Source of the DNA: an uncultured Pelagibacteraceae bacterium
GTDB lineage: Bacteria > Pseudomonadota > Alphaproteobacteria > Pelagibacterales > Pelagibacteraceae
Length of the DNA: 64,000 nt
Direction of reading: 5' to 3'
Assembly: GCA_902619665.1 (NCBI GenBank)
Contig: CACNFB010000001.1
Location: forward strand, 62,001-126,000
Shown here: piece after piece, positions 1 to 64,000 of the stretch
Layout of the letters: every line of letters starts with the position of its first letter
How positions within the stretch are numbered: the stretch's first letter is position 1
Program-made: the position numbers and the translations under genes
Notes under the pieces: model-generated
Databases searched by the model: none
The model's input: the letters and a program-made list of their open reading frames with translations, nothing else
What the model was told of the DNA's origin: nothing

Positions 1-923
1 CCAAAACTATCAGTAGCTTGCATGGCTTGTTCTAATTTTTTTCTGAGTTCTTTTATTCCATCGAAATGTTTTTCGAATCTTGAGCTTATATTTCTTAAAT
101 CACTATAAATTTGTGTAGCATGTTGTTGAACTTTAAGTGTTTGAAATCCTAAATGATAGGATTGTAATAAAGCAGATAAAGTGTTAGGGCCAGAAATTGT
201 AACTTTATATTTGGTTCTTAACTCCTGTAAAAGTAGCTCTTTAGTTTTAGGGTCTCTATAGCTGGAGAGTTCTGAAAATAATCCCTCAGTTGGAACATAA
301 ACAATTGCAAAATCTGTGCTTTTCGGCGGTGCTATATATTTTGCGTTAACAGTTTTAGCCTTTAACCTAAAAGCTGATGCTAAATCTTTCCTGGCCTCTG
401 CTTGTGCATCTTTGTCATTATTATTATATGCATCATCAATTGCTTTATATTTTTCAACAGGCCAGTGACTATCAATTGGCAACATCACATCTTGAAGTTT
501 AATTGCAAACTCTACTGTTTCTGATGTGTCCTCTTTCATTTTAGCATTTGCGATATATTGAGATGATGGTAACAAATCTTTTAGGAGTGCACCTAATCCA
601 AATTCCGCAAGAGTTCCATATGATTTTACACCACTCAAAATTCTACTAAAATTATCTTGGCTTTTATTTAACTCGCTTACTTGTTGATTAAAAACTGATA
701 CTTTTTCATCAACTTTTGTAAGAGCGCCTGTCATATCTTTTGCTATTTCTTTGCTCATAGACCCAAAAGATTGGCTAAATGTATTTTTTAATGAACTTAA
801 TTCGTCTTTAAAAATTTGCTCATTGTTAACTGGCTCAGGTTGTTTACGCTTAATTAGAAAAACAATTGCTAAGAAATTAGCAAGAAGCAAAATAATAATT
901 AAAATTGTAAGTAACGATTCCAT
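1..923 (-). CDS. rmuC: DNA recombination protein RmuC (C-terminus cut by window edge)
   Basis: RmuC-family proteins are membrane-anchored coiled-coil proteins with a nuclease-like core, thought to limit DNA inversions. The frame is open from the ATG at 923 down to base 1, so only about 307 N-terminal codons are present. Residues 1-25 form one hydrophobic anchor (start MESLLTILIIILLLANF), followed by a charged, coiled-coil-prone segment (KVDEKVSVFNQQVSEL), then the conserved RmuC core with IDSHWPVEKY and DFAIVYVPTEGLFSE, both typical of the family. It lies just upstream of hisG on the same strand but is functionally unrelated to it. The C-terminus lies outside the window. Confidence 0.9.
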   Translation of the reverse strand, partial: MESLLTILIIILLLANFLAIVFLIKRKQPEPVNNEQIFKDELSSLKNTFSQSFGSMSKEIAKDMTGALTKVDEKVSVFNQQVSELNKSQDNFSRILSGVKSYGTLAEFGLGALLKDLLPSSQYIANAKMKEDTSETVEFAIKLQDVMLPIDSHWPVEKYKAIDDAYNNNDKDAQAEARKDLASAFRLKAKTVNAKYIAPPKSTDFAIVYVPTEGLFSELSSYRDPKTKELLLQELRTKYKVTISGPNTLSALLQSYHLGFQTLKVQQHATQIYSDLRNISSRFEKHFDGIKELRKKLEQAMQATDSF

Positions 924-930
924 TCCCACA

Positions 931-1614
931 CTATACATTTTTATTAAGTTTATTTATAATATTAAAAATACCTTTCTTTTTTTGACTTTTTTGAGAAATC
1001 ATTAAACATGCTTGAGATTTAAGAATTACTCCGTCTTTTAATACTCTTAAATTATTAGCTCTTAACGTTTCACCTGTAGAGGTGATATCTGTTATAATTT
1101 CTGACGAACCTGTAAATGGATATATTTCTGTTGCACCAAGACTTTTTACAATTTTAAATTGTGTAACACCTCTTTCAAACATAAAATTTGTTGTTAAGTT
1201 TGGATACTTTGTTGCCACTCTTAATCTAGTTTTTTTTTTTTCTTTAAAATCAAATGCAATTTCCTCCAAATCAGCTGTTGTTTGAACATCAATCCAATCA
1301 TCAGGAATTGCGATTACTAAATTAGCTTTACCGAAAGTATATTTTTTTTTCACTATTATTTTTTTTTGCACATTAATTACACTTTCTTTTAATAGATCAA
1401 ACCCTGAAAAACCAATATCCAAAGTTCCATCTCCTAATCTTTCAACGATTTCTCTAGCGTGTAAATAGGTAATATTTAAATTTTTATATCCTTTTACAGA
1501 TCCTAATAGATCTCTCTCTCCTCTTTCAGATTTAAGTTGTAAATTATTTTTTGAAAAAATTTTTAATATATCTTTTCTTAATCTGCCTTTGCTGGGAATT
1601 CCAATATTAATCAT
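931..1614 (-). CDS. hisG: ATP phosphoribosyltransferase catalytic subunit, short form
   Basis: First step of histidine synthesis: condenses ATP and PRPP to phosphoribosyl-ATP. At 227 residues it is the short HisG, which lacks the C-terminal ACT-like regulatory domain of the long form (about 290-300 residues) and needs HisZ as partner. Recognised by the N-terminal IGIPSKGRL, GTLDIGFSGFDLL in the first lobe, and the phosphate/PRPP-binding stretch around GSSEIITDITSTGETLRAN near residues 166-184. It overlaps the end of hisZ by 8 nt, so the two subunits are almost certainly translationally coupled. C-terminus is lysine-rich. Confidence 0.95.
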   Translation of the reverse strand: MINIGIPSKGRLRKDILKIFSKNNLQLKSERGERDLLGSVKGYKNLNITYLHAREIVERLGDGTLDIGFSGFDLLKESVINVQKKIIVKKKYTFGKANLVIAIPDDWIDVQTTADLEEIAFDFKEKKKTRLRVATKYPNLTTNFMFERGVTQFKIVKSLGATEIYPFTGSSEIITDITSTGETLRANNLRVLKDGVILKSQACLMISQKSQKKKGIFNIINKLNKNV

Positions 1615-2674
1615 TTAAATTTATAGCTGCTCCAACTGCTGGTATTTTTTTATTCGATCCAAGATCACCAATAAGATTATCGTATCGTCCACCATTAATA
1701 ATGTTAATTTTATTTGATTTAATTTTAATATCAATTTTGAAGACTAAACCTGTGTAATATTCTAATTGTCTTCCAAAAGAAGCTGAATATTTTACATTTA
1801 ATCTTGAAAATTTGTTTTTAGAGATTGGAAAATAATTTTTTTCTACTCTTAAATTAATTTTATATTTTTTAAAAAAAAGATTTAATTTGTTAAATGCTTC
1901 ACTGATTGGACAATCTATTTCAAGAAACTCTTTTATTATTTTTACGACATTTTTGCCTCTTTGGGGCCTTCTTGGATCATTTATCTTATTGTTAAATCTG
2001 TTTAGAATCTCATTTAGTGACCTTCCAGCAATAATTTTTGATTGTTTTTGTTTAAGCATTACTTCATATTTTTTTTTATCAATTTCTACAATTGTCGGAT
2101 CTACATCAGAATTAGTCTCCAATCTTTTTAATAAATCATTAAAATATTTTTCTCTCCAAAAATGTCTTTGTAGTCTCAATCTCCATCTTTTAGGGATATC
2201 CAATTTAGTCAATAGGAGTTTAAATATTTCTATGTTTCCAATAGTCAAAACGCCCGATGAAAATTTTAATTTAGATAATGATTTAACAGCTGTATTAATA
2301 ATTTTTTTATCGTCATCCTTTTCCTTGCTTGAGCCAATTATTTCGAAACCAATTTGATTTCTTATTATACTATCTGATATCTTTTGAGTTTTTCTAAAAG
2401 CTTGTCCACTGTAAAATACTTTTTTAGATGCTTTATTTTTCTCATTTAAATACTTTAGACATGATGCAATTGTTAAGTCTGGTCTAAGACAAATTTCATT
2501 ACCCTTCTGATCATTAAAAGAAAAAATGAAACGCCTAAATGACTCACCAGATCTTTCAACAATATGATTCGTTTCTATTACAGTATCTAAATTAATATAC
2601 CTAAAGCCCTCTGATTTTATCAATTTTAATATATTTTCAGATAATTTTTTTGATCTCATTAACCATGTTCTCAT
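1607..2674 (-). CDS. hisZ: ATP phosphoribosyltransferase regulatory subunit HisZ
   Basis: HisZ is a catalytically inactive histidyl-tRNA synthetase paralogue that activates short HisG and mediates histidine feedback. The class II synthetase fold is visible: LRPDLTIASCL (motif 2 region, about residue 62), YSGQAFRKTQ, and NGGRYDNLIGDLG near the C-terminus, matching the GGGRYDNL motif of true HisRS. It lacks the anticodon-binding domain of HisS. The start used is the ATG at 2674; an ATG five codons later (2659) is an equally good candidate. It overlaps hisS by 38 nt, so synthetase, its paralogue and HisG are read in sequence from one message. Confidence 0.92.
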   Translation of the reverse strand: MRTWLMRSKKLSENILKLIKSEGFRYINLDTVIETNHIVERSGESFRRFIFSFNDQKGNEICLRPDLTIASCLKYLNEKNKASKKVFYSGQAFRKTQKISDSIIRNQIGFEIIGSSKEKDDDKKIINTAVKSLSKLKFSSGVLTIGNIEIFKLLLTKLDIPKRWRLRLQRHFWREKYFNDLLKRLETNSDVDPTIVEIDKKKYEVMLKQKQSKIIAGRSLNEILNRFNNKINDPRRPQRGKNVVKIIKEFLEIDCPISEAFNKLNLFFKKYKINLRVEKNYFPISKNKFSRLNVKYSASFGRQLEYYTGLVFKIDIKIKSNKINIINGGRYDNLIGDLGSNKKIPAVGAAINLND

Positions 2675-3971
2675 TTTTAATATTAGTTTCCTTCCCAGTT
2701 CTAAGATCTTTTATTTTGACTTCTGAGTTTTTAATTTCTTCTTCACCAGCGAAAATTACACATGGAGAACTAATTCTATTAGCGTATTCCATTTGTTTTT
2801 TTATTTTTCCCTCACCAGGGTAAATCTCTGAACTGATATTTTCTGATCTAAGTTTCTTAAGTATTTCTATATATTTTTTCATATTATTTTGATCAAAGAC
2901 ACTAATCATTACAGGACGCGTAACTTTTAAATCAAATTCTTTTTTTTGCATCAACGCAAACACAAGTCTATCTATGCCTACTGATATGCCAGTTGCTGGA
3001 TAATCAAGATTACCAAAATTGCTCACTAAATTGTCGTATCTACCTCCACCACCTATTGATCCAAATTGAATAACTTGTCCTTTTAAATTTTTAACATTGA
3101 AATTTAGATTAACTTCAAATATTGGGCCTGTGTAGTAATCTAAACCTCTTATCACCGAAGGATCGAACTTATAGTTATCAAATTTATAATCTTTAAAGAT
3201 TTTTATTATTTGTTTTAAATCCTCGCTCTGAGGTGAGTTAACATTTAAAGAGCTTTCAATAACCTTTATTTGATCATTGTCTAATTCTGCTCCTTTTGTA
3301 TAATCTCCTGATTTATCTTTTCTACCTTCACCTAGTAATTTTTTAACTTCTGTCCACCCTAGCCTATCTATTTTATCTAAAGCTCGAAGAATTATAGAAA
3401 TTTTTTCCTGTGACTGAATTTTTAGTTTTTCAAATAATTCATTTGTGATTTTCCTAGATGATATTTTGACTGTGTAGTCATCTTTAGTTAAGCCACAATT
3501 TTCTAAAATTTCTGATATCATTACACATAGTTCTGCATCTGCCTGTAAATTTTTTGTACCTACATAATCAGCATCGAACTGAAGAAACTCTCTATATCTT
3601 CCCGGTCCAGGTTTTTCATTCCTCCAAACGGTTCCTAATTGATAGCGTTTAAAAGGTTTCGGTATTTCATTAAAATTTTTCGCAACATATCTCGCCAAAG
3701 GTGCTGTTAAATCATAACGTAAAGACAACCACTTGTTTTCATCCTTAAAAGAAAATACACCTTCTCCAGGCCTTTCTTTATCAGGTAAAAATTTACCTAT
3801 ACTTTCAGTATATTCAAAACTTGGTGTTTCAAGATATTGAAAGCCATACTTAACCATTACCTTTTTAATCTTTGAAATTATGAAGTCTCTGATTAAAAGT
3901 TCTTTTTCTTTTCTATCTTCAAAACCTGAAGGTAGTTCCTTTAGAGGTTTTATTTTTTTTTGTTTTTCCAT
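2637..3971 (-). CDS. hisS: Histidyl-tRNA synthetase
   Basis: Charges tRNA-His with histidine. Class II features: LRYDLTAPLARYVA, motif 2 with RYQLGTVWRNEKPGPGRYREF, the HisA signature VIRGLDYYTGPIFEV, GGGGRYDNLVSNFG, and a C-terminal anticodon-binding domain (MISVFDQNN onward). The frame is open farther upstream, but that extension is the translated tRNA-His gene, so the ATG at 3971 (MEKQKKIKPLKELP) is taken; no other start lies between the tRNA and the conserved core. This start is only 4 nt after the encoded CCA of tRNA-His and has no Shine-Dalgarno outside the tRNA itself. Length 444 residues is normal. Confidence 0.96.
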   Translation of the reverse strand: MEKQKKIKPLKELPSGFEDRKEKELLIRDFIISKIKKVMVKYGFQYLETPSFEYTESIGKFLPDKERPGEGVFSFKDENKWLSLRYDLTAPLARYVAKNFNEIPKPFKRYQLGTVWRNEKPGPGRYREFLQFDADYVGTKNLQADAELCVMISEILENCGLTKDDYTVKISSRKITNELFEKLKIQSQEKISIILRALDKIDRLGWTEVKKLLGEGRKDKSGDYTKGAELDNDQIKVIESSLNVNSPQSEDLKQIIKIFKDYKFDNYKFDPSVIRGLDYYTGPIFEVNLNFNVKNLKGQVIQFGSIGGGGRYDNLVSNFGNLDYPATGISVGIDRLVFALMQKKEFDLKVTRPVMISVFDQNNMKKYIEILKKLRSENISSEIYPGEGKIKKQMEYANRISSPCVIFAGEEEIKNSEVKIKDLRTGKETNIKNENMVNEIKKII

Positions 3972-3975
3972 TTTT

Positions 3976-4052
3976 TGGTACACGGGGACAGATTCGAACT
4001 GTCGACCTTCGGTTCCACAAACCGCTGCTCTAACCAACTGAGCTACCCGTGC
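3976..4052 (-). tRNA. tRNA-His (GTG), alphaproteobacterial type without G-1
   Basis: Folded by hand: acceptor GCACGGG with CCCGTGT (a G1:U72 wobble at the end), D-arm GCTC/GAGC with a canonical GG loop, anticodon stem GCGGT/ACCGA (outer G-A mismatch) and loop TTGTGGA giving anticodon GTG, T-arm GACAG-TTCGAAT-CTGTC, discriminator A73, encoded CCA. The base at position -1 is A, not G, and 73 is A, not C; these are the identity changes known for alphaproteobacterial tRNA-His, whose HisRS does not need G-1. It lies directly before hisS and is probably co-transcribed with it. A TATAAA on the minus strand at 4070-4065 could be its -10 box. Confidence 0.96.
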
Positions 4053-4205
4053 TCCTATCTATGTTTTATACTAATTGTGGATATTTTAAAATTTATATAA
4101 TGATTAAATAGCTAGCGTGCGCCAGCATGAAAATGGTGTCTGTGTGATAATACTAGATTTTTTACAACTTTAATCATGGTGTATTAATTAACAGTTTAAA
4201 TTAAA

Positions 4206-4267
4206 AAATCAACAGTTGATTGTATAGGAATAGTATCGGCTTCTAAGCTCGCTTATCCCTATACAAT
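4206..4267 (-). terminator. Hairpins downstream of cspA in the 233-nt gap before tRNA-His
   Basis: The gap between cspA and tRNA-His holds no ORF. Two structures stand out. Bases 4219-4228 and 4258-4267 form a perfect 10-bp inverted repeat (ATTGTATAGG / CCTATACAAT) around a 29-nt loop. Next to it, AATCAAC-A-GTTGATT at 4208-4222 is a second inverted repeat followed on the minus strand by a T-run, so it resembles a weak intrinsic terminator for cspA; the two repeats share a few bases and may be alternative folds. A short GC-rich imperfect hairpin (GCTAGCG/CGCCAGC) lies near 4111-4126. Terminator is the likeliest role; a small RNA cannot be excluded. Confidence 0.4.
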
Positions 4268-4285
4268 TATTTTGATGAATTAGAA

Positions 4286-4495
4286 TTAAGAGGTTTTTTG
4301 CAGTTTTACTGCGGCAGGACCTTTTTCTCCGTCTTCAACTTCAAATGTAAGCTCGTCACCTTCGTTTAAAAATCTTAAACCTGCTTCTCTTACAGCTGAA
4401 GCATGTACGAATACATCTTTTTCTTTGTCTTCACGCTCAATGAAACCATAGCCTTTTTTTCCATTGAACCACTTTACTTTACCTTTTAGACTCAT
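4286..4495 (-). CDS. Cold-shock domain protein (CspA family)
   Basis: Single cold-shock OB-fold domain of 69 residues that binds single-stranded RNA/DNA and melts RNA structure. RNP1 (KGYGFI, residues 14-19) and RNP2 (VFVHASAV, about 28-35) are intact, with the usual start [12 protein letters not shown]. Monocistronic: flanked by tRNA-Phe upstream and an untranslated gap downstream. Its leader contains a perfect 19-nt palindrome 25-43 nt before the ATG. Which member of the Csp family it is, and whether it is cold-induced, cannot be told from sequence. Confidence 0.95.
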
Positions 4496-4520
4496 TTTAC
4501 TCTTTCGTTAGTTATTATAC

Positions 4521-4539
4521 TTAAGCTTATTAAGCTTAA
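4521..4539. repeat. Perfect palindrome in the cspA leader
   Basis: TTAAGCTTA-T-TAAGCTTAA: two 9-base arms separated by one base, each containing AAGCTT. It sits between tRNA-Phe and cspA, in the region that must hold the cspA promoter and 5' leader. It could be an operator for a dimeric regulator or a leader hairpin; no match to a known regulator site is claimed. Confidence 0.6.
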
Positions 4540-4602
4540 TGGGTTGTTATTAGATTTCTAAATTTAATGCAAGTAATTAAAATTGACTAAATGTCACTTT
4601 GG

Positions 4603-4677
4603 TGGTGGCCTTGGTAAGAATCGCACTTACGACACATACCTTTTCAGGGTACTGCTCTACTACTGAGCTACAAGGCC
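4603..4677 (-). tRNA. tRNA-Phe (GAA) with unusual D- and T-loops
   Basis: Folded by hand: acceptor GGCCTTG/CAAGGCC (7 bp), D-arm GCTC-AGTAGTA-GAGC, anticodon arm GTACC-CTGAAAA-GGTAT with anticodon GAA, variable GTGTC, T-arm GTAAG-TGCGATT-CTTAC, discriminator A, encoded CCA. Stems are complete. The D-loop has only 7 nt and lacks the usual GG pair, and position 55 of the T-loop is G instead of U, so the normal G18-U55 elbow contact is replaced. It begins 5 nt after the infA stop and is probably processed from the infA transcript. Confidence 0.9.
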
Positions 4678-4682
4678 CTGTT

Positions 4683-4898
4683 TTAAAGTCGAAATATAAT
4701 TCGTCCTTTTGTTAGATCATAACCAGAGGTCTCAATTTTAACCTTATCCCCAGCTAAACATCGAATTCTTGCACGACGAAGTTTACCTCCTGTTACACAA
4801 ATTACATAATGACCATTCTGTAATTTGACCCTAAACATTGCATTTGGCATAACATCGGTAATAACACCTTCAAATGTTAATTTTTCTTCTTTCGCCAA
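4683..4898 (-). CDS. infA: Translation initiation factor IF-1
   Basis: IF-1 binds the 30S A site during initiation. All 71 residues match the family: [20 protein letters not shown] at the start, then [24 protein letters not shown] and the end [14 protein letters not shown]. The start codon is TTG, two bases after the hisD stop, preceded by AAGGAG about 8 nt upstream inside the hisD end; no in-frame ATG is available upstream. Position between hisD and tRNA-Phe indicates co-transcription with the murA-hisD run. The weak start codon may keep IF-1 output below that of hisD. Confidence 0.97.
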
Positions 4899-4899
4899 A

Positions 4900-6195
4900 T
4901 TATTTACTCCTTACTGCTTTAGTTTTAATAGACAAACTATGTCCTCTCAACTTTTCTTCTTCTGCCAAGATGTATCCTGATTTTGAAAGAAATTTCAAGC
5001 CTTTTTTACTCAACTCATTTACGCTTATGAACTTACAGAAATCACCAACGTTTAGTCCACCTGCATATCTTGCACTTCCTCCGGTTGGGAGAGAATGTTG
5101 AGTTGGTCCGTAATCAGATAAAGCCATACTACTAAATGGACCAGCCGCTATACTTCCTGTTGTATTTAACTTTGGATGTAATCTATTAATATATTTTTTA
5201 TAGTTTTTTATTTGCAACTCTAAATGTTCGGGACTTATATATTCAATACATTCAAGAATTTCATTATCTGTTTTTGCATGTATAAAATATCCATTTGTTC
5301 TTAGACTTTTAGCAACAATTTTCTTTCTAGGTAGATTTTTTATTAGTATCTTTAATCTATTTCTTACTCTTTTAATTAAATTAAGATTCTTTGAGATCAT
5401 AATTGATAACACACCATCAGAGTGTTCGCTTTGTGCTAATAAAGAATATGCAATTTCATCAGACGAGGCAGTTTCATCACACCAGCAAACAATTTCGGAC
5501 TCTCCTGCATACATTCTTTCTTGAGCAATTAAATTTTTATAAGATAAAATTCTTTTAGCAATCGCCACATATTTTGATCCAGGTCCAGTTATTATATCTA
5601 CTGGTTTTATTTTTTTTGTTCCTATAGAGAGTGCTGCGATCGCACTCGCACCTGATAAATTTATAATTTCATTCACATTACATAACTTTGCTGCGTACAT
5701 AACGGACCCGTTTAATTTTCCATTAATAGCTGGTGTACATAAAACTACTCGTTTTACACCTGCAATTTTAGCTAAAGCACAATTCATTAATGCAGTACTT
5801 GGTAGGTTACCTGGACAATATATTGCTGCAGATTTTAATGGCCTATTTATATAATAAAATCTATTACCAAATTTATCTATTTGATAAATATCTCTTCTAT
5901 TTTGTAGTTTGTGCCAATTTATTATTCTGTTGTAGGTATCTTTTATAGCTTTTTTTAATTCAGGTTTTAAATTTTTAATAGACTTGTTTATTTTATCATT
6001 AGTTGGGATAATATTTGAATTATTGTTAAATCTTTTTTCATATTTAATTAAGGCTCGATCACCATTTTTCAGAACATCTTTAATTATTTTATTAACTATA
6101 AATTCAGTTTTTGCATCAATTTGGTTTCTATTACGAGTAATTTTATTTAATAAACTCTTAAAATTTTTTCTATTTAATCTCAATAATTTTGCCAT
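4900..6195 (-). CDS. hisD: Histidinol dehydrogenase
   Basis: Last two oxidations of histidine synthesis, L-histidinol to L-histidine with NAD+ and Zn2+. Recognised by [22 protein letters not shown] (shortened here: [13 protein letters not shown]), [16 protein letters not shown], the Zn/substrate region LAQSEHSDG, and near the C-terminus [21 protein letters not shown]. 431 residues is the normal length. It lies apart from the hisG-hisZ pair, between DUF2948 and infA, an arrangement common in alphaproteobacteria (murA-DUF2948-hisD). Confidence 0.96.
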
Positions 6196-6198
6196 TAC

Positions 6199-6579
6199 CT
6201 ATTTTAAATCCTCAAGTGTTATCTCTATTGTTTCTGATGATAAAGTTATAAGACCATTATTTGAAAACAACAAATTAAAATTATAATTATCAATATTTTT
6301 TGTCACATTTATTGCTAATATTTCAAGCTCTTTATCAATGTATAATTGATTGATTTTCTTTGATTTTGCTTGATCGATAAATTCAAATTTACAAACACTT
6401 AAAACTTTTTTATTTTTTTCTTTAATAGAATTTCTTTTCATAGACATTATAAACATTTTATTTTTTTTTAAGTATTTGATTTCTGAAATCTTAACAATAG
6501 CTTTGTGTATGTGAAGAGAAATGATATTTAAGCCATTAATATCCCTGGCTAATATTTTAGCTAAATATTTTTTAGACAT
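6199..6579 (-). CDS. DUF2948 family protein
   Basis: Small (126 residues) soluble protein of unknown function. It matches the alphaproteobacterial DUF2948 pattern: an N-terminal LARDINGLNIISLHIHKAIV segment (leading into SEIKYL), a central basic part, then LAINV and a C-terminal acidic end with ETIEITLEDLK. Family members typically sit between murA and hisD, exactly as here, overlapping murA by one base. No catalytic motif or membrane segment is visible. Calling the family rests mostly on context plus the N- and C-terminal patterns. Confidence 0.8.
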   Translation of the reverse strand: MSKKYLAKILARDINGLNIISLHIHKAIVKISEIKYLKKNKMFIMSMKRNSIKEKNKKVLSVCKFEFIDQAKSKKINQLYIDKELEILAINVTKNIDNYNFNLLFSNNGLITLSSETIEITLEDLK

Positions 6580-7847
6580 TATTTTTTTAATTTAATTTTA
6601 ATACCTAATTTTTTTAGTTTGGATAGTAAGTTTTCATAACCCCTTAAACCATGATAAATTCTAGATATTGTAGAAGATCCGTCAGCCGATATAGCTCCTA
6701 AGATTATTGAAAATGTAGTTCTCAAATCTGATGATATACAATCTGCTGCATTTAATTTTTTTTGTCCAATAATAAATGCTTTATTTTTTTTTATCGATAT
6801 TTTTGCACCCATTCTGTTTAATTCTGGTACCGCCATAAATCTATTGGAGAATATTGTTTCTTCAATTGTGCTTTTTCCTGGTATCTTTGTTAGAACTGCG
6901 AGGATAATTGGCATGTTGTCAGTAGCTAGTTGTGGCCAAGGACCAGTTTTAATTGAAATAGATTTTAATTTTTTAGCTGGTGAAAGTATTATTGAATTTC
7001 CATTAATTATAATTTTGTATCCAATTTTCTTAAGTATGTTCAATTCTGTGAGTAAATAATTTGGGTTAATTTTTTTTACTTTAATTCTCCCATTTGTTAT
7101 TGCACCTACACATAAGTAACTAAAGGCCTCAATTCTATCACCTATAATCGTATGATCGCCATTTAAAAGCTCATCAACACCTCGAATTTTTAGAGATCTT
7201 TTTCCTATAAATTTGATATTTGCTCCAGAATTATTTAAGAATCTAATTAAATCTTTTACTTCTGGTTCAATGGATATATTTTTAATTATGTGGACACCTT
7301 TTATAAAAACCGATGCCATTATTAAATTTGAGCTACCAGTTACAGTAATTCTTGGAAATTTGTAAATATTTCCTTTTAAACCTTTTTTTGACGTAATATT
7401 TACGTAACCTTTGCTAAGAGTATTATCTGCGCCAAGACTTTTAAATCCTGAAAGATGCCAAGATGTATCTCTAATACCAAGGGCACAACCTCCTCCTAAA
7501 GCAACTCTAATTTTATTTTTTGGATATCTGGCTAATAAAGGTCCCATAGTTAATACTCCTGCTCGCATAGTAGAAACTAAATTATAAGGAACAATTAATT
7601 TGTGTTTTTTTTTATTTATAATTGTTATAGTTTTTTTTTCTTTTATAAATTCAACTTTTGAACCTAAAGATACAAGTAGATCCTTCATGGTTAAAACATC
7701 TTGCACAAAAGGCACATTTCTTAAAATGACTTTTTTCTTAAATAATATTGATGCTGCCATTAGCGGAAGGCACGAATTTTTTGCACCACTAATATCTATT
7801 TCACTTTTAATAGCTTTATTAGGCCCATTAATTAAAAATCTTTTCAT
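6579..7847 (-). CDS. murA: UDP-N-acetylglucosamine 1-carboxyvinyltransferase
   Basis: First committed step of peptidoglycan synthesis: transfers enolpyruvate from PEP to UDP-GlcNAc. The N-terminus has INGPNKAIKSEIDISGAKNS with the conserved KN pair at residues 23-24; the catalytic cysteine that fosfomycin alkylates is Cys121 in LGGGCALGIRD. Typical end: STISRIYHGLRGYENLLSKL. 422 residues is normal. The dcd gene directly precedes it and DUF2948 overlaps its stop, so a dcd-murA-DUF2948-hisD-infA message is plausible. Confidence 0.97.
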   Translation of the reverse strand: MKRFLINGPNKAIKSEIDISGAKNSCLPLMAASILFKKKVILRNVPFVQDVLTMKDLLVSLGSKVEFIKEKKTITIINKKKHKLIVPYNLVSTMRAGVLTMGPLLARYPKNKIRVALGGGCALGIRDTSWHLSGFKSLGADNTLSKGYVNITSKKGLKGNIYKFPRITVTGSSNLIMASVFIKGVHIIKNISIEPEVKDLIRFLNNSGANIKFIGKRSLKIRGVDELLNGDHTIIGDRIEAFSYLCVGAITNGRIKVKKINPNYLLTELNILKKIGYKIIINGNSIILSPAKKLKSISIKTGPWPQLATDNMPIILAVLTKIPGKSTIEETIFSNRFMAVPELNRMGAKISIKKNKAFIIGQKKLNAADCISSDLRTTFSIILGAISADGSSTISRIYHGLRGYENLLSKLKKLGIKIKLKK

Positions 7848-8399
7848 CTATTTTGATTTTGCAAGAGTAATTCCAACTTGGCCCTGATATTTACCTTTTC
7901 TGTCTGAATAAGAAACTTCTGGTTGATCTCCTTTAAAAAATAATATTTGTGCAGCTCCACTGTTGGCATAAAGTTTTATAGAGTTACTTGTATGATTAGA
8001 AAACTCTAAAACTAAATTTCCATGCCATCCCGCCTCTAAAACAGTAGGAGGGGTTCCCAATCCACATCTAGCGTATGTTGATTTTGCAGTTACAAGTCCT
8101 GTAACATTTCTAGGCATTTTAAAATATTCTAAACTACTTGCTAAAGCAAAAGAGTTTGGTGGTATCAATATTGAATCTTCTCCTTTTACTGTAATAAAAT
8201 TATCCTCACTGAAATTTTTTGGATCAGCAGTAGCGCCTTTGATATTTGTGAATATCTTAAATTCAGCACCACACCTTAAATCGTAACCAAAAGAGTTAAG
8301 ACCATGACTTATACCTTTTGATATACTTTCTGGTACAAAAGGGCTGATCATATTTTCCTCTTCTGATAATCTTTTTATTTGTTTATCATTTAGTATCAT
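7848..8399 (-). CDS. dcd: dCTP deaminase
   Basis: Deaminates dCTP to dUTP, supplying dUMP for thymidylate. Motifs: FGYDLRCG near residue 38, SLEYFKMPRNVTGLVTAKSTYARCGL about 90-113 containing the conserved KSTYARCG, and LEAGWHGNLVLEFSNHT with the catalytic glutamate and the TVLEAGWHG active-site loop, then SGAAQILFF. 183 residues fits the monofunctional trimeric enzyme. Its stop abuts murA with no spacer. The 14-nt overlap with the small ORF upstream suggests coupling. Confidence 0.95.
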   Translation of the reverse strand: MILNDKQIKRLSEEENMISPFVPESISKGISHGLNSFGYDLRCGAEFKIFTNIKGATADPKNFSEDNFITVKGEDSILIPPNSFALASSLEYFKMPRNVTGLVTAKSTYARCGLGTPPTVLEAGWHGNLVLEFSNHTSNSIKLYANSGAAQILFFKGDQPEVSYSDRKGKYQGQVGITLAKSK

Positions 8400-8496
8400 T
8401 TTTTTTTTTTGGCTTTTTGAAAATTTTTCTTTTTCTTAAATTTTGACGTAATGCTCTTTCAAGATCGAGCTTTGTGGGCTTCCTTTTACTGTTCAT
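8386..8496 (-). CDS. Small basic protein, 36 residues, unknown function
   Basis: ATG at 8496 to TGA at 8386 reads MNSKRKPTKLDLERALRQNL followed by RKRKIFKKPKKKNDTK. The ALRQNLRKRK stretch resembles a short LRxNLxxRK motif I recall in small alphaproteobacterial ORFs, but this is memory, not a search. It starts 5 nt after the stop of the preceding 64-residue ORF and runs 14 nt into dcd. The codons spanning a 12-A run make it sensitive to frameshift. Strongly basic; possibly nucleic-acid or ribosome associated. Confidence 0.45.
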   Translation of the reverse strand: MNSKRKPTKLDLERALRQNLRKRKIFKKPKKKNDTK

Positions 8497-8501
8497 TTTA
8501 A

Positions 8502-8696
8502 TTATTTTTTTTCAGGATTTGTTAAGTGCTCTAAAGTAACTACTTGATCTAAAGGAATTGTTTCGTCTTCTTTTTTATTTAAGCCAGACTTAAGTTGTTT
8601 CTTAGCTCTTTTTTCAGCAAGCTTTTTTTCTCTTTTGGCCTGCTTTTCCATCGCTTTAGCACCTCTGGTAGATTTATAATCGTAATGAATTCCCAT
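8502..8696 (-). CDS. Small highly charged protein, 64 residues, unknown function
   Basis: Starts ATG with MGIHYDYKSTRGAKAMEKQA, then a lysine-rich alpha-helical stretch (KREKKLAEKRAKKQLKSG) and an acidic/hydrophobic tail with IPLDQVVTLEHLTNPEKK. No signal peptide or membrane segment. It leads a possible operon with the 36-residue ORF, dcd and murA. The ordered layout (basic helix plus conserved-looking tail) suggests a genuine protein, but I do not recognise the family. Confidence 0.6.
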   Translation of the reverse strand: MGIHYDYKSTRGAKAMEKQAKREKKLAEKRAKKQLKSGLNKKEDETIPLDQVVTLEHLTNPEKK

Positions 8697-8787
8697 AAAT
8701 TTCCTTAACAGATTTATACTTATAATAAAAAAAAAAATTAAGGCAATAATTTGAATAATTTTATTTTTTACACTATTTTAAATGTAT

Positions 8788-8862
8788 GCCCTTGTAGTTT
8801 TAGTGTTAAAACAGGCCCTTGGTAAGGGTCAGTCATGAGTTAGATTCTCATCGAGGGCACCA
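8788..8862 (+). tRNA. tRNA-Thr (GGT) with unusual core
   Basis: Folded by hand: acceptor GCCCTTG/CGAGGGC (one U-G), D-arm GTTT-TAGTGTTA-AAAC, anticodon arm GGCCC-TTGGTAA-GGGTC with anticodon GGT, variable AGTC, T-arm ATGAG-TTAGATT-CTCAT, discriminator A, encoded CCA. G1:C72, C2:G71, G34-G35-U36 agree with known bacterial threonine identity. Departures from consensus: U at 14, U at 19 and A at 56, so the universal G19-C56 pair becomes U19-A56, and the D-stem is nearly all A-U. It ends 6 nt from the stop of the convergent membrane gene. Confidence 0.88.
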
Positions 8863-8868
8863 TAAATT

Positions 8869-9585
8869 TTATTTATATAATTTCCTTTTTAGGAAAATAC
8901 TAATTACGACTATTATTAGAAAGGCTATTAAAGGCAAATATATCTCCTCTGATGCAATAATTTCAAAAAAGGAAGGTGGGGTTGTATTTGCTTTTATTAT
9001 TTTTTCTAGACCACTACCAATTGAAACTATTATAAATAATTGTGGGATCATTCCTATTAATGTTCCAAAAAAATAGTTCATAATTTTTACATTAAAAATT
9101 ACTGGTAAGGTATTATGAATGAAAAAAGGCAAACCTCCAATAAATCTATAAATTAAGAAATATAAAAATTCATTCTTCTTAAATAATTCTTTTAGAAAAA
9201 CCATCTTATTTCCAAGTTTATGTTGAATTAAATCTTTAAAAAAGAAGTTTGCTATCAAGTAAAGAATTAAAGAACCTGCAGATAAGGATATTGCTATTAA
9301 AATTGTTCCAACCCACTTGCCAAATATAAATCCAGACAATAAAGCAACTGGTGAACCAAAACCAAGTAATAAAACCCATATGACAACAAACAAGAAAAAT
9401 AAAGATAACAAAGCGAAATAATTATTATTTTTTATTTTAGAAAAATAATCTATGTTATTTTTGATGAATTCATAGCTCGACAATTCTTGTAAAGAAAAAT
9501 TAGAGAAAAAAAAATACAGGAATGAAGATACCAATATAATATATGAAATTCCTAAATAAATTTTTAATTTTTTAATATTTTTCAT
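8869..9585 (-). CDS. TVP38/TMEM64 family membrane protein (VTT/DedA-like)
   Basis: Integral membrane protein of the VTT superfamily; bacterial relatives are linked to lipid or undecaprenyl-phosphate transport across the membrane, but substrate is unknown here. About five hydrophobic segments. The family signature appears as VALLSGFIFGKWVGTILI followed by FLIYRFIGGLPFFIHNTLP and the re-entrant-loop-like FGTLIGMIPQLF with SIGSGL. The ORF could be extended to a TTG at 9645, but the ATG at 9585 (MKNIKKLKIYLG) places a normal basic N-terminus before the first helix. Divergent from rpmH. Confidence 0.85.
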   Translation of the reverse strand: MKNIKKLKIYLGISYIILVSSFLYFFFSNFSLQELSSYEFIKNNIDYFSKIKNNNYFALLSLFFLFVVIWVLLLGFGSPVALLSGFIFGKWVGTILIAISLSAGSLILYLIANFFFKDLIQHKLGNKMVFLKELFKKNEFLYFLIYRFIGGLPFFIHNTLPVIFNVKIMNYFFGTLIGMIPQLFIIVSIGSGLEKIIKANTTPPSFFEIIASEEIYLPLIAFLIIVVISIFLKRKLYK

Positions 9586-9669
9586 ATATAAAGTATTATA
9601 AAAATTTTCTGTACTTATATATATATATTTTCTATAACTAGCCAAAATTTTATAATTTAAATATTACCT

Positions 9670-9804
9670 ATGAAAAGAACGTATCAACCAAGTAGGCTTG
9701 TTAGAAAAAGACGACATGGCTTTAGATCAAAAATGAGAACCAAAGGTGGTAGAAAATTACTATCAAGGAGAAGAAAAAAAGGTCGAAAAAGATTAACCGT
9801 GTGA
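9670..9804 (+). CDS. rpmH: Large ribosomal subunit protein bL34
   Basis: 44-residue ribosomal protein of the 50S subunit: [18 protein letters not shown], then [20 protein letters not shown], a near-exact family match. Its TGA stop overlaps the ATG of rnpA (TGATG), as in the widely conserved rpmH-rnpA-yidD-yidC cluster. A TATAAT at 9651-9656 is a good -10 candidate that would give a very short leader; I found no convincing -35. Confidence 0.97.
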
Positions 9805-10145
9805 TGGGTATTAAAGTACTAAGTCTTTCTAAAAATGAAGATTTTAAAAAAATTTTAACTGGTAGAAGAATAAATAATTATTACTCTACGATTTTTTACA
9901 AAAAAATATCGTCTAAACGATATAATATATTAAATATAAGCATAGTTACTAAAAAAAAACTTGGAAAGGCAGTTCAGAGAAATAAAATTAAAAGAAGATT
10001 GAAAAACATTGTCAACAATATTCTAAAATCTGTCAAAATAAATTTGAAATATTCTTACTTAATTATTGCTAAAAAAAATGTTTTAGATAGTAAATACAAT
10101 GATATTAAAGATACAATACTTAAAGATTTTAAAAAAATTTTATGA
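9804..10145 (+). CDS. rnpA: Ribonuclease P protein component
   Basis: Protein cofactor of RNase P, which removes tRNA 5' leaders; relevant here because all three tRNAs sit close to genes. The RNR signature is clear: [18 protein letters not shown], about residues 51-68. The ATG at 9804 overlaps the rpmH stop; a GTG one codon earlier is possible. 113 residues, very basic. Overlaps yidD by 4 nt. Confidence 0.95.
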
Positions 10146-10384
10146 TCAAATTTATTAATGTAATATTTATAAAAACCATTAAGCTTTATCAGTATATAAT
10201 TTCTCCTTTGCTAGGAAACAATTGTAGATATTTTCCATCTTGTTCGGAATATTTTATTGATTGTTTAAAAAATTACGGTCCTTTTAAAGGATCTATTAAA
10301 GGATTATTAAGACTAATAACTTGTCATCCAATTAAATTTTTAGGTGGAGGAGAAGGTTACAGACCTTTGAAAAATAAAAAATAA
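10142..10384 (+). CDS. yidD: Membrane protein insertion efficiency factor YidD
   Basis: Small amphipathic membrane-associated protein that assists YidC-dependent insertion. Pattern: [20 protein letters not shown] followed by [20 protein letters not shown], then [20 protein letters not shown]. The conserved cysteines of the CRYFPSCS motif are present. 80 residues. ATG overlaps the rnpA stop and it ends 2 nt before yidC. Confidence 0.96.
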
Positions 10385-10386
10385 TT

Positions 10387-12063
10387 ATGGATACAAAAAA
10401 TATAATAGCCGCTATATCACTAAGTTTAGCTATAATAGTAATGTGGAGCTTATTTTTTCAACCATCGCCGGAAGAAATAAAAAAAAGAAAAGAAAAAGAA
10501 AAAATTGTTAACAGTAATGATACTCCAAATATAGACTCTGCTGAACAAATAAGTAATCTTTCTAGAGAAGAAGCTTTAAAATTAGATGATAGATTTAATT
10601 TTGAAAACGAGAGTATTAAGGGTTCGATTTCTTTAAAAGGTGCAGCTATAGATGATTTAATTTTTAAAAAATATAAAACTCAGCTTGATTCTGATCAATT
10701 CGTAACTTTATTAAATCCCAAATCAACTTTAAATGGTTATTATATTGAGTCTGGATGGGTATCTAATAATAAAAATATAGATATTCCTAATAATAAAACA
10801 ATTTGGAAAGTTGAAGGTAATTCAAAACTTACTCCAAATAATAACGTAACTCTTGTTTGGAAAAATAAACAGGGATTAACTTTTGAGAAGATTATAAAAA
10901 TCGACAATCAATATTTATTTACCATAGAGCAAATAATAAAAAATAATTCAGACAAAATTTATAGTTTTTATCCATACGCACAAATTATTAGAACTAAAAT
11001 CCCGGAGATTATAGACTTTTTTATTTTACATGAGGGGCCTCTTGGAGTTTTAGATGATCAACTAATTGAAAAAGATTACAAAGACATTTTGGACAAGAAA
11101 TATTCAAAAAATGCTGATGATGGATTTTTAGGAATAACTGATAAATATTGGTTAACAAGTATAATTCCACCAAAAAATAAAAAATTTAGAGCTGATTTTG
11201 AATATAATGAAAAATTTAAGGTAAATTACATAGAAACAAACTCCTATGATTCCAAACCAAATGCTCAAATTAGTAACCTTGTTAATGTGGTTGTTGCGGC
11301 AAAAGAGGTAAATGTTATTGATGGTTACAATGAAAGTTTAGGTCTTAAAAAGTTTGATCTTGTAATTGACTGGGGTTGGTTTTATTGGATAGTAAAACCT
11401 CTATTTTTTTTAAATGATTATTTCTTTAAACTCGCAGGCAATTACGGAATTGCAATAATACTAATAACTGTCTGTTTAAGATTAGCATTTTTTCCATTAA
11501 ATAATTATGCTTTTAAATCAATGAGTCGTATGAAGTTAGTTCAACCCGAAATGGCTCGTCTAAAAGAAATTCACAAAGACGATAAAATGAAATTACAACA
11601 GGCAATGATGCAACTATATAAGAAAGAGGGCATTAACCCAGTATCAGGCTGTTTGCCAATTTTGATCTCTATACCCTTCTTCTTTGCAATTTACAAAATG
11701 CTATTTGTAACAATTGAAATGAGACATCAGCCATTTTTTGGATGGATAAAAGATTTGTCTGAAAAGGACCCAACTTCAATTTTTAATTTATTTGGTTTAA
11801 TACCATGGGATCCACCATCTTTCATGATTATTGGGGCTCTTCCCGTAATGATGGGTTTCACAATGTGGCTGCAACAGAAACTAAATCCAGCCCCTCAGGA
11901 CGAAATACAAAAAAAAATTTTTATGTTCTTTCCATTATTTTTAACAATAATTTTAGCTCCTTTTCCATCAGGACTTGTGCTGTATTGGACCGCAAACAAT
12001 ATTCTTACTATGGCCCAACAGTATGTAATTATGAAAAGAACTACTGTTAAAACCGCCTCTTAA
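10387..12063 (+). CDS. yidC: Membrane protein insertase YidC
   Basis: Inner-membrane insertase working alone or with SecYEG. N-terminal anchor (residues 5-25), then a large periplasmic beta-domain (about 60-330), then the conserved five-helix core: WFYWIVKPLFFLNDYFFKLAGNYG, SMSRMKLVQPEMARLKEIHK on the cytoplasmic hairpin, NPVSGCLPILISIPFFFAIYKML, and the C-terminal helices with SGLVLYWTANNILTMAQQY. 558 residues fits a Gram-negative YidC. In many alphaproteobacteria engB follows; here argB begins on the next base. Confidence 0.97.
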   Translation: MDTKNIIAAISLSLAIIVMWSLFFQPSPEEIKKRKEKEKIVNSNDTPNIDSAEQISNLSREEALKLDDRFNFENESIKGSISLKGAAIDDLIFKKYKTQLDSDQFVTLLNPKSTLNGYYIESGWVSNNKNIDIPNNKTIWKVEGNSKLTPNNNVTLVWKNKQGLTFEKIIKIDNQYLFTIEQIIKNNSDKIYSFYPYAQIIRTKIPEIIDFFILHEGPLGVLDDQLIEKDYKDILDKKYSKNADDGFLGITDKYWLTSIIPPKNKKFRADFEYNEKFKVNYIETNSYDSKPNAQISNLVNVVVAAKEVNVIDGYNESLGLKKFDLVIDWGWFYWIVKPLFFLNDYFFKLAGNYGIAIILITVCLRLAFFPLNNYAFKSMSRMKLVQPEMARLKEIHKDDKMKLQQAMMQLYKKEGINPVSGCLPILISIPFFFAIYKMLFVTIEMRHQPFFGWIKDLSEKDPTSIFNLFGLIPWDPPSFMIIGALPVMMGFTMWLQQKLNPAPQDEIQKKIFMFFPLFLTIILAPFPSGLVLYWTANNILTMAQQYVIMKRTTVKTAS

Positions 12064-12912
12064 ATGGAACTAGAAAAAATTTTACCTAAAGATGGTCCTC
12101 CTATTGAGGAAGTTCACAAATATGTTCAGAAATATAAAAATGAATTAATAGTAATAAAATACGGCGGTAACGTATTCATTGATAGAGAAATTTTTAACAA
12201 TTTTATATCTGATTTAAAAATATTAAACGAGTTAGGACTTTCTGTCATTGTAGTACACGGTGGAGGTCCTAGAATAAAAAGAGAATTAGATAAATCAAAC
12301 ATCAAATCAAAGTTTATAAGAGGTTTAAGGGTAACAGACAAAAAAATCATAAATATTGTAGAAAATGTTCTTATAGATTTTAATAATGATATTGTTAATT
12401 CATTAGAAGAAAAAGGAACAAAAGGAGTTTCAATTAATACAAAAAATAATAATGTTATTCATGTTGATCCCGAGTCAAGTGAATTAGGTTTTGTAGGTGT
12501 GCCTAAAAAAATTGAGTCTCATGTTATTAATAAAATATTAAATGAAAATTTTATTCCTGTAATTTCTCCTTTAGGATTAGGAAAAGATCTACAAACTTAT
12601 AATATAAACGGTGACACTGCTGCAGGAGCGATAGCTAAATCGCTCAAATCAAGAAGATTGCTTTTAATGACTAATGTAGAAGGAGTTTTAGACAAAAATA
12701 AAAAGCTAATACAAGAAGTTTCCTCTTCCAAAATTTTAGAGATGATAAAAGATGAAACAATAACTGAGGGAATGATACCAAAAATAAATACATGTTTAGA
12801 CGCTATTAATAATGGAGTAACTGCTGTTGCAATAATTGATGGTAGAAAAAAACATTCAATATTATTTGAAATTTTTTCAGATAAAGGATCGGGAACTTTA
12901 ATAAGAAAATGA
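12064..12912 (+). CDS. argB: Acetylglutamate kinase
   Basis: Second step of arginine synthesis: phosphorylates N-acetylglutamate. Amino-acid kinase motifs: VIKYGGNVFID (residues 31-41), VVHGGGPRIKREL, INGDTAAGAIAKSL with MTNVEGVLDKN, and ITEGMIPKINTCLDAI. 282 residues is normal. The ATG follows the yidC stop directly and its end overlaps the HAD gene by 4 nt, so it is read with the yidC message. An N-terminal extension with KYVQKYKNE suggests the arginine-sensitive hexameric type; this is inference. Confidence 0.96.
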   Translation: MELEKILPKDGPPIEEVHKYVQKYKNELIVIKYGGNVFIDREIFNNFISDLKILNELGLSVIVVHGGGPRIKRELDKSNIKSKFIRGLRVTDKKIINIVENVLIDFNNDIVNSLEEKGTKGVSINTKNNNVIHVDPESSELGFVGVPKKIESHVINKILNENFIPVISPLGLGKDLQTYNINGDTAAGAIAKSLKSRRLLLMTNVEGVLDKNKKLIQEVSSSKILEMIKDETITEGMIPKINTCLDAINNGVTAVAIIDGRKKHSILFEIFSDKGSGTLIRK

Positions 12913-13601
12913 AAGATTTAAAAAAAATGAAATATCTATTGTTAGATCTTGATGGAGTATGTTACGGAAAACATAACAATTATTCATTAGAAAAAGTATT
13001 TGGTCAAGTATCAAATCGTATGACACAATTTATTTCTGAAAGACTTAAAATAAATAGAGATGAAGCTAAAAAATTACAAACTGATTATTTTTATAAGTAT
13101 AATACCAGTTTAAATGGGCTAATGATACATCATGATATACCACCTCAAGAGTTTTTAAAATATGTACACACAATCGATCTCTCTTTTATGAAAGAAGATA
13201 AAATTATGAGAGATGAATTGATTAATTTAGATATGGAGAAGTTCATTTTCACTAACGGGAGTGCTGAACACGCTGAAAACATATTATCACACCTTGGATT
13301 ATACGATCTTTTTGGAAGGGATAAGGTATTCGATATTCAAGATGCTGGGTATGTCCCAAAACCTGAGGCAAAAACTTTTGATCTAATGCTCAATAAATTT
13401 AAGATAAATCCAAAAGAAACGATCTATATTGAAGATATTGCAAAGAATTTGGGTATTGGTCATGAAAGAGGATGCTATACGGTTTGGCTGATTAATGATG
13501 AGCATTTTGGCAAGATAGACTCTAATAAAGATTATATTTCTCATAAAATAGAAAATCTGTCTTTATTTCTTAAAGAAATAAGGCTATTAAAAAACAGGTA
13601 A
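12909..13601 (+). CDS. HAD-family hydrolase, pyrimidine 5'-nucleotidase type
   Basis: Haloacid-dehalogenase phosphatase of the Pyr-5'-nucleotidase/SDT1-like group common next to argB in alphaproteobacteria. HAD motifs: I, LLLDLDGVCYG (nucleophile and acid Asp); II, FIFTNGSAEH; III, VPKPEAKTFDLML; IV, IYIEDIAKNLG. The cap region (residues 30-95) is helical and contains LNGLMIHHDIPPQEFL, characteristic of this subgroup. Starts within the argB stop (ATGA). Probably a nucleotide or small-phosphate phosphatase; substrate is not evident. Confidence 0.85.
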   Translation: MKDLKKMKYLLLDLDGVCYGKHNNYSLEKVFGQVSNRMTQFISERLKINRDEAKKLQTDYFYKYNTSLNGLMIHHDIPPQEFLKYVHTIDLSFMKEDKIMRDELINLDMEKFIFTNGSAEHAENILSHLGLYDLFGRDKVFDIQDAGYVPKPEAKTFDLMLNKFKINPKETIYIEDIAKNLGIGHERGCYTVWLINDEHFGKIDSNKDYISHKIENLSLFLKEIRLLKNR

Positions 13602-13604
13602 ACT

Positions 13605-14432
13605 ATGTCTTTAGAAAAAATTATCAACGATGCTTGGGAAATTAAGGATCAAATTAGCCCTAGCTCAGATCAAAAGCTTAAAGATGCGATTAATCAGATA
13701 ATTGCAGACTTGGATAGTGGAAAAGTTAGAGCCGCTGAAAAAGTAAATGGTCAATGGATTGCTCACCAACACATTAAGAAAGCAATAATGCTTAGTTTTA
13801 GGATATATCCAATGGAAAATTTGAATGGCCCTTATAGTAGTTGGTATGACAAAGCACATTTGTTAAAAGGTAAAACTGCTGGTTGGTCTAAAGAAGATCA
13901 TGAAAAAGCTGGTTTTAGGATGGTTCCTAACTCCCCGGTTAGAAAAGGATCTTTCGTTGGGAAAAATGCTGTATTAATGCCTTGCTATGTAAACATAGGT
14001 GCATACATTGATGAGGGTACGATGATTGACACCTTCGCAAGAGCTGGCAGTTGTTGTCAAATTGGAAAAAATTGTCATATATCCGCAGGGTCTGGTGTCG
14101 GAGGTGTTTTGGAACCGGCTCAAGCATTGCCTACAATTATTGAGGATAATGTTTTTTTAGGTGCAATGTCCGAAGTTGTTGAAGGAGTGATCGTCGGTGA
14201 AGGATCAGTTTTGAGTATGGGGATGTACATTGGTCAATCAACTAAAATTGTAGATCGGAAGTCAGGAAAAATATCTTATGGTAAAATACCTCCTTACTCA
14301 GTTGTTGTGCCAGGAACCTTGCCAGATAAAAATAATTCATCAGCAGCATCACTATACTGCGCAGTAATAATTAAACAAGTTGATGAAAAAACAAGATCTA
14401 AAACTTCGGTAAACGATCTTTTAAGAGAATAG
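13605..14432 (+). CDS. dapD: Tetrahydrodipicolinate N-succinyltransferase
   Basis: Succinylase branch of lysine/diaminopimelate synthesis: succinyl-CoA plus tetrahydrodipicolinate. The middle is a left-handed beta-helix of hexapeptide repeats (MPCYVNIGAYIDEGTMIDTF, VGSCCQIGK-like turns, GAMSEVVEGVIVGEGSVLSMG). N-terminal helical domain contains FRIYPMENLNGPYSSWYDK region residues that bind substrate. 275 residues is normal. Followed after 2 nt by dapE, giving consecutive steps. Confidence 0.97.
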   Translation: MSLEKIINDAWEIKDQISPSSDQKLKDAINQIIADLDSGKVRAAEKVNGQWIAHQHIKKAIMLSFRIYPMENLNGPYSSWYDKAHLLKGKTAGWSKEDHEKAGFRMVPNSPVRKGSFVGKNAVLMPCYVNIGAYIDEGTMIDTFARAGSCCQIGKNCHISAGSGVGGVLEPAQALPTIIEDNVFLGAMSEVVEGVIVGEGSVLSMGMYIGQSTKIVDRKSGKISYGKIPPYSVVVPGTLPDKNNSSAASLYCAVIIKQVDEKTRSKTSVNDLLRE

Positions 14433-14434
14433 AA

Positions 14435-15592
14435 ATGCAAATAATAAATGAGCTTGAGTTAGCTAAAGAGCTAATAAGATTTCCATCTATTACACCTATA
14501 GACGCTGGGGTGATGTGTTTTTTGGAAAAAAAATTAAAAAAATTAGGTTTTAGAACTAAAGTAATTACCTTTAAAGATAAAAAACATAAACCAGTGAAAA
14601 ATTTGTATGCAAGATTGGGAAATAAAGGTCCAAATTTTTGCTATGCTGGACATTTGGATGTTGTGCCTCCAGGTAATTTAAGTGACTGGACTGTAAATCC
14701 ATTTAAACCAAAAGTTAAAAATGGTCATTTAATTGGTAGGGGTGCTAATGATATGAAAAGTTCAATAGCAGCTTTTGTATCTGCTGTAAGTATTTATTTA
14801 ACAAAAAATAAAAATTTCAAAGGTTCAATAAGCTTTTTGATTACGGGGGATGAAGAAGGTGATGCAGTTAATGGGACAAAAAAGCTTGTAGATTATTTAA
14901 AAAAGAAAAAAGAAAAAATAAATTTTTGTTTAGTTGGAGAGCCAACCAATCCTAATAAATTGGGTGAAATGGTTAAAATTGGTAGAAGGGGCAGTTTAAC
15001 TGGAAAGTTAGTTGTTTATGGTGTTCAAGGGCATGTTGCATACCCACACCGAGCCAATAATCCTTCTACTACTATAATAGAAATTTTAAAAAAATTAAAA
15101 GATATAAAATTTGATAGTGGTACTAATAATTTTCAGCCAACTAACTTAGAAGTTACAAGCATAAATATAAATAACAATATAGATAATATTATTCCAGGTT
15201 CTGCGGAAGCTAATTTTAATATAAGATTTAATAACAAACATACATCAAAATCTTTAAAGAAAAAACTAAATACTATTTTTTTAAATATATGTGGAAAGAA
15301 AAAATCTAGATATGAAATTGAATATAAAGTTTCTGGAGAGGCATTTTTATGTGAACCAACTAGTTTTGTTCATAAAATTCAAAATATTATTAAAAAGAAT
15401 ACAAAAATTAAACCTAAACTATCAACATCTGGTGGCACATCTGATGCAAGATTTATAAGAAAGATATCACCTTGTCTTGAGTTTGGTTTAGTAGGCAAAA
15501 CTATGCATAAAATAGATGAGGCAGTATCCTTAAAAGATTTAAAAAATTTAACTAAAATTTATACAGAAATATTACAAGAATACTTTAAGTGA
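14435..15592 (+). CDS. dapE: Succinyl-diaminopimelate desuccinylase
   Basis: Zn-dependent M20 peptidase-family enzyme that removes succinate to give LL-DAP for lysine and peptidoglycan. Metal ligands visible in YAGHLDVVPPG, GRGANDMKSSIAAF, ITGDEEGDAVNG (catalytic EE), VGEPTN and the C-terminal FGLVGKTMHKIDEAV. A dimerisation domain sits between about 180 and 290 (GRRGSLTGKLVVYGVQGHVA). 385 residues is normal. Its stop overlaps the GTG start of the next gene. Confidence 0.97.
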   Translation: MQIINELELAKELIRFPSITPIDAGVMCFLEKKLKKLGFRTKVITFKDKKHKPVKNLYARLGNKGPNFCYAGHLDVVPPGNLSDWTVNPFKPKVKNGHLIGRGANDMKSSIAAFVSAVSIYLTKNKNFKGSISFLITGDEEGDAVNGTKKLVDYLKKKKEKINFCLVGEPTNPNKLGEMVKIGRRGSLTGKLVVYGVQGHVAYPHRANNPSTTIIEILKKLKDIKFDSGTNNFQPTNLEVTSININNNIDNIIPGSAEANFNIRFNNKHTSKSLKKKLNTIFLNICGKKKSRYEIEYKVSGEAFLCEPTSFVHKIQNIIKKNTKIKPKLSTSGGTSDARFIRKISPCLEFGLVGKTMHKIDEAVSLKDLKNLTKIYTEILQEYFK

Positions 15593-16512
15593 GTACTGCA
15601 ATAGTAACTTCCGATACATCAGAAAATCACATTACTGGAGATGGTCATCCAGAACAACCAAAAAGAGTTTTGGCAGTTGTAAAGAAATTAAAAAAGAGGA
15701 AAAATCTATTATGGATTAAGTCAGAAAAATTTGACCGAAAAATATTAAAAAAAGTTCATGGATCTGATTATGTAGATGGTATTGAAAAATCGTTTCCATC
15801 TAGTGGTTTGAAATTTTTAGACGGAGATACTATCATATCACCTGGAAGTAAGAGGGCAACGTATGACGCTGTCGGTTCTATAATTAAAGCAATAGATGGC
15901 GTGGAGGCAAAAAAATTTAATAATGTATTTTGTGCTGTAAGACCTCCTGGGCATCATTGTGAAAAAAATAAAGCTATGGGTTTTTGTATTTTTAATAATG
16001 CAGCAGTAGGAGCTCAATACTTAATAGAAAAATATAATTATAATAAAATAGCTATAATAGATTTTGATGTTCATCACGGAAATGGCACTCAAGACATTTT
16101 TTATGATAATAAAAAAGTTTTGTATATTTCAACTCATCAATATCCTTTTTACCCTGGTACTGGATCTGAAAATGAGAAAGGTAAGTTTAATAATATTTTC
16201 AATATACCTTTGCCTGCGGGAACTTCCTCTGAAAATTATTTTGACGCATATAATCATGTCTTAAAAAAGTTAGATGAATTTAAAGCTGAATTTTTAATTT
16301 TTTCAGCAGGTTTTGATGCGCATCAGGATGACCCTCTTGCACAATTTAAACTAAAATCGAAAGATTTTTATGAAATTACAAGAAGAACACTTCTTGCAAC
16401 AAATAAATATAATAATAAAAAAGTAGTTTCAATCTTAGAAGGTGGGTATGATTTAAATGCTCTATCAGAAAGTGCTGATGAGCATGTTAAAGCATTACAG
16501 CAAAATAAATAA
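15589..16512 (+). CDS. Histone-deacetylase-family (AcuC/acetylpolyamine amidohydrolase-like) hydrolase
   Basis: Zn-dependent deacetylase fold. Conserved residues: AVRPPGHHCE (the paired histidines), FNNAAVGAQYL, IIDFDVHHGNGTQDIFY (Zn-binding Asp and His), and SAGFDAHQDDPLAQF (second Zn-binding Asp), ending VVSILEGGYDLNAL. Start is GTG within the dapE stop (GTGA). Bacterial relatives deacetylate small acetylated amines or acetyl-lysine; SAR11-type genomes carry one or two. With a polyamine operon 24 kb away, acetylpolyamine is one candidate substrate, which is inference. Confidence 0.88.
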   Translation: MSTAIVTSDTSENHITGDGHPEQPKRVLAVVKKLKKRKNLLWIKSEKFDRKILKKVHGSDYVDGIEKSFPSSGLKFLDGDTIISPGSKRATYDAVGSIIKAIDGVEAKKFNNVFCAVRPPGHHCEKNKAMGFCIFNNAAVGAQYLIEKYNYNKIAIIDFDVHHGNGTQDIFYDNKKVLYISTHQYPFYPGTGSENEKGKFNNIFNIPLPAGTSSENYFDAYNHVLKKLDEFKAEFLIFSAGFDAHQDDPLAQFKLKSKDFYEITRRTLLATNKYNNKKVVSILEGGYDLNALSESADEHVKALQQNK

Positions 16513-16520
16513 AATTTCAT

Positions 16521-16548
16521 ATTGAAAAATAAAAAATAGTTACCATAT
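16521..16548 (+). promoter_or_regulatory. Sigma-32 (RpoH)-like heat-shock promoter before hsp20
   Basis: ATTGAAA (16521-16527), 14 nt, ACCATAT (16542-16548) compares with the bacterial sigma-32 consensus CTTGAAA / CCCATNT, differing by one base in each element, with spacing in the accepted range. It is placed to start transcription near 16555, about 50 nt before the hsp20 ATG. Inference from consensus and position only. Confidence 0.7.
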
Positions 16549-16556
16549 AATTTTAA

Positions 16557-16600
16557 GTGTCGCCTAATGGGGCACTAAATAACCTTGCTAACAAAGGAGG
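16557..16600 (+). ncRNA. ROSE-like RNA thermometer in the hsp20 leader
   Basis: The Shine-Dalgarno AAAGGAGG (16593-16600) can pair with CCTTGCT (16583-16589): C-G, C-G, U-A, U-G, bulged G16587, C-G, U-A, closing a 5-nt loop AACAA. This is the ROSE arrangement, in which UYGCU with a bulged G masks AGGA of the SD. A second imperfect hairpin (GTG..CC-TAAT-GGGGCAC, 16557-16575) precedes it, as in ROSE leaders. Known ROSE elements control small heat-shock genes in rhizobia and enterobacteria. Confidence 0.72.
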
Positions 16601-16604
16601 AAAA

Positions 16605-17051
16605 ATGACAAGTAAGGATCTATCAATCTTTAATTCATTAAGACCATTTTCCGTTGGTTTTGATGATATGTTTGAGCAATTTGAAAACATGTTAGGAAAT
16701 GGGAGTTTGACAACACAGTCAAATTATCCACCATATAACATTAGGAAAACTGGTAAAGACAGATACTCAATTGAGGTAGCTCTTGCAGGGTTTAACAAAA
16801 AAGATGTCGAAGTAGAATATGAGGATAATCTTTTAACTGTAAGAACTAAGCAAGTTGAAAAATCTGATAATACTGTCGAAAATGGAGAGATTATACATAA
16901 AGGAATATCTCAAAGACAATTTACTAGATCATTTAAAATTGCTGAGGACGTAAAAGTTGGTGAAGCTAATTTAAAAGATGGGCTTTTAACTATTGAATGC
17001 GAAAGAATAGTTCCAGATTTTAAGAAAAAAAAATTAATTCAAATTAAATAA
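16605..17051 (+). CDS. Small heat-shock protein Hsp20 (IbpA-like)
   Basis: ATP-independent chaperone with an alpha-crystallin domain. 148 residues from the ATG at 16605, chosen because the strong SD AAAGGAGG ends 4 nt before it; an upstream in-frame GTG at 16557 lies in the structured leader. N-terminal LRPFSVGFDDMFEQFENML is typical of IbpA; the core includes YPPYNIRKTGKDRYSIEVALAGF and LTVRTKQVE, ending with the GLLTIEC strand. Flanked by a sigma-32-like promoter, ROSE element and a hairpin terminator: a self-contained heat-shock unit. Confidence 0.95.
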   Translation: MTSKDLSIFNSLRPFSVGFDDMFEQFENMLGNGSLTTQSNYPPYNIRKTGKDRYSIEVALAGFNKKDVEVEYEDNLLTVRTKQVEKSDNTVENGEIIHKGISQRQFTRSFKIAEDVKVGEANLKDGLLTIECERIVPDFKKKKLIQIK

Positions 17052-17064
17052 GCTAAACCTTGCT

Positions 17065-17083
17065 TGTGGGGTAAAGCCCCACA
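17065..17083. terminator. GC-rich hairpin between convergent hsp20 and lipoprotein gene
   Basis: TGTGGGG-TAAAG-CCCCACA: 7-bp perfect stem, 5-nt loop, exactly in the 34-nt space between convergent stops. No long U-run follows on either strand, so it may act as a bidirectional transcription stop or as 3'-end protection. Confidence 0.65.
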
Positions 17084-17085
17084 GG

Positions 17086-17397
17086 TTAAAAACATCCTTT
17101 AGAAGAATAACCTACAACAAAATCACTTTCATCAATTTCAAAACTTCTTTGACATTTAATCCCATATTTTTTTGAAATATATATAATTTTTGCCGAACCA
17201 GGTAGTTCTCCATCATTTGGCATTGTTAAATCTGGGTATCCAAATTCTGCGATCAACAAATCTTTTTTTTTGTTTAGAAATTTCATTAAATACTTATCTT
17301 CTTTTTGAATAACTTCGTCAGCTTTATTCTGAACCGTTTTACAAGACGATAAAAAGACAAACAACAAAATCAAAAGTATATTAATTATTTTTTTCAT
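17086..17397 (-). CDS. Small lipoprotein of unknown function
   Basis: 103 residues from the ATG at 17397 (MKKIINILLILLFVFLSSCK), with a classical lipobox LSSC, Cys19 lipidated. After cleavage the mature part is charged, then has LLIAEFGYPDLTMPNDGELP and ends KCQRSFEIDE..VVGYSSKGCF; two cysteines there could form a disulfide. The FGxPD...PG arrangement resembles envelope lipoproteins of the SmpA/BamE-like type but I cannot assign it. An upstream ATG at 17415 would give a less typical signal sequence. Confidence 0.75.
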   Translation of the reverse strand: MKKIINILLILLFVFLSSCKTVQNKADEVIQKEDKYLMKFLNKKKDLLIAEFGYPDLTMPNDGELPGSAKIIYISKKYGIKCQRSFEIDESDFVVGYSSKGCF

Positions 17398-17519
17398 TAG
17401 GTTGAATATTAGCATAGTAGAAATTATTAAAAATAAACTTATAGTTGAATATTGTGAATAAAGAATATTTTATTAAGGAATTATTTTATTAATCTGATAA
17501 TTTTTCATCGGGAGGATTT

Positions 17520-18830
17520 ATGCTAGACAAATATTTTGAATATAAAAAACATAAAACAGATTTTAGAACTGAAGTTATTGCGGGTGTAACTACGTTTCTA
17601 ACAATGGCCTATATTATGTTCCTAAACCCTTTTATTTTGTCGGGGGAATTCGCAGGACCTGAAAAAGGTTTTTTTGATTTTGGTGCAGTATTTACAGCCA
17701 CAATTTTAGCAACAGCTCTTGCTTGTTTCATAATGGCTTTTTATGGAAAAACTTGGCCAATAGGACTTGCTCCAGGTATGGGAATAAATGCTTTTGTAGC
17801 TTTTGGAGTAGTTGCGGGTATGGGTTACACCCCTCAAGCTGCTTTAGGTGCAGTTTTAGTGGCTGGAATATTATTTTTAATTATTTCTCTTACACCTTTA
17901 AGAGCATGGTTAATAAACTCAATTCCAAAAAGTTTAAAATTAGGAATTGGAGCAGGTATAGGATTGTTTTTAGCTATAATAGGATTGGAAATTATGGGGG
18001 TTGTTGGAGATCATCCAGTTACTTTAGTAACTCTCGGTGATTTAAAAAATCCTTTAGTACTATTAGGGTGCTTGGCTTTTGTTGCTATGGTTGTTCTTGA
18101 AAAACTTAAAGTTAAAGGAAATATTATAATTGGAATTATTGCTTTTAGTATAATTGCATGGGTAACGGGTTTAGCAAAATTTAATGGAGTAGTAAGTTCA
18201 CCTCCGCCAATGACATATTTATTTGATTTTGATTTAAAAGCGGCGTTATCAGCAAGTATGTCAACTGTGGTCTTTACATTATTATTTATCGATTTTTTTG
18301 ATACTGCAGGAACATTAACATCAGTAGCTAATGTTGCTGGAAAAGTAGATAGTAAAGGTAGAGTTACAGATATAAATAAAGCCATGATGTCTGACAGTGT
18401 CGCTACAGTTGCTGGTGCTATGATGGGCACAACGACTGTAACAAGTTATGTAGAGTCAGGTGCTGGTGTTAAAGCGGGTGGAAGAACAGGTATGACCTCT
18501 TTAGTAATTGGAGTCCTTTTTTTATCATGCTTATTCTTTTCTCCTCTTGCAACAAGTTTGCCTAAGGAAATTGATGGAGCTGCACTTCTATATGTTGCTG
18601 TTCTTTTTGTAAGAAATATTACAGATATTGAGTGGAATGATATAGCGGAATCTGCTCCCTCAATTGTAGCAATGATAACAATGCCGCTTACTTATAGTAT
18701 TAGTAACGGAATTGCTTTAGCTTTTATATCTTATGCTTTGATTAAAATATTTACCGGAAAAATATCTAACACTTCTCCTGCTATTTGGTTAATAGCAGTT
18801 TTGAGTGTAATAAGTTTTCTTGTAGCTTAG
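17520..18830 (+). CDS. Purine permease, AzgA/NCS2-like (adenine/guanine/hypoxanthine)
   Basis: Inner-membrane proton symporter for purine bases with 12-14 predicted helices. Characteristic stretches: TEVIAGVTTFLTMAYIMFLN at residues 17-36, GLAPGMGINAFVAF, and FIDFFDTAGTLTSVAN in the second half, followed by SVATVAGAMMGTTTVTSYVE. 436 residues matches AzgA. Good SD (GGGAGG) 5 nt before the ATG. A purine phosphoribosyltransferase lies convergently downstream, so both serve purine salvage. No purine-riboswitch core is seen in the 100-nt upstream gap. Confidence 0.9.
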   Translation: MLDKYFEYKKHKTDFRTEVIAGVTTFLTMAYIMFLNPFILSGEFAGPEKGFFDFGAVFTATILATALACFIMAFYGKTWPIGLAPGMGINAFVAFGVVAGMGYTPQAALGAVLVAGILFLIISLTPLRAWLINSIPKSLKLGIGAGIGLFLAIIGLEIMGVVGDHPVTLVTLGDLKNPLVLLGCLAFVAMVVLEKLKVKGNIIIGIIAFSIIAWVTGLAKFNGVVSSPPPMTYLFDFDLKAALSASMSTVVFTLLFIDFFDTAGTLTSVANVAGKVDSKGRVTDINKAMMSDSVATVAGAMMGTTTVTSYVESGAGVKAGGRTGMTSLVIGVLFLSCLFFSPLATSLPKEIDGAALLYVAVLFVRNITDIEWNDIAESAPSIVAMITMPLTYSISNGIALAFISYALIKIFTGKISNTSPAIWLIAVLSVISFLVA

Positions 18831-18838
18831 AAATTAAG

Positions 18839-18864
18839 AGGGGCTGGCCAATAAACTAGCCCCT
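18839..18864. terminator. Bidirectional hairpin between purine permease and phosphoribosyltransferase
   Basis: AGGGGCT(GG)-CCAATAAA-(CT)AGCCCCT: a 9-bp stem (one G-U) with 8-nt loop lying between two convergent genes. T-rich sequence follows on the plus strand (TTTACTT). Good candidate for shared termination. Confidence 0.75.
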
Positions 18865-19395
18865 TTACTTCAATTCTTTTCTTAAATCTTCTATAGAAAC
18901 TAATTCCCTTAATTCGTAAGGAAACACAATCCAAGGATTGTCCTGTAAATTGTGAACTATATAATCTGATTTAAAGTTAGATTTTTCTTTTTTATAAAGC
19001 ACAGCTGATTTAAAGTTAATTTTTTTATCTTTGAAGTCTTTATAATTTTCTAGCCATTTTAAAGTTTTTTCTAGAGTTACACCTGTATCAATTAGGTCGT
19101 CAGTTACTAATATATTTTCTCCATAACTCCTTGAGGTAGTTGATAAATCTCTTGCAAACGTTAATTCATTTTGTTTATCAGCAATTTGATTATTTTTTTC
19201 TGCTGAATAACTCTCCACTCCTAAATATCCGCACTTTACATTGAAGATTCTACTTAAAATATCACCTACTCTAAGACCACCTCTTGCAATACATATTATA
19301 AAACTAGGGTTGAAACCGCTGTCACTAATTTGGACAGCAAGATTATCTATGGACTTATTGTAAGTATCCCAATCAATAATAAGTTTTTTTGACAT
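18865..19395 (-). CDS. Purine phosphoribosyltransferase (Gpt/hypoxanthine-xanthine type)
   Basis: Salvages a purine base with PRPP to the nucleotide. PRPP-binding loop ILVTDDLIDTGVTLEKT at about 93-109; other features FIICIARGGLRVGDILSR (PPi loop region with ARGG) and a C-terminal WIVFPYEL as in bacterial Gpt proteins. 176 residues. Stop lies directly at the hairpin shared with the permease. Xanthine-guanine versus hypoxanthine preference cannot be told by eye. Confidence 0.88.
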   Translation of the reverse strand: MSKKLIIDWDTYNKSIDNLAVQISDSGFNPSFIICIARGGLRVGDILSRIFNVKCGYLGVESYSAEKNNQIADKQNELTFARDLSTTSRSYGENILVTDDLIDTGVTLEKTLKWLENYKDFKDKKINFKSAVLYKKEKSNFKSDYIVHNLQDNPWIVFPYELRELVSIEDLRKELK

Positions 19396-19445
19396 TTAAA
19401 AAATTTTATTACATGAAAAAATTCAGAAAAAGTAAAGATATTTTT

Positions 19446-20072
19446 CTAATATTGTATTGGTTCATCATCTATTGATCTCCATAAATACCAAGTAGCCACA
19501 GTACAATAAGGAGTAAATTTTTTATTTAGCTTATTTACAAAATTTTTTGGAGGATGATATTTTTTTTTATAGTTATTTGAAATAGCTCTTAAAAGGCCGA
19601 TGTCTTGTATTGGCCAAATGTTTGATCTATTCAAATTAAAAATAAGTATCATTTCTGCAGACCACCTCCCAATTTGACGTAAATCTGAGAGATATTCTAT
19701 TGCTTCTTCATCACTCATATATTTAATTTTTTTTACATTAAAGGTTTTATTTTTAATTTTTTTTGCAAGTTCTTGAATACCTTTTATCTTTTGTCTACTT
19801 AAACCACACTTTTTAAGTTTTAATTTATTTAACACTACAACATTACTAGGCTTTATTTTGCCTTTACATGCTTTTGAAAATTTTTTAAAAACTGAGTTAG
19901 CAGCGGCGACACTTATTTGTTGACCAATAATGCTTTTACATAAAGAATAAAACAAATCTTTACGAGTTGTTAAAGTTTTATCAGGATATTTTAGTATTAA
20001 CTCTTTTATTATTTTATCTTTTTTTGATAAAACTTTTATCGCTTTATTCCAATAATATGGTTTTTTAGTCAT
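19446..20072 (-). CDS. DNA-3-methyladenine glycosylase II-like (HhH-GPD)
   Basis: Base-excision repair glycosylase removing alkylated purines. The helix-hairpin-helix GPD motif is YLSDLRQIGRWSAEMILIF with the catalytic aspartate Asp157 in PIQDIGL. SLCKSIIGQQISVAAANSVF (residues 43-62) is the conserved substrate-pocket helix. No 4Fe-4S cysteine cluster, so it is AlkA/MAG-type rather than Nth/MutY. 208 residues, without the N-terminal domain of E. coli AlkA. Overlaps the upstream EamA gene by 8 nt. Confidence 0.88.
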   Translation of the reverse strand: MTKKPYYWNKAIKVLSKKDKIIKELILKYPDKTLTTRKDLFYSLCKSIIGQQISVAAANSVFKKFSKACKGKIKPSNVVVLNKLKLKKCGLSRQKIKGIQELAKKIKNKTFNVKKIKYMSDEEAIEYLSDLRQIGRWSAEMILIFNLNRSNIWPIQDIGLLRAISNNYKKKYHPPKNFVNKLNKKFTPYCTVATWYLWRSIDDEPIQY

Positions 20073-20946
20073 GTCTTTGTATTGTGGGTACTTTTTTAAT
20101 TATTATTTCGCGTTTAAAAATTATAATTGAAGATAAGATAACTAACAATCCGCCAATTAATGATTTCAAAGATGGAACTTCGCCCCATATTAAATACCCA
20201 AAAAAGATAGCAAATACTAATCCTAAATATTTTAATGGAGTAACTAAAGATACTTCAGAAAATTTATAAGATTGGCTTAGCCAGAGGTTTGCAACACCGC
20301 CAAACAAGCCAACTAGAGATAAAACAAAAAAATCAAAAAAGGAAGGTATTTTCCAACCATAAGGTAAAGTACATAATCCAGCAATTGTGATTGCTATTGA
20401 AAAATTTAATGAAATTAACCAAACTGGTTCAGTTGAAGAAAGCTGTCTTATTGCAATAGCAACATATGAAAGACCAATACAAAAAATTATTGGGAAGATA
20501 TAATAAATATTTAAACTTTCAAAACCTGGTTCTGTAATAATTAGAATTCCTACAAATCCAATTACTACAGCGAGCCATCTATAGATACCAACCCTCTCAC
20601 TTAAAAAAAATATTGAAAAAATAGTTGTAAATATAGGTGCAGCAAATGATATGCTAACTACTGTAGCTAAAGGTAAATTTCTTAGTGCAATAAATATTGC
20701 TACCATTGCTATAAGACCTACAAAACACCTTAAAAAATGTAAAAATGCTCTTTTTGTTTGATAAAAATTATTTATTCTATTTTTAGGTATTACAAAAAAA
20801 TAAAATACTATACCAAAAAAACCTCTAAAAAAAACAACTTGACCAAGTGGGTAATCTGCAGTCCATTTTATTATTAAATCCATTAGTGAGAAAGCGCACA
20901 CTGACAGAAACATGTACAAAAAACCTAATTGATTTTTACTGAGCAT
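20065..20946 (-). CDS. EamA-family drug/metabolite transporter
   Basis: Ten-helix permease with two EamA repeats, residues about 8-140 and 148-285. First repeat begins LGFLYMFLSVCAFSLMDLII, with the conserved loop VVFFRGFFG; repeat ends show PLATVVSISFAAPIFTTIFS and VTPLKYLGLVFAIFFGYLIWGE. The family exports or imports small metabolites; the substrate is unknown. It is divergent from msrA with 44 nt between them. C-terminus is basic and cytoplasmic. Confidence 0.88.
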   Translation of the reverse strand: MLSKNQLGFLYMFLSVCAFSLMDLIIKWTADYPLGQVVFFRGFFGIVFYFFVIPKNRINNFYQTKRAFLHFLRCFVGLIAMVAIFIALRNLPLATVVSISFAAPIFTTIFSIFFLSERVGIYRWLAVVIGFVGILIITEPGFESLNIYYIFPIIFCIGLSYVAIAIRQLSSTEPVWLISLNFSIAITIAGLCTLPYGWKIPSFFDFFVLSLVGLFGGVANLWLSQSYKFSEVSLVTPLKYLGLVFAIFFGYLIWGEVPSLKSLIGGLLVILSSIIIFKREIIIKKVPTIQRHD

Positions 20947-20990
20947 ATGATTTACTCAACATACTATTAGATACTTTAATTTAATAATCA

Positions 20991-21437
20991 ATGGAAATAG
21001 CAATATTAGGTTTAGGATGTTTTTGGGGACCAGAAAGAAAATTTGGTGAAATAAACGGTGTAACTAATACTGAAGTAGGATACTGCGGTGGAAAAAATAA
21101 AGATACAAATTATCAAGAAGTTTGCACTGGTACCACTGGACATGCTGAAGTAGTAAAAATTGAGTTTGATGAAAATATCATTTCATACGAAAAAATAATA
21201 AATCTATTTTTTGATTTTCATGATCCAACGACTCTTGACCGACAAGGTCCAGATATAGGAACTCAGTATAGAAGTGAAATTTTCTATTTAAATGGAATCC
21301 AGAAAAAAGTAGCTAGAAAAGTTTTAGATAAGAGAAATTTAGATTTTAAAGGCAGGATTGTTACAAAAATAACTGAGGTTTTAAATTATTGTAAGGCAGA
21401 GGAATATCATCAAAAATATCTTATCAAAAATCTATGA
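20991..21437 (+). CDS. msrA: Peptide-methionine (S)-S-oxide reductase MsrA
   Basis: Reduces methionine-S-sulfoxide. The catalytic Cys10 is in GLGCFWGPE, followed by EVGYCGGKNKDTNYQEVCTG and FDFHDPTTLDRQGPDIGTQYR, all diagnostic. 148 residues, slightly short because there is no N-terminal extension. Its stop overlaps the next gene start (ATGA), pairing oxidative repair with sulfur transfer. Confidence 0.96.
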   Translation: MEIAILGLGCFWGPERKFGEINGVTNTEVGYCGGKNKDTNYQEVCTGTTGHAEVVKIEFDENIISYEKIINLFFDFHDPTTLDRQGPDIGTQYRSEIFYLNGIQKKVARKVLDKRNLDFKGRIVTKITEVLNYCKAEEYHQKYLIKNL

Positions 21438-22258
21438 GCCTAATTTCAACAGACTTTGCAGAAAAAAATTTAAAAGAATTTAAAATAATTGATGCATCAT
21501 GGCATTTGCCAACTGAAAATAGGGATCCCTATATAGAATATATGGAGAGTCATATTACTAACTCCGTTTTTTTTGATCTAGACAATACATCTGAAAAAAA
21601 TACTGATCTCCCACACATGTTACCCTCTGAGGATCAATGGAGCAAAAGTATTTCTAAATTGGGCATTTCGAATAATGACAAAATTCTTATATACGATAAC
21701 TCAAAATTATATTCTGCTTGCAGATGTTGGTTTTCTTTATTGTATTTTGGGCATGACATTGGAAAATTATATATTTTAAACGGAGGATTGAAAAAATGGA
21801 AACAAGAGAATAAAGCTTTAACTAATGAGAAAACCAATATCGTAACTTCAAATTACAAAGCAAATAAAAAAGAAAATTATGTTTTTAATATGAGTCAAAT
21901 AAATGAAAACATTGTTTCAAATAATTTTACAGTTGTTGATGCAAGAAGTCTTAAAAGATTTAATGGAGAAATAGATGAACATAGAAAAGGATTAAGAAGA
22001 GGAAGTATCAAAAATTCTTTATGTTTGCCTTACGGAGAATGTATAAATCAAATTACAAACGAATTAAAAACCAAGGATGAACTTAAGTTAATTTTTGAAA
22101 AAATAATAAAAACAAAGAACAATAATAAATTTGTTTTTACTTGTGGATCAGGAGTTACTGCTTCGGTATTAGCATATGCTTATAAGATAGTAAATAATGA
22201 CTACCAGCCAATTATTTATGATGGATCTTGGAGTGAATATGGTAAGTATTCACCATGA
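21434..22258 (+). CDS. sseA: 3-mercaptopyruvate/thiosulfate sulfurtransferase
   Basis: Tandem rhodanese protein: an inactive N-terminal domain (about 5-125, with DKILIYDNS) and an active C-terminal one (about 145-270). The active-site loop is Cys237 in FTCGSGVTAS; CGSGVTA is the mercaptopyruvate sulfurtransferase version, against CRKGVT in thiosulfate sulfurtransferases. LYILNGGLKKWK and IYDGSWSEYG are family hallmarks. Starts within the msrA stop and overlaps the adaptor gene by 4 nt. Confidence 0.93.
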   Translation: MSLISTDFAEKNLKEFKIIDASWHLPTENRDPYIEYMESHITNSVFFDLDNTSEKNTDLPHMLPSEDQWSKSISKLGISNNDKILIYDNSKLYSACRCWFSLLYFGHDIGKLYILNGGLKKWKQENKALTNEKTNIVTSNYKANKKENYVFNMSQINENIVSNNFTVVDARSLKRFNGEIDEHRKGLRRGSIKNSLCLPYGECINQITNELKTKDELKLIFEKIIKTKNNNKFVFTCGSGVTASVLAYAYKIVNNDYQPIIYDGSWSEYGKYSP

Positions 22259-23118
22259 TAAAATCGAAAAAAATTCAATTTTTTTTAATAGTTTTATTAA
22301 TTATTATTATTTCAGTAATAGTAGGTAGGCATTTTGTTACTAAACACTTTGTAAAAAAATTTTCTAAGATGCCACCACCAGGTGTAATAGTTAACTCTGT
22401 AAGTAAGTCTACATTTTATGAAAGTATAGAAACTTTTGGAACCGCATTATCTCTTAAAAATAAAAATTATAGAATTAAAAAAAGTGAAATATTAAACGAA
22501 AATATAATTATAGGGAAGATTGTTGAAGAAGGAGAAGTTATTTTTGAAACTTCAGATGAAAAAATTGTTGCGCCTTTTAAAGGAGTTTTAGGAAAAAGAG
22601 AGATAGCACAGGGAGTTTTGGGAACTGAGTCTTTTATATTAACTTTGGACGATACGACATCAATATTGCTAAATATAAAAGTTCCTGAAATATATTTAAA
22701 GATATTAAAACCTGGGCTTTCAGCTGAAGTTAAATCAGATTCGTTTGAAAAAAAATTTAACGGTACTATAGAGTCTGTGAGTTCAAGGGTAGACCCCAGT
22801 ACAAGATCTGTACTTGCAAGTATAATTGTTGAAAATAAAGACTTAAAGCTAATTCCAGGTATGCTTTTAGATATAAAAATTATTTACGATAAGGAAGAAC
22901 AATTAGGAATTCCTGAAAATTCACTTTTAATTCAAGGTGAAACTGCTTTTGTCTACAAAGTTCTGGAAGATAATACTGTCAATAAGATCAAAGTGAAAAT
23001 AGGAAAGAGAAACTTTGGTAAAGTTTCTATAATTGATGGATTGTCTTTAGGAGACAAAATAGTTACCGAGGGAATATCAAAGGTAAGAGACAAAATTAAA
23101 ATAAAAATTTTAAATTAA
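22255..23118 (+). CDS. RND efflux periplasmic adaptor, short form
   Basis: Membrane-fusion protein linking an RND pump to the outer membrane. One N-terminal anchor (residues 6-25), then VNSVSKSTFYESIETFGTAL (start of the membrane-proximal domain), a lipoyl-like stretch ending IVAPFKGVLGKREIAQG, a beta-barrel with VDPSTRSVLASI, and LGDKIVTEGISKVRDK. At 287 residues it is much shorter than the usual 350-400: the first lipoyl half runs straight into the second and the alpha-helical hairpin is missing. It lies one nt before the pump gene. Confidence 0.88.
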   Translation: MIKSKKIQFFLIVLLIIIISVIVGRHFVTKHFVKKFSKMPPPGVIVNSVSKSTFYESIETFGTALSLKNKNYRIKKSEILNENIIIGKIVEEGEVIFETSDEKIVAPFKGVLGKREIAQGVLGTESFILTLDDTTSILLNIKVPEIYLKILKPGLSAEVKSDSFEKKFNGTIESVSSRVDPSTRSVLASIIVENKDLKLIPGMLLDIKIIYDKEEQLGIPENSLLIQGETAFVYKVLEDNTVNKIKVKIGKRNFGKVSIIDGLSLGDKIVTEGISKVRDKIKIKILN

Positions 23119-23119
23119 A

Positions 23120-26100
23120 ATGTTTCTGACTGATTTATCTATTAAAAGACCTGTTATTGCTACAGTGATGAGTTTGGTATTAGTAATATTTGGTAGTTTA
23201 GTTTTTTTTGAAATCCCTACAAATGAAATTCCAGATATTGATAGGCCAGTAGTATCAATACAAACTGATTATAAAGGAGCGTCTGCAAATGTTGTTGATA
23301 AACAAATTACTCAAAAAATTGAGGACTTTGTTGGAGGTACTGCCGGGTTAGTCTCTATAGAGTCAATGAGTGAAGATGAAAGGTCGAGAATTGATCTAAC
23401 ATTCAAAGATAATCTTGATATTGATGATGTGGCAAATGACGTGAGAAGTTCGATTGCAAGAGTATTAGATAATTTACCTACTGAGTCAGATGCACCTGAA
23501 ATATTCAAACAATCAGCTGGTTTTAGAACAACCATGTGGTTAAGTTTTAGTTCTGACTTCATGTCTGATCTTGAATTAACAGATTATGCGGATAGATATT
23601 TAACCGACTATTTTTCAACAGTTGAAGGGGTTGGAAGAGTGAGGTTGGGTGGAGAGAGGGAACTATCTCTTCGAGTATGGTTAGACCCATTGTCTTTAGC
23701 AGCTAGAGATCTTACAACTCAAGATATAGAAAATGTCCTTAGGCAGGAAAATGTAGAATTTCCTGCTGGAAAAATAGAATCTAAAGATATTGATTTAACA
23801 ATTAAACTGGAAAATGCATATGAATCACTTGAATCTTTTAAAAAATTACCATTAAAAAAATCGATAGATGGATCTATTACCAAACTTGAGGACGTAGCAA
23901 GAATAGAATTTGGGCCTGTATCAACAAGAACATTATTTAAAGGAAATGGTAGACAAGTAGTCGGTATAGGTATTTATCAAAACTCAGATGCAAACACTAT
24001 TGCTGTTGCAAATAGAATTAAGAAAAAAATAAAACAAATTGAACCCAGTTTACCAGATGGAACAAAATTAGAAGTTTCTTTTGATAGGAGTAATTACATT
24101 TCAAGTGCAATTAAAGAGGTTTATAAAACACTTTTTGTAGCCTTAATACTTGTATCATTTATAATTTATTCTTTTTTAGGTAATTTTAGGTCATTAATAG
24201 TACCTCTTGTTGCTTTGCCCGTTTCGCTAATTTCTACGTTTCTAGCAATATATTTTTTCGATTTCTCAATAAATCTTTTCACATTAATGGCACTAGTACT
24301 AGCCATTGGAATTGTAGTAGACGACGCCATAGTAATGTTAGAGAATATTGTAAGAAGAATTGAGCTTGGAGAGTCACCATTAGTTGCGGCTTACAAGGGC
24401 TCAAAACAAGTTTCATTTGCAATTATTGCAACAACATTAGTTCTTGTAGCTGTTTTTATTCCTCTAATTTTTGTTAAGGGATTATCAAGTGTTCTTTATA
24501 TGGAAACTGCCGTTACCTTAAGCTTTGCAGTGATAATTTCTAGTTTCGTAGCTTTATCCCTAAGCCCTATGCTAGCAAGTAAGGTCCTAGGACAAAATGA
24601 TAAAAAAAATAAATTAACTCATAGTTTCGAAAAAAAACTGAAAGACTTTAAAATATTTTATAAGAACTCACTTTCATACTGGATCGATAAGAAAAAGACA
24701 GTTATATTTTTTTTGTTTTCTGTATTAATATTAACGATAGCAGCATTTCTTTATGCTCCAAAACAACTAATTCCAAAAGAAGATAGAGGAGCTTTTTTTG
24801 TAATAGTAAAAGCACCACAAAGTTCTGGCTTTAATTTTACATCAAACAAAGCTCAAGAAATTGAAGGATTTCTCCTTCCTAAAATTGGCAAAGGCGAGTA
24901 CAGAAGAGTGATATTAAGAGTACCTGGGTTTGGAAAAAGTAGTAAACAAGTAAACTCTGCATTCATAATCGCTTTACTAGAGAGTTGGGAAAAAAGAGAC
25001 AGAAGTGGTCAAAAAATTATGATGGAGTCTTTTAAAGAAATTTCTAAAGTGCCTGGAGTTTTGGCTTTTCCAATAATGCCACAAGGAATTAGAACTGGTG
25101 GTGTAGAAAAACCAATTCAATTTGTAATACAAGGAAATACTTATGAAGAATTAATAAGATGGAAAGAAATAATAAAATTGGAGGCAAGAAAAAATAAAAA
25201 TCTTACTAACATCGAAGATGATTTTGAACTAAATAAACCAATTTTAAATGTAAAGATTGATCAAAAAAAAACCTCTGACTTAGGTATCTCGACTGTAGAG
25301 ATAGGAAAAACTATTGAAACAATTTATGGTTCAAAAAATGTTACTAACTTTACTAAAGACGGAAAAGAATATTCTATAATATTGCAGGGTGATATATCTA
25401 ATAGAAATGAGCCATCAAGTTTAAATAAAGTTTATGTAAGATCAAAAAATACTAATAAGCTTATTTCTCTTTCTAATTTAGTTACAATTGACGAGGAAGG
25501 CACTGCTCCATTTTTATCGAGATATAATAGACAAAAAGCTGTAACAATATCTGCAAATATTATTGGTGATTACACATTAGTATCAGCACTTAATTTTTTG
25601 GAAAATGTTGTAAAGAAGAATACCCCAGAGGCCAGGGTTGAATTCAAAGGTGAAAGTGAGCAAATAAAGGAAGTTAGTTATCAAATATATTTAATATTTG
25701 TTTTAGCATTAATAACTGCTTATTTAGTAATGGCTGCCCAATTTGAAAGTTTCAAACATCCGTTAACCATCATGTTAACAGTTCCACTAGCTATTTTAGG
25801 TGGTTTGGTCGGTTTGTTATTAGTAGGAAGTTCAATAAATGTTTATAGTCAAATAGCATTAATTATTCTTATAGGTTTAGCCACAAAAAATGGCATATTG
25901 ATTGTTGAATTTGCAAATCAATTGAGAGCCGAAGGAAAGAATATTAAAACAGCTGTTATGGAGTCAGCTAGCATTAGATTAAGACCGATATTAATGACAT
26001 CATCCTCTACTATATTTGGAGTTTTACCATTAATAATTAGCAGCGGTCCTGGCGAGGCAAGTAGATTAACTGTTGGTATAACGATATTTGCAGGTATGTT

Positions 26101-26212
26101 TTTTTCAACATTTTTTACCTTGTATGTGATACCAGTAATTTATTTGATAATTGGAAAAAATACTAAAAATATTAATTATATTGAGGAAAAATTAAATAAA
26201 GAGTTAGGTTAA
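23120..26212 (+). CDS. RND-family efflux pump, HAE1 type
   Basis: Proton-driven inner-membrane exporter, 1030 residues, twelve helices in two repeats with two large periplasmic domains. Starts LTDLSIKRPVIATVMSLVLV; the proton-relay aspartates are in ALVLAIGIVVDDAIVMLENIV (shown here: IGIVVDDAIVML); second half has LATKNGILIVEFANQLR and SASIRLRPILMTSSSTIFG. Closest in style to MexF/AcrB hydrophobic exporters. No TolC-type gene in the window. Stop shares TTAA with the convergent gene. Confidence 0.95.
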   Translation: MFLTDLSIKRPVIATVMSLVLVIFGSLVFFEIPTNEIPDIDRPVVSIQTDYKGASANVVDKQITQKIEDFVGGTAGLVSIESMSEDERSRIDLTFKDNLDIDDVANDVRSSIARVLDNLPTESDAPEIFKQSAGFRTTMWLSFSSDFMSDLELTDYADRYLTDYFSTVEGVGRVRLGGERELSLRVWLDPLSLAARDLTTQDIENVLRQENVEFPAGKIESKDIDLTIKLENAYESLESFKKLPLKKSIDGSITKLEDVARIEFGPVSTRTLFKGNGRQVVGIGIYQNSDANTIAVANRIKKKIKQIEPSLPDGTKLEVSFDRSNYISSAIKEVYKTLFVALILVSFIIYSFLGNFRSLIVPLVALPVSLISTFLAIYFFDFSINLFTLMALVLAIGIVVDDAIVMLENIVRRIELGESPLVAAYKGSKQVSFAIIATTLVLVAVFIPLIFVKGLSSVLYMETAVTLSFAVIISSFVALSLSPMLASKVLGQNDKKNKLTHSFEKKLKDFKIFYKNSLSYWIDKKKTVIFFLFSVLILTIAAFLYAPKQLIPKEDRGAFFVIVKAPQSSGFNFTSNKAQEIEGFLLPKIGKGEYRRVILRVPGFGKSSKQVNSAFIIALLESWEKRDRSGQKIMMESFKEISKVPGVLAFPIMPQGIRTGGVEKPIQFVIQGNTYEELIRWKEIIKLEARKNKNLTNIEDDFELNKPILNVKIDQKKTSDLGISTVEIGKTIETIYGSKNVTNFTKDGKEYSIILQGDISNRNEPSSLNKVYVRSKNTNKLISLSNLVTIDEEGTAPFLSRYNRQKAVTISANIIGDYTLVSALNFLENVVKKNTPEARVEFKGESEQIKEVSYQIYLIFVLALITAYLVMAAQFESFKHPLTIMLTVPLAILGGLVGLLLVGSSINVYSQIALIILIGLATKNGILIVEFANQLRAEGKNIKTAVMESASIRLRPILMTSSSTIFGVLPLIISSGPGEASRLTVGITIFAGMFFSTFFTLYVIPVIYLIIGKNTKNINYIEEKLNKELG

Positions 26213-26805
26213 TAAATTATAAATTTCTTTCGACTTAATTTTTTTTTACACTCCGATAATTGTTTTTTATATATTTCAGAATAACCTTTTACTTTTTTTG
26301 CTAAATTAATAACCTTTTTATTTGTTTTATAGTGTTTATAATTGCCCCATCCTTCATGGTAAGCAATGTATTGTCTAAAAGGATCTTCTTTCGAAATTTT
26401 TAATATTTTTGAGGATTTACTTGTATACCATCCTATAAAATCTACACTATCTTTAAACCTGTTTCTAATTGCTAGCGGATTGTTTGTTTCTTTTTTGTAT
26501 TGTTTCCAGGTACCCTTGACTGCTTGAGAATATCCAAAAGAAGATGAAGGTCTTTTATAAGGAATTATTTTAAAAATCTTATTTCTTTCAGGTTTAGCAA
26601 GCCAATCGAAATCGGACTCCATTTTAATTATTGCTAATTGTATATAAATTGGTGTTCCCCATTTTTGCTCTGTTTTTTTTGAATGCTTATACCATAAATA
26701 TCTTTCAGAAAATATTGAACAGCCATCAGATGTGTTTTTTGGTATCGATGAGCAACTTATTAAAAAAAAGAAAAAAATTATCCAAGTTTTTTTAATGTGA
26801 ATCAC
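26209..26805 (-). CDS. Lytic-transglycosylase-like (SLT fold) lipoprotein
   Basis: Lipobox LISC (Cys18) after a hydrophobic signal, so probably outer-membrane anchored. Lysozyme-like fold residues: YIQLAIIKMESDFDWLA with candidate catalytic Glu63, SSFGYSQAVKGTWKQYK (the GxxQ/SxGL-type motif of SLT enzymes), and YIAYHEGWGNYK. Start taken as GTG (MIHIKKTWII). Would cleave peptidoglycan glycan strands. C-terminal tail (CKKKLSRKKFIIY) is very basic. Confidence 0.8.
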   Translation of the reverse strand: MIHIKKTWIIFFFFLISCSSIPKNTSDGCSIFSERYLWYKHSKKTEQKWGTPIYIQLAIIKMESDFDWLAKPERNKIFKIIPYKRPSSSFGYSQAVKGTWKQYKKETNNPLAIRNRFKDSVDFIGWYTSKSSKILKISKEDPFRQYIAYHEGWGNYKHYKTNKKVINLAKKVKGYSEIYKKQLSECKKKLSRKKFIIY

Positions 26806-26819
26806 TTCAGAATTATAAT

Positions 26820-27338
26820 TTATTTATTTTTTTTTCTCCATTCCCATGGTTTATCAAATTGACCCTTCCATAATCCCAATTTTTCTCTCTTAGCTTGTAT
26901 TTCAGAATTAATGTATTTTTTTGAGTACTTGGTGTAATTTAATGCTAACCCATTTTTAACCATCCAGTTATTTAAATCTATTTTTTTTTTATAACAAATT
27001 GCAATTAATCTTTTATAGCGATCGTACTTTTCACCTTTACATTTTATTTTATTTTTTGAAATAATTTTATCTAATCTTTCTTTTGCTATTAAACCACATT
27101 TATATTTTTTATTTAAAGTAATAAAATTAAATTGTATCCAAGGTTTTTTACAGTTTTGTTCAATTTCAGGTGCATCTATTCCTAATAATCGGATTTTTTT
27201 TTTATCTATAATTATTGTGTCACCATCAATAACTTTTGCAAATCCCTCAACCTCCAATGAATGAATAGGTTTTGAAATTAAAAAAAAAAAGATAATAAAA
27301 CTATAAAAAATCTTTTTTTGCAATTTGAAGTACTTCAT
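26820..27338 (-). CDS. Thermonuclease-family (SNase-like) secreted nuclease
   Basis: Staphylococcal-nuclease fold: KVIDGDTIIIDKKKIRLLGI with DAPEIEQ carries the Ca2+/active-site residues, followed by CGLIAKERLDKII and CKGEKYDRYKRLIAICYKK. An N-terminal signal peptide (residues 1-27, ending IHSLEV) exports it. Four or more cysteines suggest disulfides. The ATG at 27338 lies 38 nt inside the zeta-subunit gene; no later start keeps the signal peptide whole. Could scavenge DNA phosphate, which is inference. Confidence 0.88.
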   Translation of the reverse strand: MKYFKLQKKIFYSFIIFFFLISKPIHSLEVEGFAKVIDGDTIIIDKKKIRLLGIDAPEIEQNCKKPWIQFNFITLNKKYKCGLIAKERLDKIISKNKIKCKGEKYDRYKRLIAICYKKKIDLNNWMVKNGLALNYTKYSKKYINSEIQAKREKLGLWKGQFDKPWEWRKKNK

Positions 27339-27609
27339 CTAATTTTTCTCTAACATCATTTTCTGAAATATTTTTGTCTTTTAAATCTTGGTATAATTTT
27401 TTAATTATATCTTCATCTCCTGGTTCGCTAAAATCAGATTTTATTACTTCTAATATATATTGTTCTTTTTCTTGATCTTTTTTTCCCAAAATTTCTGCAG
27501 CCCATTCACCTAAATATTTGTTTCTTTTTGAATTTACTTTAAATTTAAGCTCTTCATCGTGGGCAAACTTATTTTCAAAATTTTTTTTTCTATCTTCGAA
27601 TGAACTCAT
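27301..27609 (-). CDS. DUF1476, F1-ATPase zeta inhibitor subunit
   Basis: 102 residues matching the alphaproteobacterial zeta subunit, which binds F1 and blocks ATP hydrolysis. Pattern: SSFEDRKKNFENKFAHDEEL, FKVNSKRNKYLGEWAAEILG, then VIKSDFSEPGDEDIIKKLY. All-helical. It overlaps both neighbours (20 nt with the VanZ-like gene, 38 nt with the nuclease), so is in a compact operon. The ATP synthase genes are at the other end of the window. Confidence 0.93.
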   Translation of the reverse strand: MSSFEDRKKNFENKFAHDEELKFKVNSKRNKYLGEWAAEILGKKDQEKEQYILEVIKSDFSEPGDEDIIKKLYQDLKDKNISENDVREKLDEVLQIAKKDFL

Positions 27610-27991
27610 AAATTTTCATTAATATATAAGAAATTATAACACCTGTTATGTTGCCAATCAAATCCTCAAATTGAAAACTTCTATTTGGAATTACAAGGTG
27701 TGCTAGTTCTAGGATTATCGAAATAAAAAGTAAATATAAAAAAATGTAATTAAGTTTTTTTGAGTTGCTTGAATAATTTAAAACAGCAATAAATGATAAA
27801 ATTAAAAATGTATAAAGATGATTTGATGATAAAGATAAAAAATCTCCAGTTAATTGAGGCTGCGATTTTAAATTTCCATATAGTATCCATCCAAAAATAC
27901 TACCTGGATACAAATATAGAATTATTATAGTAAAATTAGAAATTTTGAAAAATAAGTCTAAATATTTTCTAATATTTATCATTATAAACAT
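27590..27991 (-). CDS. VanZ-like membrane protein
   Basis: Four hydrophobic helices in 133 residues. The family core is ELAHLVIPNRSFQFEDLIGNITG near the C-terminus (ELAHLVIPNRSF and EDLIGN). VanZ-like proteins occur widely and their role is not known in this lineage. An ATG three codons later is an alternative start. Divergent from gpmA with 38 nt between. Confidence 0.8.
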   Translation of the reverse strand: MFIMINIRKYLDLFFKISNFTIIILYLYPGSIFGWILYGNLKSQPQLTGDFLSLSSNHLYTFLILSFIAVLNYSSNSKKLNYIFLYLLFISIILELAHLVIPNRSFQFEDLIGNITGVIISYILMKIYEFIRR

Positions 27992-28029
27992 TTATTTAAT
28001 TGTAATTTTAAGTTATCAAATATGTATAA

Positions 28030-28746
28030 ATGGTACACCTTGTATTAATAAGACATGGACAGAGCGAATGGAATAGTCAAAATAAGTTCACTGGATGGGT
28101 TGATATAGATTTATCTGATAAAGGTAAAAAAGAGGCAAAAACTGCCGGTGAATTAATTATTAATGAAAATCTTAAATTCGATTACTATTTTTCCTCTTTT
28201 CAAAAAAGGGCTATCAATACATTAAAGTTAATCCAACAAACTATAGGAATTAAAGATATAAAGTTTGAAGAGGCTTGGCAACTGAATGAAAGACATTATG
28301 GAGCTTTAACTGGCTTAAATAAAGAGGAAATGAAAAAAAAACTTGGAGAAAAAAAAATACATGAATTTAGAAGATCGTGGAGTTTAAAGCCTGAAAATTT
28401 AGATAAAAAAAATGTTTATCATCCATTGAATATAGATAAATACAAAAACATTCCAAAAAAAAATATTCCTGATACTGAATCTTTAGAGGACACATATAAT
28501 CGAGTTATCCCATATTTTGAAAGTAAAATATTAAAACTACTAAAATTGGAAAAAAGGATATTGGTTGCTGCACATGGAAATTCTATAAGAGCTTTATGTA
28601 AATATTTATTTAAAATAAGTAATGAAGATATTTCAAATTTAGAAATACCTACTGGCAATCCACTGGTTATAGATTTTGATAAAAGTTTAAAGGTAATCAA
28701 GGCAAGATATCTTGACGAGGCAAGAGCTAAAAAAATTATTATTTAG
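28030..28746 (+). CDS. gpmA: 2,3-bisphosphoglycerate-dependent phosphoglycerate mutase
   Basis: Interconverts 3- and 2-phosphoglycerate. Phosphohistidine motif LVLIRHGQSEWN with His9, then FTGWVDIDLSDKG, AWQLNERHYGALTGLNKEE and the second histidine in VAAHGNSIRAL. 238 residues is normal for dPGM. Single gene; its stop region overlaps convergent murU by 8 nt. Confidence 0.96.
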   Translation: MVHLVLIRHGQSEWNSQNKFTGWVDIDLSDKGKKEAKTAGELIINENLKFDYYFSSFQKRAINTLKLIQQTIGIKDIKFEEAWQLNERHYGALTGLNKEEMKKKLGEKKIHEFRRSWSLKPENLDKKNVYHPLNIDKYKNIPKKNIPDTESLEDTYNRVIPYFESKILKLLKLEKRILVAAHGNSIRALCKYLFKISNEDISNLEIPTGNPLVIDFDKSLKVIKARYLDEARAKKIII

Positions 28747-29431
28747 TAATTAATTTTTTATAAATTTTAATATCAGTTATGTGTTTAAATTTAATTTTAC
28801 TTTCATAGCCGTATAAATTTTTATCCATTAATAATTTGTTCCAGATTAATGAAATAGGAAAAATTTTTTTTTTTATATTATTAAATAGATCTCTGTTGAT
28901 TATTTGACAGCCTGTGAATATATATTCTTTTTTTGAATTATATGTAATAATATTTTTTTTCATTGAAAAATCGCCACTTAGTCTTTTATCAAAACTTTTT
29001 TGTTTTTTAACTACTAGAAGCATGTTTGAGGCTTTTTTAGAAAAATATAAATTTTTCATTTTAACTATTTCGATTGAATGCTTTTTGGTCCAAATTGTGT
29101 CTGGGTTTAAAACTAAGAAATTTTTATCATTCGAAGATTTTACAATATTCAAAATACCCCCTCCTGTGTTCAAAATTTTTCTTTTTTCCTCAAACACTTT
29201 AATTTTTTTTGATAATTTCTTTTCTAAAATAAATCTTTTTATTTGTTGACTTAAATGATGAGAATTTAAGAAAATTTTATTTATATTTAATTTAAATAAT
29301 AACTCTATTGTGTTTTCTAGAAGAGACTTATTACCAATTTTTAAGAGGGGTTTTGGCACTTTATTTGTAAGTGGCTTTAATCTTTTACCGAAACCTGCAC
29401 ACATAATTATGGCTGTGTTTAATTTTTTCAT
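28739..29431 (-). CDS. murU: N-acetylmuramate 1-phosphate uridylyltransferase-like (MurU)
   Basis: Nucleotidyltransferase fold: IIMCAGFGKRLKPLTNKVPK with the GxGxRL...PKPL motif near residues 13-28, FLVLNPDTIW for metal binding and FTGCQIINRDLF. In the MurU/AmgK salvage route it makes UDP-MurNAc directly from MurNAc-1-P, bypassing MurA and its fosfomycin sensitivity. Directly follows amgK by 5 nt, as in Pseudomonas and Caulobacter, which decides the assignment over other sugar nucleotidyltransferases. Confidence 0.88.
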   Translation of the reverse strand: MKKLNTAIIMCAGFGKRLKPLTNKVPKPLLKIGNKSLLENTIELLFKLNINKIFLNSHHLSQQIKRFILEKKLSKKIKVFEEKRKILNTGGGILNIVKSSNDKNFLVLNPDTIWTKKHSIEIVKMKNLYFSKKASNMLLVVKKQKSFDKRLSGDFSMKKNIITYNSKKEYIFTGCQIINRDLFNNIKKKIFPISLIWNKLLMDKNLYGYESKIKFKHITDIKIYKKLITK

Positions 29432-29436
29432 CTTTT

Positions 29437-30342
29437 CTACTTTTTGTTATTTAAGCAAGAAACTAACTCATCAAAAATGTTATTGCCACTTGTTCTAAGT
29501 TTAATTAATTTCCATGTATAGGGTATTAATTTCAGATAATTGTTTTTCTTATCTCTTTTTGCAAGTCTTGTGAAAATTCCTAAAATTTTTAGGTTTCTCA
29601 AAACAGAAAGTATTAAAAAGTCATTTTGAAAAGATTTTCTATCTAGTATTTTACTTTTTTGTAAAAAATATGAATAAATATTTTTTTTTAATAGGGTTGA
29701 TGAATTATACCTTACGTCATCTATTAATGACGCCAAATCATATGCTGGATTACCAATAACAGCATCCTGGCTATCTATTAAATATATTTTTTTATTTTTA
29801 TACATCATATTAGAAACATGAAAGTCTCTATGAACAAAGGTGTTATTTGGTAATTTTATCTTTTTTATTAAGACATTTATAATTTTTCTAATTTTTTTTT
29901 TATTATAAGGTTTGGCTAATTTTTTGTTATAGTAAGGTGTGTACCATTTGTTAAATAAATCCGCCTCCTTATATAAATCTTTGTAATTATACTTTTTCAT
30001 ACAATATTGTTTTCCATTTAAGTTTATGGCTTTTGTATTTTTTATTTTTTTAAACTTAATGAGTATATCAATTATTTTTTTATAAATTTTATATCTATTA
30101 TTTTTTGTTAGAATATTTTTTACACTTTTTTTTCCTAGATCAGTAATCTGTATAGAGCTTTTATCATAATCATTTTTTATAAGTTTTGGAGCGTATATTT
30201 TGTGATTATTCAAAATTTTATTAATGCAGTCATATACCAAAAGATTCTTATATTTATTTTTTTTTGAATAAACTAATATAGAGTTTCTTGACCTATAGAA
30301 TTCTCTATCTGATGCATCGCCCTTAATTTTCTTAAAATTCAT
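29437..30342 (-). CDS. amgK: Anomeric N-acetylmuramate/N-acetylglucosamine kinase AmgK-like
   Basis: Aminoglycoside-phosphotransferase fold that phosphorylates the anomeric carbon of recycled amino sugars. N-terminal [15 protein letters not shown] is the family nucleotide-binding entry (GDASxRxYxR), catalytic HRDFHVSNMMY, and metal-binding LIDSQDAVIGNPAYDLASLI. Start set at the ATG at 30342, which overlaps the end of tsaE by 11 nt; a longer reading would add 16 residues inside tsaE. Followed by murU, so the two consecutive salvage steps are linked. Confidence 0.88.
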   Translation of the reverse strand: MNFKKIKGDASDREFYRSRNSILVYSKKNKYKNLLVYDCINKILNNHKIYAPKLIKNDYDKSSIQITDLGKKSVKNILTKNNRYKIYKKIIDILIKFKKIKNTKAINLNGKQYCMKKYNYKDLYKEADLFNKWYTPYYNKKLAKPYNKKKIRKIINVLIKKIKLPNNTFVHRDFHVSNMMYKNKKIYLIDSQDAVIGNPAYDLASLIDDVRYNSSTLLKKNIYSYFLQKSKILDRKSFQNDFLILSVLRNLKILGIFTRLAKRDKKNNYLKLIPYTWKLIKLRTSGNNIFDELVSCLNNKK

Positions 30343-30802
30343 AATTTTTACAATTCCCAAAAAGTTTAATTTTAATGTCTCTATTTTCAAAATTTTTTAA
30401 ATATTTGAATTTCAACTCGATGCGGTTTTTTGGTTTATATTTTATTTTCTCTGGCCATTCTATTAAAGAAATTACTTCATTATCCTCAAACACGCCAATG
30501 TTATTCAATTCTTTATAATTTTTTACTCTATAAAAATCATAATGTTGAATTAATTTTTGATTTGCCAGATATTCATACATTACAGTAAATGTAGGACTTG
30601 GTACTTCAGTAATTTTTGAATTTGTTTTTCTTTGTAAATGATTTATAAAAAATCTGGCAAATGTAGACTTACCAACTCCAAGTTGACCATATAATAGAAT
30701 TGTTTCACCTGACTTTATTTTATTTGCAATCTTGCAGGCTAAATTTTTTAAAACTTTCAGATTTGAAACTTTTATAGAGCTACCGTTAGTAGCGATAGGC
30801 AT
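30332..30802 (-). CDS. tsaE: tRNA threonylcarbamoyladenosine biosynthesis protein TsaE
   Basis: ATPase that partners TsaB/TsaD in making t6A37 on ANN-decoding tRNAs. P-loop [14 protein letters not shown] at about 44-57, then [14 protein letters not shown] and HYDFYRVK, and the LIEWPEK motif with the conserved Trp. 156 residues. Its ATG lies 17 nt inside ahcY and it overlaps amgK; the tsaE-amgK-murU order recurs in alphaproteobacteria. Confidence 0.95.
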
Positions 30803-32072
30803 CTGGTTTATAAGGTCCTTCTTGTTTTACGCTAATATAATCTGCTTGTTCTTTAGACAACTTAGTCAACTTGGCTCCAACTTTTTCTAAATGAAGCATA
30901 GCAACTTTTTCGTCTAGATGTTTTGGTAAAACATAAACTTTTTTTTCATATTTATCGGAATTATTCCATAATTCTATCTGAGCTGTAACTTGATTTGTAA
31001 ATGATGCACTCATAACAAAACTTGGGTGTCCAGTCGCACATCCTAAATTTACTAATCTTCCCTCTGCAAGTAAAATTATTCTTTTTTTGCTAGGGAGTTC
31101 TATCTCATGCACCTGGGGTTTTATTTCATCCCACTTGTAATTTCTAAGCGCTTCAACCTGAATTTCATTATCAAAGTGACCAATATTGCAAAGTATTGCT
31201 CTATCCTTCATGTCTCTCATGTGATCCGCTGTTATAATATCTTTATTACCAGTGGCAGTCACAACTATGTCAGCATGCTTGATCATGTCATCCATTAAGA
31301 CTACTTCATAACCTTCCATAGCGGCTTGTAATGCACAAATTGGATCTGTTTCGGTTATCATTACTCTCGCACCAGCTTGTCTTAATGATGCGGCACTGCC
31401 TTTTCCTACATCCCCAAAACCAGCTACTATGGCTACTTTTCCTGACATCATTACATCTGTCGCTCTTTTGATACCATCTACTAAGCTTTCCCTACAACCA
31501 TATAAATTATCAAATTTTGATTTTGTAACAGAGTCATTAACGTTAATCGCCGGGACCAAAAGAGTTCCTTCGCTTTCCATTTTTTTTAAAGCTAAAACAC
31601 CGGTTGTTGTCTCTTCTGACAATCCTTTAACATCTTTCATAAGATGTTTATAATCCTTATGCATTAAAGCTGTTAGATCTCCCCCATCATCTAAGATCAT
31701 ATTAGGTTTCCAATCTTTTTTTCCCTCAATAGTTTGTCTTACACACCACCAATATTCATCCTCAGTTTCACCTTTCCATGCAAAAACTGGAGTTCCAGAT
31801 TTTGCAATAGCTGCGGCAGCGTGATCTTGAGTAGAAAATATATTACAAGAAGACCATCTGCACTCAGCACCAAGGTCAACTAAAGTTTCAATTAAGACTG
31901 CAGTTTGAATTGTCATATGCAAACATCCTAAAATCCTTGCGCCCTTTAATGGACTCTTGCCCTTATATTCTTTTCGTAATGCCATTAGACCTGGCATTTC
32001 AGTTTCTGCGAGAGAAATTTCTTTCCTTCCAAAATTAGCTAAATTGATATCTTTTACTTTATAATCAGTCAT
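30786..32072 (-). CDS. ahcY: Adenosylhomocysteinase
   Basis: Hydrolyses S-adenosylhomocysteine to adenosine and homocysteine, feeding the SAM cycle with MetX-derived methionine. Motifs: [38 protein letters not shown], the NAD site [18 protein letters not shown] and [11 protein letters not shown]; it ends KPDAYRY, the conserved C-terminus that reaches across the dimer. 428 residues. The 42-nt upstream gap to chvG shows no SAH-riboswitch core that I can see. Confidence 0.97.
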
Positions 32073-32114
32073 TTTTTTTCAGCTTGTACATTAATTCAAA
32101 ATTTATTCAACTAG

Positions 32115-33653
32115 TCAATTTATGGTTGGAAAATAAATATCAACCCTTGCTCCATTTTTAGCCTTATTATTTGATGCATTAACACTCCCACCGTGTAAAT
32201 CAACAAGATTTTTTACTATATTCAAACCTAGACCAGAATGCTCTCCAAATTTTTCAGGTCTATTACTGTAAAATCTTTTAAAAATTTTTTCAGTATTTTT
32301 TTCCTTAAAGCCTCTTCCCTCATCGACTACTGAAAGTTGAATTTTATTATTTTTATTTTTTTTAAGTTCGACAATAATTTTCTTATTATCTTCACTAAAA
32401 GAAATAGAATTTTCAAGAAGATTTGCTAAGACTTGTTCAATTCTATTTTCGATACCTTTAATAAAGTATTTTTCACCATTTTTTTGAATTTTAAAATTAA
32501 TCTTAATTCCTCTTTTTGAAAAGTATATTCCATTAAAATCATCAACAACTGAATTGATAACTTCTTCTAAATCGATATTTTTCATTTGCTCTTGAGTTAT
32601 AGCAACTTCATCTTTTAGCATTTGCGAATAGTCTGTAATTAGTCTTTCAATTCTTTCAACATCATGTGATAAGATTTTTACTAATTTTTCTTTCTCACTG
32701 TTACTACTTGTTTCACTTAAAATTTCCGAAGCACTTTTTAATGATGCAAGCGGATTTCTAATCTCGTGTACTAAATCGGTAGAAAAGTTTTCTGCTGTAT
32801 TTACTCTTTTTTGTAATTCATTTGTCATATCACTTAATGAGTGTGACAACATTCCTAATTCATCATTTCTTTTAACTAGATTTGTTAAATCGACTCTTTT
32901 TTTACTTCTCTCTTTAATGCTTTGAGTAAAATTGACCAAATTCTTGATTGGCTTTAAAAAATACCTATTTAAAACCAAAGAAAAAATAAAAATTACAATT
33001 CCTACAAATATAGCAGTACGTATTATAAAAGTTTTTCTTTCATTAATCGCAGTTTTAATTTCATTTGCATTTTCTGAAATTAATAAATAACCAGACGGCG
33101 TATCATTTATTATTAAGTTTTTTACAGTAGATAATTTGAATTGCTGATAGCTTTCAGTTGTAAAGGTAAATGGTTTACCAAAGTTAGTTGAAGAAGCATA
33201 ATTCGATATTTTTTCTTTTAGCTCTGTTTCTTTTTTTTGGTTTATTTTATCTTCTTGTGTAACTATTTCATTGTTGTTTGTAGAAATATCAAATTCAACA
33301 ATATCAATTCTCTGGCTAAATGACCTTGGATCTAAGTCTAAAGTGTTAGTATCTGCTATTATATCGTAATCTTCATCTAAAAATACTACCCTATCAACAC
33401 TCTGAAATAGAAATCTTTTAGAAAATAAAAAATTTTTTATATCCTCTTTGTTAAATTTAACATTCAATCTATTTAGATTTTGTATTGTATTATTTAAGAT
33501 TTGAATGTGTATTGAGGTTTTTTTTTTAATTAAATTTGGTTGAACGTAACTTAAATAGATTATTGTTAGTGAACCTATAAACAAAAAGATAATTAAATTA
33601 ATAAATAAGAATTTCTTTAAAATTGATAAATTTTTAATAATTGAGGAAAACAT
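32115..33653 (-). CDS. chvG: Sensor histidine kinase, ChvG/ExoS type
   Basis: Membrane kinase with two anchors (about 13-35 and 209-229) bounding a periplasmic sensor of some 170 residues, a HAMP linker (230-285), phospho-acceptor His296 in FSTDLVHEIRNPLASLKSA, and a C-terminal ATPase domain with N box LANLLENSISFSE and G boxes VDEGRGFKEK and GLGLNIV. HEIRNPLASLKSA is very close to the ChvG/ExoS H box. It starts on the last base of its response regulator, so they are co-expressed. In rhizobia this pair senses acid/envelope state. Confidence 0.9.
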   Translation of the reverse strand: MFSSIIKNLSILKKFLFINLIIFLFIGSLTIIYLSYVQPNLIKKKTSIHIQILNNTIQNLNRLNVKFNKEDIKNFLFSKRFLFQSVDRVVFLDEDYDIIADTNTLDLDPRSFSQRIDIVEFDISTNNNEIVTQEDKINQKKETELKEKISNYASSTNFGKPFTFTTESYQQFKLSTVKNLIINDTPSGYLLISENANEIKTAINERKTFIIRTAIFVGIVIFIFSLVLNRYFLKPIKNLVNFTQSIKERSKKRVDLTNLVKRNDELGMLSHSLSDMTNELQKRVNTAENFSTDLVHEIRNPLASLKSASEILSETSSNSEKEKLVKILSHDVERIERLITDYSQMLKDEVAITQEQMKNIDLEEVINSVVDDFNGIYFSKRGIKINFKIQKNGEKYFIKGIENRIEQVLANLLENSISFSEDNKKIIVELKKNKNNKIQLSVVDEGRGFKEKNTEKIFKRFYSNRPEKFGEHSGLGLNIVKNLVDLHGGSVNASNNKAKNGARVDIYFPTIN

Positions 33654-34351
33654 TAACTAACATTCCACCTATAGCCACTGCCATATCTAGTTTCGATAGC
33701 TGAAAAATTTTCATCAACTTTTTTAAATTTTTTCCTAATTCTTTTCACATGGCTGTCAATTGTTCTGTCCTCTATATCTGTATCCTCTCTATAAGCAATA
33801 TCCATTAATTGGGCTCTTTCTTTTATTATTCCTGGTCTTTTTGCTAATTCTTGAACTATTAAAAATTCAGTAGTTGTTAATTTATCTGGTAGTTGTTTGC
33901 CTCCCCATTCACATTCTAATTGGGATGGGTCAAGTTTAAGTTTGCCGTGATTAATAATATTTTTTGTGTCCTCAATATTAATATTCTTTTTTCTTAACTG
34001 TACACGAATTCTTTCAATTAAAACTTTTATAGAAAAACCTCCAGATTTTTTCACGAAATCATCTGCACCAAGTTTTAGTCCTAATAGCTCGTCTACTTCC
34101 TCATCTTTGGAAGTTAAAAAAATAACTGGGAGAGAAGTTTTTTTTCTTAATTTTTTAAGTAATTCTTCTCCATCCATTTTTGGCATTTTAATATCAATTA
34201 TAGCTAGATCTGGTGGAGTTCTGGACAGCCCAATTAGTGCGCTTTCTCCGTCCAAATATGTTTGAACTTTGAATCCCTCTTTTTCTAAAGCTATACTAAT
34301 GCTTGTTAGAATATTTCTATCATCATCTACTAATGCAATTGTTTGAGTCAT
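33653..34351 (-). CDS. chvI: Response regulator, ChvI type (OmpR family)
   Basis: Receiver (1-125) with acidic pocket DDD at 9-11 and phospho-acceptor Asp53 in [11 protein letters not shown], then a winged-helix DNA-binding domain (about 135-232: [40 protein letters not shown]). Close to ChvI throughout, except that the usual Lys-Pro after helix 4 (KPFS in ChvI) reads KKSGGFS, losing the conserved proline and adding about two residues. Controls unknown targets. Confidence 0.93.
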
Positions 34352-34402
34352 GCAGTAATTAAAAATACTAAATTGTTATAATTTGGGCAATAGTTTATCT
34401 TA

Positions 34403-37174
34403 TTATAACAATCCCCAATTTTCACCAATATTAACATCTACAAGTATTGGAATTGAAAAGGAATGCAAATCACTTTTTTGAACACTTTTCATTCCATTCT
34501 CTACTAATTTTTTTATATTTTCTATATTATTTTTCTTAACCTCAAAAATTAACTCATCATGAATTTGTAAAAGTAACTTGCAATCTTTTATTTTTTTAAC
34601 TTTAATTTTTTCAAAAATATTGATCATTGCCATTCTCATCAGCTCAGATGCTGATCCTTGGATTGGTGCATTTATAGCAGCTCTTTCTTGAAAATTTCTT
34701 ACATTAAAATTTTTATCATTAATTCCTGTTATATGAGTTCTCCTTCCAAAGATATTATTTACATATCCACTTTTTCTACAAAAATTTATCGTAGTTGACA
34801 TGTAATCTTTGATCTCAGGAAATTTTTTAAAGTAAGATTTGAGAAATTCATCAGCTTCATTAGTTGTCACAGAGATTTGTTTTGCAAGACCATATTGAGA
34901 AATACCATAAATTATTCCAAAATTTATTGCTTTTGCTTTGCGCCTGAGCTCAGATGTGACATCTTTTATTTTTACATTAAAAACTTGGCTTGCTGTTAAT
35001 GAATGTATGTCCTCTTTATTTTTGAAAGCTTTTTTTAGTTCTTTTACATCCGCAAGGTCAGCCAATATTCTCATCTCGATTTGATTGTAATCTGCAGATA
35101 AAAGGTTGTATCCTTTATCTGAAATAAATGCTTTTCTAATTTCTTTTCCATCATTAGATTTAATTGGAATATTCTGTAAATTGGGATCACTTGATGCTAA
35201 TCTGCCTGTTGTTGTAGCTGCTAACAAAAAACTAGTATGCACTCTATTTGTGTTAGGATTTAAGAATTCAGGTAAAGAATCTGAATAAGTATTTTTTAAT
35301 TTTGTTAGCTGTCTCCATTCTAAAACAAGTTGTGGTAACTCATGGCCTTTGTAAGCGAGATCTTCTAATACACTAGCACCAGTGGCAAAACTACCTTTCT
35401 TCGTTTTTTTTAGAGCAGATATTTTCAGGTCATTATATAATACCTCTCCAAGTTGCTTGGTTGATCCAATTTTAAATTCTTTTTTTGATATTTTAAAAAT
35501 TTTTTTTTCTAGATCAGAGATTTTTTTTTGAAAATTTTCAGATAATTTATTTAAAAATTTTTTATCAAGTTTGACACCATCCATTTCCATATGAGCTAAA
35601 ATTTTAATTAATGGTTTTTCAAAAGTCTCGTAGATATTCATTAATTTTTCATTTTTGAGATTAATTAAAAATTTCTTATAAAGTCTGAAAGTAATATCTG
35701 CATCTTCAGCAGCGTAGTCCTTTGCAACTTCAACTTCGACCTCGTCAAAATTTATTTGTTTTTTTCCACTTCCTACAAGATCTTTGTATGAAATTGTTTT
35801 ATGACCTAAATGAATTTCTGATAAAGTATCCATATTGTGTCTATTTTTTCCAGCATCTAACACATAAGACATTAACATTGTGTCTTCTAATGGTTCTAAA
35901 TCAATACCTCTGTGATAAAGTATGATATAATCAAATTTGATGTTTTGACCAATCTTTTTAATACTTTTGTCTTCTAGGATATTCTGCAATTTTTTTAATA
36001 CATTTTTTTCCATTAAATTCTTAAAATTTTTATGGTTTAAAGGTATGTAATAAGCCTCACCAATTTTTGGTGAAATAGATATACCAATTAGTTCTGCTTG
36101 GTGTGGATCAAGAGAGCTTGTCTCTGTATCAATAGATATTTCACTTTCTTGTTCAATTTTAGATATTAATTCACTGAGTTCATTTTCATTTTTTATTAAT
36201 ATATATTTTTTTTTATCAATTTTACTTTCTGGCTTAGCTTGGGAAAATTCTTTTCTATTGTCTTTAAAATCAACTTCGCCATAAGTCGATATTGCTGAAC
36301 TCAGCAACCTATTAAATTCCATATCCCTTAAAAAATTATACAATTTTTTTTTATCAACCTGTTTTAGAACAAAATCACTGTACGGAACTTTGACAGGTAC
36401 ATCTTTTTTTAAAGTAACTAACTTTTTACTAATCATTGCTTTTTGTTTGTTTTCAATAAGTGTTTCTCTTCTTTTATTTTGCTTAATGTTTTTTAAATTT
36501 GACAGAAGATTTTCTAAGGTTCCATACTCATTTATTAATTCTGCAGCAGTTTTAATTCCTATACCAGGTACACCAGGCACATTATCACTGCTATCTCCTG
36601 CTAAAGATTGAACATCTATTACTTTTTCAGCCTTTACACCAAATTTTTTTTGAATATCTTCTTCATTAATGAACTTATTTTTCATCGGGTCATAAATTCG
36701 TATTTTTTTTTTATATAGCTGCATTAAATCTTTATCAGAAGATACAATTGTAACATCGCCTCCTTTTTTAATTATTTGTTCACTATAAGTTGCTATTAAG
36801 TCATCAGCTTCATAATTAATGAGTTCTATAGATGGCAAATTAAAAGCTTCTACAGATTTTCTAATGTAGTCAAATTGTGGAATTAAATCATCGGGTGCAT
36901 CTGATCTATTTGCTTTATACTCAGAATAAATCTCATTTCTAAAATTTTTTCTAGCAGAATCAAATATGACAGCAAAATGAGTAGGTTTAGATTTGTTATC
37001 AGAAGATTTTGCATCTTCTAATAATTTGAATAACATGTTGCAAAATCCAGCTACTGCTCCTGTTGGTAGCCCATCAGATTTTCTAGATAAAGGTGGTAAT
37101 GCATAGTAAGCCCTGAAGATATATCCAGATCCATCGATTAAATAGTAATTTTCTTTTTTGGATGATTTGCTCAT
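34403..37174 (-). CDS. polA: DNA polymerase I
   Basis: Repair and Okazaki-fragment polymerase, 923 residues, three domains: 5'-3' flap exonuclease (1-300; YLIDGSGYIFRAYYALPPL, DGLPTGAVAGFCNML, SLAGDSSDNVPGVPGIG), proofreading exonuclease (about 325-520; ISIDTETSSLDPH and AAEDADITFRLY, DxE intact), and polymerase (550-923; motif A DYNQIEMRILADL, motif B RRKAKAINFGIIYG, motif C QIHDELIFEV). All active-site carboxylates present. Monocistronic, divergent from the ABC gene. Confidence 0.97.
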   Translation of the reverse strand: MSKSSKKENYYLIDGSGYIFRAYYALPPLSRKSDGLPTGAVAGFCNMLFKLLEDAKSSDNKSKPTHFAVIFDSARKNFRNEIYSEYKANRSDAPDDLIPQFDYIRKSVEAFNLPSIELINYEADDLIATYSEQIIKKGGDVTIVSSDKDLMQLYKKKIRIYDPMKNKFINEEDIQKKFGVKAEKVIDVQSLAGDSSDNVPGVPGIGIKTAAELINEYGTLENLLSNLKNIKQNKRRETLIENKQKAMISKKLVTLKKDVPVKVPYSDFVLKQVDKKKLYNFLRDMEFNRLLSSAISTYGEVDFKDNRKEFSQAKPESKIDKKKYILIKNENELSELISKIEQESEISIDTETSSLDPHQAELIGISISPKIGEAYYIPLNHKNFKNLMEKNVLKKLQNILEDKSIKKIGQNIKFDYIILYHRGIDLEPLEDTMLMSYVLDAGKNRHNMDTLSEIHLGHKTISYKDLVGSGKKQINFDEVEVEVAKDYAAEDADITFRLYKKFLINLKNEKLMNIYETFEKPLIKILAHMEMDGVKLDKKFLNKLSENFQKKISDLEKKIFKISKKEFKIGSTKQLGEVLYNDLKISALKKTKKGSFATGASVLEDLAYKGHELPQLVLEWRQLTKLKNTYSDSLPEFLNPNTNRVHTSFLLAATTTGRLASSDPNLQNIPIKSNDGKEIRKAFISDKGYNLLSADYNQIEMRILADLADVKELKKAFKNKEDIHSLTASQVFNVKIKDVTSELRRKAKAINFGIIYGISQYGLAKQISVTTNEADEFLKSYFKKFPEIKDYMSTTINFCRKSGYVNNIFGRRTHITGINDKNFNVRNFQERAAINAPIQGSASELMRMAMINIFEKIKVKKIKDCKLLLQIHDELIFEVKKNNIENIKKLVENGMKSVQKSDLHSFSIPILVDVNIGENWGLL

Positions 37175-37224
37175 TAATAAATTTTATTTTAATTTATCTT
37201 AATGTTATAAGTCTATAAATCTAA

Positions 37225-38142
37225 ATGAATAATAAAATTGTACTTTCTATCAAAAATCTAAACAAAACCTACAACAAAAAAATTCATGCTCTTAAAAATT
37301 TAAACTTAGAGGTGAAAGAAGGAGAAATTTTTGGCTTATTGGGTCCAAACGGTGCAGGGAAAAGTACTTTTATAAATATTCTAGCAGGACTAACTACTAA
37401 AACTTCTGGAGATGTAGATGTTTGGGGATTCAACATGGACAAAAATCCTAGACAAGTTAGAGCTTCGCTAGGGATAGTCCCTCAGGAGATAAATGTTGAT
37501 CCGTTTTTTACACCAAAAAAATTATTAGAACTTCAGGCTGGTCTTTATGGTGTAAAAAAAAAAGATAGAATTACAGATACTATATTAGATCTAGTCTCTC
37601 TTAACGAAAAAGCTAATAGCTACACTAGAAATTTATCAGGTGGTATGCAAAGGAGACTTTTAATTGCAAAAGCATTAGTACATAAACCACCAATTGTAAT
37701 TTTAGATGAGCCTACTGCCGGAGTTGACGTAGAGTTACGTAAGAAGTTATTAGATAATGTAAAATCTTTAAGAGACATAGGTGTAACTATTATACTTACT
37801 ACTCATTATTTATCTGAAGCAGAGGAAATGTGTGACCGTATTGGTATTATCAATCAAGGAAATCTGATTGCACTGGAAACTACTGAAAATATGTTAAATA
37901 AAATACAAACAAAAATAGTTAAATTCTCAGTAAATAAAAAAGTAGAATTAATTGATGCGTTAAAAAAGAAATTAAAGTTAATAAAAAATAATGAAAAAGA
38001 GCTGGTCGTCTCCTATGAAAAAAATATTATTAATATACAAGAAATAATAGATGTTATCAAAAGCCAAAAAATTGATATTTTCGATGTACAATCAAGGGAT
38101 CCAGACCTTGAAGATGTATTTATAAAATTGATAAAAAACTAG
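37225..38142 (+). CDS. ABC transporter ATP-binding protein (ABC-2/drug or NodI-like), no adjacent permease
   Basis: Complete ATPase: Walker A GLLGPNGAGKST (about 38-49), Q-loop IVPQEINVD, signature NLSGGMQRRL, Walker B IVILDEPTAG and H-loop LTTHYLS. The C-terminal extension (about 230-305) with VQSRDPDLEDVFIKL is typical of the ABC-2 exporter ATPases DrrA/NodI. Such ATPases normally stand beside their membrane subunit, but the next gene is bioY. It may be shared with a permease elsewhere. Confidence 0.9.
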   Translation: MNNKIVLSIKNLNKTYNKKIHALKNLNLEVKEGEIFGLLGPNGAGKSTFINILAGLTTKTSGDVDVWGFNMDKNPRQVRASLGIVPQEINVDPFFTPKKLLELQAGLYGVKKKDRITDTILDLVSLNEKANSYTRNLSGGMQRRLLIAKALVHKPPIVILDEPTAGVDVELRKKLLDNVKSLRDIGVTIILTTHYLSEAEEMCDRIGIINQGNLIALETTENMLNKIQTKIVKFSVNKKVELIDALKKKLKLIKNNEKELVVSYEKNIINIQEIIDVIKSQKIDIFDVQSRDPDLEDVFIKLIKN

Positions 38143-38174
38143 ATAAATCTTTAACAAAAATATATAATAAGTAT

Positions 38175-38726
38175 ATGGATAGTGTAAGATCAAATCAAAA
38201 TCAAAAAATATTAAAAAATTTTTTTATAATAATCTTTGGAAGTTTAATTTTAACAATATCTGCGAAAATAAAAATTCCTTTTTATCCTGTGCCAATGACA
38301 ATGCAAACATTTGTAGTTTTGTTTTTAGGGATAGCATTTGGTTACAAAATTGGTTTATCAATAATAACAGTGTATTTATTTGAAGGAATTTTAGGATTGC
38401 CAGTTTTCTCTAATTCTCCTGAAAAAGGAATTGGTTTAGTTTACTTTACAGGACCAACGATGGGTTACTTAATTGGATTTTTGAGTGCAGTTTTTTTGAC
38501 AGGTTATTTTAACTTTGGAAAAAATATAATACAAAATTTTTTTAAAATTCTTATATCAGTTTCAACCATTTATATTTTGGGATTAATTTGGTTAGGATGT
38601 CTAATTGGATGGGATAAACCTATTTTTGAGCTTGGCGCAAAGCCTTTTCTATTAGCAGAACTATTCAAAATTTTGATTTTAACTTTTCTTGCTTCGAAAC
38701 TTGTAAAGTTTAGAAAATCTATCTAG
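38175..38726 (+). CDS. bioY: Biotin transporter BioY
   Basis: S-component of an energy-coupling-factor transporter, six helices. Diagnostic: SAKIKIPFYPVPMTMQTFVV (residues 29-48), LGIAFGYKIGLSIITVYLFEG, and FTGPTMGYLIGFL. No EcfA/EcfT genes adjacent, though solo BioY uptake is known in several bacteria. 183 residues. Biotin uptake fits a streamlined auxotroph, an inference. Stop overlaps convergent regA by 8 nt (CTATCTAG). Confidence 0.95.
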   Translation: MDSVRSNQNQKILKNFFIIIFGSLILTISAKIKIPFYPVPMTMQTFVVLFLGIAFGYKIGLSIITVYLFEGILGLPVFSNSPEKGIGLVYFTGPTMGYLIGFLSAVFLTGYFNFGKNIIQNFFKILISVSTIYILGLIWLGCLIGWDKPIFELGAKPFLLAELFKILILTFLASKLVKFRKSI

Positions 38727-39291
38727 GTGACCTTTTTGACAAAATTCTTTGGAGTGTCCTTCGATGCATCTTTAATCTTCTAGCTGTCTCAGAAACATTT
38801 CTATTGCAAAGCTCGAATACTCTGTGAATATGTTCCCATTTTACTCGATCAGCTGACATTGGATTTTCAGGTGGTTCTGCTTTTTTATTTGGATTAGCTA
38901 AAAGTGCCTTTTCAACATCATCTGCATCAGCTGGTTTTGCCAAATAATCTATTGCACCTTGTTTTATTGCTGCAACAGCTGTCGGGATGTTTCCATACCC
39001 TGTTAACATTACCACTCTGCTGTTTGAATTTGAATTTTGTATTTCTTTTACAACCTCAAGACCGTTACCATCACCCAATCTTAAGTCAACTACCGCAAAA
39101 GCTGGCTTATTATTTTTTACTGCATCTAGACCTTTTTTTACACCTTCAGCTTGTGAAACCTTAAAGCCCTTCTTTTCCATAGCTCTTGCAAGCCTTTCTC
39201 TAAAAGGATTATCGTCATCTACAATTAGAAGAGATTTGTCCTTAAATTCATTTATGTTTTTAAGCTTTTCTGTATCCATAGAAGTAATCAT
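38719..39291 (-). CDS. regA: Redox response regulator, RegA/PrrA/ActR type
   Basis: Receiver with LLIVDDDNPFRERLARAM, phospho-acceptor Asp69 in VVDLRLGDGNGLEV and AIKQGAIDYLAKPAD, followed by a linker and a Fis-type helix-turn-helix: HIHRVFELCNRNVSETARRL then KMHRRTLQRILSKRSPR. This tail is nearly invariant in RegA proteins, which act globally on respiration and energy metabolism with the kinase RegB. No regB in the window. Its start abuts the polyamine-operon leader, so both promoters must share 156 nt. Confidence 0.94.
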   Translation of the reverse strand: MITSMDTEKLKNINEFKDKSLLIVDDDNPFRERLARAMEKKGFKVSQAEGVKKGLDAVKNNKPAFAVVDLRLGDGNGLEVVKEIQNSNSNSRVVMLTGYGNIPTAVAAIKQGAIDYLAKPADADDVEKALLANPNKKAEPPENPMSADRVKWEHIHRVFELCNRNVSETARRLKMHRRTLQRILSKRSPR

Positions 39292-39447
39292 ATGGTCATA
39301 AATCCTAAAATTTCAATAGTACAAAAAACCCAAAAAAGCCTCATAATTTTCTTTACAGAGCCCGCTTTATAAGTAAAAAACGACTTACGAAAATTGCATA
39401 CAGGTTATGCAGTTTTTTTTTGTTAAATTTTTTTTAAGGAGCTAAAA
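39292..39447 (+). promoter_or_regulatory. Structured leader of the polyamine operon with a possible 26-residue upstream ORF
   Basis: Intergenic region between divergent regA and the decarboxylase. On the plus strand it reads as an uORF of 26 codons (ATG 39292, stop 39370-39372; MVINPKISIVQKTQKSLII then FFTEPAL), directly followed by a small hairpin (TAAGT/ACTTA) and a terminator-like hairpin, then SD AAGGAG 5 nt or so before the ATG. Alphaproteobacterial ODC genes are known to carry the structured speF RNA motif; I cannot confirm that this is one. The uORF lacks a clear SD. Confidence 0.4.
39395..39421 (+). terminator. Terminator-like hairpin inside the polyamine-operon leader
   Basis: TGCATA-CAGGT-TATGCA (39395-39411) followed by G and nine T residues (39413-39421). 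Geometry is that of an intrinsic terminator, but it lies 26 nt before the decarboxylase ATG, so it would act as an attenuator or riboswitch expression platform. Alternatively the inverted repeat is an operator. Confidence 0.5.
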
Positions 39448-40626
39448 ATGAAAAAATTTAAATCGGTTTATGAATTAATAACTGAATTAAAACCGTCTGA
39501 TCCAGTGTACTGCATCAGAAAAAAATCAATAAAAAAAGCTTCAAAATACTTTATAAAAAATTTCCCAGGTAAAATTTTATACGCAGTTAAAACTAATCCG
39601 AACAAAGAAGTTGTTAAAACATTAATTGAAAGTGGTATAAAAAACTTTGATGTAGCATCTATTAAAGAAATCCAAGGCATAAAACAAATAGATAGTTCTT
39701 TGGATTGCTCATTTATGCATACCGTAAAAAGTAGAGAAGACATAAGGGATGCATATTTCAAATTTGGTGTTAAATCATTCTCACTGGATACTAAGGACGA
39801 ACTAATCAAAATTCTAGAGACTACTAATCACGCAAATGATTTAGAATTATATGTAAGAATTGCAGTTTCAAATGAGCACGCAGAAATTGATTTGTCAAAA
39901 AAATTTGGTGCTAATAATAATGAGGCCCCAGGCCTAATCAGACTTGCCAATCAATATACAAAAAAATTAGGTTTAAGTTTTCATGTTGGTTCTCAATGTA
40001 TGCACCCTATTTCTTACACAAAAGGAATAACTGAAATCGGAAATTTAATTAAGAAAACAAAAATTATACCAAAAGTAATAAATATAGGTGGTGGGTTTCC
40101 AACTATTTATCCAGACTTAATTCCTCAATCTTTAAATAACTACTTTAAGGAAATTAAAAAATCATTGAATACCCTTAAAATAGATAAATTACCAGAAATT
40201 ATATGCGAGCCTGGTAGAGCACTGGTAGCAGAGTCAGGTTCAACAATTGTGAGAGTAAATTTAAGAAAAAAACAAAAGTTATATATAAATGATGGTACTT
40301 ATGGAACTTTATTTGATGGAGGTGTTCCAAATATAGTTTATCCATCAAGGCTTATTACAAATGGTAGAATGATATCAAAAAAAATGACAGCTTTTGATTT
40401 TTATGGTCCGACGTGCGATAGCATGGATTATATGAAAGGTCCTTTTATACTTCCAAACAATATTAAGGAAAATGATTACATAGAACTAGGACAACTTGGT
40501 GCTTATGGTCTTACATTTAGAACACAGTTTAATGGTTTTTATTCTGACAAAATTTTTGAAGTTGAAGATGAGCCTGTAATGTCTATGTATGATAAAGATA
40601 AAAGCAAAAGTTATTTGGTTGCTTAA
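39448..40626 (+). CDS. PLP-dependent ornithine/lysine decarboxylase family (fold type III)
   Basis: Alanine-racemase-fold basic amino-acid decarboxylase. Cofactor lysine Lys48 in ILYAVKTNPNKEV, FHVGSQCMHP, NIGGGFPTIYP, phosphate-binding EPGRALVAESG, and the catalytic-Cys motif FYGPTCDSMDYM donated across the dimer. Most like eukaryote-type ornithine decarboxylase; lysine or arginine specificity not excluded. First gene of a tight three-gene run with a deoxyhypusine-synthase-like protein and an agmatinase-family protein. Strong SD. Confidence 0.9.
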   Translation: MKKFKSVYELITELKPSDPVYCIRKKSIKKASKYFIKNFPGKILYAVKTNPNKEVVKTLIESGIKNFDVASIKEIQGIKQIDSSLDCSFMHTVKSREDIRDAYFKFGVKSFSLDTKDELIKILETTNHANDLELYVRIAVSNEHAEIDLSKKFGANNNEAPGLIRLANQYTKKLGLSFHVGSQCMHPISYTKGITEIGNLIKKTKIIPKVINIGGGFPTIYPDLIPQSLNNYFKEIKKSLNTLKIDKLPEIICEPGRALVAESGSTIVRVNLRKKQKLYINDGTYGTLFDGGVPNIVYPSRLITNGRMISKKMTAFDFYGPTCDSMDYMKGPFILPNNIKENDYIELGQLGAYGLTFRTQFNGFYSDKIFEVEDEPVMSMYDKDKSKSYLVA

Positions 40627-40632
40627 AATCCT

Positions 40633-41670
40633 GTGAAAAAAAACCTAGGTCATAACAGTAAAAAAGATTTTCTAAATAAACCAGTTGAACATATTGATAT
40701 AACAAAGTTTGATGCAAGACCTATAATTTCTTCAATGGAAAAAATGTCTTTTGTATCTCGAGAGACAGCTAATGCTGCAAAAATTTATAATGAAATGCTA
40801 AGTGAAAAAGATTGTACTATTTTTTTGACATTAGCAGGCTCAACATCTGCAGCTGGATGTATGCATATTTATAGAGATTTAGTTAAATATAATATGGTTG
40901 ATGCAATAGTCGCAACTGGAGCATCAATTATTGACATGGATTTCTTTGAAGCCTTAGGTTTTAAGCATTATCAAGGCTCTCAGTTTCAAGATGATACTGA
41001 GTTAAGAAAAAATTATATCGATAGAATATATGACACTTATATTGATGAGGAGGAACTACAACACTGTGATAAAGTAATTGGGGAAATTGCTGACTCACTT
41101 GAACCACGACCCTATACCTCAAGAGAATTTATCTCTGAGCTTGGCAAATATCTAAAAAAAAATGCAAAGAAAAAAGGTTCTTTAATTGAGATGTCATATG
41201 ACTGCCAAGTGCCAATATTCTGTCCCGCATTCACAGATTCCAGTGCCGGATTTGGGTTAGTAATGCACCAAGAAAAAAATCCAAAAAAGCATATGACTAT
41301 CGACTCTATTAGAGAATTTAGAGAATTAACTGAGATAAAGATAAAATCAAAAGGATCTGGTTTGTTGATGATTGGTGGGGGAGTTCCAAAAAATTTTATT
41401 CAGGATACGGTTATTTGTGCAGAGCTACTTGGTAAAGATGTGGACATGCATAAATATGCAATTCAAATTACAGTTGCGGACACTAGAGATGGGGCATGTA
41501 GTAGTTCAACTTTAAAAGAGGCTAGTTCTTGGGGCAAAGTTGATACCTCTAAGGAACAAATGGTGTTTGCTGAAGCAACTAGTGTAATACCTTTAATTGC
41601 AAGCGATGCATACCATAATGGCGAATGGAAAAAGAGGGATCGAAAGAATTTCTCTAAAATTTTTAAGTAA
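40633..41670 (+). CDS. Deoxyhypusine-synthase-like protein
   Basis: NAD-dependent aminobutyl-transferase family. The catalytic lysine is conserved as Lys302 in EASSWGKVDTSKEQ; other family marks are LTLAGSTSAAGCMHIYRDL, ATGASIIDMDFFEA, MIGGGVPKNFIQDT and FAEATSVIPLIASDAYH. Bacteria have no eIF5A, so the product is not hypusine; plant and bacterial members use free amines to make homospermidine or similar. Start GTG, 6 nt after the decarboxylase. Probably makes a polyamine from putrescine/spermidine supplied by its neighbours. Confidence 0.9.
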   Translation: MKKNLGHNSKKDFLNKPVEHIDITKFDARPIISSMEKMSFVSRETANAAKIYNEMLSEKDCTIFLTLAGSTSAAGCMHIYRDLVKYNMVDAIVATGASIIDMDFFEALGFKHYQGSQFQDDTELRKNYIDRIYDTYIDEEELQHCDKVIGEIADSLEPRPYTSREFISELGKYLKKNAKKKGSLIEMSYDCQVPIFCPAFTDSSAGFGLVMHQEKNPKKHMTIDSIREFRELTEIKIKSKGSGLLMIGGGVPKNFIQDTVICAELLGKDVDMHKYAIQITVADTRDGACSSSTLKEASSWGKVDTSKEQMVFAEATSVIPLIASDAYHNGEWKKRDRKNFSKIFK

Positions 41671-42549
41671 GTGAAATATCTATCAAATAAAAACGGATTT
41701 TTAGGTATTGATAACAAATTCGATATTAAACAAAAATCTATTGTTATACCATTTGGTTTAGAAAAAACAGTCAGTTATGGTGTAGGTACAAAAAATGGGC
41801 CCAAGGAAATTATAAAAGCTTCACACCAAGTTGAACTTTACGATGAAGAGCTTAATTGTGAACCTTTCAAAGTTATAGGTGTAAAAACTATCAAACCATT
41901 TAAAATTAATAAAAATATGAATAAAGCCTTAAAACAAGTTTCACATTTAAACCAAAAATCAATTGAAAAAAATTTGTTTCCACTAACTTTAGGTGGTGAA
42001 CATTCGATCACAGCAGGCTGTATTGAACCTTTTGTTAAAAGTTATAAAAATGTAACAATTGTACAATTTGATGCCCATGCAGACCTTAGAAATAGCTATA
42101 ATAATCAAAAATACTCACATGCATCAGCCATGAGAAGGTGCTTGGACTTTAAAAATGTAGATTTAATTTCAATTGGCATAAGAAATATCTCAAAAGAAGA
42201 AATGCCTTTTTTAAAAAAAAATAATAGCAGGATTAAAATATTTTGGGCTAAAGATCAAAAAAGATGGAATTTAAAATATTTTAAAAAATTAATTAAAAAT
42301 AAGAATGTATATTTAACTTTTGACGTAGATGGTTTAGATTCTAGTATTATGCCAGCAACTGGAACCCCCGAACCAGGAGGCTTGTTTTGGTATGAAACGT
42401 TAAGTTTAATCAAAACTACTTTTAAGAATGCGAATGTAATAGGAGCAGATATAAATGAATTAGCTCCAATTAAAGGATTTAATTCGTATAATTTTTTAGT
42501 AGCAAAACTTGCTTATAAGATACTGACGTATAAATTTTTTTTAAAATAA
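41671..42549 (+). CDS. Agmatinase/arginase-family ureohydrolase
   Basis: Binuclear-manganese hydrolase. Ligands: LGGEHSITAG, VQFDAHADLRN, TFDVDGLDSSIMPATGTPEP (motifs H, DAHAD and DVDGLD). 292 residues as in SpeB. GTG start directly after the previous stop. In context agmatinase (agmatine to putrescine) is likeliest, but guanidinobutyrase or other amidino hydrolases share the same motifs. It completes the polyamine operon. One base separates its end from the convergent VUT gene. Confidence 0.88.
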   Translation: MKYLSNKNGFLGIDNKFDIKQKSIVIPFGLEKTVSYGVGTKNGPKEIIKASHQVELYDEELNCEPFKVIGVKTIKPFKINKNMNKALKQVSHLNQKSIEKNLFPLTLGGEHSITAGCIEPFVKSYKNVTIVQFDAHADLRNSYNNQKYSHASAMRRCLDFKNVDLISIGIRNISKEEMPFLKKNNSRIKIFWAKDQKRWNLKYFKKLIKNKNVYLTFDVDGLDSSIMPATGTPEPGGLFWYETLSLIKTTFKNANVIGADINELAPIKGFNSYNFLVAKLAYKILTYKFFLK

Positions 42550-42550
42550 T

Positions 42551-43099
42551 TTAAACTGGTTTAAGCGTACCAAGTAATAATCTAAAAGGCACAAGCATTA
42601 TTAATGCTATAAATATTTTTACACATAAGTCGCCAAGTGATAAAGTTATCCAAGGTACTCCGGTTCCATAAAACGAAATAGAAAAGAATAAAAACGTATC
42701 AACAGTTGAGCCTATTAACGATGAAAATAAAGGAGCAACAAACCATGTTTTTCTCCTTAATCTATCAAAAACTTGAACATCTAATAATTGAGCCACTATA
42801 AATGCTGTTCCTGACCCAATTGCTATTCTAACTGAGATTAAATCAGAAAAATTTGTAGAAAAAATAAATGTAAATAATAATCCAATTGTGAAACCAAAAT
42901 AAACAATCTTTCTAGCTATTATTTTGCCAAAAGATCTATTGGCTAAATCAGTAATTAGAAAAGCTATTGGGTAACTAAAAGCTCCGTAGGTTAAAATATT
43001 TTCCAATTCATAATATTTGACAGGAAACTGGACCAGAAAATTTGAAATTAGAACAACAAACCCCATTAAAAGGGATAAGGTTAAGAACAACTTGTTCAT
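42551..43099 (-). CDS. VUT-family transporter (queuosine-precursor YhhQ type)
   Basis: Six-helix membrane protein of the vitamin-uptake-transporter family. Characteristic: AFLITDLANRSFGKIIARK, RIAIGSGTAFIVAQLLDVQV with FDRLRRKTWFVAPLFSSLIG and STVDTFLFF. Relatives import preQ0/preQ1 for queuosine. 182 residues. Overlaps the rpmB stop by one base. Confidence 0.88.
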   Translation of the reverse strand: MNKLFLTLSLLMGFVVLISNFLVQFPVKYYELENILTYGAFSYPIAFLITDLANRSFGKIIARKIVYFGFTIGLLFTFIFSTNFSDLISVRIAIGSGTAFIVAQLLDVQVFDRLRRKTWFVAPLFSSLIGSTVDTFLFFSISFYGTGVPWITLSLGDLCVKIFIALIMLVPFRLLLGTLKPV

Positions 43100-43380
43100 T
43101 ATGCTGATTTTTGGATTATACTTTTTTTAATTTTTTTTAATCTTATAGATAAATTTTTTGATTTAACAGTTTTCATAAATTGATCGAAGCTTCCTTTTTT
43201 ATCTATGGATCTCATTGCTGCATTGGAGACGGTTATCTTTAGTTTTTTATTCAATAATTCACTTTTAAAACTGACTTTTTTAATGCTAGGTAAAAATCTT
43301 CTTTTAACTTTATTATTCGCATGGCTAACCTTATGGCCTTTCAAAGGTCTTTTTCCAGTTAATTCGCACTTTTTTGGCAT
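43099..43380 (-). CDS. rpmB: Large ribosomal subunit protein bL28
   Basis: 93-residue ribosomal protein: MPKKCELTGKRPLKGHKVSH and ANNKVKRRFLPSIKKV, then SNAAMRSIDKKGSFDQFM. Start taken at MPKK (43380); a longer reading would add seven residues without family support. The C-terminal extension of about 30 residues beyond the E. coli protein is usual in alphaproteobacteria. Confidence 0.96.
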   Translation of the reverse strand: MPKKCELTGKRPLKGHKVSHANNKVKRRFLPSIKKVSFKSELLNKKLKITVSNAAMRSIDKKGSFDQFMKTVKSKNLSIRLKKIKKSIIQKSA

Positions 43381-43419
43381 GAAGAGAGTGTATAAATGCA
43401 CATTTTGATTCAGTCAAGT

Positions 43420-44457
43420 TTATAATTTACCAATAATATCGGAGTAATTTTTTATTTTTTTTTCCTTTAATATTTTTTTAAGTTCTTTATTAATTTTTAT
43501 TGCAATTTTAGGTCCTCTAAAAACCATGCCTGTGTAAAGTTGAACAAAATTAGCTCCACTCAAAAATTTTTTGTATGCTGTTTGCCCAGAGTCCACACCT
43601 CCCACGCCAATTATTTTTGTTTGTCCATTTAGATTTTTAAAAAAATTATTTATTAATTTATTTGATATATCGTTCAAAGGTTTGCCCGATAAACCACCTT
43701 TCTGAAATTTTTGATGGTCTTTCAGGATATCTCTATTTTGATCGGTAGTATTTGAAACAATTAACGCATTGACTTTATATTGTATCAATATTTTAGATAT
43801 ATCTTTAACAATAGCATTATCAATATCAGGCGAAACTTTTAAAGCGATTGGAATCTTGCTCTTTAATTTTTCTTTTTCGGCAAAAATCTTATCTAATAAA
43901 TTTTCCAATTCATCTATATTGTGAAAATCTCTTAAATTTTCCGTATTAGGTGATGAAATATTAATTGTTATATAATCTGCTAAATTATAAAATTTATTAA
44001 ATCCAATTAGATAGTCTCCTACTCTATCTTTGCTGTCCCAATTTGGCCCTATGTTTACACCAAGTATACCAATCGGTTTATTTTTTTTTATTCTATCACT
44101 TACAGAATCACTGCCTGAGTTGTTAAAACCAAGACGATTTATTAGAGCTTTATCGTCCTCTAGCCTAAAAACTCTTGGTTTTTTGTTTCCATATTGTTTT
44201 AAAGGTGTGACTGTTCCCACCTCAACAAAACCAAAGCCTAAATTAAATAATGAGTTATAAACCTCAGCATCTTTGTCAAAACCAGCAGCAATCCCAATTG
44301 GATTTTTTATCTCTCTCCCAAATAATTCAGATTTTAAACATGAGTCTTCTGAAATTTTTTGTTTTAAAAACAAATTTGTTTTAAGAGCCTTAATAGCTAA
44401 TGTATGTGCCAATTCAGGATCTAATTTAAATATCAATGGTCTAATTTTATCAAACAT
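43420..44457 (-). CDS. pyrD: Dihydroorotate dehydrogenase (quinone), class 2
   Basis: Membrane-associated flavoenzyme of pyrimidine synthesis. N-terminal helices (MFDKIRPLIFKLDPELAHTL) bind the membrane and quinone; NPIGIAAGFDKDAEVYNSLF, FVEVGTVTPLKQYGNKKPR, NISSPNTENLRD (substrate and catalytic Ser region), LIVSNTTDQN and IIGVGGVDSGQTAYK are the FMN-site motifs. 345 residues. Overlaps lysK by one base. Confidence 0.96.
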   Translation of the reverse strand: MFDKIRPLIFKLDPELAHTLAIKALKTNLFLKQKISEDSCLKSELFGREIKNPIGIAAGFDKDAEVYNSLFNLGFGFVEVGTVTPLKQYGNKKPRVFRLEDDKALINRLGFNNSGSDSVSDRIKKNKPIGILGVNIGPNWDSKDRVGDYLIGFNKFYNLADYITINISSPNTENLRDFHNIDELENLLDKIFAEKEKLKSKIPIALKVSPDIDNAIVKDISKILIQYKVNALIVSNTTDQNRDILKDHQKFQKGGLSGKPLNDISNKLINNFFKNLNGQTKIIGVGGVDSGQTAYKKFLSGANFVQLYTGMVFRGPKIAIKINKELKKILKEKKIKNYSDIIGKL

Positions 44458-46025
44458 TAATTTATTTTCTCTTTGATAAGCGAAATCATTTCCTTTCTTC
44501 CAAAAAAACTTATGAAAAATCCTAGCCTAGGACCGTTTTCTACTCCGAAGACTACCTCGTAAATTAATTTAAACCATTCTCTAAGGTTTTCCTTATAACC
44601 ATTATTTTTTCCTACTGTGTAAATTTCTGTTTGTATATCCTCAGGCTTCATATTATCAGAACATTTTTCTAAGTTTGAAATTAAATCTAACAAAGCTTTT
44701 TTTTCTGTAATATTTGGTTTTTTATATTTTTTATTTTGTTTAACGATATCGTTAAAGTATTTGATTGAATATTTTATTAGATTATTAAATATAGGAAAGT
44801 TATCTTTAACAATATCTTTTTTGTAATTTTTTACAAATTTCCAAAGCATTTCTTCGGACGTAGCATTGCTGGTTTCAACTAAATTTAAAAGCATGGAAAA
44901 AGTCATGATGCTATCCTCATAGGGAATTTTGCCATTATGAACATGCCATAAGGGATTGAGCAACAATTCTCGTGCATCCTGTTTTTTACTTTTTTCGATT
45001 AAATCTAAATACTCATCTACTGCCTTTGGCACAATTTCTTTATATAACTTTTTTGCCCTTTTTGGATTCTGATACATAAACAAGGATAAACTTTCTGGTG
45101 AAGCATAATTAAGCCACTCTTCAATAGTTACGCCATTTCCTTTTGACTTTGAAATTTTTTCACCTTTATCATCAAGAAATAGTTCATAGGCAAAACCTGA
45201 GGGATTATTTTTTCCTAAAAGTTTAATTATTTTAGTAGATAGAATTGCACTCTCAATTAAGTCTTTTCCATACATTTCAAAATCAACATCAAGAGTATAC
45301 CATCTCATTGCCCAGTCTACTTTCCATTGAAGTTTGCAGTTACCATCCAAAATACTTATTTCTAATTTCTTTCCATTATTATCAAAAATTAAAGTTGAAT
45401 CTTTTTTATTTATTTCAATGACCGGTATTTCTAAAACTTTGCCCGTTTCATTACATATTGGTAGAAAAGGTGAATATGTTTTTTGTCTTTCTTTGCCTAA
45501 AGTAGGAATAATTATTTTCATTATCCCCTCATAATTATCTAATATTTTTTTTAGAGTTGCATTAAAAAATCCAGATTTATATAAACTAGTTGAGCTCATA
45601 AATTTATATTTAAAATCAAATTTGTCTAAAAAATTTTTTAACATCTCATTATTGTGTTCTCCAAAACTTTTAAATTTTCCGAAGGGGTCTGGAATATCTG
45701 TGAGAGGCATGTGTAAGTTATTTTTAAGAATATCCTTGTTTGGAACATTATCTGGTACTTTTCTTAATCCATCTAAATCATCTGAAAACGTAATTATTTC
45801 TTTTGGTAAATCTGTTAAATAGTTTAAAGCATTAACTACCATGCTCGTTCTTGCAACTTCTCCAAATGTTCCAATATGAGGCAATCCGGAAGGTCCGTAT
45901 CCAGTCTGTAAAATAATCTTTCCTTTTTTGTCTATATATTTCTTTCTTTCTTTAAGAATCTTTTTTGCCTCAACAAATGGCCAGGAGTTTGATTTTTCTA
46001 TATCTTCTTTTTTAATATTTATCAT
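44457..46025 (-). CDS. lysK: Lysyl-tRNA synthetase, class I
   Basis: Class I LysRS, the form used by most archaea and many alphaproteobacteria, with no relation to class II LysS. HIGH equivalent GPSGLPHIGTFGEVART, KMSKS equivalent GEKISKSKGNGVTIEEW, and YTLDVDFEMYGKDLI. 522 residues from the ATG at 46025; a TTG one codon earlier is not needed. No class II lysS in the window. Divergent from trkH. Confidence 0.95.
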   Translation of the reverse strand: MINIKKEDIEKSNSWPFVEAKKILKERKKYIDKKGKIILQTGYGPSGLPHIGTFGEVARTSMVVNALNYLTDLPKEIITFSDDLDGLRKVPDNVPNKDILKNNLHMPLTDIPDPFGKFKSFGEHNNEMLKNFLDKFDFKYKFMSSTSLYKSGFFNATLKKILDNYEGIMKIIIPTLGKERQKTYSPFLPICNETGKVLEIPVIEINKKDSTLIFDNNGKKLEISILDGNCKLQWKVDWAMRWYTLDVDFEMYGKDLIESAILSTKIIKLLGKNNPSGFAYELFLDDKGEKISKSKGNGVTIEEWLNYASPESLSLFMYQNPKRAKKLYKEIVPKAVDEYLDLIEKSKKQDARELLLNPLWHVHNGKIPYEDSIMTFSMLLNLVETSNATSEEMLWKFVKNYKKDIVKDNFPIFNNLIKYSIKYFNDIVKQNKKYKKPNITEKKALLDLISNLEKCSDNMKPEDIQTEIYTVGKNNGYKENLREWFKLIYEVVFGVENGPRLGFFISFFGRKEMISLIKEKIN

Positions 46026-46110
46026 CAATTTAAAATATCTTGTATTTTAAGAACATATTTTATTCATATAATGTTGAAATTTATTTTCCATAAAATAATG
46101 TTCTGTAAAA

Positions 46111-47556
46111 ATGTCCAATTATAAAACAGTATTTTTTACATTAGGGATTTTATTAATAATTTTAGGAGTTGCCATGATTGTCCCTATCTCATTTCAACTA
46201 ATTTATAATGAATTTGATTCTACTTTTATAATATCTGGAATTATAACAATAACTTTCGGTATATTATTTTTTCTTTCTAATATTGATCACTTAAAGTCAA
46301 TTAATACTCAACAAGCTTTTTTACTAACAGCTCTATCTTGGTTGAGTATTGCAATATTTGGTTCTTTGCCATTTTTTTTTTCAGATTTAAATTTGTCTAT
46401 TACTGATTCTTTTTTTGAAAGTATGTCAGGGATAACCACTACAGGTGCCACTATTTTAGAGAATATTGAGAGATCTCCTAAGGGCATACTAATTTGGAGA
46501 GCAATGTTACAATGGTTGGGAGGTATTGGAGTTATCTTAATGGCCATAACTTTGATGCCAATTATGAATATAGGGGGAATGCAGTTACTTAAGGTTGCTT
46601 CTTACGATACATCTGAAAAAATTTTACCTAAATCTAAGGAAGTTTCTTTAAAATTAATAACAGTTTATTTATCTTTAACAGCGCTTTGCTCAGTTTTTTA
46701 TAAAATTTTTGGGATGAATACATTTGACAGTATAACTCATTCAATGACAACAATTGCAACAGGTGGTTTTTCAAATTATGACCAATCAATAGGATATTTT
46801 AATAATTCGAATATAGAAATTATCTCGATTTTATTTATTTTGTTGGGAAGTATACCTTTTATTTTATACATAAAATTTATATCTGGTGAAAAAAGAATTA
46901 TTTTTAAAGATGAACAAGTAAAATTATTTTTAAAGCTAACTTTAGTTTCTATATTAATATTATTTTTTTATTTAATTATAGTTAACAAAAATATTTATGA
47001 AATTCATATTAGATCTGTGATCTTTAACGTAGTCTCGATTTTGACAGGTACTGGATACGTAACTAAAGAATTTGACCAGTGGGGAAACTTTCCTCTAATT
47101 TTTTTTCTTATTTTAATGTTTATTGGAGGCTGTGCAGGATCAACAACATGTGGAATTAAAATATTTAGAGTGCATATACTTTACTATTTTATAAGAAACC
47201 AATTAATGAAAATTATTTATCCAAGAGCAATTATAAAATTAAAATATAATAATAATAAAGTTGAGGATAAGTTAATCGCATCAATAATATCATTTATTTA
47301 TTTATATATATTGATATTTTTTGTTCTAGCATCACTTTTAACTTTAACAGGATTAGATTTTATAACTTCAATTTCTGGGGCAGCGTCATCTCTATCAAAT
47401 GTTGGGCCTGGTTTGGGAAGTGAAATTGGACCAAACAGCAACTATTCAGGCCTACCTGATAAATCTAAGTGGTTATTATCAGTTGGAATGATATTAGGTA
47501 GATTGGAAATTTTTGCATTATTGATAATTTTTTTACCCTCTTTTTGGAGAAGATAA
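46111..47556 (+). CDS. trkH: Potassium uptake protein TrkH
   Basis: K+ channel-like transporter of four P-loop repeats and about ten helices. Selectivity-filter-like stretches: ESMSGITTTGATI, TIATGGFSNYD, STLTGTGYVT-type (ILTGTGYVTKEF) and ISGAASSLSNVGPGLG. FFIGGCAGSTTCGIKIFR-like loop (GGCAGSTTCGIKIF) is diagnostic. 481 residues. Requires cytoplasmic TrkA, which is not nearby. The next gene starts immediately with TTG. Confidence 0.94.
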   Translation: MSNYKTVFFTLGILLIILGVAMIVPISFQLIYNEFDSTFIISGIITITFGILFFLSNIDHLKSINTQQAFLLTALSWLSIAIFGSLPFFFSDLNLSITDSFFESMSGITTTGATILENIERSPKGILIWRAMLQWLGGIGVILMAITLMPIMNIGGMQLLKVASYDTSEKILPKSKEVSLKLITVYLSLTALCSVFYKIFGMNTFDSITHSMTTIATGGFSNYDQSIGYFNNSNIEIISILFILLGSIPFILYIKFISGEKRIIFKDEQVKLFLKLTLVSILILFFYLIIVNKNIYEIHIRSVIFNVVSILTGTGYVTKEFDQWGNFPLIFFLILMFIGGCAGSTTCGIKIFRVHILYYFIRNQLMKIIYPRAIIKLKYNNNKVEDKLIASIISFIYLYILIFFVLASLLTLTGLDFITSISGAASSLSNVGPGLGSEIGPNSNYSGLPDKSKWLLSVGMILGRLEIFALLIIFLPSFWRR

Positions 47557-49017
47557 TTGAATAATAAATTTTTATTTTTTTTTACAGAAAAACCTTTAAA
47601 AATGATAATGTTAGGTTTTTCATCAGGCTTACCTATACTTTTAGTTTTCTCAACTTTGTCAGTTTGGTTAACTGAGGCTGGAGTGGAAAGGAGCACAGTA
47701 ACACTTTTTAGTTGGGCAGGTTTTGCTTATGCTTTTAAATTTTTATGGTCTCCACTTGTCGACAAGGTAACTATTCCAGTTTTTTTAAATTTAGGTCATA
47801 GAAGAAGTTGGTTACTTTTAACTCAATTCTTAATTATATTTTCTTTAGTTTTAACTTCAGTAAACGATCCACAGAATAATATTATTATTACAGCTGTGTG
47901 CATAACGCTTGTTGCATTTTTTAGTGCAACTCAAGATATAATTATCGATGCTTACAGAATTGAGTCTATAGATAAAAAACTACAGGGATCACTATCGTCT
48001 ATGTACATTGCTGGTTACAGAATCGGAATGTTGGTTGGGGGTGCTGGCAGCCTTTGGTTAGCTTCTTATTGGGGAAGCGAAAATTATGAACATGATGTTT
48101 GGAAAAAGGTGTATTTATCCATGTCACTGCTTATGTTCATTGGTGTTATTGCTAATTTAATTTCTAAAGAACCAAAAAGAAAAAGAAATTTTACGAGAAA
48201 AACTAATTTACATGTTAAATTTTTTTTGAGTATAATGATATCTCTATTAATTTTTATATATATTTACTCTTACTTAGATAATCCTTTTTCCGGACCTATG
48301 TTAAGTTTTTTTTACGCAATCTTAAAATTAATTTTTTGTTTTATCTGTAGTGGTTTGTTTCTTTTATTTTTAGTAAAACTAAAATTTCAAAGTAAATCAA
48401 TAATAAAAGAAAGTTACTTTAATCCAATTAAAAATTTTGTAGTCAAATATGGGAAAGTTGCAGTAATAATTTTACTCTTAATTTCACTCTACAGAATGGC
48501 AGATGTTGTAATGGGTGTTATGGCTAATATTTTTTATTTAGAAAAGGGTTATAGTATTAACCAGATCGCTACTTATTCTAAATTTTTTGGTGTTTTCGCT
48601 ACAATAGCTGGTGGATTATTAGGTGGGTATTTTGCAATGAAACATGGAACTATGATCACTTTATTTATTGGTGCTTTAATCGCTTCTCTAAGTAATTTAC
48701 TTTTTGCCTGGTTAGCAACGGCCGAAACCAACATTAAATTTTTAATTTCTGTTATCACGGCTGATAATATATCAAGTGGTTTTGCTGGAGCAGCTTTTGT
48801 TGTATACTTATCTGGTTTAACCTCTTTGAAATTTACAGCTACTCAATACGCACTATTTAGCTCTATAATGTTATTTTTACCAAAATTAATAGCAGGTTAT
48901 TCAGGTTCTTGGGTGGACGTAATTGGTTATCATAACTACTTTGTTGTGACTGCTTTATTAGGTTTGCCTGTGCTTTTTCTAATTGTTTATATTTCAAAGG
49001 TTGCGCCAATAAAATGA
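47557..49017 (+). CDS. ampG: AmpG-like muropeptide permease (MFS)
   Basis: Twelve-helix major-facilitator protein. LGFSSGLPILLVFSTLSVWL and WAGFAYAFKFLWSPLVDKV (residues about 49-66), RRSWLLLTQF, ATQDIIIDAYRIE and MYIAGYRIGMLVGGAG are AmpG hallmarks. It imports anhydro-muropeptides from the periplasm. TTG start adjoining the trkH stop. Overlap of 4 nt with an NlpC/P60 gene that lacks a signal peptide strengthens the recycling role. Confidence 0.9.
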   Translation: MNNKFLFFFTEKPLKMIMLGFSSGLPILLVFSTLSVWLTEAGVERSTVTLFSWAGFAYAFKFLWSPLVDKVTIPVFLNLGHRRSWLLLTQFLIIFSLVLTSVNDPQNNIIITAVCITLVAFFSATQDIIIDAYRIESIDKKLQGSLSSMYIAGYRIGMLVGGAGSLWLASYWGSENYEHDVWKKVYLSMSLLMFIGVIANLISKEPKRKRNFTRKTNLHVKFFLSIMISLLIFIYIYSYLDNPFSGPMLSFFYAILKLIFCFICSGLFLLFLVKLKFQSKSIIKESYFNPIKNFVVKYGKVAVIILLLISLYRMADVVMGVMANIFYLEKGYSINQIATYSKFFGVFATIAGGLLGGYFAMKHGTMITLFIGALIASLSNLLFAWLATAETNIKFLISVITADNISSGFAGAAFVVYLSGLTSLKFTATQYALFSSIMLFLPKLIAGYSGSWVDVIGYHNYFVVTALLGLPVLFLIVYISKVAPIK

Positions 49018-49727
49018 TTAATAATTACCCTGTGATAAATATTTATGAAAAAGGTTCATTTAAATCAAAAATATCATCACAACTTTTATATGGGGAAAAA
49101 TTTAAAATACTAAAGAAAAAAAAAGGGTGGCTTAAAATTAAAACATCATACGATAAATATATTGGATTTATAAAAACCAGAAGATTTATTAAAAATATTA
49201 AAATCACTCACAAAATTTCCTCTTTAAAAGCAAATTTATATTCAAAACCAAAAACAAATTCTAAAATTACGTCTAAACTATCATTTTGCTCACTTATTTG
49301 TGTAACTAATAAAGCAAATAATTTTTATAAGTTTGGAAAATATTGGGTAAAAAAAAATGATGTAATGCCTCTAAGTTATAAGAAAAATACTTTTAAAGAT
49401 ATAAAGATGTTTCTAAATATACCTTATAAATGGGGAGGAAAAAGTTATAAAGGAATAGACTGTTCCGCTTTAGTTCAGCTTTTTTTTAAATTTAATAATT
49501 TATATTGTCCAAGAGATACAAAAGATCAAATAAAATATTTTAAGAAAGTAAATAAAATTAAAAAAAATGCTATAATTTTTTGGAGAGGGCATGTTGCTGT
49601 TTGTTTATCAAAAAAAAATTTAATACATGCTTATGGTCCAAAAAAAAAAGTATTGATCATGGATATAAATAAAACCTTAAAATTAATAGAAAAAACAGCT
49701 AAGTTAAAAGTTATAGGAATAAGATAA
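49014..49727 (+). CDS. NlpC/P60 cysteine peptidase with SH3 domains, cytoplasmic
   Basis: Two N-terminal bacterial SH3-like domains (about 5-58 and 65-118), then an NlpC/P60 domain with catalytic Cys150 in YKGIDCSALVQLF and His193 in WRGHVAVCL. No signal peptide, so it should act in the cytoplasm, like YkfC-type gamma-D-glutamyl-meso-DAP peptidases that trim imported muropeptides. Starts inside the ampG stop codon (ATGA). Very lysine-rich. Function inferred from fold, localisation and neighbour. Confidence 0.88.
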   Translation: MINNYPVINIYEKGSFKSKISSQLLYGEKFKILKKKKGWLKIKTSYDKYIGFIKTRRFIKNIKITHKISSLKANLYSKPKTNSKITSKLSFCSLICVTNKANNFYKFGKYWVKKNDVMPLSYKKNTFKDIKMFLNIPYKWGGKSYKGIDCSALVQLFFKFNNLYCPRDTKDQIKYFKKVNKIKKNAIIFWRGHVAVCLSKKNLIHAYGPKKKVLIMDINKTLKLIEKTAKLKVIGIR

Positions 49728-51248
49728 ATGGATAAATCAGTTTCAGATTTACAAAAAAAATTTGAGGAACTTAAAAAGAAGTATTTTGATAATAAGAACG
49801 ATGAAGTAATTGAGGAATGTAATAATATTTTAAAAAAAAACAAGATTGATGTTTTTTATAATCTTCTTTGTCTGGCTTATAATAATAAAGGGAATTTCTT
49901 AAAAGCAATTGATATTATGAATGAGGCTTTAAAACAAAACCCAAATAATGTAGATTTTTTAAACAACCTGGGAATGAGTTATGCGAATATTTATAAATAT
50001 AAAAAAGCAGAAGAACTTTACAAAAGGGGTTTAAGCATTGATAAAAATAATAACCAAATATTGAACAATTTAGCTAATTTAAAAAAAGAGTTAGATAAAA
50101 CTGATGAAGCTATTGATATATATAATAAAATATTGTCTAAACAACCAAATGCAATAGCTGCAATTTATAATCTTGCAAACTTATACAATACAATGGGTGA
50201 GTTTGAAAAATCTAAAAAATTGTTTTTTGATATTTTAAAACTAAGATCAGATTTGACAGATGCTGATAGAATGATTTCTCAAATGACTAAATATGATAAT
50301 AAGAATCCACATTTTATAAGTATGAAAAACAAATTATCAGACATGAAGCTTACTGATAAGTCTTTAGTGTATTTGCATTTCGCACTTGGTAAAGCATATG
50401 ATGATCAAAAAAAATACGACAAATCTTTTGAAAATTATAAGAAAGCTAATGACATATCAAAAAAACTTAGTAAATATAATTTTGAGATTGATAGAAAAAA
50501 ATTTATTAAAATCAAAGATAAATATAACTCATTAGGAAATATACAACTAAATAAAAATTCTAGAAATTTCCTATTTATCATAGGTATGCCAAGATCTGGT
50601 ACCTCTTTAACAGAACAAATTATTTCATCTCACGAAGATGTATTTGGAGGTGGGGAATTACCATATATAGGTAGAATCTACAAAAATTATTTTGAGTTTA
50701 ATGAAGTCATAAAAACAAAAGACTTATTAAAAAGTGAGAAAGATTATATTGAATTTATATCTAATATAGATGACACAGATAAAGTTTTTACTGATAAAGC
50801 CCCATTAAATTTTTTTTACATAGGTTATATTTTAAAATTTTTACCTAATTCTAAATTTATAAATATCCTAAGAAACCCAGTTGATAATTGTTGGTCATTG
50901 TACAAAAATCATTTCTTATCAAAAATTAATTTTGCTAATGATTTAAATGATTTGGTAGATTATTATAAGTGCTATCAAGACTTAATGAGCCACTGGAGAA
51001 AATTATTTCCAAATCATATTTATGATCTTCATTACGAAAATTTAGTTAACAATACAAAAGTTGAAGTAGAAAAATTATTAAAATTCTGTTCATTAAAATG
51101 GGATGACAAATGTCTAAATCACCAAAAAAATAAAAGGGTTATCAAAACTATAAGCTTTAACCAAGCTAGAAAACCTATATATAAAACATCTTTAAAGTCT
51201 TTTAAAGGTTATGAAAGCCACCTAAGTGTTCTTGAAAAACTAAATTAA
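49728..51248 (+). CDS. TPR-repeat sulfotransferase-family protein
   Basis: N-terminal half (about 5-180) contains at least four TPR repeats (NNLGMSYANIYKYKKAEEL, IYNLANLYNTMGEFEKSK); C-terminal half is a PAPS-dependent sulfotransferase domain with 5'-phosphosulfate loop FIIGMPRSGTSLTEQIISSH near 282-301 and 3'-phosphate-binding LRNPVDNCWSLYKNHF. 506 residues, no signal peptide. Immediately follows NlpC/P60 (ATG next base). Acceptor unknown: could be a glycan, lipid or protein tyrosine. Family is common in marine alphaproteobacteria. Confidence 0.9.
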   Translation: MDKSVSDLQKKFEELKKKYFDNKNDEVIEECNNILKKNKIDVFYNLLCLAYNNKGNFLKAIDIMNEALKQNPNNVDFLNNLGMSYANIYKYKKAEELYKRGLSIDKNNNQILNNLANLKKELDKTDEAIDIYNKILSKQPNAIAAIYNLANLYNTMGEFEKSKKLFFDILKLRSDLTDADRMISQMTKYDNKNPHFISMKNKLSDMKLTDKSLVYLHFALGKAYDDQKKYDKSFENYKKANDISKKLSKYNFEIDRKKFIKIKDKYNSLGNIQLNKNSRNFLFIIGMPRSGTSLTEQIISSHEDVFGGGELPYIGRIYKNYFEFNEVIKTKDLLKSEKDYIEFISNIDDTDKVFTDKAPLNFFYIGYILKFLPNSKFINILRNPVDNCWSLYKNHFLSKINFANDLNDLVDYYKCYQDLMSHWRKLFPNHIYDLHYENLVNNTKVEVEKLLKFCSLKWDDKCLNHQKNKRVIKTISFNQARKPIYKTSLKSFKGYESHLSVLEKLN

Positions 51249-52150
51249 AAAATATCTCTTCCAAAGTTTGGTTTAGATATGTCTTGTTTTAAATCTATTA
51301 TTTGTCTTCTAACTTTTTTAGTATCTTTTAAAATTTTAAGTATGTTTTTATTGTTTTCTTTTTTAATAAGTTTTTTGAGATTATTTAAGTTTTTAATAAA
51401 AATGTTTATAGAGTTCATTATATTATCTTTATTATTGAAGAATATATCCCTCCACATGATTTCATTTGATGCAGCAGTGCGTGAAAAATCTCTTAAACCA
51501 CCAGCGCTATACTTGATAATATTTTTTTTATTTTTTCTTTGAAAATCGGTTGCAGTTTTAACAAGATTGTAAGCAATTAAATGGGGCAAGTGACTTGTTA
51601 CTGAAAATATCTTGTCGTGTTCGACAGCATTCATAAAAATTATTTTTGAACCAAGTTTCTTCCAAAATATTTCTATTTTTTTAAGGTTTTTTTTAGGTTT
51701 ATCATTACCTTTCAAAATTATACACCACTTGTCTTTAAACAAATTTTTATCACCAAACTCTGGTCCACTTACTTCTGACCCAGCAATTGGATGGCTTGGA
51801 ATAAATATTTTTTTTATTTTTTTATTTTTTTTAATTAAATTTTCAATATTCCGTTTGGTTGAGCCTGTATCGGTTATTAAATTTTTTGACGAAATGTATA
51901 TTAGCAACTTTTTAAGCAAATTATTATATTGACTCATATGTGTTGAGAGCACAATCAAATCCATATTGGAAACTTTGCGGTCTATCTTATTAAGAAATTT
52001 AATTTTCTTATCGATTTTTTTTATTAAAGAGATGTTTTTTTTTGATTTTTCAAATACATAAATATTTTTTGAGATTTTTTTGCTTAATGAACCTCTTAGG
52101 ATAGATGAACCTATCAGCCCACAACCAATAATTAATATATTGCTAAACAT
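51245..52150 (-). CDS. tyrC: Prephenate/arogenate dehydrogenase
   Basis: Tyrosine branch: NAD(P)-dependent oxidative decarboxylation. Rossmann motif ILIIGCGLIGSSILRGSL at 5-22, then VLSTHMSQYNNLL, ITDTGSTKRNIE, IPSHPIAGSEVSGPEFG (catalytic His) and VTSHLPHLIAYNLV and AGGLRDFSRTAASNEIMWRD. 301 residues. One base from hisC, the pair commonly found together because HisC also transaminates aromatic precursors. Stop shares TTAA with the convergent TPR gene. Confidence 0.93.
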   Translation of the reverse strand: MFSNILIIGCGLIGSSILRGSLSKKISKNIYVFEKSKKNISLIKKIDKKIKFLNKIDRKVSNMDLIVLSTHMSQYNNLLKKLLIYISSKNLITDTGSTKRNIENLIKKNKKIKKIFIPSHPIAGSEVSGPEFGDKNLFKDKWCIILKGNDKPKKNLKKIEIFWKKLGSKIIFMNAVEHDKIFSVTSHLPHLIAYNLVKTATDFQRKNKKNIIKYSAGGLRDFSRTAASNEIMWRDIFFNNKDNIMNSINIFIKNLNNLKKLIKKENNKNILKILKDTKKVRRQIIDLKQDISKPNFGRDIF

Positions 52151-52151
52151 T

Positions 52152-53225
52152 TTAGAATATTGATTTTACTGTTTTTAGAAAAAAATTATTTTCTTTAGAA
52201 TTTCCTATTGTTACTCTTAATTTATTTTTCATACCGTATACTTCAAGGCTTCTAACAATAATACCTTTTTCTTCAAGTTTTTTTTTGAATTTTTGGGCTG
52301 AAATTTTACACTTATCAAAATTTAATAACAAAAAGTTCGCAGAAACTTTATTTGTATTTATATTATTTTTTTCTAAGTTGCGTTTAAGTTTTTCTGCCCA
52401 TTTTTTATTATGTTTAATTGATTTTGATATAAATATTTTATCTTTAAGTGACTCTATAGCCGATAACTCCCCTATTTTTGTAATATTAAATGGTGGTTTA
52501 ATTTTCATCAAAGCTTTTACTATTTCTTTCGATCCATACCCCCATCCAACTCTTAAGGAGGCTAGTCCATAAATTTTAGAAAAAGTTCTTAAAATAAAAA
52601 CGTTATTTTTGTTTTTAAATAAGTTTAGTCCAGACTTATAATCTTTATTTAACATATATTCTTCATAAGCGTCATCAACAACTAATAGAATATTTGATCT
52701 GAGCCTTTTCCTTAAATTTTTTAATTCTAATGCAGACAAATAGGTTGCTGTTGGATTATTAGGATTTGCTAAAAAAACAATTTTAGTTTTTCGAGTTACT
52801 TTTTTTAATATATTGTCTACTGATACTTTAAAATTTTCTTCATCGGCATAAACAACTTTAGCACCAATTATACCCGAATAAATTCTATACATTAAAAAAC
52901 TATATTTTGGCACAATTACTTCATCTGATTTTGTTAAAAACAATTGACAAATCATTTGAATTATTTCATCTGAACCTGAGCCACAAATTATCTGGTCGAA
53001 ATTACATCTAAATTTTTTTGAAATTTCCTTACGTAAACTTTTAGATTTAGAGTCAGGATACTTAGATAATAAATTAATTTTCGATATTTTTTTTTTTACT
53101 CTCGGTGAGAAACCTAATGCAGATTCATTTGCTGATAATTTAATTACCTTTTTTTTGTTTAAAAGCAATGATCTCCCAGGTTTGTAACTTTTAACTCCAA
53201 TTTTCCTAAATATTACTTTTTGCAT
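52152..53225 (-). CDS. hisC: Histidinol-phosphate aminotransferase
   Basis: PLP aminotransferase fold type I: KLSANESALGFSPRV, CGSGSDEIIQMICQLFL, VFLANPNNPTATYL, cofactor lysine in ILRTFSKIYGLASLRVGWG, and NFLLLNFDK. 357 residues from the ATG at 53225 (MQKVIFRKIGVKSYKPG); an upstream in-frame ATG would add a hydrophobic, unconvincing extension. Serves histidine synthesis and, by position beside tyrC, probably aromatic amino acids too. Divergent from the SAM-II-metX unit. Confidence 0.93.
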   Translation of the reverse strand: MQKVIFRKIGVKSYKPGRSLLLNKKKVIKLSANESALGFSPRVKKKISKINLLSKYPDSKSKSLRKEISKKFRCNFDQIICGSGSDEIIQMICQLFLTKSDEVIVPKYSFLMYRIYSGIIGAKVVYADEENFKVSVDNILKKVTRKTKIVFLANPNNPTATYLSALELKNLRKRLRSNILLVVDDAYEEYMLNKDYKSGLNLFKNKNNVFILRTFSKIYGLASLRVGWGYGSKEIVKALMKIKPPFNITKIGELSAIESLKDKIFISKSIKHNKKWAEKLKRNLEKNNINTNKVSANFLLLNFDKCKISAQKFKKKLEEKGIIVRSLEVYGMKNKLRVTIGNSKENNFFLKTVKSIF

Positions 53226-53286
53226 AATGATATATATAAATAATAATAAAATAATTGAAATAAAATTAAACAACGATCAGTTGTAA

Positions 53287-53313
53287 TTGACATAATTGAT
53301 AACTTACTATAGA
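53287..53313 (+). promoter_or_regulatory. Sigma-70-type promoter of metX
   Basis: TTGACA (53287-53292), 15 nt, TATAGA (53308-53313). Would start transcription around 53319, just before the SAM-II aptamer. Spacer is one or two bases shorter than ideal. Confidence 0.55.
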
Positions 53314-53318
53314 AGATC

Positions 53319-53377
53319 TCTGCGCTGATTTAACTGAATTGCGAGCGCTTTAAAAAAACCGCTAAATAAGTTTTTTT
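53319..53377 (+). ncRNA. SAM-II-type S-adenosylmethionine riboswitch upstream of metX
   Basis: TGCGCTGATTTAAC at 53321-53334 followed by TGAATTGCGAGCGC (53335-53348) and CCGCTAAATAAG (53359-53370) align closely with the SAM-II consensus (GCGCUGAUUUAAC..AUUGC..AGCGC..GCUAAA). P1 pairs GCGCT 53322-53326 with AGCGC 53344-53348; the pseudoknot could pair GCG 53341-53343 with CGC 53360-53362. An extra A7C (53352-53359)/GT7 (53370-53377) helix could form around the pseudoknot strand. The metX ATG is 24 nt farther on. SAM-V, a related marine class, is the alternative. Confidence 0.92.
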
Positions 53378-53400
53378 CCTCACAATTCACATCAGATAAT

Positions 53401-54516
53401 ATGAACGAATTTAATGATATAAAAAAAATAATTATTAAAAAACCACTAAAATTAGATTGTGGGGTTACTATTGTAGATTATCCTGTTGCTTATGAAACTT
53501 ATGGAAAGCTAAATCAAGATAAAGATAATGCTATAATGGTGTTTCACGCACTCACTGGAGATCAGTTTGCGTCAGGAAAGAATCCAATAACTAACAAAGA
53601 TGGTTGGTGGTCATACGTGATTGGTCCAAATAAAGCACTTGATACAAATAAATATTTTATAATATGTGCAAATGTTATTGGTGGCTGTATGGGGTCATAT
53701 GGTCCTAGCTCCATTGATAAAAAAACTGGAAAAAAAATTGGTATTAATTTTCCAGTTATAACTATAAACGATATGGTTAATGCGCAATTTAATTTACTTG
53801 ATCATTTTAATATAAATAAATTATTTTGTGTCACTGGTGGATCTATGGGTGGAATGCAAGTTTTACAGTTCATTGCTAATTACCCTGATAAGTCAAAAAT
53901 AGCTATCCCTATAGCGTGCTCTGCTAGTCACTCAGCCCAAAATATTGCTTTTAATGAGTTGGGAAGGCAAGCAATAATGGCAGATGAAAACTGGAAAAAT
54001 GGTAATTATGATTTAGAAAATAAATCTCCTGCTAAGGGATTGTCTGTTGCAAGAATGGCAGCCCACATAACATATTTATCAAAAAAAGGACTTCAGGAAA
54101 AATTTGGTAGAAAGCTTCAAGAGCGAGACAAAATCAAATTTGGTTTTGATGCTGATTTTCAAATTGAGAGTTATCTTAGATACCAGGGATCAATATTTGT
54201 TGATCGGTTCGATGCAAATAGCTATCTTTATATAACAAGAGCTATGGATTATTTTGATCTTAGCAAAAATTCTAATGGCGATCTTTCAAAAGTATTTAAA
54301 AATACAAAAACGAAATTTTTTATCATTTCATTTACCTCTGACTGGCTGTATCCAACAGCTGAAAATAGAGAAATAGTAATTGCCTTAAATGCGATAAATG
54401 CAGATGTAGGATTTTTAGAGGTAAAATCTGACAAAGGTCACGACTCTTTTTTATTAGATGTTCCTGATTTTTTAAATGCATTAAAGAATTTTGTTGATAA
54501 CTCATATAAAAAATAA
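53401..54516 (+). CDS. metX: Homoserine O-acetyltransferase
   Basis: Activates homoserine for methionine synthesis. Alpha/beta-hydrolase fold with nucleophile Ser148 in CVTGGSMGGMQVL, plus MVFHALTGDQFASGK, NVIGGCMGSYGPSS, SDWLYPTAEN with the acid, and VKSDKGHDSFLLD with the catalytic His. 371 residues. Controlled by the SAM riboswitch in its leader. Followed after 2 nt by metW. Confidence 0.96.
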   Translation: MNEFNDIKKIIIKKPLKLDCGVTIVDYPVAYETYGKLNQDKDNAIMVFHALTGDQFASGKNPITNKDGWWSYVIGPNKALDTNKYFIICANVIGGCMGSYGPSSIDKKTGKKIGINFPVITINDMVNAQFNLLDHFNINKLFCVTGGSMGGMQVLQFIANYPDKSKIAIPIACSASHSAQNIAFNELGRQAIMADENWKNGNYDLENKSPAKGLSVARMAAHITYLSKKGLQEKFGRKLQERDKIKFGFDADFQIESYLRYQGSIFVDRFDANSYLYITRAMDYFDLSKNSNGDLSKVFKNTKTKFFIISFTSDWLYPTAENREIVIALNAINADVGFLEVKSDKGHDSFLLDVPDFLNALKNFVDNSYKK

Positions 54517-54518
54517 TT

Positions 54519-55115
54519 ATGAAAGAAGAATTTAAAATCATTGCAAACTCTATTCAAAGAGAAAAATCAATTTTAGATGTTGGTTGCGGAGATGGCGAAC
54601 TGATGAAATTTATTTACGAAAATATATCCAAAAAAATTAGAGGCCTAGAAATATCTAAAGATAATGTACAAAAATGTATTCAAAAGGGGCTTACCGTAAT
54701 TGAAGGTAATGCTGAGTTGGATTTACAACAATTTCCTAGTAATAGTTTTGATTACGTTATTTTAAGCCAAACCTTACAAGCTTTTTTAAATCCCGAAAAA
54801 GTAATAAGTGATTTATTAAGAATAGGAAAGACATCAATTGTAACAATACCAAATTTTGGTTTTTGGAAAGTGAGATTTAACTTGTTATTTAAAGGCACAA
54901 TGCCTGTTACTAAGACGCTACCAAATGAGTGGTATAATACACCCAATCTACACATGTGCTCAATTAAGGACTTCGTAAACTTTTGTAATGATAGAAAAAT
55001 AAATTTATTTAAATCTTTAGCTCTTACAAATAATAAAGTATCTTCAATTAATAAGGTTAATTTAAATTTTAAAAATTTAACTTCTGAACTTGGTATTTTT
55101 TTAATAGAAAAATGA
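54519..55115 (+). CDS. metW: Methionine biosynthesis protein MetW
   Basis: SAM-methyltransferase-like fold that forms a complex with MetX and activates it in organisms with the metXW pair. Motif I SILDVGCGDGELMKFI (about 18-33), ISKDNVQKCIQKGLTVI, FDYVILSQTLQAF, and MPVTKTLPNEWYNTPNLHMC, all typical of MetW. 198 residues. Overlaps gloB by 4 nt. Confidence 0.95.
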   Translation: MKEEFKIIANSIQREKSILDVGCGDGELMKFIYENISKKIRGLEISKDNVQKCIQKGLTVIEGNAELDLQQFPSNSFDYVILSQTLQAFLNPEKVISDLLRIGKTSIVTIPNFGFWKVRFNLLFKGTMPVTKTLPNEWYNTPNLHMCSIKDFVNFCNDRKINLFKSLALTNNKVSSINKVNLNFKNLTSELGIFLIEK

Positions 55116-55828
55116 TAAAAGTTGAAATTATAAAATGTTTAAAAGATAATTTTTCATATATAGTGCATAATAATAATGAGGCACTAGTTATAGACCCAAG
55201 CGAATCTGGTCCACTTATTAAATCATTAGAAAAATTAAATCTAAAATTAAAATATATCTTAAACACACACCATCACTTTGATCATATAGACGGAAATTTA
55301 ATATTAAAAGAAAAGTACAACTGTAAAATAATTGGTTTTATAGATGATAAAAAAAGAATACCAGGCATAGATATTTGTCTCAAAAATGAGGAGATATTTA
55401 AAGAAGGTGATTTTCAATTTAAAACTTATCATACTCCAGGTCATACCTCGGGTCATATTTGCTATCATTTTTTCAATGAGAAAATATTATTTACAGGAGA
55501 TACTTTGTTTTCATTAAGCTGTGGAAGGTTATTTGAAGGAACTTATGAAGATATGTTCAGATCATTATCATTAATTAAAACTTTTGATAAAGAAACTTTA
55601 ATATATTGTGGGCATGAATATACGTTAAGTAATGCAAAATTCTGTATTGAGCATGATCCAGATAATAAAAATCTTAAAAAAAAAATAGACTTAATTAATA
55701 AAAATTTAAAGGCAGGGATACCAACAATTCCATCTATTTTAAAAGAAGAACTAGAATGCAACATATTTTTAAAAGCAGAAAATATTGAAACCTTCTCAAA
55801 ACTCAGGGATTTAAAGGATAATTTTTAG
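55112..55828 (+). CDS. gloB: Hydroxyacylglutathione hydrolase (glyoxalase II)
   Basis: Metallo-beta-lactamase-fold thioesterase. Metal ligands THHHFDHIDGN (about 50-60), TPGHTSGHICY, FTGDTLFSLSCGRLFEGT, YCGHEYTLSNAKF. The C-terminal substrate domain is present (IPSILKEELECNIFL). 238 residues, slightly short but complete. Same operon as metXW. Confidence 0.93.
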   Translation: MIKVEIIKCLKDNFSYIVHNNNEALVIDPSESGPLIKSLEKLNLKLKYILNTHHHFDHIDGNLILKEKYNCKIIGFIDDKKRIPGIDICLKNEEIFKEGDFQFKTYHTPGHTSGHICYHFFNEKILFTGDTLFSLSCGRLFEGTYEDMFRSLSLIKTFDKETLIYCGHEYTLSNAKFCIEHDPDNKNLKKKIDLINKNLKAGIPTIPSILKEELECNIFLKAENIETFSKLRDLKDNF

Positions 55829-55838
55829 CTTATTAATC

Positions 55839-55866
55839 TTGACTATAAAAAAGCTAATTATATATT
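55839..55866 (+). promoter_or_regulatory. Promoter of the rplU-rpmA-obg operon
   Basis: TTGACT (55839-55844), 16 nt, TATATT (55861-55866), positioned for a start near 55873 and a short leader with SD AAGGA before the rplU ATG at 55891. The pair TTAGCTT / AAGCTAA around 55826-55858 may contribute to gloB termination. Confidence 0.55.
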
Positions 55867-55890
55867 GCATTTAATTTTTTAAGGAAAAAA

Positions 55891-56289
55891 ATGTCTTTTG
55901 CGATAATACGAACTGGCGGAAAACAATATAAGGTTAAAGCTGGAGAAATAATTAAAATAGAAAAATTTGGAGATCAAAAACCAAATTCTATAATTGAATT
56001 TAAAGAAATACTTGCCTATGGAGATGATAAAAATGTCGAGGTAGGTTTGCCTACTGTCCAAGGTGCAAAAGTAGAAGCTGAATTTTTAAAAAACGCTAAA
56101 AATAGGACAGTTTTAATATTTAAAAAAAGACGAAGAAAAAATTCTAGAAGAAAAAATGGTCATAGACAGCAATACTCATTAATTAAAGTTAATAAGATAA
56201 TGTCAAAAGATGGTAAAGTATTGTCTGAGGCTGAAAAAATTAGTAAATTAAAAAAAGAAAAAAAGACTGAAATTAAAAAAAATAAGTAA
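55891..56289 (+). CDS. rplU: Large ribosomal subunit protein bL21
   Basis: FAIIRTGGKQYKVKAGEIIK at the start and FKKRRRKNSRRKNGHRQQYS are diagnostic. 132 residues, about 30 more than E. coli bL21; the extra C-terminal lysine-rich tail (KISKLKKEKKTEIKK) is usual in alphaproteobacteria. Confidence 0.97.
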   Translation: MSFAIIRTGGKQYKVKAGEIIKIEKFGDQKPNSIIEFKEILAYGDDKNVEVGLPTVQGAKVEAEFLKNAKNRTVLIFKKRRRKNSRRKNGHRQQYSLIKVNKIMSKDGKVLSEAEKISKLKKEKKTEIKKNK

Positions 56290-56310
56290 AATAAATTATA
56301 AAGATAAATT

Positions 56311-56565
56311 ATGGCAACAAAAAAAGCAGGTGGATCCTCTCGAAACGGAAGAGATAGTGCTGGTAGAAGATTAGGTGTAAAGAAATACGGTGGCCAATTC
56401 GTTGTACCTGGCAATATAATAGTTAGGCAGAGAGGAACTAAAATTTTTCCAGGCCAAAACGTTGGCATGGGTAAAGATCACTCCATTTTCTCGGTTGTTA
56501 AGGGAAAGGTTGTTTTTAAAAAAAGTAAGTCAGATAGAACTTACGTTTCAGTAAAACCCAATTAA
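56311..56565 (+). CDS. rpmA: Large ribosomal subunit protein bL27
   Basis: [20 protein letters not shown], then [20 protein letters not shown] and [18 protein letters not shown]: complete 84-residue bL27 whose N-terminus reaches the peptidyl-transferase centre. No N-terminal cleaved extension of the Firmicute type. Confidence 0.98.
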
Positions 56566-56594
56566 ATTCATACAACATAAACAAAAGTTGTATT

Positions 56595-57578
56595 ATGAAA
56601 TTCCTAGATCAAGTAAAGATATTTGTTAAAGCTGGTAACGGTGGCTCAGGATCACCAAGCTTTAGACGTGAAAAATTTATTGAGTTCGGAGGTCCAGATG
56701 GTGGTGACGGAGGCAAGGGTGGCTCTGTAGTATTAAAATCAGAGAGAAATTTAAATACATTAATCGATTATAGATATCAACAACATTTCAAAGCCAAAAG
56801 GGGTGGTGATGGTAAGGGAAAAAATCAAACAGGTAGGGGTGGAAAAGATTTATTCTTATCTGTTCCAATAGGGACTCAAATTTTTGAAGAAGATAACAAA
56901 ACTTTACTTTTTGATTTCAAAAAAGAAAAAGATGAGTTTACTGTTGCTGTAGGAGGTCGAGGTGGTTTTGGAAATACCAAATTTAAATCATCTACAAATA
57001 GAGCTCCGAGAAAATTTACAAAAGGTACAAAAGGTGAGGAATTTTGGATTTGGTTACAACTTAAAACGATTGCTGATATTGGAATAATAGGTTTACCAAA
57101 TGCAGGTAAATCAAGTTTACTTGCTTCAATAACCTCTGCAAATCCTAAAATTGCTAATTATAAGTTTACAACTATAAATCCTAATCTAGGTGTTGCAATG
57201 TATGATAATAAAGAGATTACATTAGCAGATATACCAGGATTAATCGAAGGAGCACACACCGGCGTCGGTTTAGGTATAAAGTTTTTAAAACATGTAGAAA
57301 GATGTAAAACACTATTACACTTAATTGATGTTTCTGAGGAAGATTTGGTTAATTCTTATAAACAAATTAGAAAAGAATTAGGTGAGTATAGTAAGGAATT
57401 ATTAAAAAAAAAAGAAATTATAGTGTTAAATAAGGTTGATTTATTATCACAAAAAGAGCTCAAAAATAAAAAGATAAAATTTGAGGAAAAATTAAATAAA
57501 AAAGTTATTGAATTATCTACTTTTGACAAAAAATTAATATCAAATTTAAAAATAAAGTTGCTTAAAAATGTATCTTGA
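56595..57578 (+). CDS. obg: Obg-family GTPase
   Basis: Ribosome-assembly GTPase. Glycine-rich Obg fold (1-158: KAGNGGSGSPSFRREKF, GGPDGGDGGKGGSV), then G domain: G1 GLPNAGKSSLLASI, G2 with TTINPNLGVAMY, G3 ADIPGLIEGAH, G4 VLNKVDLL. 327 residues; the variable C-terminal OCT domain is absent. Overlaps proB by 11 nt. Confidence 0.96.
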   Translation: MKFLDQVKIFVKAGNGGSGSPSFRREKFIEFGGPDGGDGGKGGSVVLKSERNLNTLIDYRYQQHFKAKRGGDGKGKNQTGRGGKDLFLSVPIGTQIFEEDNKTLLFDFKKEKDEFTVAVGGRGGFGNTKFKSSTNRAPRKFTKGTKGEEFWIWLQLKTIADIGIIGLPNAGKSSLLASITSANPKIANYKFTTINPNLGVAMYDNKEITLADIPGLIEGAHTGVGLGIKFLKHVERCKTLLHLIDVSEEDLVNSYKQIRKELGEYSKELLKKKEIIVLNKVDLLSQKELKNKKIKFEEKLNKKVIELSTFDKKLISNLKIKLLKNVS

Positions 57579-58674
57579 AAATTCCAAAACTATTATTGTT
57601 AAAATAGGATCGTCATTAATTATTGATGACAAAAAAATTATCAGAAAAAAATGGTTACTGGAGTTTGCAAAAGATATTAAGGCTTTAAGAAAAAAAAATA
57701 AAAATATTATTATAGTAAGTTCAGGTGCAATTGCTCTTGGTTGTAAGAAATTAAATATAGAAAAGAAAAAACTTAAAATAGATCAAAGTCAAGCCGTAGC
57801 ATCTGTGGGACAAATCGAGTTAATGAATTTATTTAAGGAAGTTTTCGCTGTTCAAAAAATTAATATTTCTCAAATATTACTTACACTAGAGGACACTGAA
57901 ATAAGAAGGAGAGCTATAAATGCCAAAAGAACAATTGAAAATTTATTTAGTCTTAATTTTATACCGATAGTTAATGAAAACGATACTATTGCTACTTCCG
58001 AAATTAAATATGGAGACAATGATAGATTAGCTTCAAGAGTTGCTCAAATTACTGATGCTGATTGTCTTGTGTTGTTATCTGATGTGGATGGACTTTATAC
58101 AAAAAACCCAAAAATTCATAAAGATGCTAAATTGATAAATAAAATCAAAAAGATAGATCAAAATATAATTAAATTAGCTTCTGGGAAAACTAGTGAGTAT
58201 GGATCAGGTGGTATGAAAACTAAAATTGATGCAGCTAAAATATGTGCACTCTCAGGATGTAAAATGGCAATAGCAAACGGATTAAAAGAAAGACCTTTGA
58301 GTAATATTTTAGATAAAAAAATATGTACTTGGTTTATTCCCGAAATTTCTAAATTAGATGCTAGAAAAAAATGGATTGCCAGTACTTTACATGCAAAAGG
58401 ATATTTAAAGATTGATGAAGGTGCTGAAAATGCATTACGAAAAGGCAAGAGTTTGCTGGCCGCAGGTGTAAAGAGTGTTGAAGGTTCATTTAAAAAAGGT
58501 GATCAAATAAAAATAATCAGTAAAAATGATAAAGAGCTAGCAATAGGCCTGAGTTCATTTTCATCTGAGGAAATTGACAAAATAAAAGGTCATCAGTCAA
58601 ATAAAATTGAAGAATTAATAGGTTACAAAACAAAAACTGAAGTTGTTCACAAAGATGATATGGTGGAAATCTAG
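57568..58674 (+). CDS. proB: Glutamate 5-kinase
   Basis: First proline step: VKIGSSLIIDDKK at the N-terminus, IIVSSGAIALGCKKL, PIVNENDTIATSEIKYGDND (DNDRL), YGSGGMKTKIDAAKI. C-terminal PUA domain (about 275-360: KGYLKIDEGAENALRKGKSL) as in E. coli ProB. 368 residues. proA begins one base after its stop. Confidence 0.96.
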   Translation: MYLENSKTIIVKIGSSLIIDDKKIIRKKWLLEFAKDIKALRKKNKNIIIVSSGAIALGCKKLNIEKKKLKIDQSQAVASVGQIELMNLFKEVFAVQKINISQILLTLEDTEIRRRAINAKRTIENLFSLNFIPIVNENDTIATSEIKYGDNDRLASRVAQITDADCLVLLSDVDGLYTKNPKIHKDAKLINKIKKIDQNIIKLASGKTSEYGSGGMKTKIDAAKICALSGCKMAIANGLKERPLSNILDKKICTWFIPEISKLDARKKWIASTLHAKGYLKIDEGAENALRKGKSLLAAGVKSVEGSFKKGDQIKIISKNDKELAIGLSSFSSEEIDKIKGHQSNKIEELIGYKTKTEVVHKDDMVEI

Positions 58675-58675
58675 A

Positions 58676-59926
58676 ATGAAAAAATATTTACAAAAATTAG
58701 GCCAAAATTCTGTTAAAGCAAGTTTAGAAAAAGTGGATACAAAAACAAAAAATAAGGTTTTATTGAAATTCAGTGATTTAATAAAAAAAAATTTAAATAA
58801 AATACTTAAACAAAACAAAAAAGATATTAAGTATGCCAAAATAAAAAATATTGATAAAAATTTAGTTGCAAGACTCGAGTTAGATAAATTAAAGCTTAGT
58901 TCGATAACTAAAACAATAATTGAAATAACTAAATTAAGGGATCCAATTGGGGTTATTTTAGATAAATGGAAAAGGCCAAACGGTCTAAAAATTAAAAAAA
59001 TATCTATTCCAATTGGTGTCATTGGTGTGATTTATGAGAGTAGACCTAATGTAACTGTAGATCTATCTTGTCTTTGTTTTAAATCAGGTAATTCAGTTAT
59101 CCTCAAGGGTGGTTCCGAAGCTTTTTTTACTAATAAAATATTTGTAAAACTATTTAGAAAATCTCTCAAGGCTAATAAAGTGAATATGAATTATGTTCAA
59201 TTTATTGAAAGAAAAGATAGAAAAGTTGTTAGCTCCCTTCTAAAAGATATGAGAAATTATATTGATGTTATGATTCCTAGAGGAGGCAAAAACCTTGTTA
59301 AGAAAGTCAAAGAATTATGTAATGTCCCAGTAATAGGTCACTTAGAAGGTATTTGTCACACATTTATAGATAAAAAAGTAAATACAAAAATGGCAAGGAA
59401 TGTTGTTTTAAACGCAAAAATGAGAAACGTTAGCATATGTGGAGCTACTGAAACTTTATTAATTCATAAAGATTGTCCAAAAAAAGAAATTAATTTGATA
59501 CTTAAAGAATTAAAAAATAATAATTGTTTAATATACGGTGATAATAAAGTCAGAAAAATTTTTAGTGGTAAACTTAAAAAAGCAACTAATAAAGACTGGC
59601 GTAAAGAATATCTTGATTCAAAAATCTCTGTTAAAATTGTTAAAAATGTTAATGAAGCAGTTCAACACATCAATAAATTTGGTACCATGCATACCGACTC
59701 TATTATTACGAATAACTCTGTAAATGCTAATTATTTTGTAAGAAATGTAAAAAGTTCTATAGTTATGCATAATACATCAACTCAATTTGCTGATGGAGGA
59801 GAACTAGGCTTTGGTGGAGAAGTTGGAATATCCACAAACAAATTACCACCAAGAGGTCCTGTAGGACTAAATCAATTAGTATCATTTAAATACCACGTAG
59901 CTGGAAATGGCCAAATCAGAAAATAA
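58676..59926 (+). CDS. proA: Gamma-glutamyl phosphate reductase
   Basis: Second proline step, NADPH-dependent. ALDH fold: MKKYLQKLGQNSVKASLEKV start, PIGVIGVIYESRPNVTVD, SGNSVILKGGSEAF, PVIGHLEGICHTFIDKK (region around the catalytic cysteine), NVSICGATETLLIH, and FADGGELGFGGEVGISTNKL. 416 residues. Start set at 58676; a longer in-frame reading begins inside proB. Confidence 0.96.
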   Translation: MKKYLQKLGQNSVKASLEKVDTKTKNKVLLKFSDLIKKNLNKILKQNKKDIKYAKIKNIDKNLVARLELDKLKLSSITKTIIEITKLRDPIGVILDKWKRPNGLKIKKISIPIGVIGVIYESRPNVTVDLSCLCFKSGNSVILKGGSEAFFTNKIFVKLFRKSLKANKVNMNYVQFIERKDRKVVSSLLKDMRNYIDVMIPRGGKNLVKKVKELCNVPVIGHLEGICHTFIDKKVNTKMARNVVLNAKMRNVSICGATETLLIHKDCPKKEINLILKELKNNNCLIYGDNKVRKIFSGKLKKATNKDWRKEYLDSKISVKIVKNVNEAVQHINKFGTMHTDSIITNNSVNANYFVRNVKSSIVMHNTSTQFADGGELGFGGEVGISTNKLPPRGPVGLNQLVSFKYHVAGNGQIRK

Positions 59927-60443
59927 ACGTATTGAAAAAATAGGTATCCTAGGAGGCACATTCGATCCACCTCATAAAGGACATTTGAAAATTTCTCAAA
60001 TAGCAAAAAAAAAATTTGGTTTAAAAAAAATAATTTGGGCTATAACAAAAAAAAATCCATTTAAAAAAAAAAGTTATTTTAATTTAAACAAAAGAATAAA
60101 ACTTTCTAGAAGTTTAACAAAGAAACAAGAATATATTAAAGTTATTTTTTTTGAAAAAAAAATTAATTCAAATAAGACAATTAATTTAATAAAGTATTTT
60201 AGAAGTAAAAGTAAAAAAAAAGAGATATATTTTTTATTAGGTGCTGATAATTTACTAAATTTTCATAAATGGGACAATTGGAAAAAAATACCAAAAATTT
60301 GTAAAATTTTAGTTTTTGACAGAAATGGTTTTAAGGCAAAGGCTAAAAAATCCATCGCATTTAAGTCAATTAAAAATAGAGGTCTTATGTATGTTGAGTT
60401 TAAAAAAGTTAACATTTCATCTTCTAAAATTAGAAATTTTTGA
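59907..60443 (+). CDS. nadD: Nicotinate-nucleotide adenylyltransferase
   Basis: Makes nicotinic-acid adenine dinucleotide for NAD synthesis. Nucleotidyltransferase motifs GILGGTFDPPHKGHLKIS (13-30, with the T/HxGH) and ISSSKIRNF (the SxxxxR signature). Strikingly lysine-rich. 178 residues, a little short. Overlaps proA by 20 nt. Confidence 0.93.
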   Translation: MAKSENKRIEKIGILGGTFDPPHKGHLKISQIAKKKFGLKKIIWAITKKNPFKKKSYFNLNKRIKLSRSLTKKQEYIKVIFFEKKINSNKTINLIKYFRSKSKKKEIYFLLGADNLLNFHKWDNWKKIPKICKILVFDRNGFKAKAKKSIAFKSIKNRGLMYVEFKKVNISSSKIRNF

Positions 60444-60458
60444 TATGATTAGTAATTA

Positions 60459-60809
60459 ATGGTCAAAAAAACCAATCTAAAAAAAATAATAATTGAAACA
60501 TTAGATAACAATAAGGCGCTAGACATAGTTGCAATTGACTTAAAAGATAAGTCCTCAATTGCGGATCATATGATTATAGCGAGTGGAACTTCTTCAAGAC
60601 ATATTCAGTCATTGTCGGAACAGGTATTAGACAAATTTAAAGAAAATGGATTTAGTCAATGTAAAATTGAAGGAAGAGACAGCACAGAATGGAAGCTTGT
60701 TGATGGTATCGATATTATTGTTCACATTTTTAATCCAGAAAAAAGAAAATTCTATGAGCTTGAGAAAATATGGTCTGAATTAATTCCTAAAGAAAGGGTA
60801 ATTGTTTAA
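60459..60809 (+). CDS. rsfS: Ribosomal silencing factor RsfS
   Basis: Binds bL14 and prevents subunit joining in slow growth. IETLDNNKALDIVAIDLKDK, SIADHMIIASGTSSRHIQSL, EGRDSTEWKLVDGIDIIVHI, ending FYELEKIWSE. 116 residues. In many bacteria rlmH follows; here ctpA starts on its last base. Confidence 0.95.
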   Translation: MVKKTNLKKIIIETLDNNKALDIVAIDLKDKSSIADHMIIASGTSSRHIQSLSEQVLDKFKENGFSQCKIEGRDSTEWKLVDGIDIIVHIFNPEKRKFYELEKIWSELIPKERVIV

Positions 60810-61945
60810 TGGATAATAGAAGAATATTTACTCTTATAATTTTTTTTATTTTGTATTTTGGAAAAGTTACTGCTCAAGAAGAGACAGTTTATGACAAAAT
60901 AGATCTTTTTGGAGAAGTTTTAGACAAAATAAATAAGGAATATGTAGAAGAGGTAGATCAATCAGACACTATGGATGCGGCTATTAACGGTGTGTTACAA
61001 TCATTAGATCCGTATTCATCATATATGTCTCCAAAAAATTTAGAAGAAATGCAAACAGAAACTAAAGGTGAGTTTGGGGGTTTGGGTATAGAAGTCGGTA
61101 TGGAAGCAGGTGTTGTAAAAGTTATATCACCTCTCGATAATTCACCTGCTGAAAGAGAAGGTGTTAAGGCTGGAGATTACATTGTCAAAATAAATGATAC
61201 ACAAGTTCAAGGAAAAACGTTAAATGAAGCAGTCGAATTAATGAGAGGTCCTGTCGGATCAACTTTAGAAATTACTGTAAGAAGAGTCGGTTTAAGAAAA
61301 TCATTAGTTTTTAATATAAAAAGAGAGATTATACAGGTTGCATCTGTTAAATCTGAAGTACTTGATGAAAAAATTGGATACATCCGTCTCACATCATTTA
61401 ATGAAAATAGTGATGATCAAATTAAAAAGAAGATTAAGGAATTTAAAAAAAACAAAAAGATAGAGGGCTATATTTTAGATTTGAGAAATAATCCAGGTGG
61501 ATTACTAGGCCAAGCAATCAAGATATCAGATTTTTTTTTAGATGATGGTGAAATAGTATCGACTAAAGGAAGAAAAAAAAATGAGAATCAAAAATGGTTT
61601 GCAAGAGAAGGTGATATTATTAATGGCAAAGCTCTTATAGTTTTAATTAATAAGGGGTCAGCTTCAGCATCTGAGATAGTTGCAGGAGCTTTAAAAGATC
61701 ACAAACGAGCAGTATTAGTTGGTGAGAAAAGTTATGGAAAAGGGTCGGTACAATCGATTATACCCTTAAAAAATCGTGGTGCAATTAGATTAACTATTTC
61801 AAAATATTATTTACCATCAGGTAAATCAATTTCAGAAGTTGGTGTAACACCGGATATAACAGTGGAAGAAGAGTCTGATGATTTTAGAATTCTATCAGAA
61901 AATGATAATCAACTTAAGTTTGCCAGAAAATTATTCACCGGATAA
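60809..61945 (+). CDS. ctpA: S41 carboxy-terminal processing peptidase CtpA
   Basis: Periplasmic serine protease with signal peptide (1-22, ending VTAQ), PDZ domain (about 88-165: GLGIEVGMEAGVVKVISPLD, GVKAGDYIVKIND), catalytic core (180-330): YILDLRNNPGGLLGQAI, nucleophile serine in NKGSASASEIVAGAL (near 285) and general-base Lys311 in GEKSYGKGSVQ. 378 residues. No envC-like gene between it and rsfS, unlike many alphaproteobacteria. Confidence 0.95.
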   Translation: MDNRRIFTLIIFFILYFGKVTAQEETVYDKIDLFGEVLDKINKEYVEEVDQSDTMDAAINGVLQSLDPYSSYMSPKNLEEMQTETKGEFGGLGIEVGMEAGVVKVISPLDNSPAEREGVKAGDYIVKINDTQVQGKTLNEAVELMRGPVGSTLEITVRRVGLRKSLVFNIKREIIQVASVKSEVLDEKIGYIRLTSFNENSDDQIKKKIKEFKKNKKIEGYILDLRNNPGGLLGQAIKISDFFLDDGEIVSTKGRKKNENQKWFAREGDIINGKALIVLINKGSASASEIVAGALKDHKRAVLVGEKSYGKGSVQSIIPLKNRGAIRLTISKYYLPSGKSISEVGVTPDITVEEESDDFRILSENDNQLKFARKLFTG

Positions 61946-61949
61946 TTCT

Positions 61950-62429
61950 ATGCATGAAAAGTTTAAAAATCTACCTTTAAGAATAGGTGTAGGTATTATT
62001 CTTTTAAACAAAGATAATAAGGTTTTTGTAGCCAAAAGATTAGATAATCCTCACAATTATTGGCAAATGCCTCAGGGTGGTGTAGATGGAAATGAAAAAT
62101 TTTTAGATGCAGCACTTAGAGAACTTGAGGAAGAGACAGGTGTAAAAAATGTAGATTTAATAAAAGAGATTGAAGGTTATCAAACGTATTTTTTACCTGA
62201 AAATCTTCTTGGGATAATATGGAGAGGTAAATATAAAGGACAAAAGCAAAAATGGTTTTGTATGAGATTTAAAGGTGAAGATACAGAGATCAATATTAAA
62301 ACGAAAAAACCAGAGTTTTCGGAGTGGAGATGGATTGACTTAGATGAAATTACTAAATGGGTTGTTGACTTTAAAACTGATGTATACAAAAATTTAAAAA
62401 GCGAAGTTAAAAAAATTATTTTTAATTAG
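61950..62429 (+). CDS. rppH: RNA pyrophosphohydrolase RppH
   Basis: Nudix enzyme removing 5' pyrophosphate from mRNA to start decay. PQGGVDGNEKFLDAALRELE followed by EETGV is the Nudix box; YWQMPQGG and WRGKYKGQKQKWF are RppH-specific. 159 residues from the ATG at 61950, four nt after the ctpA stop; the longer frame begins inside ctpA and is rejected. Confidence 0.95.
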   Translation: MHEKFKNLPLRIGVGIILLNKDNKVFVAKRLDNPHNYWQMPQGGVDGNEKFLDAALRELEEETGVKNVDLIKEIEGYQTYFLPENLLGIIWRGKYKGQKQKWFCMRFKGEDTEINIKTKKPEFSEWRWIDLDEITKWVVDFKTDVYKNLKSEVKKIIFN

Positions 62430-62817
62430 ACTTTATAGAATTTAAAACCTCAATTTTCTGATCTAATATATATCGTTCATGATCTTCAATATTTTCTTTT
62501 TTTAAACCTTCCTCCGCATCCTTCACAATTTTATCCACTTTATTTTTATCCATTTCTTTTAAATCAAAAATATTACTTGTTAGTATCGACAAAGTATTAT
62601 CTTTAAATTCGACAATTCCATCATCTACATAATAATTTAAAGTTTCATTTTTAGATCTTACGTCAATAATTCCTGGTTTTAAGAAAGAAATTAAAGGAAT
62701 ATGATCTTTTAATATACCCATATATCCTTCAATAGCCGGGATAACTACTTCCTCAGTATCACTTTTTGTTAAAAAAGATTTTTCTGGACTTATGATTTCC
62801 AAATTAAATTGGTCCAT
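62422..62817 (-). CDS. atpC: ATP synthase epsilon subunit
   Basis: F1 rotor-stalk subunit. FNLEIISPEKSFLTKSDTEE, VVIPAIEGYMGILKDHIPLI, then LNYYVDDGIVEFKDNTLSIL. The C-terminal helical hairpin is present. 131 residues. Its start is on the base after the atpD stop. Overlaps convergent rppH by 8 nt (TTAATTAG). Confidence 0.95.
   Translation of the reverse strand: MDQFNLEIISPEKSFLTKSDTEEVVIPAIEGYMGILKDHIPLISFLKPGIIDVRSKNETLNYYVDDGIVEFKDNTLSILTSNIFDLKEMDKNKVDKIVKDAEEGLKKENIEDHERYILDQKIEVLNSIKSN

Positions 62818-64000
<1,183 letters not shown>

Follow-up and report, generated by a model that had tools for sequence, protein, structure and literature searches.

The leader of hsp20 in SAR11, as found in an uncultured Pelagibacteraceae bacterium, is likely a short ROSE-type RNA thermometer by descent and anatomy, one that consists of two hairpins and has lost the middle hairpin. 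The element is present and conserved in relatives, its first hairpin covaries and is akin to hairpin I of known ROSE elements, and leaders of this kind precede heat-shock genes in other lineages. Since the Rfam ROSE model does not match the leader, and since the Shine-Dalgarno (SD) stem is reduced to an invariant core within its own family, we infer the thermometer function by homology; melting, translational control and the temperature range of the leader would follow by analogy. Few regulators are understood in SAR11, which ranks with the most abundant cell lineages of the ocean. If true, a thermometer that operates in the SAR11 temperature range would provide a directly testable handle on the response of these bacteria to warming.

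The hsp20 locus, its promoter and hairpin I

In the window (the whole 64,000-nucleotide stretch analysed here), hsp20 (16605..17051, + strand) encodes a small heat-shock protein of the alpha-crystallin family, 148 aa in length (PF00011 match, E 3e-16). Immediately 5' of it lies a gene for a histone-deacetylase-like amidohydrolase (PF00850; 15589-16512). On the other side, a convergent short ORF (17086-17415, - strand) encodes a 109-aa product that has a lipoprotein-like signal and matches no Pfam family; this ORF ends at the hsp20 3' stem-loop.

A promoter resembling those of sigma-32 (RpoH), with TTGAAA followed at fixed spacing by CCATAT, is located at 16522..16548 (+ strand). This promoter was matched in 117 of 137 leaders of family f1, with identical spacing in 116, as compared with 1.2/137 for mono-shuffled sequences; CTTGAAA is found in the hsp20 leaders of most relatives. 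The distance from the promoter end to the ATG is 56 nt in the window, and transcription is expected to start approximately 7 nt past the promoter, at the foot of hairpin I. Given this promoter position, the 5'UTR of hsp20 would be essentially two hairpins. RpoH scores above the curated cut-off in all seven complete relatives (7/7), and a search of the window's own genome, which is 87% complete, returned only an RpoD-length match. The initial annotation had proposed post-transcriptional heat control of hsp20 in a lineage where few regulators remain. This proposal has to be narrowed: the fixed-spacing promoter and the presence of rpoH in all complete relatives argue that hsp20 is not under RNA control alone. 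Sigma-32 and the RNA element probably act jointly, as in Pseudomonas ibpA (PMC3669281).

Hairpin I, the upstream hairpin that the initial annotation had placed in the short leader, was recovered at 16556..16576 (+ strand; AGUGUC[G]CC UAAU GGGGCACU, with a bulged G at 16562). In single-sequence folding it is more stable than shuffled sequences (z -3.9), with none of 200 shuffles reaching its stability. SAR11 relatives share the form N4-GUYGCCUWAUGGGRC-N4, in which the bulged G is retained and the stem covaries: in a 43-sequence alignment, changes on both sides are observed at 6 pairs, and the structure as a whole has a covariation score of 0.309, versus 0.175 for shuffled and at most 0.114 for slid alignments. 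Two other interpretations of this hairpin were ruled out. A non-bulged form (Y-R pair, G.G mismatch) is incompatible with the U-R and Y-G pairing observed in 117/117 sequences and with the outer register, which requires the bulge. A terminator of the upstream gene would not fit either: a U-run is lacking, and the hairpin is downstream of the promoter.

The proposed Shine-Dalgarno hairpin and its conservation

The anti-SD strand CCUUGCU (16583..16589, + strand) contains the ROSE motif UUGCU at 16585-16589 and faces the Shine-Dalgarno sequence AAAGGAGG (16593..16600, + strand), which was identified by sequence reading and by its conservation in relatives. The possible pairing of CCUU[G]CU with AGGAGG (numbering 16583 as 83) is C83-G100, C84-G99, U85-A98, U86.G97, C88-G96 and U89-A95, with G87 (16587) bulged. 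The location and the bulged pairing were thus read correctly in the initial annotation, and conservation of the motif in relatives is far beyond chance.

As a structure in this genome, the SD hairpin is weak. At 37°C the bulged pairing has a predicted energy of -2.4 kcal/mol, versus -2.9 for a plain CCUU/AAGG hairpin; at 15°C the two are about equal. Folded alone, the hairpin does not surpass shuffled sequences (z -0.9 and -1.4), and single-sequence folding was dropped as proof of it because these values are not significant. With 20 nt of coding sequence (CDS) included, the SD of the window is predicted to have an accessibility of 0.74 even at 4°C, and with 21 nt of CDS, ViennaRNA favours pairing of CCUUGCU to codons 3-5 over pairing to the SD. 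In favour of a thermometer, the cost of opening the hsp20 ribosome binding site (RBS) ranks 2 of 66, a ranking based on rough gene starts and confined to the window.

Conservation was assessed in hsp20 leaders from 118 loci of the window's own genus set, 20 of sister family f2, and others from neighbouring genera. UUGCU is present in 118/118 leaders of the Pelagibacter set, separated from the SD by a loop whose length varies, and is unchanged across about 25% divergence of the CDS; its G is G in 114 of 114 leaders and never A. The sister family carries UCGCU in 20/20 leaders, also with variable loops, as do two of the three distinct leaders of genus g172 that were read. U(U/C)GCU is the signature of ROSE elements (PMC3669281). 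The sister-family SD hairpin, UUUAAUC[G]CU-UAAGG-AGGAUUAAA, has the canonical form and is predicted to be closed at a probability of 0.98 at 4°C, falling to about 0.7 at 45°C. Leaders have two hairpins in the window's family and three in the sister family. In the latter (L111-L130), a bulged G before C apparently occurs in all three leader hairpins (UGGCA, UAGCU and UCGCU), as if one bulge had been reused thrice.

The SD core pairs are kept among relatives, but they are weak and, in the window, in competition with the codon pairing; as they are nearly invariant, they are uninformative for covariation. The pairs flanking the core do not covary within the window's own family (P 0.55). Outside this family they do, with 4.5 of 6 pairs versus 3.0 after permutation (0/5000), although the register was picked for each sequence before permuting, which introduces a small bias. 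Covariation in SAR11 hsp20 leaders, which the initial annotation had put forward as a check, is borne out by hairpin I and, within the window's own family, not by the SD flanks.

That a short motif pairs with the SD by chance is scarcely credible. The lack of significance in single-sequence folding would suit this explanation, as would the frequency of TYGCT-N-AGGAG, which occurs 31 times in the genome; however, the full arrangement before a start codon (CTTGCT-N2-12-AGGAG-N3-9-ATG) occurs only once, the motif is invariant where the CDS has diverged, and it recurs before the heat-shock genes of other lineages. Conservation already refutes chance. The initial annotation had named the outcome that would refute the thermometer, namely no covariance-model match together with loss of the SD pairing in relatives; what we found is a motif and pairing core that are kept throughout.

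Relation to ROSE elements in other bacteria

The Rfam search proposed in the initial annotation came back empty: the ROSE model (RF00435) gave no match in the window at E<=10 in either threshold mode, and its gathering cut-off of 45 bits was not reached. Across 190 alphaproteobacteria there were likewise no matches at the cut-off and 8 at E<=0.01, of which those read resemble canonical ROSE. As 0/190 genomes reached the cut-off, we consider the model insensitive here.

RF00435 covers ROSE elements of rhizobia and other alphaproteobacteria. Its consensus, compared as printed against canonical elements from other alphaproteobacteria, opens with cCgGccGCCuuauGGggCcGg and a bulged G, and its 3' hairpin is CCAugUU[G]CUC-uaaG-GAGGAuaUGG. 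SAR11 hairpin I shares the bulge, the GCC-loop-GG core and the loop. As in ROSE elements, the SAR11 leader occupies the 5'UTR of a small heat-shock gene, places U(U/C)GCU, with its predicted bulged G, opposite the SD in the putative 3' hairpin, and has a stable 5' hairpin preceding the SD hairpin. Unlike RF00435, which has three hairpins, it has two in the window's family: the middle hairpin is missing, as is an outer SD stem reaching the start codon, and the leader is AU-rich and does not match the covariance model. Considering the likeness of hairpin I to RF00435 and the canonical form in the sister family, SAR11 proper resembles a ROSE element from which the middle hairpin and outer SD stem have been lost.

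We built a covariance model (R1) from SAR11 leaders and searched it blind in 289 alphaproteobacterial genomes. R1 matches the window at 4e-17 and is effectively single-copy in that genome, weaker matches elsewhere in it being noise where read. Outside Pelagibacterales, 9 of the 12 best matches (E<1e-3) precede hsp20 (6) or rpoH (3), and the remaining 3 are not followed by a gene carrying the motif; matches before dnaK and one more hsp20 rank just below this threshold. As R1 holds no protein information, its link to heat-shock genes counts as independent support. The search indicates that putative short ROSE elements which the present Rfam model misses are widespread in AT-rich alphaproteobacteria, where they stand before rpoH and dnaK in addition to hsp20. 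No ROSE element was seen in SAR11 rpoH leaders.

Short two-hairpin ROSE-like leaders can be read around position 1501 of L230, L232, L233 (rpoH) and L239 (dnaK), all from AT-rich alphaproteobacteria. Around the same position of L229, a stem-loop GGCGGUCGCCUAAUGGGGCCGCC followed by eight U combines the core of ROSE hairpin I with the appearance of a terminator; no UYGCU/SD arrangement comes after it.

Among the closest known counterparts, Pseudomonas ibpA carries short ROSE-like thermometers (Krajewski et al. 2013, PMC3669281), which also have a leader of about 60 nt, two hairpins with U(U/C)GCU opposite the SD in the second, a sigma-32 promoter and a small heat-shock protein gene. In contrast to the SAR11 leader, these are gammaproteobacterial and have G-C pairs flanking the core, and neither frozen codons nor a 3'UTR complement have been reported for them. 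More than 40 ROSE elements were described by Waldminghaus et al. (2005), as cited in a 2014 review (PMC4166951) which states that the ROSE family is always associated with small heat-shock genes. Our literature search found no paper on a thermometer before SAR11 hsp20, nor expression, probing or reporter data for this leader; the element list of Waldminghaus et al. (2005) lay outside that search, and an earlier listing there is possible. The main text of a Pelagibacter RNA survey (PMC2704228) mentions neither hsp20 nor thermometers.

In the mechanism we propose, the two-hairpin element would form essentially the whole 5'UTR (approximately 50 nt) of a sigma-32-driven hsp20. Hairpin I, a stable helix at the 5' end, would have been inherited from the ROSE element of alphaproteobacteria, and the second hairpin would use UUGCU with its bulged G to capture the SD. 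As long as the cell is at growth temperature, the anti-SD strand would block the ribosome; upon warming, the weak core would melt and Hsp20 would be made, on top of sigma-32-induced transcription. Alternatively, the leader may be conserved for mRNA stability or efficient translation without temperature sensing, hairpin I guarding the 5' end and a strong SD driving translation. Hairpin I is indeed stable and located at the predicted 5' end, and such a role has been proposed for hairpin I of Pseudomonas ROSE by Krajewski et al. (PMC3669281). We regard this as improbable: it leaves unexplained both the association with heat-shock genes and the invariant UYGCU opposite the SD, which in other lineages also takes the Y=C form with covarying flanks. 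The assignment of the hsp20 leader to the ROSE type is thus upheld by the motif, the pairing core, the likeness of hairpin I and the heat-shock genes in the model search, with the qualification that the SD pairing is marginal in this genome and competes with codons 3-5.

Frozen codons and a complement in the 3'UTR

The start of the hsp20 CDS is itself unusually conserved. Within codons 2-5 (ACA AGU AAG GAU), CAAGUAAGG (16609..16617, + strand) is complementary to both the UUGCU strand and a 3'UTR motif. Among 32 divergent CDSs (mean identity 75%), codons 2-4, ACA AGT AAG, show almost no synonymous change: Ser3 is AGT in 32/32, versus 11% usage, and Lys4 is AAG in 28/29, versus 20% usage. Codons 3 and 4 are the sole frozen non-preferred case among 69 conserved codons, and Lys near other starts in the window is encoded by AAA over AAG at 55:4. 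The sister family lacks the frozen codons, and genus g172 has different ones.

One explanation is that the leader descends from ROSE but that the Pelagibacter UUGCU strand pairs mainly with codons 3-5 (AGUAAGG), placing the SD and AUG in a loop of about 21 nt, and that this helix regulates hsp20 rather than the SD pairing. When 21 nt of CDS are included, the 7-bp helix has a predicted probability of 0.87-0.98, and the freezing of synonymous sites in codons 2-4 reflects no general bias at starts; with 36 nt of CDS, however, the helix is predicted only in some sequences, and the restricted distribution of the codons also argues against it. Furthermore, A in place of the leader G would pair equally well with the codons, yet it never occurs; the G must therefore be held by something other than codon pairing, and an invariant G fits the ROSE bulge. 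At the matching position of the 3'UTR motif, G and A both occur (66:45). Regulation by the codon helix in place of the SD pairing is thus unlikely, and the ROSE-type SD hairpin remains our preferred reading.

The 3'UTR motif, CCUUGCUUG (17058..17066, + strand), is a 9-nt complement of codons 2-5 with the consensus CCUURCUUG across relatives. It is present in 111/112 genomes with a pairing-competent codon 4 (AAG/AGG) and absent in both genomes (2/2; L014 and L136) with AAA or AGA at codon 4, where the complementarity is broken (Fisher P 5e-4, uncorrected for kinship). Those lineages read that lack the frozen codons also lack the motif. A 3' stem-loop, GCUUGUGGGG-UAAAG-CCCCACAGGU (17062..17086, + strand, by sequence reading), starts inside the motif; its stem varies on both sides in relatives, and as it has no U-run it is not a classical terminator. 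Whole-mRNA folding does not generally predict the helix between the codons and the 3'UTR (mean probability 0-0.4 in 9/10 sequences, and 1.0 in L191) because the 3' stem-loop competes.

This long-range partnership of codons and 3'UTR is the new part of the finding, and would add a new layer to a thermometer. Codons 2-5, being able to pair with either the anti-SD strand or the 3'UTR, probably take part in a switch, and one possibility is that the long-range complementarity serves as a lock deciding whether the anti-SD strand is free. Tentatively, and with more doubt than confidence, we suggest a compound switch composed of a minimal ROSE hairpin and frozen codons 2-5 that pair with either the ROSE strand or CCUURCUUG; the tail of the message, in cis or in trans as a 3'UTR fragment, would determine if the anti-SD strand is available to close off the ribosome site. 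In the meningococcal fHbp thermosensor (PMC4999090), coding sequence near the start likewise joins in RBS control, but there the codons pair with the RBS itself, whereas those of SAR11 hsp20 are complementary to the anti-SD strand and the 3'UTR; no kinship is claimed. Other CCTTRCTTG sites within the window lie in unrelated coding sequence.
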